From NCBI GenBank assembly GCA_009885735.1, contig VFKD01000084.1, forward strand, positions 1 through 41,802: DNA of 41,802 nt. Direction: 5' to 3'. The notes under the pieces are model-generated. The model was not told the origin of the DNA, did no database searches, and saw only the letters and a list, made by a program, of their open reading frames with translations. Positions within the stretch are counted from its first letter, which is position 1. Each line of letters starts with the position of its first letter. The position numbers and the translations under genes were made by a program. Below are positions 1-41,802 of this stretch, in pieces. The DNA is from a bacterium. Its GTDB lineage: Bacteria; Armatimonadota; Chthonomonadetes; Chthonomonadales; CAJBBX01.

Positions 1-1648
1 GCAAGACGAACCAGGCTTGGACTCACTGTCACCTTCATGGGTCACCGTCACCGTGCCACCACAGTTGTCGGAGGCCGTGACCGCGGTGATGTCCGGTGCA
101 GGCACTAGGTTGTAACATTGCACCTCGGTACCTGCAGGACAGCTGATCATCGGCTTTGTCGTGTCGTTCACAGTGATCAATTGGGTCACCGCCACCGCTG
201 GGTTCCCGCAAGCGTCACTCACATTCCAACTTCGCAGGATCGTGTAGTTGCATGGATAGCTGCCTACCGGTGCCCCGTCGGTCGCTGTGGCCGTCAGAGA
301 CCCGCTGCAGTTGTCGGTCGCAGAGAGCGTGCCGGCTGTCGGAATCTCACTTTCGCACTGGACCGTGACTGGAGCGGGAGCCGGGGCGATCACAGGTGCG
401 ATAGTGTCCTGAATCGTGAACGTCGCGGTTGTGAATGCAGAGTAGCCGCCACCATCGGTTGCAGTGAACTTCACCGTGGCAGCGCCGGTCGCACCACAGA
501 GGTCCGAGAGGCCGGTATAGTTGTTGCTCCAGGTCACGGCGGTGCAGTCGGTGGCACTCGCCCCTCCGTTTGTCGACAGCCACATATTGAGGGCAGCGGA
601 GTTACCCGAGCCGTCACATTCAACCGTCATGTTCGCCGCCGGCGTAACAATCGTAGGCGGAGTAACGTCCTTGACCGTTACAATGAACGAGCAAGTAGCA
701 ACTGGCGACACGCCGTTCGTCGCGGTTGCCGTCACGGTCGTCATGCCGACCGAGAACGTGTGGGGCGACGTAATCGTAGTTGCGCCGATCTTGTACGTAA
801 TCGTTGGTGTCGGCGTCCCGGTTGCCGTTGCCGCGAATAACACTGAAGCGCTGCATGTTCCGGATGGCGCTGGCACCATGATATCGCTGGGACAACTGAT
901 CATAGGAGCGACATTGCACGTCGCTACCTTCAGCAATGCTGAGGCCGTCCTAGTGGTGCCATCGCTATCAACACCTTGCACTGTAAACGGGTACGTGCCT
1001 GCCGCAAGTGAACCCGGGATAGTCAGCGTCAAGTTGGAAGTGTCGGTAGTGTCTGTTGAGAACGTGAGCGTGCTAGGATTGAAGGATGCCACAACACCCA
1101 TTGGCAAACCAATAGCCGTTAAGCTGACGGTTGTCGTGCTATTGCTTCCGTTCGTAGCCACTGTAACGAGATAGTCGGCAGTAGATCCGGCGCAGGCTGG
1201 GTCTGGCCATTGGGTGTTGATGCTTACTGTCTTCAGCTTTACAGAGTCCGTAAACGTCGTCTCTGCGTACAGATGCTCAGGATCGGGCCCGGGGTGCTCG
1301 CAGTCCGCGGTCAGGAGGAAGAGTGCGCCTCCCGAGTCATCCGGGTTCACGAACCATGATGAGGAGAAGTTGCCCTCGGCGTCCGTCATCACATTCCACT
1401 CGTCGTGGCCCTCGCCGCCCTCAATGCCACCGGAGATGTGCGTAATGTGAAGGGTTACTGTCTCATTCGCATGCCAGCCGGAGCCGGTGATGATCGCGGT
1501 CTCGCCGGGGGGCGTAGTCCGCCTTGTCCGTGGTGACGGTGGGCGAGAACTGCCCGCGCCCTGCATTTGCCGTCGAGAATACTCCGAGCAGGGCGGCCAC
1601 GGCGCACAACATTAAGGCGCGCGTGAGCCACAGGTAACCGTTTTTCAT
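1..1648 (-). CDS. Secreted HYR/Ig-like repeat protein, partial and frameshifted
   Basis: Start ATG at 1648, preceded by GGAGAG; the signal peptide begins MKNGYLWLTRALMLCAVAAL. The mature protein begins FSPTVTTDKADYAP, after which the frame breaks at a run of six G (C on the coding strand) at 1507-1512. With five instead of six, translation continues GETAIITGSGWHANETVTL and stays open to the left edge of the window. The continuation holds Ig-like and hyalin-repeat (HYR) modules: blocks such as PPTIVTPAANMTVECDGSGN, a segment with SATDNCSGSLTATATDG, and DTTKPMISCPAGTEVQC, with the regularly spaced Cys and D-N-C motifs of HYR domains. Such proteins are exported surface or matrix components. The C-terminus lies outside the window. 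The frameshift may be a sequencing slip, a phase-variable tract or true decay; the intact downstream frame argues for a recent event or an error. Confidence 0.8.
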
Positions 1649-2323
1649 TCTGATCTCTCCTCGTTCAATTTGCACTTCTTGATATTGGATGAAGCTGGTT
1701 CGAACTCATTGCGTCGCCGCGCTGGGACCGACACGTCGGCGATCTTGAGTGCGTCAAATAGGTCTCTTGCATATTGCGTGCCAATTGTTGCAGATCGACC
1801 CTGGTAAAAATACCGGTTTATTGAACGGGAGACAGGAGACCGGGGACGGGCAACAACGGCATTGAACCGCGAACGACGCGAAACATGCGAAAACGGCAAG
1901 GGCAAGGCTCAGATTGAACCGCGGCGGACGGAGAGAACGCAGAGGAACGGCAACAACGGCACTGAACCACGAATGACGCGAAACATGCGAAAAGGTCAAG
2001 GTCAAGGGCCAGATCGAACCGCGGAGGACGGGGAGAACGCAGAGGAACGGCTCTTGAATCTTGAGGTGCGCTAAACACGCGAAAACGGCACTGCCTCGGC
2101 CGTTGACCTTCTCCGCGCCTCTGTGTCTCTAGCGGAGCGGGTGGATCAACTGCCCTTGACCCTCTTCGGGACCGGCAAGGCCGCGGCGGTTCCGGTTACA
2201 GCGTGTGTGCGAGCCATTCCTGCAGATGCGTTATACTGTTCGCAAGAGCGGCTGGCGGTTGTGGAATAACCTGGGGGTATTGCGAGCGCCCACGAGCCGG
2301 TGACCACGACAAGGGGAATCCTT
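1649..2323. other. Intergenic region with repeats, no gene
   Basis: This is the divergent space between the HYR protein gene (-) and the DUF1573 gene (+). I see no convincing gene. Its middle is a two-unit tandem repeat of low-complexity AACCGCGGAGGACG / GAGAACGCAGAGG type, with a decayed third unit running to about 2099. Promoters for both flanking genes must lie here, but I could not assign boxes with confidence. Confidence 0.5.
1849..2048. repeat. Two-copy 100-bp tandem repeat
   Basis: The word GGCAACAACGGC occurs at 1849 and again at 1949, and the following 100 bp are repeated with substitutions (GAACGACGCGAAACATGCGA versus GAATGACGCGAAACATGCGA; GAGAACGCAGAGGAACGG in both). A third copy breaks off after GGAACGGC at about 2050, and a fragment resembling ACACGCGAAAACGGCA reappears near 2073. 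The composition resembles scattered non-coding repeats (AACCGCGGAGGACGCAGAG type) found in many GC-rich genomes. No function is evident. Confidence 0.75.
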
Positions 2324-3979
2324 ATGTTACGAAGATTTATCGCAATGGCGATGTGTGTCCTGTTTCCATTCTGCGCTGCCGTCGCGCTTGCCGCGGACGC
2401 GCGCAAGGCGCCGCCGATCCCCAGGGAGATAGCCGCGACGGATCGCGTGAACCTCACTCGCGCGGCGATCATGATTTCGGACGGAAAGTTCGACCTGGCC
2501 GGGGAAGCACTGAAGTCGCAGCTCCTTCCTTCGTCGTGCGGAGTCTACTTCTCGTGGGGAACGGTTCCCGCTGCCCAGCAGGCGGAGTATCTCTCGGCCG
2601 CGCAGAGCGCCCTGGATAGCTGGAGTCGGGCGCTTGGCGGGCTGACGAGCTTCAAGGTGGCTCAAGCCGAGGCAGACGCGGATGTTGTGGTTCGCTTCGT
2701 CTCCCGGATTACCAAGGTAGTGGACGGCGAGCAGAAGACCCTGTGCATCGACCCAGCGAGCGCATCTCAGCCTGCAGCGCCTCTGCAGATGCGGCGTGGC
2801 GCTCGAGTCGATATTGCGCACAGCGTGCCCAGCCAGAGCAAGGTTCACACGGCAGGGTCGATTACTCATCTCGTCGGGCAGGCCATCGGCGGCTATCTGG
2901 GGCTGGCCCAAACTGCGGTACCTGCTGACCTAATGGGCCCCGATTTGCACGATGGCGCCACAGTCCTTTTGCCGACTGCCGGTGAGGTGAAGTTGGTCAA
3001 GGACCTGCAGCGCCTAAGGCTGCAGTTTCTGGACCTCGCACGGAAGCGCGTGGCCGCCTACACTCCGCGACCGATTATCAAGTTCGATACCGCAGTGGTA
3101 GATGCTGGAGACGTGTGGAAAGGGGACAATGCCCACTTTTCCGTGGTTGTGAGGAACACGGGCGACGCGCCGCTCGAGATTGTTGCAAAGCCGTCGTGCG
3201 GATGCACAGTTGCGAACTACGACAAGGTTATCCCACCGGGCGGAATGGGCAAGGTGGAGGCAGACATGCGAACTGCGTCCTTCCAGGGTCGCACCATCAA
3301 GGTGATCCACATAACATCCAATGACCTGAGCGCTGCAAGCGCTGACGTGAGGCTCTCCGTCAACGTGAAGCCGATTCTGGTGATAACCCCGGCTCCAACG
3401 CAGACTCTCGCGCTGCAATCCGATGGGCCCACGGTCCAGAAGTTCAGGATTACGACCGACGGGCCGGACCCGGTTACAGTTTCACATGTGGCCTCCAGCG
3501 CGCCTTTCGCCGATGTTAAGATCGAGCCGGACGGACCCTCGGCCTACAACATCACTCTCACCGTTAGCCAGGCCGCCCCAATGGGCCGGACCAACCTCGC
3601 CATCACGGCGTTCTCGAACTCCAAGAGGGAGCCGCAGGCGCGAATAACCGTGCTGTGCGACAAGGGAATCGTGACGACTCCGGTGAGCCTCTACTTCGGC
3701 GCCATTGGTCCGCAGCACCAGGTTCCAATGACCCAGATTGTCACCGTCTCCAAGCGCGACGGAACGTTTCGCGTCAAGAGTGCAACTTGTGACGACCGCA
3801 ACCTCGAAATTCGCCAAGAGGCGGTACGCGAGGGATCGCAATATCGACTCGTGATCATCTACCGAGGAGGCTGGCCGGAGGGCTTGGTTAAGCGAACCAT
3901 TCAGATTGAGACAGACGATCCCAAGCAGCCGACCATTGCGGTCATGCTTCAGGCCACGGTCCTTCCGGGAGGCAAGTAA
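2324..3979 (+). CDS. Exported DUF1573 protein with degenerate metzincin-like domain
   Basis: 551 aa. ATG at 2324 chosen because AAGGGG lies 7 nt upstream and the protein then opens with a signal peptide (MLRRFIAMAMCVLFPFCAAV). Residues about 65-230 have the outline of a matrixin/metzincin domain (SALDSWSRA early, then ITHLVGQAIGGYLGL and LMGPDLHDGA), but the zinc helix has HLVGQ where a protease has HExxH, so catalysis is unlikely. From about 255 a DUF1573 (ASH/HYDIN-like) domain follows: FDTAVVDAGDVWKGD, VVRNTGDAPLEI, PSCGCTV, IPPGGMGKVEA. The rest is beta-rich and unassigned. The next gene starts 8 bp after the stop, so the two are co-transcribed. DUF1573 proteins are often exported and encoded near cytochromes and redox proteins, which fits its neighbour. 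The exact role is unknown. Confidence 0.85.
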   Translation: MLRRFIAMAMCVLFPFCAAVALAADARKAPPIPREIAATDRVNLTRAAIMISDGKFDLAGEALKSQLLPSSCGVYFSWGTVPAAQQAEYLSAAQSALDSWSRALGGLTSFKVAQAEADADVVVRFVSRITKVVDGEQKTLCIDPASASQPAAPLQMRRGARVDIAHSVPSQSKVHTAGSITHLVGQAIGGYLGLAQTAVPADLMGPDLHDGATVLLPTAGEVKLVKDLQRLRLQFLDLARKRVAAYTPRPIIKFDTAVVDAGDVWKGDNAHFSVVVRNTGDAPLEIVAKPSCGCTVANYDKVIPPGGMGKVEADMRTASFQGRTIKVIHITSNDLSAASADVRLSVNVKPILVITPAPTQTLALQSDGPTVQKFRITTDGPDPVTVSHVASSAPFADVKIEPDGPSAYNITLTVSQAAPMGRTNLAITAFSNSKREPQARITVLCDKGIVTTPVSLYFGAIGPQHQVPMTQIVTVSKRDGTFRVKSATCDDRNLEIRQEAVREGSQYRLVIIYRGGWPEGLVKRTIQIETDDPKQPTIAVMLQATVLPGGK

Positions 3980-3987
3980 TCCGGCTT

Positions 3988-5307
3988 ATGACGCGCTTAC
4001 TCCTGGCAGTCCTTATCCTGCCGGCGCTCGCGCTGGCTGCAAGCACGGGCTTGCGGTCCGGTCCCAAGCCTGCCGATGGGCTCACGGTGACGTTCAGCAC
4101 CGAGCAGAACGGTTATCTCACGCCATGCGGCTGCACGAAGCCGATGCTGGGCGGCATTCCCCGAAGAGCAGCCTTCCTCAAGAAACAAGCTGGAAGCGGC
4201 AGTCAGATTCGCCTGGACAATGGCGACCTCACTCAAGGCGCCGGACGGCAGGACGAGATGAAGGCGGAAGCGCTTGTGGACATGCTGGGCTCGCTGGAGT
4301 ACGATGCGGTCAACATCGGGGAGAAGGACCTGCAGTTCGGCCTGCCCTTCCTAGAGGCGCTTCAGAGCAGATTCAAGGGTGCGATGCTGTGCGCAAACCT
4401 CCGCCGCGCCGACGGCTCACCGGTATTCAAGGAGTGGTCGGTCCTATCGCGCGCTCTTGGCGGCAAGGGCGCAAAAGTCGTGGTGACGGGCCTGCTTTCG
4501 GAGCAGTTCGCCGATGCAGTGGCTGCCGCGGATCCGGATTGCAAGCTGGAGCCTCCGGCGCAGCGCCTCGAGCAGATGGACGCTGCACTGGTCGCTGCTG
4601 GAGAACTGCGGATCCTCCTTTATCATGGTCCGCTGGCCGAGGCGGAGGCGCTCGCCACGAGGTTTCCTCACTTCAGGCTGGTGATAGCTGCTCACGAGGG
4701 AGACCACCCCACGGACGCGCTTCACGCGGGCGGCGCCGCGCTTGTGTGCAGCGGGCAGGACGGTAAGCACGTGGGGCAGGCAACGTTCGCCTCGACCACG
4801 GCAAAGCCCAATGTTGAGTACACTTCGCTCGGGCCTGAGTTCACGGATGATCCGGCGATCCTGCGGATGAAGGCAGCCTACCTTGGCCGCGTAACCGCGG
4901 AGGACCTGCTGGGCAAGGTTCCGAAGCTTCCTGCCGCGAATGGCGACACTTTCGCGGGCACAAAGTCTTGTGCACCGTGCCATTCGTCGGCGCAGAAGGC
5001 GTGGAGCGCGTCCGGCCACGCACGCGCGCACGCCACGCTGGTCGCCGAGAAGCACGACTTAGATCCGGAGTGCATGTCTTGCCACGTGGTGGGACTGGAT
5101 CGCACGAGTGGATTCACGAGCATGGCGAAGACGCCTCACCTTAAGGACGTAGGCTGCGAAAGCTGCCACGGACCCGCCGCTCGGCATGTGAAGAACCCGA
5201 AGACGCCCCTGCAGAAGGTGGGAAGCGACGGGTGCATCTCGTGCCACAACCCCGAAAACTCTCCGAAGTTCGACTTCGCGAAGTATTGGGCGAGGGTGAA
5301 GCACTAG
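3988..5307 (+). CDS. UshA-like domain fused to tetraheme cytochrome c domain
   Basis: 439 aa, exported (signal peptide MTRLLLAVLILPALALAAS). The N-terminal ~300 residues resemble a 5'-nucleotidase/metallophosphatase-like fold of the UshA-like (seleno)protein type: NGYLTPCGCTKPMLGGIPRR, then LDNGDLTQG and YDAVNIGEKDLQFG. The C-terminal ~120 residues carry four c-type heme sites, CAPCH, CMSCH, CESCH and CISCH, in a cytochrome c554-like arrangement (KSCAPCH at the start, GCESCHGPAARH near the end). It would act in the periplasm or on the cell surface in electron transfer; any phosphoesterase activity is unproven because the classical metal-ligand histidines are not obvious. It starts 8 bp after the DUF1573 gene with GGGAGG overlapping that gene's end, so translation is probably coupled. 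Confidence 0.85.
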   Translation: MTRLLLAVLILPALALAASTGLRSGPKPADGLTVTFSTEQNGYLTPCGCTKPMLGGIPRRAAFLKKQAGSGSQIRLDNGDLTQGAGRQDEMKAEALVDMLGSLEYDAVNIGEKDLQFGLPFLEALQSRFKGAMLCANLRRADGSPVFKEWSVLSRALGGKGAKVVVTGLLSEQFADAVAAADPDCKLEPPAQRLEQMDAALVAAGELRILLYHGPLAEAEALATRFPHFRLVIAAHEGDHPTDALHAGGAALVCSGQDGKHVGQATFASTTAKPNVEYTSLGPEFTDDPAILRMKAAYLGRVTAEDLLGKVPKLPAANGDTFAGTKSCAPCHSSAQKAWSASGHARAHATLVAEKHDLDPECMSCHVVGLDRTSGFTSMAKTPHLKDVGCESCHGPAARHVKNPKTPLQKVGSDGCISCHNPENSPKFDFAKYWARVKH

Positions 5308-5686
5308 GGCTTGAAGGTCGGGTTACGGCGCAGCACGAGCGACCAGTACGTTTACAGTGGCACGTGCGTCCTGCCCGCCACGGCAAGGGATATTTACAAC
5401 GGCTGCGACGACGCCGCGGCCCTACACGGTCACTACGCCGCGACCCAGCTACATCGCGACCTAAAGTAGGGTGCAGGCCCCGTCCTGCGCCGTTCCGTGA
5501 TTGCGCGCCGAGCGCCGAGAACGCACTGTACACATTGAGCGCAGCTAAGCTCGCACGCCGTCTCAGAGTCGAAGGACCACCCCTTGCACGCCCCACCTCG
5601 CTTCCAGGCACTTCTCCGCCAGGGAGGAGATCGCTGCGCCTTGCCGCTGCTCTTCGTTCGCGCTGAGCTTGACACCAGACTCTTTG
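5308..5686. other. Convergent intergenic region, nothing recognised
   Basis: About 380 bp between the ends of two convergent genes. I find no recognisable gene, RNA, T-run hairpin or repeat. Short open frames here lack ribosome-binding sites and their peptides (Arg-rich, no motifs) look like shadow translations. Confidence 0.4.
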
Positions 5687-6319
5687 CTAGCGCCAGCGCT
5701 CCGGACGCCTGAGAATGTAGCCGTCCGGTTTTGCGATGGCGTCGGGCAATTGGCTGTCGCGCAGCCGAGATCGGGCAATGACGAAACTCCCAGATGAAGC
5801 GCGCTCCAGCTCGATAGAGTGGCGTTTCGGTGGGAATGCGACCACAACGCGCTTGCCCGGAAAGCGATGTCGAATGTGCCGAACCGGAGGCGTAAGGTCG
5901 CTGTCGCCCGAAACCAGCATCGCCGTGTCGAAACGGTCATCGAAGGCATCTGCCATCATCTCCACGGCGATGTTCACGTCCGTCATCTTCTCTTTGGGTA
6001 TGCGGGTCTCGCCGCCACAGTGCGAGCAATGTGTCAGTTCCGGTTGGTATTTGCCAAAGACCGTCTTGCACGCCGTCGCGGCCTGAAGCGCCTCTAGATA
6101 GGTGTTCTGTCGGACCCGCTTGCCTTCCGGCGCATCAACGCGCGCAGTGAAATACTTAACGTCCAGGAGCGAAGAACCAGGTGGCAGGATATTAGCTACA
6201 AGAGCATGGATATCGAGCCAGTAGTAGCGCCGCCAGCCGCTCTCCTTCAGCCCGAAGTAGAGGTTGAACCCGTCCACATAGGCTATCACGCGGTTTGCAA
6301 TCGACTGCGAGTCACGCAT
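5687..6319 (-). CDS. NYN-domain (LabA/DUF88-type) putative RNase
   Basis: 210 aa. ATG at 6319 has GAGGCAG upstream and starts the conserved region directly (MRDSQSIANRVIAYVDGFNL). The PIN-like NYN acidic residues are present: VDGFN near residue 16, KMTDVNIAVEM near 117 and SGDSDLTP near 141. A CSHCGG pair near residue 98 could bind metal. The NYN fold is related to PIN and FLAP nucleases and members are thought to cleave RNA; the substrate here is unknown. It is monocistronic. Upstream lie two GC hairpins (6376-6425) and, closer in, the minus-strand sequence TTATTATAGG near 6358-6367, which may hold its -10 box. Confidence 0.85.
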   Translation of the reverse strand: MRDSQSIANRVIAYVDGFNLYFGLKESGWRRYYWLDIHALVANILPPGSSLLDVKYFTARVDAPEGKRVRQNTYLEALQAATACKTVFGKYQPELTHCSHCGGETRIPKEKMTDVNIAVEMMADAFDDRFDTAMLVSGDSDLTPPVRHIRHRFPGKRVVVAFPPKRHSIELERASSGSFVIARSRLRDSQLPDAIAKPDGYILRRPERWR

Positions 6320-6375
6320 TGCTGCCTCACGCCCTTGACAGCATGCCAAGGGAACCCTATAATAAGCCCAACACC

Positions 6376-6425
6376 GCAAGCGATAGCATCGCTTGCCCGA
6401 CGCCCTCGCCGCAAGGCGGGGGCGT
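6376..6425. repeat. Two adjacent palindromic hairpins
   Basis: GCAAGCGAT (6376-6384) pairs perfectly with ATCGCTTGC (6388-6396) over a 3-nt loop. Immediately after it, CGCCCTCGCC and GGCGGGGGCG form a second near-perfect stem with loop GCAA (about 6401-6425), followed by TTATTA. They lie upstream of the NYN gene and downstream of the truncated isomerase copy, and may end transcription from either side or be extragenic palindromes. Confidence 0.6.
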
Positions 6426-6498
6426 TATTATGTCCTCTACTGTTGACGTGCAACTCATAACCCAACCAACCCCGCCACCAAGCTATCAATCTTCCCCG

Positions 6499-6616
6499 TG
6501 CATCCTGAGCGCTCGTCAGCCCACCAACCCGCTCACCCCGTACGCGGCAATTCCGCTTATCCTGAGCCTGCCACGGCCCCACCGTGGCAGCGTCGAAGGA
6601 CCGTAGTCGAAGGGGT
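6499..6616. repeat. REP-like repeat, family shared with 37744-37898
   Basis: The stretch reads CATCCTGAGCG, then CCGCTTATCCTGAGC, a palindrome CTGCCACGG/CCGTGGCAG, then GTCGAAGGACC and GTCGAAGGGG. This is the reverse complement of the unit seen twice at 37744-37898 (GGTCCTTCGACCCTTCGACT, GCGGCAC/GTGCCGC, GCTCAGGATGAGCGGA), with the parts slightly rearranged. It is a dispersed extragenic palindromic element in an intergenic gap. Confidence 0.7.
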
Positions 6617-6692
6617 GATGGACCACTCCTCTCGCTCCAGTCCTCGCAAATGCTGAAAGAGAGGCGCCGACCTGTGCCGCCCCAGGCGCTTC

Positions 6693-7064
6693 CTACCTCG
6701 CCCCACACGCTTGCAGGCATGCTTGCATATGCCCCTTAGCTTCTGCCGCGATGGTGCATACCTGCTCCAGCTTATACTCCTTCGCGCCGATGACCTCGAG
6801 GTTCAGCGGGCCGTCGTAACCGTTCTCGTGCAAAACTCGGATGTAGCCCACGAGGTCGATGTCGCCCCGGCCGTTTGCCTGGTCTTCCGGCTTTCCGGGT
6901 CCCTGCTGGCGGCCCTTGCAGTCGCGGATGTGCACGTGTTTGACCCGCGAGATCACGGCGGCGATGGCCTCCACCGGGTTCTCGTTCGCGCGGTAGATGT
7001 GCGAGGGGTCCATGTCGATGCCGAATGAGGGAGACGAGATGGCGGTCATTGCGCGCAGCGGGCG
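6693..7064 (-). pseudogene. Truncated second copy of the TIM-barrel isomerase (3' part only)
   Basis: This matches the last ~120 codons and stop of the intact gene at 8091-8888. Over that span I count only three amino-acid differences (A to T, A to S, V to L) but at least 25 nucleotide differences, nearly all at third codon positions. The 5' half, with the start of the barrel, is missing: homology stops at LRAM near 7060, about 15 bp from the stop codon of the lipoprotein gene. The remaining open frame could only start at a TTG (7067) or internal ATG without a clear ribosome-binding site. A fragment of a TIM barrel would not fold as the enzyme, so I call it a remnant. Confidence 0.8.
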
Positions 7065-7077
7065 CAATTGTCCTGAC

Positions 7078-7845
7078 CTACGGTCCGATCGCTTGCGGCT
7101 CTCCGAAGATGAAGTCGTCCATCACGGCCACATCCACTGTGGCGCTCTCATCCGGGCCAAGTGCTTGGTTGCCATACACGATCCGCACGCGCGCCACGAC
7201 GGCGGTGGGGAAAGAGACGCCGAGGAACGACAAGCCATTGTTGTTCGCCGGAATCGTAAAGCGGCCCAGCGACACGCCGTCCTTATCGAAATACTCGAAG
7301 GAAGCGCTTCCAACGTCTACGTCGGTGTACACTGCACCGAAGCCACGAACGACTGCGGGCGTCGACGTGCCGGGCACGGTGAACGTCATGTCTACGACGT
7401 TGCTGTCGATAGGGGAGAAGAGCCTCTCGGCGCTGAAGGTGGTGAAGCTGCTGGCGTACGCTGCGTTGAGATTCCCGAATCGCGGTGCGGCGCTCGCCGG
7501 ATTTGCGCTGTCGGCGCTGACCTGAACCCCGGTTCCTCCTGGCGCGGTGAAGAGTGCGCCGCGAGGGCGAAAGAAGTCCCCAGGAAGGAAGTTGGGGGAG
7601 GCCTTATCATCCGGGACTCCATCCCAGTTAATCTCGCGCCGACCCGAAGTCAGAGGGCCGGACGTGCTGCCATTGTTTGGCTCTCCCAGAGCGGACCGGT
7701 ATTCATTCACCCGGGCCGTAATGTCACCAGTGGCCGAGAAGACGCTGGCGATCCTATTAGACTTGCTGCTGCCGCAACCAGAGGTTACGCTCGCAATAAC
7801 CAGCGCCGAGGCTCCAACTAGCACAGGAATCCATCGATTGCTCAT
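7078..7845 (-). CDS. Putative lipoprotein of unknown function
   Basis: 255 aa. ATG at 7845 with AAGGACGG upstream. The N-terminus is a lipoprotein signal (MSNRWIPVLVGASALVIASV followed by TSGC lipobox, Cys at residue 24). The mature part begins with a region containing REINWDGVPD and SPNFLPGDFFRPRGALFTAP, which I recognise as recurrent in uncharacterised exported proteins. The C-terminal half is beta-rich (GFGAVYTDVDVG, FEYFDKDGVSLGRF, DDFIFGEP) and looks like a jelly-roll or lectin-like module, which is inference. It is followed within ~15 bp by the truncated isomerase copy, so a rearrangement boundary sits at its 3' end. Confidence 0.75.
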   Translation of the reverse strand: MSNRWIPVLVGASALVIASVTSGCGSSKSNRIASVFSATGDITARVNEYRSALGEPNNGSTSGPLTSGRREINWDGVPDDKASPNFLPGDFFRPRGALFTAPGGTGVQVSADSANPASAAPRFGNLNAAYASSFTTFSAERLFSPIDSNVVDMTFTVPGTSTPAVVRGFGAVYTDVDVGSASFEYFDKDGVSLGRFTIPANNNGLSFLGVSFPTAVVARVRIVYGNQALGPDESATVDVAVMDDFIFGEPQAIGP

Positions 7846-8090
7846 TGTTCCGTCCTTTCATTCGCTAATAGTTCCGTCCAACCCCCGACGCCCACCTCGA
7901 TTTGGCATGCGGTCGAGGATGCATACTCTGTCATTCGTTCTTCGTTCTATTGCATCAACTTTCTGCTCGATGCAGCCGTGGCGCGGCTGAAGCTACGCAC
8001 GAGCCGGCTGATCTGGCCCGTGCTGCTCCGATCCAGCGTTGCGAACCGCACTATCAGCGGATCGATGTACGGATATCCACGGAGCGGGAG

Positions 8091-8888
8091 CTACCTCGCC
8101 CCGCACGCTTGCAGGCAGGCCTGCATGTGCCCCTTAGCTTCTGCCGCGATGGTGCATACCTGCTCCACCTTGTACTCTTTCGCGCCGATGACCTCGAGGT
8201 TCAGCGGACCGTCGTAGCCGTTCTCGTGCAGCACGCGAATGTAGCCCACAAGGTCGATGTCGCCGCGTCCGTTGGCCTGGTCTTCCGGCTTGCCTGGTCC
8301 CTGCTGGCGGCCTTTGCAGTCGCGAATGTGGACGTGCTTGACGCGCGAAATGACCGCAGCAATCGCCTCCACCGGGTTCTCGTTCGCGCGGTAGATGTGC
8401 GAGGGGTCCATGTCGATGCCGAATGCGGGCGACGAGATGGCGGCCATTGCACGGAGCGTGGTGGGCGTGTTGTAGACGCTCTGGCCCACGTGCGCCTTCA
8501 CGCAGAGCGTGACGCCATACTTGGCGGCCATGTCCGCAAGCTTGCCCAGGGAGTCGATAGACTGAACCAGGCTCTCTTCGTCGTCCGACTTGCCGCCTGG
8601 GCCGCAGTTGACGATGGGAATGCCAATCTCGACAGCCGCCTGGAACGCTGCTTCCATCTTCGCTGGGTCCTGCGAGGGCTGCTCCATGGCCAGCAGCGGA
8701 AGCTCGTATTCGGCAGAGAGCCTCTTGATCTCGGGGCCGACCTCTCGCCAGCGGTCGATGACCAAGTGCTCGCTCATGCCGTCGATGGCGGAAAGCTCGA
8801 TGCCGTCATAGCCGGCCATCGCAATGCATCGGAACGCGGTCTCCATATCGTATCCGCCAAACAGAACCGAATTGGCGCCCAGCTTCAT
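8091..8888 (-). CDS. Sugar phosphate isomerase/epimerase (xylose isomerase-like TIM barrel)
   Basis: 265 aa, normal for the AP_endonuc_2 / xylose isomerase-like TIM-barrel family. ATG at 8888 with AAGGAG upstream. Barrel motifs: MAGYDGIELSAIDG near residue 30, MEQPSQDPAKM near 70, VNCGPGGKSDDEES near 95, CVKAHVGQSVYN near 130, FGIDMDPSHIYRAN near 155, VKHVHIRDCKGRQQ near 185, and GPLNLEVIGAKEY near 235. Conserved Glu, Asp and His residues (E36, D158, H186-H188, E236, all approximate) would bind a divalent metal. The family includes inosose, ketose and hexulose isomerases or epimerases, and the substrate cannot be read from sequence. It begins 27 bp after the GHL6 hydrolase stop, so the pair is probably an operon for sugar use. 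Confidence 0.88.
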   Translation of the reverse strand: MKLGANSVLFGGYDMETAFRCIAMAGYDGIELSAIDGMSEHLVIDRWREVGPEIKRLSAEYELPLLAMEQPSQDPAKMEAAFQAAVEIGIPIVNCGPGGKSDDEESLVQSIDSLGKLADMAAKYGVTLCVKAHVGQSVYNTPTTLRAMAAISSPAFGIDMDPSHIYRANENPVEAIAAVISRVKHVHIRDCKGRQQGPGKPEDQANGRGDIDLVGYIRVLHENGYDGPLNLEVIGAKEYKVEQVCTIAAEAKGHMQACLQACGAR

Positions 8889-8915
8889 GGTGGTGTTGCT
8901 CCTTTTGTGGGTTTC

Positions 8916-10889
8916 TTAGTCTTGCAGAACGACCATTGCGTGGCCGTTCACAACGGGTACATGAACGTCGACGTGTTCTCCGTCGAGTTGAAACTTAATC
9001 TCCGTGCCCCCGGGCTCAAGGGTGACGCGGCTCGGCGGGGGCGTACGAAACCGAACCATCACATTATGCAGTGGAATCACGTCTTCCACGGTGTCGCAGT
9101 CCAAAGTCTTGCGCTCCGGAATGTAATGGAGAAGGTGCGCCACTGTCCGATTCTGCCTCGGCTGGCGGTTCAGGGTAATGAGCAGGCTCGACGGCGCTTC
9201 GCACTGTACGAGCGGATCCGGCAAGAGCCGACGGATGGCGCCCAGGACGAGGTCCTTGTAGGCAGCCATGCCATGCGCCGCGTACATGCCGAAGAGAGGG
9301 TGAGCGCAATAGATCACCGGTCCCATTTCGACGATGGCGGAGTCTGCGCTCACGCCCGCGGGCGGCGTGTGATGGTGGCTGCAGAAGTGCGCATACGTCC
9401 GCTCAAAGTACGGTTCGCGGATGGAGGCGAGTGTCTCGGTCTCACCCTTCGGCCGGACGCGCAAACCTCGCTCGTAGGCGACCACCGGTGTGTCGGTCCA
9501 CTGCGTTGCGAGCCCGTCCGTTGCCACGATAAAATCCGGCTTGAATGGGAGTTCTCCTGCTGCAGTCAGTGGCAGGCAACGCGCTGCGAACTCGGTCTTG
9601 GCCCAGTTGAGTCCGGATTCGAAGGTGGCGAGTAGGCTGCCTCCTTGGGCAACGTAGGCATCCAGCTTCGCGGCAAGCGGCTCGTCCAGCAGCACCTTGT
9701 CCGGCAGAATGATGAGTCGATAGGCGGTCCAGTCCGACTCCTGGTCCACATAGTCAAACTGGTATCTGCCCGCCGTGAGCATGCGCATCGCGCCGAGCGC
9801 CGCAGGGTCTACGCGGCCCTCCTCGCGGCCAATCGCCTCGATGTTGAAGACGCCGATCTCGGTGATGGGCGCTGCGTCCTCGCACCAGGGCTCCTTCGCC
9901 TCCACCTGAGCATAGACCTTGCCGATCTGCTCGTAGGTGTACCGGTCCAGCCTTCCGCCGGGGTGAAGCTGGTCACCAATGCTGCACTTTGCGCCCAGCG
10001 CGAGCATGTGGAAGCACTCGTACTCCAGCGCGGCCGTGGGCCGATAGCTGTTGAAATGCCCCCAAGTCTTGGCGAACTTGCCCGTCATCCCCAGGCAGTC
10101 GTGTCCGAGCGTGCGAGCGTAGCGCATCGCCGTGGGGAAGTGGGCATAGCCCCAGCCGCCGGTGGGCAGCGACTCGATCTCGAGATGGCTGTAGGTGTGC
10201 AGCACGGGTCGCCAGTTTGGGTAGACGTGTCCGGAGTTGTGGAAAATGGTCGCGTCGGGCCGCCTCTTGCGTACTACTGCGGTGATGCGCTCCTTGTAGC
10301 GGTCCAGAAGTATGCGCTCAAGCTCCTTTTGGTGGCGTGGGTCCGCAGGGTCCATACCCAGCCGCTTGTACTCCGCCATGCACCATGTGCTGTGGCCCGC
10401 CCACTCGTGGATGATGTCGAAGAAGAAGCCGTCCACCTCGTCGCCGAGCATCTCAAGCACCTCTTCGGTCTGCTCGATCACATAGTCGATATACGGCGAG
10501 GCAAAGCAAAGCGTCCGCCAGCCGGCTTTGAGCGGTCCGGGTCCGTGGCACTTGCCGGTCTCGTCGATTTGCAGCCACTCCGGGTGGGTTCGCGCGATGT
10601 ATTCGTCCCAGCCAACCGTGACGTAGATCGGGCACCTGATGTCGCGCTTGTGGCAGGCCTCGACTTGGAGCGGAAGGAGGTTGCAGGTGAGGTGCGGGTG
10701 CTTCGCCGGGAACCGAGTGTCGTGGTAGATCATCCCGTGGTGGCAGCGGCTGAAGAGGGTGACGGAGTTGACGTGCGCGCGCTCTAGCGTCTCGCCGAAC
10801 TCATCCGCGTTGAACTCAGAGCCTATGCCTGGGATCTGTTCAGAGGTGTGGTAGTCGAGGTGTACCTGGCGGAATCTGAGCGGAGTCAT
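8916..10889 (-). CDS. GHL6-type glycoside hydrolase with beta-galactosidase-trimerisation-like domain
   Basis: 657 aa from ATG at 10889 (MTPLRFRQVHLDYHTSEQIP). The frame is open to 11129, but the extra 80 residues look non-coding and families of this type begin near RFRQVHLDYHTS. The N-terminal ~400 residues form a TIM barrel of the hypothetical glycosyl hydrolase 6 type: CHHGMIYHDTRFPAKHP, VTVGWDEYIARTHPEW, VDGFFFDIIHEWAGHSTW (acidic residues likely catalytic), IFHNSGHVYP and SHLEIESLPTGGWGY. From about 420 a beta-galactosidase-trimerisation/GATase-like domain follows (LIILPDKVLLDEPLAAKLDA, YVAQGGSLLATFESG), then a beta-rich tail. No signal peptide, so cytoplasmic. The ribosome-binding site is weak (CGAGG). 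The glycan substrate is unknown; the downstream isomerase suggests breakdown of a sugar oligomer. Confidence 0.82.
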   Translation of the reverse strand: MTPLRFRQVHLDYHTSEQIPGIGSEFNADEFGETLERAHVNSVTLFSRCHHGMIYHDTRFPAKHPHLTCNLLPLQVEACHKRDIRCPIYVTVGWDEYIARTHPEWLQIDETGKCHGPGPLKAGWRTLCFASPYIDYVIEQTEEVLEMLGDEVDGFFFDIIHEWAGHSTWCMAEYKRLGMDPADPRHQKELERILLDRYKERITAVVRKRRPDATIFHNSGHVYPNWRPVLHTYSHLEIESLPTGGWGYAHFPTAMRYARTLGHDCLGMTGKFAKTWGHFNSYRPTAALEYECFHMLALGAKCSIGDQLHPGGRLDRYTYEQIGKVYAQVEAKEPWCEDAAPITEIGVFNIEAIGREEGRVDPAALGAMRMLTAGRYQFDYVDQESDWTAYRLIILPDKVLLDEPLAAKLDAYVAQGGSLLATFESGLNWAKTEFAARCLPLTAAGELPFKPDFIVATDGLATQWTDTPVVAYERGLRVRPKGETETLASIREPYFERTYAHFCSHHHTPPAGVSADSAIVEMGPVIYCAHPLFGMYAAHGMAAYKDLVLGAIRRLLPDPLVQCEAPSSLLITLNRQPRQNRTVAHLLHYIPERKTLDCDTVEDVIPLHNVMVRFRTPPPSRVTLEPGGTEIKFQLDGEHVDVHVPVVNGHAMVVLQD

Positions 10890-11250
10890 AGCTGCGGGCC
10901 TCGGGCGGGATGCAGTTAACCGTACAAGAGTGTATTCACGTCTGGAGGACCAGAATCCTGTGAACGGATGTGCGCGGAGGATGTTGCCGTCGAAGCCGAA
11001 CGCATGGCTACTCTGGACGGCAGAGTCATCGAAGTAAGTCTTCAGCCCTCGCGATGTCCAGCGCACTTCGGCGGTGGACCCGGCTGACCCAAGCGCCACC
11101 AAAAGGCGGCCTGTGGCAATCCCGCCCATTATGTGGCCGGCAGAGGCAGAATTGGCGCGTGAGTAAACGCAGCGGGGCCGAAGGCACGACCAACGCCATG
11201 TGAGACATCAATGCCGCTGATCGACTTATGATTCGCGGCATCAATTGGTC

Positions 11251-11346
11251 ATGCAAGCCCCTGCGAGGTTAAGTTACAGTGATCCTGACCGTGTTCGGCT
11301 CGCATTCGAGGATCGAGAAGGCGGAACGCTGGTTCGTTCCGCGTTG
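11251..11346 (+). repeat. Three-copy conserved element, copy A
   Basis: On the + strand this reads QAPARLSYSDPDRVRLAFED then REGGTLVRS. It is related to copies B (18593-18682) and C (23086-23205), with the shared peptide core R-x-R-L-x-F-E-x-R-x-G/D-G-x-L-L/V-R. The nucleotide match is best at GAGCCCCTACGATGTTAAGT in C (here AAGCCCCTGCGAGGTTAAGT), so the ATG of B and C is AGG here. It lies downstream of the minus-strand subtilase gene. Whether it is a small coding element or a structured non-coding repeat is open. Confidence 0.55.
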
Positions 11347-11407
11347 AATTCCTGCAAGCTGCCATGCACGCATCACACAGAATGGCTGTCACCGCTTCGA
11401 AACGTTC

Positions 11408-11452
11408 GATCCTATGCCAATTCGAACCAAGGGGTCGGACTGGCATAGGATC
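11408..11452 (-). terminator. Perfect 12-bp inverted repeat after subtilase
   Basis: GATCCTATGCCA (11408-11419) and TGGCATAGGATC (11441-11452) pair perfectly across a 21-nt loop. It begins 11 bp past the subtilase stop codon on its strand. There is no T-run, so it may be a factor-assisted terminator or a transcript-stabilising hairpin, and the symmetry would also suit a protein-binding site. Confidence 0.5.
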
Positions 11453-11462
11453 ACTTCACTAC

Positions 11463-13634
11463 TTACCGTGGCTTTGCCGATGCCTGGCTAGAGTAGGCGC
11501 TCTCCTGCCCGCTGCTTCTCACTGCCGTCACTCTGTAGTAGTAGGTCACGCCCGAGGTGACGCTCGTGTCGATGAACGACGTCCCGGCAGTGATCGTCGC
11601 CCGGAGTGTGTACCCACTGCCTGTGGTGGTGGACCGGTATATCCGGTTCTGCGTCACCCCGGAGCTGACAGACTGTATCCACTTGAGTGTCACCTTCGCC
11701 TTCGCCGCCGTGGCGGTCAGCTTCGTTGGCGCTGCGAGTGGAGGCGGTGCGGTGGGAGTGGCGCTCACCTCGCTGGAGTTGGGGCTCACTCCCCCTAAGC
11801 TTACGGCGGCGACCACGTAGTAGTAGGTGACTCCGTTCGTCAGGCCGGTATCGGTGAAGCCTGTCCCAACCACCTGGCCCACGATCAGATAGGGTCCGCC
11901 GGGCACCGTGGCCCGCTGCACGTTGTAGTAGTCGGCCGAGGCGCTCGCACTCCACGAGAGCGACACCTGCGCGTTGCTCGCCGTGGCGGTCAGATTGGTC
12001 GGAGCAGCAGGGGGTGGTGGGATGCCGCCCTCCGCCGCCACAACGGCTGCGTATGCGTCTACCAGTCCGCGCCCGAACGTGGTATCGTACCCTACAGCGC
12101 CCAGGTCCCTGGCGGTAGTGAAAAGGCAGTTCTCCACCGCAGTATTGGACAGGGACGGATTCGCCGACCAAGCCAGCGCGAGCGCCCCGGTAACGTGCGG
12201 CGCTGCCATGGATGTACCGGAGTAGATGTCCCATGCGATAGGCCATGCCCGTACGGTTGTGCTCGAGCCTGCCTGACCAAGAAGAATCGCGCCGTCCGTG
12301 TCGGACACTGATACGGAGGGTATCCAATACGGCAAAGTGCCCTCCAAAACCCCTTCGAAGTTCCCAGGAGCGTTGTTGTACATGACAACGGCCGTAGCGC
12401 CGGCGTTCATGGCGTTCGTCACTTTATCCACGAAGGTGGCGTCGCCCCGCTGGATGAGCGCTATATTCCCGGCAACGGCAGGTGGAAACTGCCCCGCAAA
12501 CCCTCGCCCGCAGTCCACGATTATTCCCGTGATTCCTTGGGTGGTCGACGCACCCCAAAAGGAGATGGACGAGAACGTCTGCGTGGTCCGTACATAACTC
12601 TCGATCATCCCCCAGGTGTCAGGAACCGAAGACAGAACGCTCACTCCCGGCGCCGAAATGTCGAGCCCCGTTCCAGTGTTGGACCACGACGCATGGGCGT
12701 TGTTGGCGTCCACCGCCCCCACAGCAATATTCGTTGGGTAACCGGCCGGATAGATGAGAGCTGCGCCTCCGTCATTCCCCGCGGCGCAAACGATCAAGGC
12801 TCCTTTGCTGCGCATCTCCTCAAAGAAGAGCTGCTCGGTGGTAGAAGGAGCCGCGCCCCCTAGACTGAGATTGACTACCTTGCAGTTAGCCTCCTCCACG
12901 AGCCATCGCACTCCGGCCATAACCGTTTCGACGGTTCCACCCCACATATCCAGTACGCGGGCGTGATAGAGGTTCGCCGAATAGGCGGCGCCCAGAACTC
13001 CCCTTGTGTTGTTTGCAGCGAGGATCGTCCCCGCGACATGCGTGCCGTGCGTCTCCGTCACCCACTCATTCCAATCTTCGTCAAAGGCGAACTCGAAGAT
13101 GGGATCGTTGTCGCCCCAAATCGTATCGATACCGCCGCGATAGTTGGGCGCGATGTCCGGATGGTTGTAGTCTACGCCGGTGTCCGCAACGCCCACATTG
13201 ATTCCAGCCCCAGTAATCCCTCGGGAGTGGGTCTCTGTGGCGCGCGTGGTGATGAGCCCGTACAGTCCGTTGTTCAGGGCGGGGACGAGCTGCTCGTCTT
13301 CCAAACCGAGAGTGTATCTCATCGGTACGCGCTCCACGTATGCTACGCGCGGATTCCGGGCTATCGCCTGAGCGACCGCGTTACTCGCCCCTTTAATGGC
13401 CACTGCTTTTACTCCCGGAAACCTTGATTTCAGTTGCGCTCCCAGACGTCGTATGGCGGCAATATTCTCGTGGGAGACTCCAGCGCGGAATCCAACAAAG
13501 TACTCCCCGGGAGAGAAGTCGGGACGCATCCGTGAATTGGCGATTCCTCTTCCTCCCTGGGCTTGCGCGGAAACAACGGCAGGGCCTAGTGCGGCCAATG
13601 CCATCACGAACAGAATCAGAAATCGATGTTTCAT
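11463..13634 (-). CDS. Secreted subtilisin-like serine protease (S8) with PA and two FN3 domains
   Basis: 723 aa. ATG at 13634 with GAGGA upstream starts a signal peptide (MKHRFLILFVMALAALGPAV). An I9-like propeptide spans about residues 40-110 (GEYFVGFRAGVSHENIAAIR). The S8 domain has the full triad: Asp151 in VADTGVDYNHPDI, His196 in ETHGTHVAGTI, Ser475 in YSGTSMAAPHVTG, plus oxyanion Asn287 in CAAGNDGG. A protease-associated (PA) domain is inserted between Asn287 and Ser475 (NIALIQRGDATFVDKVTNAM, AGATAVVMYNN). Two FN3 domains end the protein, each starting APT(N/K)LTATA and ending with a YYY(V/R)V strand. It degrades extracellular protein and the FN3 modules probably aid surface or substrate contact. 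It appears to be monocistronic. Confidence 0.95.
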   Translation of the reverse strand: MKHRFLILFVMALAALGPAVVSAQAQGGRGIANSRMRPDFSPGEYFVGFRAGVSHENIAAIRRLGAQLKSRFPGVKAVAIKGASNAVAQAIARNPRVAYVERVPMRYTLGLEDEQLVPALNNGLYGLITTRATETHSRGITGAGINVGVADTGVDYNHPDIAPNYRGGIDTIWGDNDPIFEFAFDEDWNEWVTETHGTHVAGTILAANNTRGVLGAAYSANLYHARVLDMWGGTVETVMAGVRWLVEEANCKVVNLSLGGAAPSTTEQLFFEEMRSKGALIVCAAGNDGGAALIYPAGYPTNIAVGAVDANNAHASWSNTGTGLDISAPGVSVLSSVPDTWGMIESYVRTTQTFSSISFWGASTTQGITGIIVDCGRGFAGQFPPAVAGNIALIQRGDATFVDKVTNAMNAGATAVVMYNNAPGNFEGVLEGTLPYWIPSVSVSDTDGAILLGQAGSSTTVRAWPIAWDIYSGTSMAAPHVTGALALAWSANPSLSNTAVENCLFTTARDLGAVGYDTTFGRGLVDAYAAVVAAEGGIPPPPAAPTNLTATASNAQVSLSWSASASADYYNVQRATVPGGPYLIVGQVVGTGFTDTGLTNGVTYYYVVAAVSLGGVSPNSSEVSATPTAPPPLAAPTKLTATAAKAKVTLKWIQSVSSGVTQNRIYRSTTTGSGYTLRATITAGTSFIDTSVTSGVTYYYRVTAVRSSGQESAYSSQASAKPR

Positions 13635-13788
13635 GGTAGTCCTCGTTTTCTTGTGGTGTGCTTCAGGGCGCAACTGATAGCGGCTCTCGACAGGCAAACT
13701 ATATCGGAACCCAGAAATTGTTTGGCAGCCTCTCGCCTAAGACGTCGACCAGAGAATCCGATCGGCCACCGGGGTCGTATCCGGAATG

Positions 13789-13822
13789 CCCGCCCGGAAC
13801 CTCGCGAAGTGTTCCGGACGGG
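13789..13822 (-). terminator. Hairpin downstream of cupin gene
   Basis: On the minus strand CCCGTCCGGAAC pairs with GTTCCGGGCGGG around loop ACTTCGCGAG (one mismatch). It lies about 20 bp after the cupin stop. The stem is strong but no T-run follows, so intrinsic termination is uncertain. Confidence 0.5.
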
Positions 13823-13841
13823 AGACTTTGGAGGCATTGCG

Positions 13842-14318
13842 CTACGGAGCCGGCTGGTCGATCCGCCTCGTTGCGCCCCTCGGAAGAATCTGGAAAGCGA
13901 CCAGCTCCAAGTTTGTGGCTCCTTCGTTGCGGACGATGTGCCCACCTTCACCATCATCCACGAAGCAAGTGCCCGCAGGGTGGACATTCGGCGTGCTGGG
14001 ATCATCGCTGTGATACTCGGTTGCCGTGCCGGATTTGACCGAGATGATGGACGGGCCAGGGTGAGAGTGCCAGCCGGTGTGCCCACCCGGTACGAGAGTG
14101 TTGTACACCACATATACGTCCGAAGAGCCTTTGGTCTTGATTTCGACATTGTTGATGTCGCTCTTGCTGTGGCTGTGGATTTCCTCCAACCGCGTCGGCC
14201 CCGCGATGATAGTGGTGCTGAGCCCCAGGCTGGGCGTCGCCCAGGCGACCCTCAATGCGATTAGTCCGACTACACTGGCGACGACGGTTCCTGCCAACAT
14301 CAGCTTAAATCTGCTCAT
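13842..14318 (-). CDS. Exported cupin-domain protein, putative SARP target
   Basis: 158 aa. ATG at 14318 preceded by GAGGAGAGAG. The N-terminus is a signal peptide or anchor (MSRFKLMLAGTVVASVVGLI). The rest is a single cupin barrel: VPGGHTGWHSHPGPSIISVK (metal-binding motif 1 with G-x-H-x-H and the later Glu in GTATEYHS) and a second motif with PAGTCFVDDGEGGHIVRNEG (His). Small exported cupins of this type bind a metal and either sense or oxidise small ligands; no substrate can be assigned. The gene sits after the SARP-type regulator but has its own promoter, since a strong terminator (14432-14473) separates them and the promoter carries the same 19-bp operator as the regulator's promoter. 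Confidence 0.88.
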   Translation of the reverse strand: MSRFKLMLAGTVVASVVGLIALRVAWATPSLGLSTTIIAGPTRLEEIHSHSKSDINNVEIKTKGSSDVYVVYNTLVPGGHTGWHSHPGPSIISVKSGTATEYHSDDPSTPNVHPAGTCFVDDGEGGHIVRNEGATNLELVAFQILPRGATRRIDQPAP

Positions 14319-14372
14319 GGTCTCTCTCCTCTTGTTTCCACCTCGCGGGATTGCGGGGTAGGTGTTGGAGAG

Positions 14373-14405
14373 AGTTTAGCGAGCAACCCTGACGGAACCC
14401 TGAAA
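14373..14405 (-). promoter_or_regulatory. Cupin promoter with SARP-type direct-repeat operator
   Basis: Read on the minus strand: TTTCAGGGTTCCGTCAGGG (14405-14387), 8 nt TTGCTCGC, then -10-like TAAACT (14378-14373). The operator is two TCAGGG repeats with 11-bp period, occupying the -35 region. The 19-bp word is identical to the one at 18418-18436 with the same 8-bp spacing to the -10. The ATG is at 14318, giving a leader of roughly 50 nt. Confidence 0.8.
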
Positions 14406-14431
14406 TGGATGCTCCGGCCAAAAAAAGAGTC

Positions 14432-14473
14432 AAAAAAGTACGGGTAGGAGGCGACATACCTGCTGCCCGTACT
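14432..14473 (-). terminator. Rho-independent terminator of the SARP-type gene
   Basis: On the minus strand AGTACGGGCAGCAGG and CCTCCTACCCGTACT form a long stem (two mismatches) around TATGTCGC, followed by TTTTTTG. It starts 18 bp after the regulator's stop codon and separates it from the cupin promoter. Confidence 0.88.
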
Positions 14474-14491
14474 ACCACCACCGCTCACTTG

Positions 14492-17400
14492 TCACTCGAG
14501 CGCGTACTCTACAGCCTCTTCCCAGCTCATAGCTCGGCCCTGTGTCCACGCCGCAGTGTATGATTCTTCGTCCATCGCTTCGCGTAAACTCACCGCCGCC
14601 TGTGTCAGTTTCTCACGTTCAATCGGCGGAATCGGCGCTCCCAGATGCTCGCGGAGCGCCTCCGCTGCGCCAAATAGTCGCGCAGCAGACTGGGAGTCCT
14701 GTTGCGCAAGTGATAGCCTGGCGACCGACTCGAGAGCCCCGACTCCGACTAGTCTGTCTCCCACTTCGCGCAAGAGGCGAAGGCAATCAACCAGGAGGAA
14801 CCGTGCATGACCGTAGTCTGCTTGATCCAGGGCGAGACATCCGAGGTGAAGCAAGCATATACCGATGCCCGGTTTTTCGGCAAGATCGCGTTTGATGGCC
14901 AAGCTCTGTTCAAACAACGTACGTGCTCTGGCGTATTCCCCCTGAGCTTTGGCGATCAATCCGAGGTTGTTGAGATTGACCGACTGCGAGATTCTGCTAC
15001 CGGTCTCCAGGTCCAGCGCAAGACCTTCTTCGAGAAACACGCGTGCCTCGCCAAGCTCACCTTGCTCGATTGCAGTCATACCAAGGTTGGTCAAGACACT
15101 CGACTGCCACGGACGATTACCGATCTCCCGCATGAAGGCCAAACTTTCTTCGAACAGCGTGCGCGCTCGCGAAGACTGGCCTTGCTCCAGTGCGAGTATT
15201 CCTAGATTGTTGAGCGTGCCGCACGCATTTTCACGGTCACCAAGCTCCCTTCGGATCTGTAGGTTCTCTTCGTGGTAAACCTGTGCCTGCGCATAGTCTC
15301 CCTGTACGTCGGCCGCCAACCCTAGATTGTTCAGGACGAGCGCCTGTATCTCCCGGTCGCCCACTTCCCGCGCAATTATCAGGCTCTCGTCAAAAAGTGC
15401 ATAGGCTTGCACGAAGTCTCCCTGCATTCGAGACGCTGCACCGAGAAAGTTGAGCGACGTGGCAACGCCTTCCCTGTCCCCGAGATTTCGCCAGACGGTC
15501 AGTGCTTGTTCATGCAGCTCTCGGGCCTCTGCAAATTCACCCTGCTCGAAAGCTAGAATGCCCGCTCCGTGGAACGTATGGCCCCGCGCTCGGTCAAACT
15601 CGATCGTTTGATCAGCCAACTCTCCGCTTGCATTGGATTGCTTATGAGCGATTTCTCCCAGTCGCAAAGCGCCAGCGCACCATTCTCGTCCCTCTCTGAA
15701 GTAACCGCGAATTCGCCAGAACCGCGCGAGAGCCCCGGCGAGAAGCATACAGGAAATGGCATCCGCTCCGCCGGAAGAGGACCACGCCAGCGCCGCCCGA
15801 AGATTATCGTTCTCGGAGTCAAGGGTCTCCAAAAAACGCTTCTGTTCCTTACCGTGCAAGATTTCGCGGTTAGGCTTTGTGAGCTTGAGATAGTAGGAGA
15901 GGTGCCGGTCGTTGATGGCCTCTCCCTCTCTCAGAGCAGCAAGCCGCTCTTGACCGTACTGGCGCAGCGTTTCCAACATCCGGAATCGGAACGCCCCGGC
16001 TTCCGTCTCGCTAGACAGTACTAGCGAGCACTCCCGTAGTTGCTCCAGATAGTCTAAGGCGAGCGGCTCCTCGCACACCTGCGCAGCCGCCTCAATGCTC
16101 CAGCCTCCACGGAAGACCGATAAGCGCGAGAAAAAGCGCTGGAGCTCGGGTGGCAGAAGCCGATAGCTCCACTCCACCGCACCGCGCAGGGTCCTCTGCC
16201 GTTCGGAGACATCTCTCTTGCGGGTAGCCAGAAAGTCGAACCGGTGCGAGAGCTGCGCAAGCATCTGAGTTGGAGTGAGGACCTGTACTCTGGCAGCTGC
16301 GAGCTCTATAGCGAGCGGGATACCCTCGAGTCCGCCCACCAGAGCCGCAACGGCCGCCGCATTGGCGTTGTTGACCTGGAAGTAGGGGATAACCTGCTGC
16401 GCCCGGTCGATAAATAGCTGCACGCTGTCATACAGCGAGAGCTCTTCGGGAGTCTCCTCCGTTCCCGGCACCGGCAGCGGTGGGAGAGAGAATCCGCGCT
16501 CGGCCGAGAGACCTAGAAGCTGCCGCGAAGTGGTGAGTACCTTTAGCTCAGGAACGCCGGAAAGGAGCGTCCGCACCACGTCGGTCCCGCCCTCCAGCAG
16601 ATGCTCAAGGTTATCCAGTACGAGAAGCGTCGGCTTCTCCGAGAGCGCTTCCACTGCCTGCTCCAGAGGCTCTTTCTGTGGGGAACGGACGACGTCCAGG
16701 CTATCTAGAATCGCTCCGGCAATGTGGGCCGGGTCACGAAGGTCCGCGAGCGGCACGAAATAGACGGCGCCGGCAAACGAGTCCGCCAGCTGCTCCGCCA
16801 CTTCCACTGAGAGTCGCGACTTTCCGTTCCCTGCGGGGCCCGTTATGGTGACGAGCCGAACGGAATACGAGCGAAGCATCTCTCGCAGCTGCGCTATCTC
16901 TTCGAGTCGACCGAAAAAGCGCGTAAATCGTGGAGGCACGTTCGGCCTGTGTCCCGAATCCGCGGCAAGCGGACCAAAATCCGTTTGAGGCATTCCTGGA
17001 TACTCAACCTGAAACAGCCTCCGAGCCTCTGGTATATCCCGCAGCCGCCAGACCCCCAGATCCACAAGCCGAATTCCACCCTCGTTCCGACCGGATGCGA
17101 GGGAAGTCGTGGAATCAGAGGCAATGATCTGGCCCCCATGCGCCGCGGTGAGCATTCGGGTTGCTTGCTGTAGCGCGATTCCGTGATACCGACCTTCTTC
17201 GCCCGATTGGCTGACGTCTCCGGAGTGCAGCACCATGCGGACTCTTATAGAAGCCACTCCATCGGGCCAGGTCTCTGACGCCAGCGCCTGCTGGGCCGCG
17301 ACTGCACAAGAGAGTGCGCTGCTGGCGGTGGTAAACGCCATCACAAAGCCATCTCCCGTTTCCTGTACCTCCTGACCGCCCTGCCGCAAGACCTCTTGCC

Positions 17401-18337
17401 GAATCAGCAGGTGGTGGCGTTCCCTGGCCGCCAAGTACTCCTCCGGGGCGGTTTGGAACAGTCGCTTGCTGCCCTCTATGTCGGTCATGAGGAAGGTGAT
17501 GGTTGCCGGCCTGCGGCTCAGAAGTGGTGAACCGGCTGACTTGCGGGCGCGTTTTCTGGGAGGTTCCCCGGAATCCGGCGCGGCAGTCCCTGATCTGCTC
17601 TCGATCTGGCTGACCAGCGACCGAAGCCTTGGAGAAGGCTCCCCGCCCACCTCCTCGGCCAGCAGCCGTTGGGACTCCTTGTAGTGACGGAGCGCGGCTC
17701 CGGATTGGCCATCCGCGTCCAGAAGGCGGATCAGAATCTCCTGGCTCTCTTCTCTAAGCGGATCGATAGATGCCGCGTGACGGGCATGTGTGAGCGCTGA
17801 GTGCGTGTCGCCGATTTCCTCAAGGTGGTTCACCAACGCGAGGACGGAATCGAAGAACAGCCCATTCAACCGTTCTTGTTCGACCGAAATCCAATCCTCG
17901 TAAAAACCGGGCAGTAGCGGCCCCTGGTAGAGTTCCACCGCTTTGCTCAGGTACTGTGCGCGTTCCAAAGTACTCCCGGCCTTCGCGGACGCCTTGATCG
18001 CCGTTTCGAATTCCGCGACATCGGTGGTGACGGTGGAAGGATTCAGACCCACACTAAAGCGGTCCGCCCGGATCACGGTTCCCTGCGGCACCCCAGGCGG
18101 CTCGAACTGATTGCGGAGGCTGGAGAGGGCGACTGAGAGGCTGTTGCGCAGCGTGAGCGCGTCGCTCTCGGGCCACAGCATCTCGATGAGAATCTCGCGG
18201 GAATGAGCGTGACGCAGGTGGAAGGCCAAGTAGGAGAAGAGAGATGCGACCTTCTGGCTCTTGAAACGGGTGAATGCCTTCTCCCCGCACCGGGCCTCAA
18301 GACTGCCAAGCAATGTTACGCGCCAGAGGTTATTCAT
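14492..18337 (-). CDS. SARP-type regulator: wHTH-BTAD, nucleotidyl cyclase-like, NTPase, TPR
   Basis: 1281 aa. ATG at 18337 (MNNLWRVTLLGSLEA) with AGGAG upstream. Order: winged helix about 1-95 (FKSQKVASLFSYLAFHLRHA, RNSLSVALSSLRNQF); BTAD about 95-245 (LYQGPLLPGFYEDWI, RHAASIDPLREESQEIL); class III nucleotidyl cyclase domain about 275-445 with metal Asp286 (TFLMTDIEGS) and Asp329 (ETGDGFVMAF); STAND/NB-ARC-like NTPase with Walker A GPAGNGKS at 500-507, Walker B TLLVLDNLEHLLEG, sensor TTSRQLLG and GLEGIPLAIELAAAR; C-terminal TPR repeats of ~40 residues (GDYAQAQVYHEENLQIRREL). In the cyclase the usual catalytic Asn (N-x-A-x-R) is Gln390 while Arg394 is kept, so activity is doubtful. Such STAND regulators switch with nucleotide and ligand. 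Its own promoter and the cupin's share an operator, implying autoregulation. Confidence 0.93.
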   Translation of the reverse strand: MNNLWRVTLLGSLEARCGEKAFTRFKSQKVASLFSYLAFHLRHAHSREILIEMLWPESDALTLRNSLSVALSSLRNQFEPPGVPQGTVIRADRFSVGLNPSTVTTDVAEFETAIKASAKAGSTLERAQYLSKAVELYQGPLLPGFYEDWISVEQERLNGLFFDSVLALVNHLEEIGDTHSALTHARHAASIDPLREESQEILIRLLDADGQSGAALRHYKESQRLLAEEVGGEPSPRLRSLVSQIESRSGTAAPDSGEPPRKRARKSAGSPLLSRRPATITFLMTDIEGSKRLFQTAPEEYLAARERHHLLIRQEVLRQGGQEVQETGDGFVMAFTTASSALSCAVAAQQALASETWPDGVASIRVRMVLHSGDVSQSGEEGRYHGIALQQATRMLTAAHGGQIIASDSTTSLASGRNEGGIRLVDLGVWRLRDIPEARRLFQVEYPGMPQTDFGPLAADSGHRPNVPPRFTRFFGRLEEIAQLREMLRSYSVRLVTITGPAGNGKSRLSVEVAEQLADSFAGAVYFVPLADLRDPAHIAGAILDSLDVVRSPQKEPLEQAVEALSEKPTLLVLDNLEHLLEGGTDVVRTLLSGVPELKVLTTSRQLLGLSAERGFSLPPLPVPGTEETPEELSLYDSVQLFIDRAQQVIPYFQVNNANAAAVAALVGGLEGIPLAIELAAARVQVLTPTQMLAQLSHRFDFLATRKRDVSERQRTLRGAVEWSYRLLPPELQRFFSRLSVFRGGWSIEAAAQVCEEPLALDYLEQLRECSLVLSSETEAGAFRFRMLETLRQYGQERLAALREGEAINDRHLSYYLKLTKPNREILHGKEQKRFLETLDSENDNLRAALAWSSSGGADAISCMLLAGALARFWRIRGYFREGREWCAGALRLGEIAHKQSNASGELADQTIEFDRARGHTFHGAGILAFEQGEFAEARELHEQALTVWRNLGDREGVATSLNFLGAASRMQGDFVQAYALFDESLIIAREVGDREIQALVLNNLGLAADVQGDYAQAQVYHEENLQIRRELGDRENACGTLNNLGILALEQGQSSRARTLFEESLAFMREIGNRPWQSSVLTNLGMTAIEQGELGEARVFLEEGLALDLETGSRISQSVNLNNLGLIAKAQGEYARARTLFEQSLAIKRDLAEKPGIGICLLHLGCLALDQADYGHARFLLVDCLRLLREVGDRLVGVGALESVARLSLAQQDSQSAARLFGAAEALREHLGAPIPPIEREKLTQAAVSLREAMDEESYTAAWTQGRAMSWEEAVEYALE

Positions 18338-18403
18338 TCCGACTCCTGGAAACGGCACGTTAACGCAGATCGGTTTGACCCTGCTGCGCGCTGATCCACT
18401 CCC

Positions 18404-18436
18404 ATCGTAATGTCACGCCCTGACGGAACCCTGAAA
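18404..18436 (-). promoter_or_regulatory. SARP-type gene promoter with direct-repeat operator
   Basis: Read on the minus strand: TTTCAGGGTTCCGTCAGGG (18436-18418), 8 nt CGTGACAT, then -10-like TACGAT (18409-18404). The operator word and its 8-bp spacing to the -10 are identical to the cupin promoter while the surrounding bases differ. It lies 81 bp upstream of the regulator ATG. Confidence 0.8.
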
Positions 18437-18553
18437 CGACAGGCCGCCAATCTCGGGTGTTTTGCCGCCGCAAACTCTAGGTGCTTAACGGTTGCGAACA
18501 TGGAGTGATTCTATCTGAGTGTTGAAACCCCTCCTGCGGCGACATGGCGAACG

Positions 18554-18587
18554 AAAAAAGCTGCTCGGTCTGGTGCCCGAGCGGCTT
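18554..18587 (-). terminator. Rho-independent terminator of the SNF2-SWIM operon
   Basis: On the minus strand AGCCGCTCGG pairs with CCGAGCAGCT (one mismatch) around GCACCAGA and is followed by a run of six T. It lies about 200 bp past the SWIM gene stop. Copy B of the three-copy element lies between the stop and this terminator. Confidence 0.85.
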
Positions 18588-18592
18588 GAGTG

Positions 18593-18682
18593 CGAGCCAC
18601 TACGATGCTGAGCCGCAACTACACTGACCGACTTCGGCTGCCGTTCGAAGTTCGAAAAGACGGATCGCTGCTTCGTCCCTGA
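18593..18682 (+). repeat. Three-copy conserved element, copy B
   Basis: On the + strand, CGAGCCACTACGATG leads into MLSRNYTDRLRLPFEVRKDG then SLLRP and a TGA at 18680-18682; similarity to copy C continues weakly past the stop (SRNLLCR versus CRNPACE). The core LRLPFEVRKDGSLLR aligns with IRLPFEVRRGGKLLR of copy C, and many of the nucleotide differences fall at third codon positions. It directly follows a minus-strand terminator. Confidence 0.6.
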
Positions 18683-18792
18683 TTGGCAAGCCGAAACCTC
18701 TTGTGCCGATCGGGTGAGAAACCGCTGCGTCGTCAACAGGTGGCGGCGCCGGCTCCAGCACCATGTGTCGCCTGGGCTGCTCGAATGCGCCA

Positions 18793-19644
18793 TCATCGGC
18801 GATCTGTCGCACGCCCGTCCCCGAGGAAGGCTTCAGCAGCATTGGCCGAAGCCGCATCGTATACCGGTGAGAGCGCGTCCACAAGCGTCTCCTCGGCGCG
18901 CCAGAACGGGAACCGGCCAAGTCGCTTTAGGAGGGGCGCGGTGACCGGGGGCTTTCGCACGTCACCATACGGACTTGCCACTCCTGGTGCGGTTGGAACC
19001 CCGTTCCAGTAAACCGCCGGATTCGCAGGCAGCGGCTCCGGCGGCGCGGTGACAGATTCGTTTTCCGGGTCAGTTTCTGTGAGGCCCTCCAACAACTCAG
19101 CGCGCTCCATGCCTCGCAGGCGGAATATGAGGAACGGATCTCGGTCGAATTCTTCGCCCAGGAGGATATAGACGGCTGCGACGTGCTTGCACGGATTCGA
19201 CCAGTCCGGGCACGAGCAATCGGTCCGAAGGTCATTCGCTGTCTTCGGGAACAACGTTGAGCCTGCGTCCTGAAACACGTTCTCGATCTCCTGCGGCATC
19301 TCGTCGGCGAGCAGCTTGGCGGCCAGGATGGGCTGTTCGCGGATCGCCTCCCGCACGTGGTCCCATTCGTCAGCAGACAGGATGCGCACGTCAACGCTCA
19401 CCGCGTAGGGCTTTGAGCGAGAGCCCTGCACCTTCGCCTTTACCTTGCCGGCCGCCACCTCAATGCTCGTCACCTTCCCCTGCCTCGCGTAGGTGCGGCC
19501 GCGGCTGAGACGTGCGCCAAGACCGAACGAGTCGAGCGTATCAATCCACCGCTTTCCCCACCAAGTAGCGCCGCGTACATTCTGCGCTTTGATCCCGCCC
19601 TTCACGGCCCTTGGCCGAGACGGCTCGTACTCCCTCCATCCCAT
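18793..19644 (-). CDS. SWIM zinc-finger protein, partner of SNF2 helicase
   Basis: 283 aa. ATG at 19644 with GGAGG 7 nt upstream. It opens with the family signature (YEPSRPRAVKGGIKAQ, then WWGKRWIDTLDSFGLGARLS, GRTYARQGKV) and carries the SWIM finger CSCPDWSNPCKH near residue 145 (C-x-C-x6-C-x-H). A proline-rich C-terminal region follows. SWIM proteins of this type are usually encoded beside SNF2-family ATPases; the finger is thought to bind DNA or protein and direct the motor. The gene starts 20 bp after the SNF2 stop, so the pair forms an operon, with the terminator at 18554-18587. Confidence 0.9.
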   Translation of the reverse strand: MGWREYEPSRPRAVKGGIKAQNVRGATWWGKRWIDTLDSFGLGARLSRGRTYARQGKVTSIEVAAGKVKAKVQGSRSKPYAVSVDVRILSADEWDHVREAIREQPILAAKLLADEMPQEIENVFQDAGSTLFPKTANDLRTDCSCPDWSNPCKHVAAVYILLGEEFDRDPFLIFRLRGMERAELLEGLTETDPENESVTAPPEPLPANPAVYWNGVPTAPGVASPYGDVRKPPVTAPLLKRLGRFPFWRAEETLVDALSPVYDAASANAAEAFLGDGRATDRR

Positions 19645-19664
19645 ACATAACCTCCAACTGCCGT

Positions 19665-22600
19665 CTATTCCGCAACAGCTTCATGGCTCAGCGTGAAGAG
19701 CTCCCTAAGCTGTGCTGTGGACAGATTAGTGATCCAGTTCTCACCGGTTCCGACGACGCGCTCCGCGAGCTCCTTCTTGGCCTCGATCATCGCGTCGATT
19801 TTCTCCTCCAGCGTGCCGGCACAGACAAACTTGTGTACCTGAACGTTCCTCGTTTGGCCGATTCGGTACGCCCTGTCAGTGGCCTGGTTTTCCACGGCGG
19901 GATTCCACCAGCGGTCGAAGTGGAAGACGTGGTTAGCCGCCGTAAGGTTCAAACCCACGCCTCCTGCTTTCAGCGAAAGGATAAAGAAGGGCGTCTGCTG
20001 CCCGTCTCCCTGGAAGCGCTCCACCATCCACTCCCTCTCTTTGCGCACAACACCGCCATGCAGGAAGAGCGCCTCCCGGCCGAACACATCCTCGAGGTGG
20101 CGACGGATGATCTGGCCCATCTCGGCGAACTGCGAAAAGATGAGAGCCTTCTCACCGGCCGCTAGGACCTCCTCCATCATCTCTGTCAGCCGCGCGAGCT
20201 TTCCGGAGCGGCCCGGAATCTGAGAATTATCCTTCAGGAACTGGGCGGGATGGTTGCAGACCTGCTTCAGCTTCGAAAGAGTCGCCAGAATTACGCCCTT
20301 TCGCTGAATGCCGTCCGCCCCATCAATGTCCTTCGTTGCCTCGTTCACGACCGCCTCGTAGAGCGATGCCTGCTCGCGGGTGAGTGTGCAGAAAGTCTTC
20401 ATCTCCATCTTCTCCGGCAGGTCGGCGATGATGGTTCGATCGGTCTTCAGCCGGCGGAGAATGAAGGGGCCGGTGAGCCGATGAAGCTGCTCAATGGCTT
20501 GCTGGTCCCGGTTGGCCTGGATGGGCACAAAGAATCGGCGCCGGAACTCCGTCTGGCCGCCCAGGATACCGGGGTTGAGGAACTCCATGATCGCCCAGAG
20601 ATCGCCCACGTGATTCTCGACGGGTGTGCCGGTGAGGGCGATGCGCCAGCCGGCCCGGAGGCTCCGCGCGGCCTTCGACTGCTTGGTCTCTGGATTCTTG
20701 ATGTTCTGCGCCTCGTCCAGCACTATTCCGGACCACGGCACGCGCGCGAGCGCTTCTTGATCACGGTGCAGGAGCGCGAAGCTGCAGATGACCATGCCAG
20801 CCTGCCCTGCCTCCTGGACGAACTCGTCGCCTCGCTTGCGAACGAGACCGTGGTGAACCAGCACGGGCAGGTCCGGCGCAAACTTCCGCGCCTCTTTGTG
20901 CCAGTTGCCCACCACCGAGGTCGGACAGACGACGAGAACAGGTCCGCCGGAGTCGCGCTGAGATTCGATGAGCGCCAGCGTCTGCGGAGTCTTGCCCAGA
21001 CCCATGTCGTCCGCCAGGCAGGCGCCCAGGCCCATTCGGCCCAGGAACCGCAGCCAGGAGAATCCGCGGCGCTGATAGGGGCGCAGCGTCCCCATGAACC
21101 CGGCTGGCTCGGGCTCTTCTTCTATCCAGGCGCTATCCTGCATTCTCTCCAGCGTGTCCCGCATCCACCCCGTGGCTTCTACGGACTCCAATTCGAACCC
21201 GGTCGGTCCCGTGCCGCCGCCGAGAGCTAAGGACAACGCATCGCGCGCCGTCATCTCGACTGGACCGCGCTTTCTCCAGAATGCGATGGCCCGCTCGATC
21301 TCCGCCGAATCCACCTGCACCCACTGCCCGCGCCAGCGGACGAGCGATGCTTTGTGCCGGGCCAGCTCCTTCAGCTCGGTCAGCGTCAGCGGCTCTCCGC
21401 CCAGTGCTACCTCCCAGTCGACCTGGACAATGGACTCCATCGATAGGCCAGCGCTTGCCTGCATCTTCGGCGATTTGATTGCGGCTCTCGCGCCGAGCTT
21501 GAGCGTGGTGCCGCGCTTTGTCCACCAGGACGGGAGCAGCACGCCGAATCCCTCCTGTTCCAGCATCCAGGCGCGCTCCGCTAGAAACTGGTGGGCGCCG
21601 ACGGTGTTGAGCGTGAATCCGGCGGGACCGGCCGACCGCAGGCTCTCTTCTACCTCTGGGCAGATGCGCGCCACGTGGCCGAGCGCAGTAAGCATGAACT
21701 CTGCGGGCCTAAAGCCTTCACGCTGCAGGACGGACGCCTTCGATGATTTGCCTTTCCATGCCAAGTCGGCGGGAATGAGAAGACTGGGATCCTGAACGGA
21801 TCTAAGAAGATAGCGTACGTACCACGCATTCTCGTCGCTCTCAAGAGAGGGCTCCTCCAGTCGGAAGCAGAGGCGGAACGGAGCATCCTGCGACCAGACG
21901 AGCGGCCGACGCCACTCGGCCACCTGCCGGGCGAACGCATTGATATCTGGAGCCGGGCCACTGAGAACGGCCCCGGACTCCGGCGCCCTGAGCGCGCGCA
22001 GCCACTGGTCGTGCAGGCTGCCGGAGTCCCGCGACTTCTTGCGGCCGGACCCGACAATTGGCGACGGACCGGCAGGCGAGCGCGCAAGGCGGTCTGTGAT
22101 TAGCGAGAGGAACGCGGCGAGTACGGTGGCGGCTGCCGCCTCCGGCGGCACGGTAGGGGCGGTGGTAACCGCGCGGCAGGCGGCCGGCATTGCGCGTGCC
22201 AGGGCCTCGGCACGTTCCGCGTCCGCGCCGAGGAGGGCCGGCTCCCAGCAGGCACGCCAGCCATCCGAATCGTTTCTTAATGAAGGCAGGAACTGTTCGC
22301 GCGCCACCAGGGCCGCCGCGAGTCGAAACGCGGAAGCCCAGTAGGTTAGGGTCGAGCCGACGACGACGCCGTGCGCAAGAAGATCGCGCTCTACACAGGT
22401 GCAAAGCAGGTCGACCGCTTGTTGAGAAGTGATCGGAAGCGTGAAGACCTTCCAAGGAGCGATCGTATGGTCCATGGAGGGTCCCTGCTCGGCGACAAGT
22501 GGCGAGGAGGGGATGGGCTTTCCGTTCGCCACCGGCGCCCAGAGGAATGCCGGTTGGATGGTGCCGCTCCCCTTTTCCGACGCGATCCCGGCTGCTTCCA

Positions 22601-22763
22601 GGGCACTTCGCAGAGCTGAAATGCCAGGATCGTAGGGGAATGGAGGTTCGTCGGGAACGGCCGCCCGCGAACGCCTCCGGCCACGTAACGGCACGGCGTC
22701 TGTAGGCGCCTCGCCCCAGAGGTGCATCTGTCCATCAACAAAACTGGCATGCAGCAAAATCAT
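19665..22763 (-). CDS. SNF2/SWI2-family DEAD-like helicase (HepA/RapA-like)
   Basis: 1032 aa from ATG at 22763 (MILLHASFVDGQMHLWGEAP); the frame is open to 23036 but the extra 91 residues are not family-like. The N-terminal ~580 residues are the poorly conserved bacterial SNF2-associated region (RPLVWSQDAPFRLCFRLEEP, LLPSWWTKRG). The motor follows: RPYQRRGFSWL, Walker A LADDMGLGKTPQTLALI near 610, VVCPTSVVGNW, DEAQ box VLDEAQNIKN, LTGTPVENHVGDLW, then helicase C with LIFSQFAEMGQIIRRHLE, LKAGGVGLNLTAANHVFHFD and ATDRAYRIGQTRNVQVHK. It uses ATP to move along DNA and remodel protein-DNA complexes; the specific role in bacteria is not settled. The ribosome-binding site is weak. Co-transcribed with the SWIM gene. 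Confidence 0.93.
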   Translation of the reverse strand: MILLHASFVDGQMHLWGEAPTDAVPLRGRRRSRAAVPDEPPFPYDPGISALRSALEAAGIASEKGSGTIQPAFLWAPVANGKPIPSSPLVAEQGPSMDHTIAPWKVFTLPITSQQAVDLLCTCVERDLLAHGVVVGSTLTYWASAFRLAAALVAREQFLPSLRNDSDGWRACWEPALLGADAERAEALARAMPAACRAVTTAPTVPPEAAAATVLAAFLSLITDRLARSPAGPSPIVGSGRKKSRDSGSLHDQWLRALRAPESGAVLSGPAPDINAFARQVAEWRRPLVWSQDAPFRLCFRLEEPSLESDENAWYVRYLLRSVQDPSLLIPADLAWKGKSSKASVLQREGFRPAEFMLTALGHVARICPEVEESLRSAGPAGFTLNTVGAHQFLAERAWMLEQEGFGVLLPSWWTKRGTTLKLGARAAIKSPKMQASAGLSMESIVQVDWEVALGGEPLTLTELKELARHKASLVRWRGQWVQVDSAEIERAIAFWRKRGPVEMTARDALSLALGGGTGPTGFELESVEATGWMRDTLERMQDSAWIEEEPEPAGFMGTLRPYQRRGFSWLRFLGRMGLGACLADDMGLGKTPQTLALIESQRDSGGPVLVVCPTSVVGNWHKEARKFAPDLPVLVHHGLVRKRGDEFVQEAGQAGMVICSFALLHRDQEALARVPWSGIVLDEAQNIKNPETKQSKAARSLRAGWRIALTGTPVENHVGDLWAIMEFLNPGILGGQTEFRRRFFVPIQANRDQQAIEQLHRLTGPFILRRLKTDRTIIADLPEKMEMKTFCTLTREQASLYEAVVNEATKDIDGADGIQRKGVILATLSKLKQVCNHPAQFLKDNSQIPGRSGKLARLTEMMEEVLAAGEKALIFSQFAEMGQIIRRHLEDVFGREALFLHGGVVRKEREWMVERFQGDGQQTPFFILSLKAGGVGLNLTAANHVFHFDRWWNPAVENQATDRAYRIGQTRNVQVHKFVCAGTLEEKIDAMIEAKKELAERVVGTGENWITNLSTAQLRELFTLSHEAVAE

Positions 22764-23045
22764 GGAATCATGATACTTCGTGCCATCGCGCGAACGTACA
22801 CTCCAGGCAACTCTGGCGCAGAATTGTGATGACGAATGGATACTGCGGATGTGCGTACCCTGTCGAGGCCGTAGTTCCTCGACGGCGCCAGTCGCTGGGC
22901 GCACACGCCGCAATCGCATCCGAGGTTCAACGTGGGTCAAGTCTCGAACCCTGTTAGCCACGTCACCTGATGCGTTCTGGGCCAAGATCAGCGACGGCAA
23001 CGCCGGTTTGCTCGATTCGAGCCAGGCAGTGGACACAACCGAAAA

Positions 23046-23079
23046 CGAGGCCGCGAATCGGGAGTGATTCGCGGCCTCG
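23046..23079 (-). terminator. Terminator of the sialate O-acetylesterase gene
   Basis: CGAGGCCGCGAATC (23046-23059) and GATTCGCGGCCTCG (23066-23079) are a perfect 14-bp inverted repeat with a 6-nt loop; on the minus strand TTTT follows. It lies about 260 bp past the esterase stop, with copy C of the three-copy element in between. Confidence 0.8.
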
Positions 23080-23085
23080 GAATTG

Positions 23086-23205
23086 GGAGCCCCTACGATG
23101 TTAAGTTACAACCACTCGAATAGGATCAGACTACCGTTTGAAGTTCGCCGAGGAGGGAAACTGCTGCGAAGTTCGTCGGACTGTCGAAATCCTGCTTGCG
23201 AATGA
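23086..23205 (+). repeat. Three-copy conserved element, copy C (possible 35-aa ORF)
   Basis: GGGAG then CCCCTACG and ATG at 23098 open a 35-codon frame, MLSYNHSNRIRLPFEVRRGG then KLLRSSSDCRNPACE, ending TGA at 23205. GGGAG is placed 7 nt before the ATG like a ribosome-binding site. The core aligns with copies A and B (RLPFEVRxxGxLLR), with silent changes such as CGG/AGA, CTG/CTA, TTC/TTT and CGA/CGC. Reality as a gene is unproven because copy A lacks the ATG. Confidence 0.55.
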
Positions 23206-23220
23206 GCTATAACCGTTGTC

Positions 23221-23277
23221 GTGCCTGGTTCGGCGTGCCTGGTTCGGCGTGCCTCTAGGTGAAGTGCCTGGTTCGGC
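23221..23277. repeat. Short repeats of GTGCCTGGTTCGGC
   Basis: The 14-bp unit GTGCCTGGTTCGGC occurs in tandem at 23221-23234 and 23235-23248, and again at 23264-23277 after a 15-bp spacer. It lies in the 3' flank of the esterase gene. No function is apparent; it may be slippage-derived. Confidence 0.75.
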
Positions 23278-23339
23278 GTCCGGTCCCATGCCCGTTGCGA
23301 TCGCTAACGGTTCGCCACGTATCGGTTCTCTGTGGTCAG

Positions 23340-26162
23340 TTATTCCTTCGCTGCCTGTCGGGTGACGATCGGGACATACCCGAACTCCAGTCCTTTCGGC
23401 GGGTTGACGAGCACCGCCGGGTCGAGGTCGGCCAGCCTACCGACGGTGGGCGGCGGCAAGTATTCGCGGTCTTTTGTCCAACTCTTGTGCAGCATCTCCA
23501 CGCGCTTCTGAAGCGCCTCCCGCTCGGCGTCGGTCAGGTCGGCGTTCAGCATGGCGGGCTGGTCGGCGAAGCGATACCAGTAGTACGTGGCCACGCTGCC
23601 GTCCCCGAGCTTCGCCTTGAACGGCCCGGCCGCCGGCCCTGGCTTCTTCCAACAACTGTCCGCCTCGTTGGGAGTGACGTAGGGCTGCGGTTTAGCGGTG
23701 CGCCGCGGTGGAAATTCCACTTTGGCCAGTCCGGTCTCTGCTGGGACATCTTTCGCGCTCACCACCACCCACCGCTCCTTGTCCTTCTTGTCCTTCTCCA
23801 AGCGGAAATACTCGGGCAGGGTGATGAGGTCGCCGGCCTTCGTCACTGCATCCTTCGCCCACTTGTACCCGTACGTGGTGTCGTCCAGCGCGATGGGGGT
23901 GGCGAACGAACTCCAGGCTACCGGCACCTTCTTCTCGCGGGGGGTGTTCGGCGGATAGATCTGCCACGTCGCCCCGCCGCCGCCTTTGAACGTGTGAACG
24001 CCGGCCGCCTTCGCGTCGATAGCGCCGGTCGCTGCTTTGCCGCCGTCGAACCACGCCTGCACGCTGTCCCACAGCGCCGCCTTGTTGTACGCGGTGATGC
24101 GGTGGATGAGCGGGGCCTCGCCGTCCGCCTTCGCGGGGAACTGCGTGGGGGCAATGCGGGCGTAAGTGTCGCCTTTCGCATCGGTGGCGATGTACGCCGG
24201 GACATGCTGCGTTTCCATCTGCACGGCCTTGTTCGGCTCCGACGGGCGAGTGTCGATGAACAGCCCGCCCAGCTTCGGGTTGTCGATGGTCGGCCGCGAC
24301 CAGAAGTACGGGGTGAAGAAGGCCACCGGCCCTTTGAAGTTGCCGGTGTTCAGGAACAACGTCCAGCAGTGGTCGCCGGTTGGCACGTCCTTGCCAGCGG
24401 TCGTCTTCTTGGGGGCGGTCAGCGGGAGCGGCAGGTAACCGTACCCGAACAATTTGCCGCTCGTGCCCTGCTTCAGGTTCAGGCCGTCGGGCGGCCAGAG
24501 CACCCATGGACGGAGTTGGGCGACGGCGTAGTGGCCGGCCGGATTCTTCCAGTCTCGGCCCTTGCCGGCGCCGGGCCCGTTCGCCCACTCGACGAAGTTC
24601 AGGGCTACCCCACCCATGATGAACTTCGGCGTCTCGGTGGCGAAGCGGGTGTCCCGCCACCAGCCGAGGCCGCCCTCAATGTCCGAGTACGCATTCTCCG
24701 GCACCGGCCCGTCGTACTGGGCGAACATCCAAGTGCCGAACAGCCCGCTCTGGAAGTCCTGCCCGGGGTAGTTCTTGAGTAGCGGCCACGCGGCTACGTA
24801 GGTCGAGAATCCGCCATTGTACTGCCTGTCTACTTTCTCGTGCGGTACGAGCAGGTAGCCGGCCATTTCCGCTGGCTTCGGCGGGTCGGCAAGCGGTTTC
24901 GCGGGCGGCTTCTCCGCCTTCGCCGGTTCGAGCAGCGCCTCAGCGAACGCCTTTCCGATGGGGGCCATGATCTTTGCAGCACCAAGGTAGTGGTAGCCGC
25001 CGTTCGACACGCCCGTCTTCAGTCGCTTCAACTCGTCCGGTTTGAATTCCTCGTCCAGGGCCTTCTTGCGGGCGGCCTCCTTCTCCGGCTCGGTGGGCTT
25101 CGGATTCGCCTCGCGGAACCCCTGCTCCAGTTTGTCGTACACCCGCTGCTTCCGCTCGATGAACACCTCCAGGTCGTCGTCCCAGAACGGTGCCGTCTCG
25201 ACCGCAATGACATTCCCCTTGAACTCGTCGAGGGTGGTCGGTTTCCGCTGGGCTTCGCGGAAGTGCATCATCGACCCCTTCTTATCGCCCTTCAGGCCAT
25301 CGATACCCATGACGCCGATGACGAACGGCAGCTTCGGGGCCGACAGGTCTTTCCGCACGTCGCGGATGAAGTGGCCGAGCAGGTCGGCGTACAGGTCGTA
25401 CCCGCCGACCTTGCCCTGATTGGGGTACACACCGCCGTCGACGAGGTCGTTAAACCCCTGAAACCAGACGAACCCGGCCAACTCGTACCCCTGCTTCTCG
25501 TCGTAGTCGGGCACCACCCGCTTGACGTCCTTGAGCACCTTCTGCACGTGCGCGATCATCTCGCGGTAGTAAACGCCCGTGGCGGCGGCTTTTTCAGAAT
25601 AAAATTTCGGCCGATCCTCTGCTTTAGGAATACCGTGGGCACCCTTGGGATGCTTGTCCCAAAGTTCCTGAGTTTCCTTTGCCAGGACGAAAGGTCCCCC
25701 ACTAGGCGGTCGGAAATCCGTATGCAGGCTGCGACCGCCCCAAGAGGTCTTGATGATGAGCACCGGCTCCTTCAGCCGGTCTTCCATCGTGAGGCCGAAA
25801 GTGAACTCCGGGCCGATCTTCTTCTCGGGGGCACCAAACCCGGCCGTCAGCTTGCCCTTTGCCTCCCTCAGGTCGTCGTAGGCGTTGCCGAGGCACCCGA
25901 CCGACGTGATCCACACCCTGTCGCACACCTTCGGCTTGCCGTCCTTGTCCCGCATGTCCTTCAGTAGCGGGGCGGTCTTGGGGTCGTCGGCCATCGAGTC
26001 GAATGTGGAGACGGCCGCGTGCCCCTGCATGTTCGACTGCCCGGCCAGGATGAACACCTTTAACGGCCTGTCCGCAGCTGACGCCCCCGACGCTACTATT
26101 GCCAGCACCAGCAAACAGAAACCGATTGCTGGAGCGTTGGTCGATCTCTGTACTGAATTCAT
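23340..26162 (-). CDS. Exported sialate O-acetylesterase-family (SASA) protein, probably acquired
   Basis: 940 aa. ATG at 26162 chosen over the in-frame GTG at 26168 because GGAGGGG sits 5 nt before the ATG. Signal peptide (APAIGFCLLVLAIVASGASA). The SASA/SGNH-like domain spans about 30-400: block I VFILAGQSNMQGHA with the nucleophile Ser, IIKTSWGGRSLHTDFRP, GFVWFQGFNDLV, and a C-terminal GGYHYLGAAKIMAPIG near 395 carrying a His. After a Pro/Ala/Lys-rich linker (PAKAEKPPAKPLADPPKPAE) comes a second ~500-residue region without a family I recognise (NGGFSTYVAAWPLLKNYPGQ, FFTPYFWSRPTIDNPKLGG). The long two-part layout, Lys/Pro-rich linker and strong GCC/GGC/AAG codon preference resemble Gemmata-type Planctomycetes and differ by eye from neighbouring genes. 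It would remove acetyl groups from carbohydrates outside the cytoplasm. Confidence 0.88.
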   Translation of the reverse strand: MNSVQRSTNAPAIGFCLLVLAIVASGASAADRPLKVFILAGQSNMQGHAAVSTFDSMADDPKTAPLLKDMRDKDGKPKVCDRVWITSVGCLGNAYDDLREAKGKLTAGFGAPEKKIGPEFTFGLTMEDRLKEPVLIIKTSWGGRSLHTDFRPPSGGPFVLAKETQELWDKHPKGAHGIPKAEDRPKFYSEKAAATGVYYREMIAHVQKVLKDVKRVVPDYDEKQGYELAGFVWFQGFNDLVDGGVYPNQGKVGGYDLYADLLGHFIRDVRKDLSAPKLPFVIGVMGIDGLKGDKKGSMMHFREAQRKPTTLDEFKGNVIAVETAPFWDDDLEVFIERKQRVYDKLEQGFREANPKPTEPEKEAARKKALDEEFKPDELKRLKTGVSNGGYHYLGAAKIMAPIGKAFAEALLEPAKAEKPPAKPLADPPKPAEMAGYLLVPHEKVDRQYNGGFSTYVAAWPLLKNYPGQDFQSGLFGTWMFAQYDGPVPENAYSDIEGGLGWWRDTRFATETPKFIMGGVALNFVEWANGPGAGKGRDWKNPAGHYAVAQLRPWVLWPPDGLNLKQGTSGKLFGYGYLPLPLTAPKKTTAGKDVPTGDHCWTLFLNTGNFKGPVAFFTPYFWSRPTIDNPKLGGLFIDTRPSEPNKAVQMETQHVPAYIATDAKGDTYARIAPTQFPAKADGEAPLIHRITAYNKAALWDSVQAWFDGGKAATGAIDAKAAGVHTFKGGGGATWQIYPPNTPREKKVPVAWSSFATPIALDDTTYGYKWAKDAVTKAGDLITLPEYFRLEKDKKDKERWVVVSAKDVPAETGLAKVEFPPRRTAKPQPYVTPNEADSCWKKPGPAAGPFKAKLGDGSVATYYWYRFADQPAMLNADLTDAEREALQKRVEMLHKSWTKDREYLPPPTVGRLADLDPAVLVNPPKGLEFGYVPIVTRQAAKE

Positions 26163-26224
26163 TCCCACCCCTCCGGACTGTGTGAATCAATTGAACATCG
26201 AGAGTAGAGCATGGACCACAAGGG

Positions 26225-26433
26225 CGTCTAACCGCATAGAAAGACCGATGAGACGGCACCACCCATTCGAGATCCAGGGCTCTCGCACCCGGATTCAGGT
26301 TCAACGCCTCAGCCAACCATTCCGTCATCCACAGCGCGTTGGTCCCGCCTCTGACGCTGGCGGTGGTCCAGTCCGGATTGTATCCGGATGTGCGGGGAAA
26401 CCGGTCAAAGCGCAATCGTTCGACTGAACTCAT
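26225..26433 (-). pseudogene. Remnant of SAM-dependent methyltransferase (N-terminus)
   Basis: From ATG at 26433 the peptide reads MSSVERLRFDRFPRTSGYNP, then NALWMTEWLAEALNLNPGAR and ALDL, which is the N-terminal approach to a class I methyltransferase whose next residues should be GCGxA. Instead the frame gives EWVVPS; shifting frame gives GGAVSSVFL, close to the expected GRAxSSIFLA, so a small indel broke the gene just at the SAM-binding loop. Nothing of the remaining ~150 codons is present before the esterase start at 26162. The gene is a truncated remnant, apparently cut by the event that placed the esterase here. Confidence 0.65.
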
Positions 26434-26700
26434 CGGGTTCCACTCAGCCTAACCTGGAACATCAGGAACGAGTTTCCTCGGTTATACCCGCTCAGTGTTC
26501 AGAAGGAGATGTTCAACGTTCGCCAGGAGCATTGCAACTGGAAATGACACTGAATAAAACTCGGTTGCCATTGATTTTGCAACCATGCGCCCGACTAGAC
26601 TGAGACAGGTTTTGGAGGGAAGAGACGTTCGAGATACGTCATCAACGAAGAAGCGGGTTGCTGAAGGAGTGAGGGGGTGTTCGGATGCCTAAAGTGACGC

Positions 26701-26731
26701 AAAAGCCGCTCGGTCGCAGGGACCGAGCGGC
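26701..26731 (-). terminator. Terminator of initiator tRNA copy 1
   Basis: GCCGCTCGGTC (26705-26715) and GACCGAGCGGC (26721-26731) pair perfectly over a 5-nt loop; on the minus strand TTTTGCG follows. It starts 6 bp past the tRNA 3' end. Confidence 0.9.
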
Positions 26732-26736
26732 CAGAG

Positions 26737-26813
<77 letters not shown>

Positions 26814-27148
26814 TCATCACATACATTATACCATCAATCCTGAGTCTGTCAATAGCCAGTCTTTCTGGAATCAGAGATCTCCGGGGATCTGGGGAGGAGG
26901 GGAGAGGGCGCGGTCGCGCTGGAAGAGGCCAATTTCGACGGCGTGGCGACTTGGGCAAGCAAAGCCTTTCGAGCAGGCGGTGGAGTTGGAACGGCGGTAG
27001 AGAGGTTTCTTGGGAGGCCGGGTTGTAGAGGGTAAGTAGAGAGTGTGGTGTTAGAGTGACCGCGTTCTCGAGTGACAATCGAGTCGTTTCAGTGTTCTTA
27101 CCTTAAGAGAAACGAATGGACCTCAGGACCTGCGCCGACCCCAATCCA

Positions 27149-27871
27149 TCACCGTTTGGGAGCAGGCGAGAGTCCACGTTGCGGACTGATCTTATAGTCC
27201 TTCGGAACGACAAATGCCTCTGCGGGCAGGGCCTGCCCTTCCGATCTTTTTGAAAGCTCTACAGTGCGCCGAATCTGATCGGCGGTACCAATGCCAGACG
27301 GGGAACTGCGCTGACCCATCTTCGTTATGATTTCCATTCTTAACGGCGATGCCGCCGTCTTGCCCTGCGGCATCCAAATCTTAACCGTGCTGGGAGTGCC
27401 CCCCGCGACCTGCGCTACCCAGACTTCACACGCGATTCCCCGCACTACTTCGGAGCCGAACTTCTTTGCGCTCGGCCAGATGGTCTTCACATCGCAAGGA
27501 GTAGCCAAAGCGAATGGCGAGCCGTGTGCTATCATCGAGCGAAACATTGGCTTGGTCAGCACCGCTTTGGTCCCACGCTTCGTGGAAGGCATCAATGTGT
27601 AGAGGGCCGACGGAGTGAGTATCTGAAACCGATCGCGTTTCTCACCCATCTTTACTTCTAATCTTATGGAGGCCCCTGCTTTCCACATCCGGCCAAGGAT
27701 CTCGCTTGGGAACATGGAACGGCGGTTGTCCATCTCTTCCAGGCCGCCGTGCTCCGGCATCTGGACCCGCATCGAGAACTCGTAACTCGTACACTTTGAA
27801 GTCGAGCCGGCCGGGCTGGCGGGCAACTGCAGACCGACAAGAAAAAGTGCAAGTCCACTCAATAGGATCAT
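27149..27871 (-). CDS. Exported protein of outer-membrane lipoprotein-sorting/DUF4412 type
   Basis: 240 aa. ATG at 27871 overlaps the upstream stop as ATGA, so translation is coupled. The N-terminus is a signal peptide (MILLSGLALFLVGLQLPASP). The body is beta-rich with alternating strands (YEFSMRVQMPEHGG, ASIRLEVKMGEKRDRFQILT, SALYTLMPSTKRGTKAVLTK, GIACEVWVAQVAGGTPSTVK), a pattern seen in LolA-like or DUF4412 beta-sheet proteins that report or carry lipidic ligands. No catalytic motif. It is the last gene of the TPR - FG-GAP - this gene unit. Family assignment is tentative. Confidence 0.7.
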   Translation of the reverse strand: MILLSGLALFLVGLQLPASPAGSTSKCTSYEFSMRVQMPEHGGLEEMDNRRSMFPSEILGRMWKAGASIRLEVKMGEKRDRFQILTPSALYTLMPSTKRGTKAVLTKPMFRSMIAHGSPFALATPCDVKTIWPSAKKFGSEVVRGIACEVWVAQVAGGTPSTVKIWMPQGKTAASPLRMEIITKMGQRSSPSGIGTADQIRRTVELSKRSEGQALPAEAFVVPKDYKISPQRGLSPAPKR

Positions 27872-29661
27872 TTTCGCACAACTTTTCCGATTGCCAATTT
27901 ACAATCTTTCTCTTTCACGACAACCGACGTATCCATCGATATGTCCAAAGACTCCAGTGCGCCGCACGGCCACCGCACATCTGCACGGGCGGAGCGGGCA
28001 GTTCCAATGCCGAACAAGAGTCTTCGGTCATGGTCCGAAAGATAACTGCCGCCGGAGTGTACGGTCTGCATCTCTTTCGCAGCGTTCGCATTGACGGTGA
28101 CCAATGTGCCGAGCGCATCGCGATTACACCCATTGCCGACCATCGTCAAACGAACCCAATGATTGGATGTCTGCGTGCTGTTGCTGAGCAGAATAGCGCG
28201 GCCGTTGTTACTGGCAATCAGCACATCGGGTTTTCCGTCGTTATTAAAGTCGCCCACTGCAAGTCCGCGCGCGACTTGCTCTTGAGTGAAAAACGGACCC
28301 GAACCGCCGGAAACATCGCTGAAGGCACCATTTCCGTCGTTTCGCAGTACCTGGCACGCCTGCGAGTACCCCTGGGGCTTGCCGTTCTCATCCGCTCGAT
28401 CGTCCACGTGTCCGTTTGCAATGAAGATGTCCTGCCAGCCGTCCAGGTCGAAATCCGTGAACTTGCATCCCCACTTCAGATACTCCAGCGTCGGGTTTCC
28501 CACGCCGGATGGAAAGCTTTCCTCGGTAAACGATCCGTCGCCATTGTTGCGATACAGAGCGGCCGGCTCATTCTCGAAGTTGGTCACCAAAACGCCAAAT
28601 TGCCCATCATGATGGTAGTCAGCCGCGTCCGTTCCCATTCCAGCTCTTGCTATGCCCGCTTCACCGTAAGCCACCCCGGCCATCGCGCCCTGCTCGCTAA
28701 AAGTCCCGTTGCCCTTGTTAATAAAGAGGTAGTTTGGCGAGAGGTCGTTGGCTACAAAGATATCCGTAAGACCATCTCGATTGAAATCCGCACACGCAAT
28801 TCCGAGCGAGCGCCCGGTTTGTGTGCCGATGCCGGATTTCTTGCTCAGATCCGAAAATGTGCCGTCGCCGTTATTGCGGAAGAGCATGCACTGGGTTCCG
28901 GGATAGACATTGGGGGAGCAATAAGCATCACGCTGTCGGAAATCTTTGCACCTGGGATTTGTCTTTACGTCATAGTCCATATACCGGCAGACAAAGAGGT
29001 CGAGCTTGCCATCGCCATCGTAATCCAGCCATGCCGCGCTGGTAGACATGTCTTTTGCAGAGACACGAGCCCTGGCAGTCACGTCACGGAAGAAAGGCGC
29101 CTGCGTCTTCGGGTTCGGGCCAGGGCTATTGGGCGAGTCGGCAGCCACCGATCCATCGACCCCACGACCCATCGACCCACTCTCATTGTGAAACAGTCGG
29201 TTTCCGCCGAGCGCGGTTATGTAGATGTCGGGTCTGCCGTCGTTGTCGTAGTCTCCGACGGCGATTCCCATGGCGTACATGGAAGTGTCCAGCCCGCTGC
29301 CTTTCGTAACATCGGTAAAGGTGCCGTCACGGTTGTTTCGGTAGAGGGCGCTCCGCAGTGGTTTAGCAGCTGTAAATCCAGGCAAGGCGGCGCCCTGAGT
29401 CAGAAGCGCGTCCTGCCATCCGTCGCCGTCGTAGTCCAGAACGGCGCAGCCTGCACTCATGGTCTCTACATAGAAGTGAGCGCCGCTGCCTCCATTGCAG
29501 TGAGTAAAGCGAATGCCGGTAGCGTCGGTAACATCCGTGAAGCGAATACCGCCTGCTGCCGGACTCGGTTCGGGATGTCCTCCGGCGGGCCTGGTAATCG
29601 CCAACCGCGCTGCGGCGAGGGCCGCCACACATGCGACGACTAAGATGCACAGCCTTTTCAC
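27868..29661 (-). CDS. Exported FG-GAP repeat protein with ASPIC/UnbV C-terminal domain
   Basis: 597 aa. GTG start at 29661, overlapping the TPR stop as GTGA. Signal peptide (MKRLCILVVACVAALAAARL). At least seven FG-GAP/VCBS blades with Ca-binding loops such as LDYDGDGWQDALL, GDYDNDGRPDIYIT, LDYDGDGKLDLFVC, ADFNRDGLTDIFVAND, TDFDLDGWQDIFIANGH and GDFNNDGKPDVLIASNNGR build a beta-propeller. The last ~90 residues are an ASPIC/UnbV domain (HWVRLTMVGNGCNRDALGTL, TVHSGGSYLSDHDRRLLFGI). Such proteins are common in Acidobacteria, Planctomycetes and Verrucomicrobia, often paired with TPR proteins as here, and are thought to bind surface ligands or proteins. A short Ser/Pro/Gly insertion near residue 170 (DSPNSPGPNPKTQAP) lies between blades. 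Confidence 0.92.
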   Translation of the reverse strand: MKRLCILVVACVAALAAARLAITRPAGGHPEPSPAAGGIRFTDVTDATGIRFTHCNGGSGAHFYVETMSAGCAVLDYDGDGWQDALLTQGAALPGFTAAKPLRSALYRNNRDGTFTDVTKGSGLDTSMYAMGIAVGDYDNDGRPDIYITALGGNRLFHNESGSMGRGVDGSVAADSPNSPGPNPKTQAPFFRDVTARARVSAKDMSTSAAWLDYDGDGKLDLFVCRYMDYDVKTNPRCKDFRQRDAYCSPNVYPGTQCMLFRNNGDGTFSDLSKKSGIGTQTGRSLGIACADFNRDGLTDIFVANDLSPNYLFINKGNGTFSEQGAMAGVAYGEAGIARAGMGTDAADYHHDGQFGVLVTNFENEPAALYRNNGDGSFTEESFPSGVGNPTLEYLKWGCKFTDFDLDGWQDIFIANGHVDDRADENGKPQGYSQACQVLRNDGNGAFSDVSGGSGPFFTQEQVARGLAVGDFNNDGKPDVLIASNNGRAILLSNSTQTSNHWVRLTMVGNGCNRDALGTLVTVNANAAKEMQTVHSGGSYLSDHDRRLLFGIGTARSARADVRWPCGALESLDISMDTSVVVKEKDCKLAIGKVVRK

Positions 29662-30716
29662 CTGCCTTGCCCTCGGCGAGTGTCCAGGGCGTCCGCCAAC
29701 TTCAGGGTCGCCCGTTTCTCATTATCTCGTTTCAAAAAGTGATAGGCCTTAGCAAGGTTCCGTAGGCTATAAACGTCGGTCGGTTCCGATTTGAGATACC
29801 CGGTGTACGCCGAAACTGCCTGATCCGGCTCGCGGACCCGCATGTAGAGGTCGCCCAGCTCGCGCATGGGCGCAGTATCGGACGGGTTGAGGCTCAATTT
29901 AGTCCTTATGTACTGAATCCGCCGCCGGCTCGCATTCAACTCCTGAAATCTTGCCATCATGCGCTCTGCTTCGGTGGTTTTCCCTTGTTTCCGCAGAACG
30001 GACGCAAGGCCCTGATACGTCCCATCGTCGTTCGGAAATGCTTTCAGCACCTGTCGATATTCGTTCTCCGCTTCGGCGGGCCTGCCCATTCGCGATAGAC
30101 ATTCGGCATGTTGATAGCGGGCGCTTGTATTGTCCGGGTCCAGCGCGAGGCTGCGGACGAAGCACTCATCTGCCGTTTGCAACGCCTGGCTGCCTTTATC
30201 TCTGTAGAAATGCACTATTCCCTGATAGTAAGCGACTTCCGAGGAAGTTCTCCAGCGCGGCACGACTTCTTTTTTCAAAACCCGGTCGGCGTCATCGAAC
30301 CGCCCCATCTTGCAATAGCTGGCGAGCAGCTTCATGTAGTCTTCCTCTTTCGGCGGCCGAAGGAGGAGCGCCTTCTCCTGCTCCAGTGCGGCCTGCACCG
30401 GCAGATTCAGACTGTGATAAAGAGCAGCGATGCGGAGATGCACATTGGGGTCATTCGGAGCGGCCTTGCTCGCGAGCCCAAGTTCTTTGGCGCTCAGCGT
30501 AAAGTCACCTTTCTTCTGCGCCTCAACGGCAGCTGAATAGTGACGTTGAACGTCGGCCACGCCGCGTCCGTCGCGCACCCACATTACGTGTCGCGTGATC
30601 CCGGCGGCAAGAAGCAGAATCATCGGCGGCAGCAAAATGTCCAGCCAATGCGATCGAATCCAGCGCCAAGGGCCGAAGCCGGGCTTGATGTCAGTGGGTG
30701 TCGGGGTAGTTGCCAT
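29658..30716 (-). CDS. Membrane-anchored TPR protein
   Basis: 352 aa. ATG at 30716. A short cytosolic N-terminus is followed by one membrane helix (DILLPPMILLLAAGITRHVM, about residues 26-48), then TPR-type helical hairpins: YSAAVEAQKKGDFTLSAKEL, DPNVHLRIAALYHSLNLPVQ, DNTSARYQHAECLSRMGRPA, DDGTYQGLASVLRKQGKTTE, DVYSLRNLAKAYHFLKRDN. It overlaps the FG-GAP gene by 4 bp. TPR plus FG-GAP/ASPIC pairs suggest an envelope assembly or ligand-handling complex; no enzymatic motif. No clear ribosome-binding site, and only about 26 bp separate its ATG from the terminator at 30743-30783, leaving little room for a private promoter. Confidence 0.88.
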   Translation of the reverse strand: MATTPTPTDIKPGFGPWRWIRSHWLDILLPPMILLLAAGITRHVMWVRDGRGVADVQRHYSAAVEAQKKGDFTLSAKELGLASKAAPNDPNVHLRIAALYHSLNLPVQAALEQEKALLLRPPKEEDYMKLLASYCKMGRFDDADRVLKKEVVPRWRTSSEVAYYQGIVHFYRDKGSQALQTADECFVRSLALDPDNTSARYQHAECLSRMGRPAEAENEYRQVLKAFPNDDGTYQGLASVLRKQGKTTEAERMMARFQELNASRRRIQYIRTKLSLNPSDTAPMRELGDLYMRVREPDQAVSAYTGYLKSEPTDVYSLRNLAKAYHFLKRDNEKRATLKLADALDTRRGQGR

Positions 30717-30742
30717 CGAAATAGTTGCTTGCGCAAATTAAT

Positions 30743-30783
30743 AAAAAGTCCGGCAGAGGACAAGAAGTAGCCTCTGCCGGACT
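30743..30783 (-). terminator. Strong rho-independent terminator upstream of TPR operon
   Basis: On the minus strand AGTCCGGCAGAGG pairs perfectly with CCTCTGCCGGACT over an 11-nt loop, followed by TTTTTATT. It lies 17 bp past the stop of the 30801-31496 gene. The next gene starts about 26 bp later, so it may act as a partial terminator within a longer unit. Confidence 0.92.
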
Positions 30784-30800
30784 GAGATTTGTAAACGCCC

Positions 30801-31496
30801 TTAGTTCTTGATCTTGCTGAACCGGCCGTTCTGGACGACGGCGATCTGGCTCCAGTCCGAATTAACGGGGCCGCTGACGGTCGGCAACGTGCCGGATCCG
30901 CCTTCCGTCACCTCGATGTTTACCGTGCCGGACGGGGAGTATCCGAACTTCCCTACACTGCGGAAGCGGCTCATGCCGCCCGTCTGCTGATTCTTTACAA
31001 TCGTCGTGTGGACTCCAGTTACGATGTCGACCGGGTTGGACAGCGACGAATTGCCGTGGAGGGTGACCGCTCCCAAGTCGGTGGTCTCCCAAGTGGTGAA
31101 GTCGACGGATGCTTCCCTCCCACTCGCGGTTGCGTCGCAAGTGGCAGTGCCTGCAATGGCGTGGTTGACCCCCGTGTACGAGCCGGTAAAGTCATTATAG
31201 CCCTGCGTGGAGGCGTAATGTGAGTGGTCCGGATAGGCTGTCTCGGACGAGATCCAAGCCTTTTGGATGGGCGTCGGCTTGCCTCCACCACCGTTGTCAC
31301 CGACGATGCAGGTTACTTCACCGTAAAGTGAATTACCGTCGGCGTCCGTGCCAAACAATACGGCGGACGTTTGCTGGCCTCTGAAGGTGAAGATGGTGGT
31401 GATGTCTGCGGCTGTGCGCACTCCGGTGTAGCCCGCCAACAAGCACATGGCGCCGACCACCAGAACACGCGGCCGACTTAGTTTAAACGCTTTCAT
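30801..31496 (-). CDS. Secreted hypothetical protein, beta-rich
   Basis: 231 aa. ATG at 31496 (MKAFKLSRPRVLVVGAMCLL) with GGAG upstream; an earlier in-frame start adds only ten unlikely residues. A signal peptide ends near residue 32. The mature protein is rich in Gly, Thr, Ser and Val with strand-like stretches (DITTIFTFRGQQTSAVLFG, GREASVDFTTWETTDLGAV, SPSGTVNIEVTEGGSGTLP). Two Cys residues (VTCIVGD, TATCDAT) could form a disulfide. No family recognised. Followed by a strong terminator, then the TPR gene. Confidence 0.75.
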   Translation of the reverse strand: MKAFKLSRPRVLVVGAMCLLAGYTGVRTAADITTIFTFRGQQTSAVLFGTDADGNSLYGEVTCIVGDNGGGGKPTPIQKAWISSETAYPDHSHYASTQGYNDFTGSYTGVNHAIAGTATCDATASGREASVDFTTWETTDLGAVTLHGNSSLSNPVDIVTGVHTTIVKNQQTGGMSRFRSVGKFGYSPSGTVNIEVTEGGSGTLPTVSGPVNSDWSQIAVVQNGRFSKIKN

Positions 31497-32015
31497 AGAG
31501 TTTCTCCGTTGGTTGGTCATGACCAACCCGAAATGGTTGAACTTCAGTTTGTGATGCCTGTGTTGCCGTAATTATGGGCGTAGTCACATAATAGGATCGG
31601 TCGCCAACCTGCCCGATAAACCGAAGAAGTGCGCATCCGCCCTCTTTCTGTCTATACCCTAAAGCGTCACCTCCTTTTGGATTACGCTGGATCGAAAGTG
31701 TTGTATGAAAGAGACTGGCTACCTAACTAAACCGCGCGAGTTAGTAACCAGGTTTCATCCGGAAACCATACCGTTGACCAGAACCGCATTCGCTAGTCGA
31801 GTCCCTCGTCCAAGTGACGGAGCGAGTGTTTCATCGCCAGCAGTAGCTGCGGATGAAAACGGGGACAACTGACGGTGAGACTGCAAACGCGCCAGGCAAT
31901 CGGAAACACGTACACTGCGTACTGCAAAATCTTAATCGAGCACCACAAGGAGCAACGGGCGACGCCGCGTTAGCGTCGCAAGCTCCCGTTCACTGGTTGG
32001 TACTTAACTCTCATA
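31497..32015. other. Intergenic region, no gene recognised
   Basis: About 520 bp between the secreted-protein gene and initiator tRNA copy 2, presumably holding the gene's promoter and leader. On the minus strand there is a perfect Shine-Dalgarno word AAGGAGGTGA (31677-31668) with no credible gene behind it, and a 30-codon frame from ATG at about 31638 without supporting motifs. A GC stem (GCGACGC/GCGTCGC, about 31958-31982) lies just past the tRNA 3' end and may terminate it, without a T-run. Confidence 0.4.
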
Positions 32016-32097
<82 letters not shown>

Positions 32098-32187
32098 GGT
32101 TAGCATTATAGGCTCGAAAACCGCGGAAGTCAATGGCTTCACGAAGGTTTTCTTTTGGGAGTATGTCGCTATGACTGCGTCAGAGTC

Positions 32188-33120
32188 TCATAGGCGCGAC
32201 TTCCGAGCCATCGCCAGGACAGTTTGAAACTCCGGCGCCTCCACTGAGCGGTCGACTACTGACACATATGCATCCTTGAAGCCGGCTGTTTCCATCAGCT
32301 TCGTCATCTCCACCCTCGAGAAGCCAAGCCAGACGTCGGCGTAGAGCTCGCGGGCCGCTTCGACCTCGTGCTTGAGCAGATCAAGTACCGTAATGGATCC
32401 TCCCGAACGGAGGACGCGATGGGCCTCCGAGAGCGCTCGGTCCGGGTGGAGGGCGTGGTGCAGCGACTGGTGGAACAGGGCAAGGTCGACCGACCCAGAT
32501 TCGATAGGGAGGCTCTCCATGTCGCCGGTGCGATACTCGACGTTTGACAGGCCGTGGCGCGCCACAAGCTCGCGCCCAAATTCCGCCATCTTCTCCGATG
32601 CATCGACGGCGATGATGCGCTCGGCGCTTTGGGCCAGCATGAGCGCCAAAGTGGCCTCGCCGGCGCCGATGTCCGCAATCACCATGGGTGGAAGCAGCCG
32701 TATCAGCATCTCGGAGAGCGCCTTCCAGCTTCTCCCCGGCACGTAGCTGCGGCCAAACCGTCCGGCAAGCTCGTCGAAATGACTGCGAAGTAGGTCCTTG
32801 CGGCGGTTCACGACCAGCGCAAGAGCCTCGTCATCCCTGCCGCACTCGGGCAGCTCCTCGCTGCTTCTGCTGAGGACCTCGCGGACCAGAGCCTCGGCGT
32901 TCGGGGCAATGAGGGCGCGATAGATGCTCTTCTGGCCGGACTTCGTAGATTCGACCAGCCCTGCGGCTCGAAGCTGCGTGAGCTGCATAGAGATGCGGCT
33001 CTGGCCCATTTCGAGTATCTCCTGCAGCTCGGCCACGCTCAGGTCTTCCTGCGAGAGCAGGCGAAGAATGCGCACTCGCGGTTTGTCCGCCAGCACGCGA
33101 AGCAGCTTCAGTGTGTCCAT
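32188..33120 (-). CDS. ArsR-family regulator fused to SAM methyltransferase domain (SahR-like)
   Basis: 310 aa, ATG at 33120. Residues 1-95 are an ArsR winged helix ([60 protein letters not shown]). Residues about 125-300 are a class I methyltransferase fold: motif [65 protein letters not shown]. This layout matches SahR, described in Proteobacteria as a regulator of methionine and SAM-cycle genes that senses S-adenosylhomocysteine; the methyltransferase domain presumably serves as the SAH sensor. It is divergent from ahcY with 71 bp between the start codons and a palindrome midway, so it probably represses ahcY and itself. The assignment outside Proteobacteria is an inference from architecture and context. 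Confidence 0.85.
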
Positions 33121-33126
33121 GTACAG

Positions 33127-33170
33127 ATTGTAGCATCAATATATCACTATGTGTTGATGTATGGTATAAT
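33127..33170. promoter_or_regulatory. Divergent ahcY / sahR-like promoter with palindromic operator
   Basis: Imperfect inverted repeat ATCAA (33135-33139) ... TTGAT (33154-33158), 24 bp overall, with further matching A/T positions in the arms, sits between -10-like TATAAT for ahcY (33165-33170, + strand) and TACAAT for the regulator (33132-33127, - strand). ArsR-family operators are A/T-rich inverted repeats of this form. Binding here would block both promoters. Confidence 0.7.
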
Positions 33171-33191
33171 GCGCATGGAAGGAGACCCACA

Positions 33192-34622
33192 ATGTCCACT
33201 ACACTCGTTGAAAATGAAGTAATGTCGCACAAAGTCGCCGATCTGTCGCTTGCAGATTGGGGCCGCAAAGAGATCGAGATTGCCGAGCAAGAGATGCCCG
33301 GCCTAATGTCCATTCGTCGCAAGTATGCCGCCGAGAAGCCTCTGGACGGCGTCCGCGTGATGGGCTCGCTCCATATGACCATCCAGACGGCCGTGCTCAT
33401 CGAGACGCTGGCCGATCTTGGCGCCGAGGTTCGCTGGGCAAGCTGCAATATCTTCTCTACCCAGGACCACGCTGCTGCAGCCATCGCGGTTACCGGAGTG
33501 CCTGTGTTCGCCTGGAAGGGCGAGACCCTCGAGGAGTACTGGTGGTGTACCTACGAGGCGATGAGTTTTGCAAAGGGCAAGGGCCCCGAGCTCATCGTGG
33601 ATGACGGCGGAGACGCCACCCTGCTGATCCACAAGGGCTACGAGCTCGAGAACGGCAGCGACTGGGTCAACACGCCGTCCGAGAGCCATGAAGAGAGCGT
33701 CATCAAGGACTTGCTGAAGAAGGTCCACGCAGAGAGCCCGCGCCGCTGGCACGAGATGGTGGCGGACTGGCGAGGCGTGTCGGAGGAGACAACGACCGGC
33801 GTTCACCGCCTCTACAAGATGCAGGAGACCGGTTCGCTCCTGGTGCCCGCAATCAACGTGAACGACTCCGTGACCAAGTCAAAATTCGACAACCTCTACG
33901 GCTGCCGAGAGTCGCTGGTGGACGGCATCAAGCGGGCCACGGACGTGATGCTCTCGGGCAAAGTCGCGGTCGTTTGCGGTTATGGAGACGTGGGCAAGGG
34001 CTCAGCGCAGTCTCTCAGCCATAACGGCGCTAGAGTGATTGTTACCGAGGTGGACCCCATCAATGCTCTGCAGGCTGCCATGGCAGGCTACCAAGTTGCT
34101 CCCATTGAGGACACGCTTGGGACGGCAGACATCTACGTCACCTGTACGGGCAACGTCGACATCATCACGCTTGAGCACATGTCGAAGATGAAGGACCAGG
34201 CGATCGTCTGCAACATCGGCCACTTCGACAACGAGATTCAAGTGGACCTGCTGAACAACGCTCCGGGCGTTGTCCGGACGAATATCAAGCCGCAGGTCGA
34301 CAAGTACACCTTCCCGGCAGGGCAGAGCATCTTCCTGCTGGCCGAGGGCCGCTTGGTGAACCTGGGCTGCGCGACGGGCCACCCAAGCTTCGTGATGTCG
34401 AACAGCTTCTCGAACCAGACCCTTGCTCAGATCGACCTCTGGAACAACCGCGACAAGTACGAGGTGGGCGTCTACACGCTTCCGAAGAAGCTCGACGAGG
34501 AAGTGGCGCGTCTGCACCTCGAGAAGATCGGAGCCAAGCTCACTACGCTGAGCGCGAAGCAGGCCGACTACATCGGAGTGCCGGTGGAAGGTCCATATAA
34601 GCCGGAGAGCTACCGGTACTAG
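33192..34622 (+). CDS. ahcY: Adenosylhomocysteinase
   Basis: 476 aa. ATG at 33192 with GGAAGGAG upstream; the frame is open further 5' but through the operator. Hallmarks: [69 protein letters not shown]-binding loop [15 protein letters not shown] (G-x-G-x2-G), [44 protein letters not shown], and the C-terminal YKPESYRY with conserved Lys and Tyr that reach the neighbouring subunit's NAD. It hydrolyses S-adenosylhomocysteine to adenosine and homocysteine in the cytosol, relieving methyltransferase inhibition. Divergent from the SahR-like regulator. Its last ~25 codons, stop and 3' hairpin are duplicated at 36393-36530. Confidence 0.98.
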
Positions 34623-34685
34623 GCCGGGGCTAAGTCGTGGTGCGTGAGTAACGGCCCTGCGGCTCCGACAGGGAGTCGCGGGGCC
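34548..34685 (+). repeat. 138-bp direct repeat, copy 1: ahcY 3' end plus hairpin
   Basis: Covers the last codons of ahcY (from CTGAGCGCGAAGCAGG), the stop, and a GC hairpin (GGCCCTGCGGCTCC / GGGAGTCGCGGGGCC, 34653-34685) that likely ends the transcript although no T-run follows. It aligns without gaps to 36393-36530. This copy encodes the functional ahcY end. Confidence 0.85.
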
Positions 34686-34748
34686 GACCCATGTCGCTTA
34701 CGTCCCGGTTTGCTTTAGATACTCGATCCTGACCAACGTGTACCGTGG

Positions 34749-35087
34749 TCAGCCGGCTTTAACCACTATCGATCCGGTCCGGTGGTCTCCTGCAGGTTCG
34801 ATCGTGATACGAACGTCCAAGTCCAGCGCGTTGACGTAGCGGATGAGCCGTCCAAGCGAGAATGATGAGACCTTGCCGCGAACAAGCTGGGAGACCTTTG
34901 CCTGGTCTGTGCCGAGCCGCCTTGCGGCCTCAGTTTGAGTGAGACAGAGAGCATCTATACGGCGCCGTATCGAGTGCGCAAGCTCTGCTTTTGCCAGTTC
35001 CTCGTCGGCGTTTGGCAGACCCAGATCGGCGAAGACATTGCCGGAGGATGCGACAAATTCACTCTCACCAATTGAATGGTTGCTCAA
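34749..35087 (-). CDS. XRE-family antitoxin, HigA-like
   Basis: 112 aa. Start is TTG at 35087, overlapping the toxin stop as TTGA. The helix-turn-helix lies at about 45-95 (LTQTEAARRLGTDQAKVSQL, VSSFSLGRLIRYVNALDLDV), followed by a short strand (RITIEP). Size and layout match HigA-type antitoxins that bind the toxin and repress the operon. The toxin gene comes first, the order usual for higBA. The operon operator is probably the palindrome at 35533-35550. Confidence 0.88.
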   Translation of the reverse strand: MSNHSIGESEFVASSGNVFADLGLPNADEELAKAELAHSIRRRIDALCLTQTEAARRLGTDQAKVSQLVRGKVSSFSLGRLIRYVNALDLDVRITIEPAGDHRTGSIVVKAG

Positions 35088-35524
35088 GTCCGTTTCTCCT
35101 TTCGGTTCTTGCCGGACGCCTGTTCCGGCGATGCTGGCACGTTTGAGTCCTCGGGATACGCTGAAGCGTAGTCAGTCCTAGCCCGAGTTAGTCGAGCGTA
35201 GACGATATCAATGTCCTTCGTCGGAGTTGCGATCCCGCTCTTGCTCTTCTTCTCGAAAACGTGCAGCACGTATACCGCCTTGGCAAACTTGGCCGCGTAG
35301 ACGCATCGAAAGGTTCGCCGGTCACGCCGCTCCGTGAGCTTCATGACCTCATTCGCGTGCGAGAGCTCGAACGGGGAGGCATTCTCAGGCGTTATGCCGT
35401 TCTGAATCTCCCAGAGCTGGTGCCCGAAAGCTGTCCGCACGGCGGGAGGCATCTCGCGAAGGTCACTCAGCGCGTTTCCCTGAAAGCGCAACTGCCTTGT
35501 CGTCGTAGAATCGTCGCCTTCCAT
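35084..35524 (-). CDS. Phage Gp49-like / HigB-type RelE-family toxin
   Basis: 146 aa. ATG at 35524; the longer open frame 5' of it runs through the operator and is not family-like. The Gp49/DUF891 core reads LRFQGNALSDLREMPPAVRT, GHQLWEIQNG, EVMKLTERRDRRTFRCVYAA and FAKAVYVLHVFEKKSKSGIA, the Arg-rich strand followed by the Y-V-L-H-x-F-x-K-K-S motif typical of this RelE-superfamily group, which cleaves mRNA at the ribosome. The C-terminal ~35 residues (AYPEDSNVPASPEQASGKNR) extend beyond the usual ~110-residue family length and are probably disordered. Co-transcribed with and coupled to the antitoxin. Confidence 0.88.
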   Translation of the reverse strand: MEGDDSTTTRQLRFQGNALSDLREMPPAVRTAFGHQLWEIQNGITPENASPFELSHANEVMKLTERRDRRTFRCVYAAKFAKAVYVLHVFEKKSKSGIATPTKDIDIVYARLTRARTDYASAYPEDSNVPASPEQASGKNRKEKRT

Positions 35525-35532
35525 ACAGAGAT

Positions 35533-35550
35533 TATGCCATTGTTGGCATA
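35533..35550. promoter_or_regulatory. Palindromic operator of the HigBA-like operon
   Basis: TATGCCA (35533-35539) and TGGCATA (35544-35550) form a perfect 7-bp inverted repeat with 4-bp spacer TTGT, 9 bp upstream of the toxin start on its strand. XRE antitoxins repress their operon by binding such sites. The position near the start suggests overlap with the promoter. Confidence 0.7.
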
Positions 35551-35737
35551 GTGTGTCAAGGCTAAACTCTATTCCGCTGTCGGCCGAGGGTCCTGTAAGC
35601 GGCAGCGCATGTCGGCGCGCGATTCCGAAATGGAATCGCGGGGCCATTCGCATGTCACCGATGCTCACTTGGCCTTGCACGAGAACGCATAAAGGCTGTA
35701 CAATAACGATTGAGTTGCTCGACATAGGGAGACAGTG

Positions 35738-35977
35738 ATGACAAAGGTGCTGGAGGCGGTGTATCAAGATGGCGTCCTGCGGCCCACTGCGCCACTCGAT
35801 CTACCGGATGGCACGCTCGTCGATCTCTTCGTCGTGCGGTCGGCCAAGCAGTCCTTGTCTGCCGGCCGACTGCGTCCAGACGAGATATTGGAAGCCATTG
35901 CGAGCCTCCCAGTAGAAGATGGGCCGGAGTTCTGCGCACGCGACCATGACCGCATACTATATGGCGCAGACAGATAA
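35738..35977 (+). CDS. AF2212-type antitoxin of a VapBC-like module
   Basis: 79 aa. ATG at 35738 (a GTG directly before it at 35735 is possible) with GGGAGAC upstream. The family signature is at the N-terminus: MTKVLEAVYQDGVLRPTAPL then DLPDGTLVDL, the DUF104/AF2212-like pattern; the C-terminal part would wrap the toxin. Its stop TAA shares one base with the ATG of the PIN gene. Divergent from the HigBA-like operon. Confidence 0.85.
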   Translation: MTKVLEAVYQDGVLRPTAPLDLPDGTLVDLFVVRSAKQSLSAGRLRPDEILEAIASLPVEDGPEFCARDHDRILYGADR

Positions 35978-36396
35978 TGCCTCGAAATCTTGTGTTCGTG
36001 GATACAAGCGGGTGGTTCGCCTCGCTCGTTCCGTCGGATTCAGACCATGTCGCTGCCCAGAGCTGGCTCAGGGCCAATCGTCGCGCGGTCTTCACGACCG
36101 ACTTTGTGCTTGATGAGACCCTTACACTTCTCCGGGCAAGGGGACAATCCAACCGTGCCCTTGCATTCGGGCACGCCCTGCTAGACGGCTCCCTCGCACA
36201 ACTGTATTTCCTTGCAGAGGACGACATTCGTGAGGCGTGGACTTTGTTCAGCACGTATGGTGACAAGCAATGGAGTTTCACCGACTGCACGAGCTTTGCT
36301 ATCATGTCTCGACTGAGCATCCCAACCGCGCTCGCGTTCGACCACCACTTCGGTCAGATTGGCACCGTGATTGTAGTGCCGGGCTTACCACTCTAA
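35977..36396 (+). CDS. VapC-type PIN-domain ribonuclease toxin
   Basis: 139 aa. ATG at 35977 overlaps the antitoxin stop (TAATG). PIN-domain acidic residues: Asp9 in NLVFVDTSGWF, Glu46 in TTDFVLDETLTLLRARG, Asp105 in SFTDCTSFAIM and Asp122 in LAFDHHFGQIG, the set that binds Mg/Mn and cleaves RNA. Length is normal for VapC. Its stop codon coincides with the start of the second copy of the ahcY tail (36393), so the 3' end of the gene is the junction of the duplication. Confidence 0.92.
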   Translation: MPRNLVFVDTSGWFASLVPSDSDHVAAQSWLRANRRAVFTTDFVLDETLTLLRARGQSNRALAFGHALLDGSLAQLYFLAEDDIREAWTLFSTYGDKQWSFTDCTSFAIMSRLSIPTALAFDHHFGQIGTVIVVPGLPL

Positions 36397-36530
36397 GCGC
36401 GAAGCAGGCCGACTAAATCGGGGTGCCGGTGGAAGGGCCGTATAAGCCGGAGACCCATCGGTACTAGGCTGGGGCTAAGTCGTGATGGTTGAGATTCGGC
36501 CCCGCGATACCTGAGTGGAATCGCGGGGCC
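36393..36530 (+). repeat. 138-bp direct repeat, copy 2: displaced ahcY 3' end
   Basis: Aligns base for base, without gaps, to 34548-34685 with scattered substitutions. It still shows GCGCGAAGCAGGCCGACTA, GTGCCGGTGGAAGG, TATAAGCCGGAGA, CGGTACTAGG and GGGGCTAAGTCGTG, but the codon TAC has become TAA and other codons are changed, so it no longer codes. Its 3' part keeps the hairpin (GGCCCCGCGAT / ATCGCGGGGCC, 36498-36530), which may now serve as the PIN gene's terminator. Confidence 0.85.
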
Positions 36531-36611
36531 AATTTCTGTGAAGCGGTGCGCCGCCCCACACACGATGTTATGTTTGCGTCTAGACGGAAGCCGGCGCCGC
36601 AGTTGCTGCGA

Positions 36612-37055
36612 TCACTCCCCAACGAGCGTAATGTTGACCAGCCATTGATGAGCGTCGGTCGCCTGCCCACGAACCGAGGTGCGAGCCATCGCGACCGCTG
36701 TGGCGGGGCCAGGGGCGAAGTCTTCGTTGCCTTGTGCCGATGCGCCGACCTGCCACTGCTGCATGGCTCCCGTGCCCACAAGGAACGCCCGCCCTTCGGC
36801 CACCGCGCCAGTGGAGCGCTGGGTCACCATCACCCGCAGCTCGGTTCGCTCCCCTGCATCACTTGCGATCGGTCCGGTCACAGTGATCTGGCGGCCGTTG
36901 CCGGCCACCGATCCGATCGGATCGATTGTATTGTAGGCGATTCTCGCGAACGCAGTCCGCGCGATGAAGGTACCTGCGGCCGCCAGGAGTATTGCGGCGA
37001 CCGAGACGCCTAGTTTCACCTGGTTCCGATTGAACGGCACAACGAGTGCCTCCAT
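36612..37055 (-). CDS. Small membrane-anchored or exported protein, unknown
   Basis: 147 aa from ATG at 37055 (MEALVVPFNRNQVKLGVSVA); the frame is open upstream to 37199 but without a better start, and the ribosome-binding site is poor. A hydrophobic segment (GVSVAAILLAAAGTFIART) near residues 16-34 is a signal or anchor. The rest is a compact beta-rich domain (GNGRQITVTGPIASDAGERT, ELRVMVTQRSTGAVAEGRAF, DAHQWLVNITLVGE). No family recognised. Confidence 0.65.
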   Translation of the reverse strand: MEALVVPFNRNQVKLGVSVAAILLAAAGTFIARTAFARIAYNTIDPIGSVAGNGRQITVTGPIASDAGERTELRVMVTQRSTGAVAEGRAFLVGTGAMQQWQVGASAQGNEDFAPGPATAVAMARTSVRGQATDAHQWLVNITLVGE

Positions 37056-38023
37056 TCCATTTACGTGCAGGACATCTTTGCAGCGCTCTGTCGAGGACTG
37101 ATCGCCTGCAGCATTTGGTTTGATAGTAACACAGAAAAGTCGCTTCCGCAAGGGGGATGTTCTGCACGGCTTCTCGGCGAAACAGGTTCGGAGCCCCATT
37201 GCTAGCGAGGCTTTGCCTCAGACCGACGAGTTGTACTCGGTCTCGAAGCGGTCACACTCCGTATTGCTGCCTCTCCTCAGGCTTCCAGGACACATTATGT
37301 TTGTTGGCGACGCTCGCCGCAACCGTTAATTCCGCAGGACGCTTGGCCGTAGGCCGCCCAGCCGGGTCCTTCAGGGCTCGGACACATTGGAGTTTCGTCC
37401 GTTGCGGTGCCGCGAACGACCCCGCTGTTTGGCGTTGAGCCGACCGTCCTGCGGACGGGAAGGCACCCAGACTGGGGCGTCGTCACGCTCATGTGAGCCG
37501 GTTGTGCATTAGGAGCCGCGCATTGCGGCTCGCGGCGTTGCAAGCAAGAAACTACGGCGTGCATGAATGTAGTTTCTTAAGAGACTCCATGAACTCCGTT
37601 CACAACCAGGCATGAAAACCAGGGCTTCGGAGGCGGTCACATACTGTCACCCTGAGCCCTCGACGATACGGTCCTGCGTTCCTGTTAACCCCGTTTAGGG
37701 GTGCAACGGGGCAGGGTCATGCAGAAATGACGAGCCACGGTGAGGTCCTTCGACCCTTCGACTGCGGCACGGAAAGGCTGTGCCGCGCTCAGGATGAGCG
37801 GATCATGCGTCAGGCTGACAAACGATGGAGCTTTGATGCGGTCCTTCGACCCTTCGACTGCGCCACGATACGGCTGTGGCGCGCTCAGGGTGAGCGGGTT
37901 GGGGCTCAGGATCAGCGGAAAAGACGGGCTCAGGATGAGCGGATTTGCCGCGCTCAGGATGCTCGGGTTGGCAGGCTCAGGGTGAGAGCATGTGGCCACG
38001 GAACGGCTGCGGCCGCAGCTGCG
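37056..38023. other. Long intergenic region with REP-like repeats
   Basis: About 970 bp. The left half (to ~37680) shows no gene I can support. A stem CCCCGTT/AACGGGG lies at 37689-37711. The right half holds two full REP-like units and four or more degenerate GCTCAGGATGAGCGG fragments up to about 37990. Confidence 0.5.
37744..37990. repeat. REP-like units (two full, several partial)
   Basis: Unit 1 (37744-37802) and unit 2 (37840-37898) both read GGTCCTTCGACCCTTCGACT, G-C-palindrome (GCGGCAC/GTGCCGC in unit 1, GCGCCAC/GTGGCGC in unit 2 with compensating change), GCTCAGG(A/G)TGAGCGG. Partial GGCTCAGGATGAGCGG copies follow at about 37901, 37928, 37951 and 37975. The compensatory pairs show that the stem is maintained. 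The same family is at 6499-6616 in inverse orientation. Confidence 0.8.
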
Positions 38024-38725
38024 TCAACGCCCCATCATCTGCTGGATCAGCCCAAAAACCTCCGGCCTCTTGTCGTCCCAGAGCCACTGTATATCAATGG
38101 TGAAGTCTGGAACCACTTCACTTGAGAGCGCGCCGGTCGATATCACCTGCTCCTCATAGCCCTCGTCGCGTCTGCTCAATACGCGGACGTGCCTGTTCTT
38201 CGGGTCGATAAACCATATCTCGTGAACACCGAGGGTTCGATACTCCGCCTCAAGGGCGGTGAGATCGGACGGACGATCTCCTGGCGAGCGTATCTCAACC
38301 ACGAGGTCGGGCTCAGCGTAGATTCCCCGCTGCCTCATAATATCGTCTCGTCCAGCACGTACGAACACAATGTCCGGAAGCCGACCGCCAAACTCGGTGA
38401 TTCTGACCGCGGTACGGGAGCCAAGCACCTCGCCAAGACCGCGTTCGCCCACAAACACATTGAGCAAGGTCAACAACCACACACACAGCCGTTCATGTTC
38501 AAGTTGAGCTGCCATCATCTCCACCATTGATCCGTTGACGAGTTCATAAAGCTCCCTTCCGCCGCGATCCACCCACTGCTCGAACGTAATGGGGCGGTCG
38601 GAGACAAGCATGCGTCGCTCCTCGATCGAGAGGGTTGCGGTCAACTTCGGTTGGGAAGCACGGCTTCGGCCTGCGCGTGAGGGCGTTGGGCCGCCGGCTC
38701 TTCCTTCGATTGTCGTCTGACTCAT
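38024..38725 (-). CDS. Uma2-family (DUF820) PD-(D/E)XK nuclease-like protein
   Basis: 233 aa. ATG at 38725 with GAGGAG 8 nt upstream. Core motifs: [20 protein letters not shown] with family Glu, [27 protein letters not shown] (catalytic Asp), [14 protein letters not shown] (Glu of the ExK-like pair), [21 protein letters not shown] basic, Pro/Ser-rich ~40-residue N-terminal extension ([18 protein letters not shown]) is longer than typical Uma2 proteins. The family has a restriction endonuclease-like fold; its biological role is unsettled. It is monocistronic. Confidence 0.9.
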
Positions 38726-38927
38726 TGCGGTGGCTCCTCGCACTCAACTTCGCGGGTCACTTGAGCACAATCTATGGTTCTATTATGCCGCATGTCGCAC
38801 ACAGCGAGCGACCTCCAACGCGGCAATATTGGATGTAGTCTGGCTTGCCCGCAGGAATGAGCGAGGTTTCGGCGAAGTTCATCTGGTGCGTTCACGTTTG
38901 CACACCCCGAAGGAGCCTGCCCGCCCC

Positions 38928-40106
38928 ATGAAGATCGTCGGAATCGAAACGCACGTCTGCAACGCCCGCATGCGCAACTGGATCTTTGTGAAGGTCGTCA
39001 CGGATCAGCCCGGCCTCCACGGCTGGGGAGAGGCCACGCTGGAGTGGCACACTCGGTCCGTCATCGGCGCGATAGAAGACCTCTCGTCCCTGCTGATTGG
39101 CGAGGACCCTACCCGTATCGAGCATCTCTGGCAGATGATGTATCGTCAGCACTTCTGGCACGGCAACGGCATTGTTCGCGGCACAGCAATCAGCGGCATC
39201 GACCTTGCGCTGTGGGACATCCTCGGAAAGGTTCACGGCGTACCGTGCCACAAGCTGTGGGGCGGACCTGTTCGCGACTATGTGCGGCTCTATTCCCACC
39301 TGGGCGGCGGCAAGATGGAGGAGTTCTACGAGACCTCTCCAGCAGACGCGAGCCGATTCGCCGACCTCGCCTTGGCTTCGGTGGCGGATGGGTTCACTGC
39401 ATTCAAGACGATGGCGGTGCCGGAGACAGGTCCCCTTGAAGGGCTCAAGCCTATCCGGTACGCAGAGAAGTGCGTTGCGGCGATGCGCGAGGCGGTGGGA
39501 GACGAGATCGACATCATGGTGGACTGCCACGCGCGTCCATCGCCCAGAATGGGCATGCTCTTTGCCAAGGCGCTCGAGCCCTACGGACTCTACTGGTTCG
39601 AGGAGCCCTGCTGGCCGGAGGCCGTGGACGACATTGCGGCCATCCAGCGCGCGGTGGGCACCCCGATTGCCACGGGAGAGCGACTGGTCTCGCAGCATCA
39701 GGTTCGCGAATACCTCGAGAAGCGGGCCTGCAGCGTGATTCAGACCGACATCACGCACGTGGGAGGACTGAGCGAGGCTCGACGAGTGGCGGCCATGTGC
39801 GAGGCCTATCGTGTGGCCATGGCGCCGCACAATCCGCAAGGGCCGGTGAGCACTGCGGCCAGCCTGGAGTTCGGATTTGCCACGCCTTGCTACATCATCT
39901 GCGAATCGGTCCACCTCGACGTGCCCTGGCGACAGGATGTCTGCACTGAATGTTTCGAGGTTGAGAACAAGGGCAGGCTCGTCCGGCCGGGCACTCGGCC
40001 GGGCCTGGGAATCGAGATCAACGAGGCGGAGGTCGCGAAGCATCCGTTTGAGCAGGAGCTGCCGCAGAGATCGTTCTATGCAGACGGCAGCGTGGGGGAC
40101 TGGTAG
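38928..40106 (+). CDS. Mandelate racemase/enolase-superfamily sugar-acid dehydratase (DgoD-like)
   Basis: 392 aa. ATG at 38928 ([20 protein letters not shown]); AAGGAG lies 12 nt upstream. N-terminal capping domain with [26 protein letters not shown] and [20 protein letters not shown]; barrel with [11 protein letters not shown], metal ligands Asp-x-His in [12 protein letters not shown], Glu in [10 protein letters not shown], Glu in [11 protein letters not shown], and general base His in [15 protein letters not shown]. The Asp/His pair on the third strand and late His match D-galactonate dehydratase-type enzymes. It likely dehydrates an aldonic acid to a 2-keto-3-deoxy acid in the cytosol. First gene of a unit with the SDR (2 bp gap) and the ceramidase-like gene (overlap). 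Confidence 0.92.
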
Positions 40107-40108
40107 GC

Positions 40109-40894
40109 ATGGGCGAACTAACCGGCAGAGTGGCGGCGATTTCGGGCGGATTGGGCGACATTGGGCGTGCAGTCGCGCTCGAGCTGGCTGGTCGCGGCGC
40201 AAGCATCTCGGTGTGCGACCTGCTGCCCGTGGGCGCGTCCTCCGGCCTGGGCACCGCCGTGCGGGCGCTGGGAGTGCCGTTTCACTATGCCCAGACCGAT
40301 GTGTCCGACCATGCGGACGTCTCGAGTTGGCTCGCGGATGCTTCCAGCGCGCTCGGCACGCCAGACCTGATTATCCCAAATGCGGCAGTGGTGACCATCA
40401 CTCGGCTGATGAACCTCACGGCAAACCAGTGGCGACGAGAGCTGCAAATCAACTTGGACGGCGCGTTTCACCTTTCGCACGAAGGCGCTCGCAGGCTCAT
40501 TGCCGAGGGCAAGCCGGGGTGGATGGTCTTCGTGGGAAGCTGGGTCGCTCACGCGCCAAGGCCGCACATCCCGGCCTACTGCGTGAGCAAGGCGGGCCTG
40601 AGGATGCTGATGAAACTGATGGCGCTGGAGCTTGCTCCGCACAAGATCATGGTGAACGAAGTGGCTCCCGGCAACGTGGACGGTGGCCTCAGCGCCAAGG
40701 TCTTCGCCGAGAGGCCGGAGCTTCGGGAAGGACACATTCAGATGGTTCCGATTAAGAGGCTGCAGGAGCCGGCAGAGATTGCACTGCAAGTGGCTCACCT
40801 CTGCAGCCCCACCAATACTCAAATGACCGGCAGTACACTCCTGGTGGACGGCGGCCTGAGCCTCCTCACCGATGCGCCGCACGACGATGTCTAG
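40109..40894 (+). CDS. Short-chain dehydrogenase/reductase
   Basis: 261 aa. ATG at 40109, 2 bp after the dehydratase stop, with GGGGGAC as a ribosome-binding site inside that gene. Classical SDR features: cofactor loop ISGGLGDIGRAVALELAGRG, Asp in SVCDLL at the end of strand 2 (NAD preference), TDVSDHADV, PNAAVV in the NNAG position, catalytic Ser in FVGSWVAHA, YCVSK (Tyr-x3-Lys), NEVAPGNVDGG, and a C-terminal TGSTLLVDGGLSLL. It oxidises or reduces a hydroxyl or keto group, probably of the sugar acid handled by its neighbour. The stop lies 8 bp inside the next gene. Confidence 0.93.
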   Translation: MGELTGRVAAISGGLGDIGRAVALELAGRGASISVCDLLPVGASSGLGTAVRALGVPFHYAQTDVSDHADVSSWLADASSALGTPDLIIPNAAVVTITRLMNLTANQWRRELQINLDGAFHLSHEGARRLIAEGKPGWMVFVGSWVAHAPRPHIPAYCVSKAGLRMLMKLMALELAPHKIMVNEVAPGNVDGGLSAKVFAERPELREGHIQMVPIKRLQEPAEIALQVAHLCSPTNTQMTGSTLLVDGGLSLLTDAPHDDV

Positions 40895-41802
40895 CGCGCC
40901 AACGGTCGTGAACGCCTCGACGTTTCGCGGACTGGCAGGAGCGGCAAGCGCGGACATCACTCCGCCTGCGGGCATTTTTGCGCGCAACTGGGGAGCGGCG
41001 CTGCACGACGCCGCGGAGGGAATTCACCGACCACTGTACGCGCGGGCTCTCGCGCTCCTGGCGAATGACGAGAGACAACTACCGCTCGTTCTCGTCGCCT
41101 ACGACTTGGCATGGTGGCGAACCGTTGAGGACGAGTGGGCGCTCCGATCTGCCGTGCTGACAGCGCTTGACCTGCCCGAGGAGAGACTCATCCTGTCGCC
41201 CTCGCACACGCATTCCGGTCCGTGCGTGTGCCGCGAGGATGCGGACAAGCCCGGAGGCGAGTTCATCGGACCGTACCTCGACCTCATGGCTGAGCGGGTC
41301 ATCTCGGCCTGTTGTGAGGCAATTGATGAGATGCAGCCGGCCACGCTGGACTGGCGATACGGAGTGTGCGACGTTGCGCGAAACAGGGACATGCAGGACC
41401 CTGCCGCGGACCGAATGCTGTGCGGGTTTAACCCCGAGAGTCCCGCCGACAACACGCTGCTGGTTGGTCGTGTCACTTCGGTCGGGAGCGGCACGGCGAT
41501 TGCCACGATAGTGACCTACGCCTGTCATCCAGTCACTCTAGCATGGGACAACAAGCTTATCTCGCCGGACTTTATCGGAGAGCTTTGCAGCACGGTGTCG
41601 GAGCAAACCGGCGGCGCACCCTGCCTGTTCCTGCAGGGAGCGTCGGGTGAGCTGGCCCCGTCTGAGGTCTACACGGCAGACACCGCCGTGGCTGATCGCC
41701 ACGGACGAGCCATTGGGTTTGCCGCGCTCAGCACTTTGGCGGCAATGTCGCCTCCTGGGCAGAGTCTTCAGTACCAAGGTCCGGTCGAGTCCGGCGCGCC
41801 CC
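40887..41802 (+). CDS. Neutral/alkaline ceramidase-like protein, partial
   Basis: ATG at 40887 overlaps the SDR stop by 8 bp; 305 codons are visible and the gene runs off the right edge. It begins MSSAPTVVNASTFRGLAGAA, then SADITPPAGIFARNWG, LALLANDERQLPLVLVAYD and the zinc-site motif SPSHTHSGP, followed by VARNRDMQDPAADRM, IVTYACHPVTLAWDN with a conserved His, and FLQGASGELAPSE. These are the landmarks of the neutral/alkaline non-lysosomal ceramidase N-terminal domain. No signal peptide is apparent, unlike true secreted ceramidases, and its operon partners act on sugar acids, so an amidase or esterase role on a carbohydrate derivative is at least as likely as ceramide hydrolysis. Confidence 0.88.
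   Translation, partial: MSSAPTVVNASTFRGLAGAASADITPPAGIFARNWGAALHDAAEGIHRPLYARALALLANDERQLPLVLVAYDLAWWRTVEDEWALRSAVLTALDLPEERLILSPSHTHSGPCVCREDADKPGGEFIGPYLDLMAERVISACCEAIDEMQPATLDWRYGVCDVARNRDMQDPAADRMLCGFNPESPADNTLLVGRVTSVGSGTAIATIVTYACHPVTLAWDNKLISPDFIGELCSTVSEQTGGAPCLFLQGASGELAPSEVYTADTAVADRHGRAIGFAALSTLAAMSPPGQSLQYQGPVESGAP

Follow-up and report, generated by a model that had tools for sequence, protein, structure and literature searches.

An identical 19-bp word, CCCTGACGGAACCCTGAAA, stands in front of two adjacent genes in the 41,802-nucleotide stretch of DNA analysed here (the window), one encoding a large SARP-type regulator (ATG at 18337) and the other a cupin (ATG at 14318). The question raised by this locus is what the two copies do. 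The first-pass annotation, which placed both copies and assigned both genes correctly, described a compact autoregulated circuit in which a nucleotide-sensing SARP controls an exported cupin. Judged from sequence, both 19-mers are probably operators of the adjacent large SARP, which would form an activator-type, autoregulated module that includes the exported cupin. The exact word was found twice in the window (0.01 expected; Table 1), and no further copy was found there at ≤3 mismatches.

Table 1. Features of the regulator-cupin locus, in window coordinates.
Feature	Position	Strand	Basis
Putative operator 1 (regulator promoter), TTTCAGGGTTCCGTCAGGG, two direct repeats of 11-bp period	18418..18436	-	sequence
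-10-like hexamer TACGAT, 8 bp past operator 1	18404..18409	-	sequence
Large SARP-type regulator, 1281 aa from ATG 18337 (ORF open to GTG 18358)	14492..18337	-	profile matches, alignments
Regulator wHTH-BTAD part	about 17594-18337	-	profile matches, alignments
Regulator class III cyclase-like region	about 17006-17503	-	match to cyclase Ma1120
Regulator NB-ARC/AAA region	about 16520-16921	-	AAA_16, NB-ARC matches
Regulator TPRs	about 14858-15595	-	TPR matches
Hairpin + U-run, probable intrinsic terminator, between regulator and cupin promoter	14437..14473	-	folding, z -1.8, modest
Putative operator 2 (cupin promoter), TTTCAGGGTTCCGTCAGGG, same as operator 1	14387..14405	-	sequence
-10-like hexamer TAAACT, 8 bp past operator 2	14373..14378	-	sequence
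Single-domain cupin, probably exported	13842..14318	-	hydrophobic N-terminus, AxA|TP-like cleavage site by eye; HxH motif

Read on the minus strand, both sites are TTTCAGGGTTCCGTCAGGG, a TCAGGG direct repeat of 11-bp period with the repeat words TTCAGGG/GTCAGGG, and at both promoters exactly 8 bp separate it from a TAnnnT-type hexamer, as had been claimed. A perfect TCAGGG-N5-TCAGGG occurred twice in the window, each time as one of the operator copies. The earlier statement that the window holds no third paired site is true for the TCAGGG word at ≤3 mismatches; a weak 11-bp repeat of a different word (GTAGAGGG/GTAGAGAG), followed by TAGAGT, was observed at 27025-27060 (+) without a convincing gene behind it, and is probably due to chance. 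The surroundings of the two copies were unlike each other, with near-random agreement at 3 of 12 upstream bases and 1 of 8 gap bases. A sigma-70-like -35/-10 pair was sought at both window sites and none was found. SARP promoters have been described as carrying direct repeats whose period is 11 or 22 bp, the 3' one lying 8 bp away from the -10 element (PMC10936776), so the geometry itself is already known. Both window sites have the 11-bp period and the 8 bp to a -10-like hexamer, which upholds the proposed likeness to Streptomyces SARP sites, and the same geometry recurs with other words at other SARP genes.

The regulator begins with an OmpR-type wHTH followed by BTAD (profile match 7.7e-22), which is the architecture of the SARP family, and continues with the central NB-ARC/NOD and C-terminal TPR of large, AfsR-type SARPs. 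It aligned with AfsR over the SARP domain and NOD-TPR (AfsR 474-1156), and with EmbR over wHTH-BTAD. The closest comparison is AfsR at the afs box of Streptomyces coelicolor (PMC10936776), which shares wHTH-BTAD, NOD and TPR, a pair of 11-bp direct repeats covering the -35 region, weak promoter elements and a TTCAG-like core (the afsS -35 element is TTCAGC). Unlike AfsR, the window regulator has an extra cyclase-like domain and other residues at the base-contact positions, it would act on an exported cupin gene and on its own gene rather than on afsS, and its phylum is not Actinomycetota. The base-contacting T88 and R92 of AfsR align to Val and Ser in the window regulator, and details of recognition must therefore differ. 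PimR-type SARP-LAL proteins (Streptomyces natalensis, PMC5930380) likewise combine a SARP domain with a cyclase-like region that is degenerate and with a LAL-type ATPase half lacking a C-terminal LuxR HTH, and have an operator made of direct repeats. The window regulator matched this architecture in its cyclase-like region, whereas its C-terminus resembles the TPR of AfsR. PimR recognizes a triplet of CGGCAAG heptamers with 4-nt spacers, upstream of the -35 box without overlap (PMC5930380), in contrast to the two TCAGGG repeats placed 8 bp from the -10 hexamer here. EmbR of Mycobacterium tuberculosis shares the wHTH-BTAD part, but has a C-terminal FHA domain and lacks NOD, TPR and the cyclase-like region.

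The description of the regulator as nucleotide-sensing found no support. The window copy of the cyclase-like region retains both metal Asp residues and the Arg, but the canonical Asn is Gln, and the orthologue from another family of the phylum (genome G211) reads TAIAES where the window has TDIEGS, so that the first metal Asp is gone. The two Asp, transition-state Asn and Arg of an active class III nucleotidyl cyclase are thus not all present, and the domain, read from these residues, is degenerate. Because Ma1120 is likewise without Asn at the aligned place, the domain may still have cyclase activity.

The cupin gave a Pfam Cupin_2 match of 5.8e-5, under the curated cut-off. A simple terminator scan missed the hairpin between regulator and cupin, which folding revealed with modest significance; with its U-run, this hairpin makes the cupin plausibly its own transcription unit. 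The cupin is directly followed by the gene of an exported S8 protease (11463-13634, minus strand), which has PA and fn3 domains and in front of which no TCAGGG site was found. Among the scanned neighbours, which include the cupin, the S8 protease, and SWIM, SNF2 helicase and GHL6 proteins, no secondary-metabolite cluster was seen.

Conservation of the word was assessed within the genome and beyond it. At ≤2 mismatches, three sites were found in the whole genome, namely the two window sites and one on contig C29 (7472-7488, 2 mismatches). The C29 site is identical at 17 of 19 positions, has the same 8-bp gap to TAAACT, and lies before a paralogous cupin (53% identical). It comes after a similar regulator of which the contig holds the C-terminal portion, the DNA-binding part falling outside the contig. 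A decayed fn3 C-terminal remnant was also observed downstream of this cupin (L008, 6440-6700, minus strand); it resembles the fn3 end of the S8 protease that follows the cupin in the window.

Among the 291 genomes of the phylum, the exact pattern occurred in three: the genome itself, G211 and G217. The G217 match falls within a coding gene and was dismissed as a chance occurrence. G211 carries a diverged module with sites 18-19/19 identical. Its first site precedes a cupin (64% identical) and then the regulator (DNA-binding part 70% identical, with a Trans_reg_C match), and its second precedes a gene for an exported HAF/fn3 protein, with the hexamer CACACT, not TAnnnT. The recognition helix of the G211 regulator, NSLSVALSSLR, is that of the window regulator, and the repeat word is also the same. 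Since a single operator in G211 precedes both cupin and regulator, which are neighbours on one strand, autoregulation would persist there in another arrangement. Over the five promoters compared, the 19-mer was identical at 16-19 of 19 positions, the 12 upstream bases agreed at 3-6 and the 8 gap bases at 0-5; that the 19-mer is retained amid near-random flanks and gaps points to selection acting on the operator. A scan of the genome collection for TTTCAGGGTTYYGTCAGGG gave 19 stretches, against about 7 expected by chance by our own estimate with equal base use assumed, and only the G211 contig (L027) among them was recognized as a regulator-cupin module. The 19-base pattern was also seen repeatedly in Lachnospiraceae records (L009-L011, L013-L015, L018-L020, L022, L023, L025), in places several times in a single genome, and may there be part of an unrelated repeat.

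The genome contains 26 SARP-like matches, some of which are fragments at contig ends. A genome-wide search for a site with the 8-bp gap, as suggested in the first-pass annotation, was run with the looser pattern TCAG-N7-TCAG-N10-TANNNT and returned few matches: four in 4.99 Mb, and none in a reversed control. All four were on SARP-bearing contigs (the two window sites, the paralogous cupin and an exported TolB-like gene). Direct repeats placed 7-9 bp before TAnnnT were also counted by period in the noncoding DNA of SARP contigs, in SARP regions of other genomes and in 40 control contigs. At period 11 there were 16 sites on SARP contigs compared to a mean of 2.4 at other periods (Poisson 8e-9), 23 compared to 6.0 in SARP regions of other genomes (1e-7), and 7 compared to 3.2 in control contigs (0.046). 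Exact 7/7 repeats of period 11 numbered 6, 8 and 0, respectively. The site rate alone differed weakly between SARP and control contigs (p=0.08).

Genes behind several of these sites encode HAF-repeat, PKD, TIG/TolB-like or otherwise exported-looking proteins, or the SARP itself. Other repeat words included GGGATA (contig C283) and TGAGAGAG (genome G010), and on contig C74 of G010, independently, a single word stands at a SARP gene and again at a second gene. Two tandem SARP genes, each followed by an exported-looking gene, were observed on contig C520 (L065, 1418-8657), with nearly the same GGGAAGAG repeat site in front of both exported-looking genes. An auto-site was undetectable at most SARP genes examined in the genome, and the upstream region of the closest paralogue, on contig C181 (59%), is without such a site.

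Distances between predicted recognition helices and distances between repeat words were correlated over 20 regulator-site pairs (Mantel r=0.42, p=0.0004), a value to which common descent contributes and for which helix region and repeat positions were picked by the analyst. The correlation persisted without the closest homologues (r=0.37, p=0.005), the pairs being matched by proximity on one stretch and the sites taken from the same scan, so that false sites may be included. Recognition helix and 8-bp gap showed no correlation (r=0.07, p=0.21; p=0.41 without the closest homologues). In three regulators (L159, L160 and L168, from G003, G010 and G208), Arg replaces Ser in the recognition helix (LR.AL); these adjoin the words TAACG, TTAATG and GACATG/GAAATG, whereas the words of the LS group are AG-rich.

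In the mechanism that we propose, two adjoining regulator protomers would occupy the pair of 11-bp repeats, the repeats would stand in for the missing -35 box, and the bound regulator would bring RNA polymerase to the TAnnnT hexamer that follows after 8 bp. In this way the regulator would activate its own gene (positive autoregulation), and the second identical site, behind the terminator, would let it activate the exported cupin gene. The compact regulator-cupin circuit drawn earlier is supported by its conservation across paralogous and distant modules and by the like layout, with other words, at other SARP genes; its autoregulation and activation, like binding, start sites and trigger, are what we infer from the letters of the DNA.

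The alternative that survives best, though unlikely, is that the sites are SARP operators bound by another paralogue, such as the C181 or C29 regulator, with the window regulator merely a target. About 25 other SARP-like proteins are encoded in the genome, any of which could bind; the C181 protein has a similar recognition helix (ARNSLSAALSSLRHQ) and the C29 module has a related site. However, the word travels with the window-type regulator, as the same word and helix in G211 indicate, and other paralogues adjoin other words. It is less probable still that the adjacent regulator represses or merely competes with RNA polymerase, giving negative autoregulation and co-repression of the cupin. The repeats do span the -35 region, and a protein sitting there could also block polymerase, but the 8-bp position is that of SARP activators and the AfsR mechanism has been solved (PMC10936776). 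Moreover, no good -35 box is present that would call for repression.

OmpR/PhoB-type regulators also use 11-bp direct repeats (PHO boxes) over the -35 region, and the general likeness of layout would allow the sites to be operators of such a response regulator encoded elsewhere. At the afsS promoter, AfsR and PhoP recognize the same repeats (PMC10972967). We regard this reading as very improbable, since the exact word, in the genome as in G211, adjoins only regulators of this type, and at other SARP genes this geometry is combined with different words, which covary with the SARP helix. That the two exact copies, 4 kb apart, merely reflect recent promoter duplication, gene conversion or a mobile repeat without regulatory meaning is hardly credible given their unalike flanks, their equal placement relative to the -10 hexamer and retention of the word in modules diverged to 53-70% protein identity, and mobile-repeat and chance explanations were rejected on this conservation.

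Operation of both sites by the adjacent SARP thus remains our preferred reading. According to a review, SARPs occur exclusively in actinobacteria and are linked to antibiotic clusters (PMC10972967), and our literature search found no paper on SARPs in Armatimonadota, the probable phylum of this genome. The regulator described here departs from that description in its distribution, not in its architecture. WhiB was above cut-off in two of the 291 phylum genomes and not in the genome itself, a rarity which indicates that the phylum is not Actinomycetota. Operators of this type are already known. What appears to be new is their spread through a phylum outside the actinobacteria in the form of private regulator-operator modules. 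In an evenly balanced judgement, the genome and much of the phylum may hold parallel SARP modules with private words and the fixed 11-bp/8-bp geometry, each controlling itself and/or a neighbouring exported protein, in which a few helix positions set the word; this would be a readable SARP-DNA code outside actinobacteria. The SARP operator geometry appears to serve exported proteins in another phylum. The many words, each beside its own regulator, are natural pairs for working out the DNA specificity of SARPs, and a source of orthogonal activator-promoter pairs.
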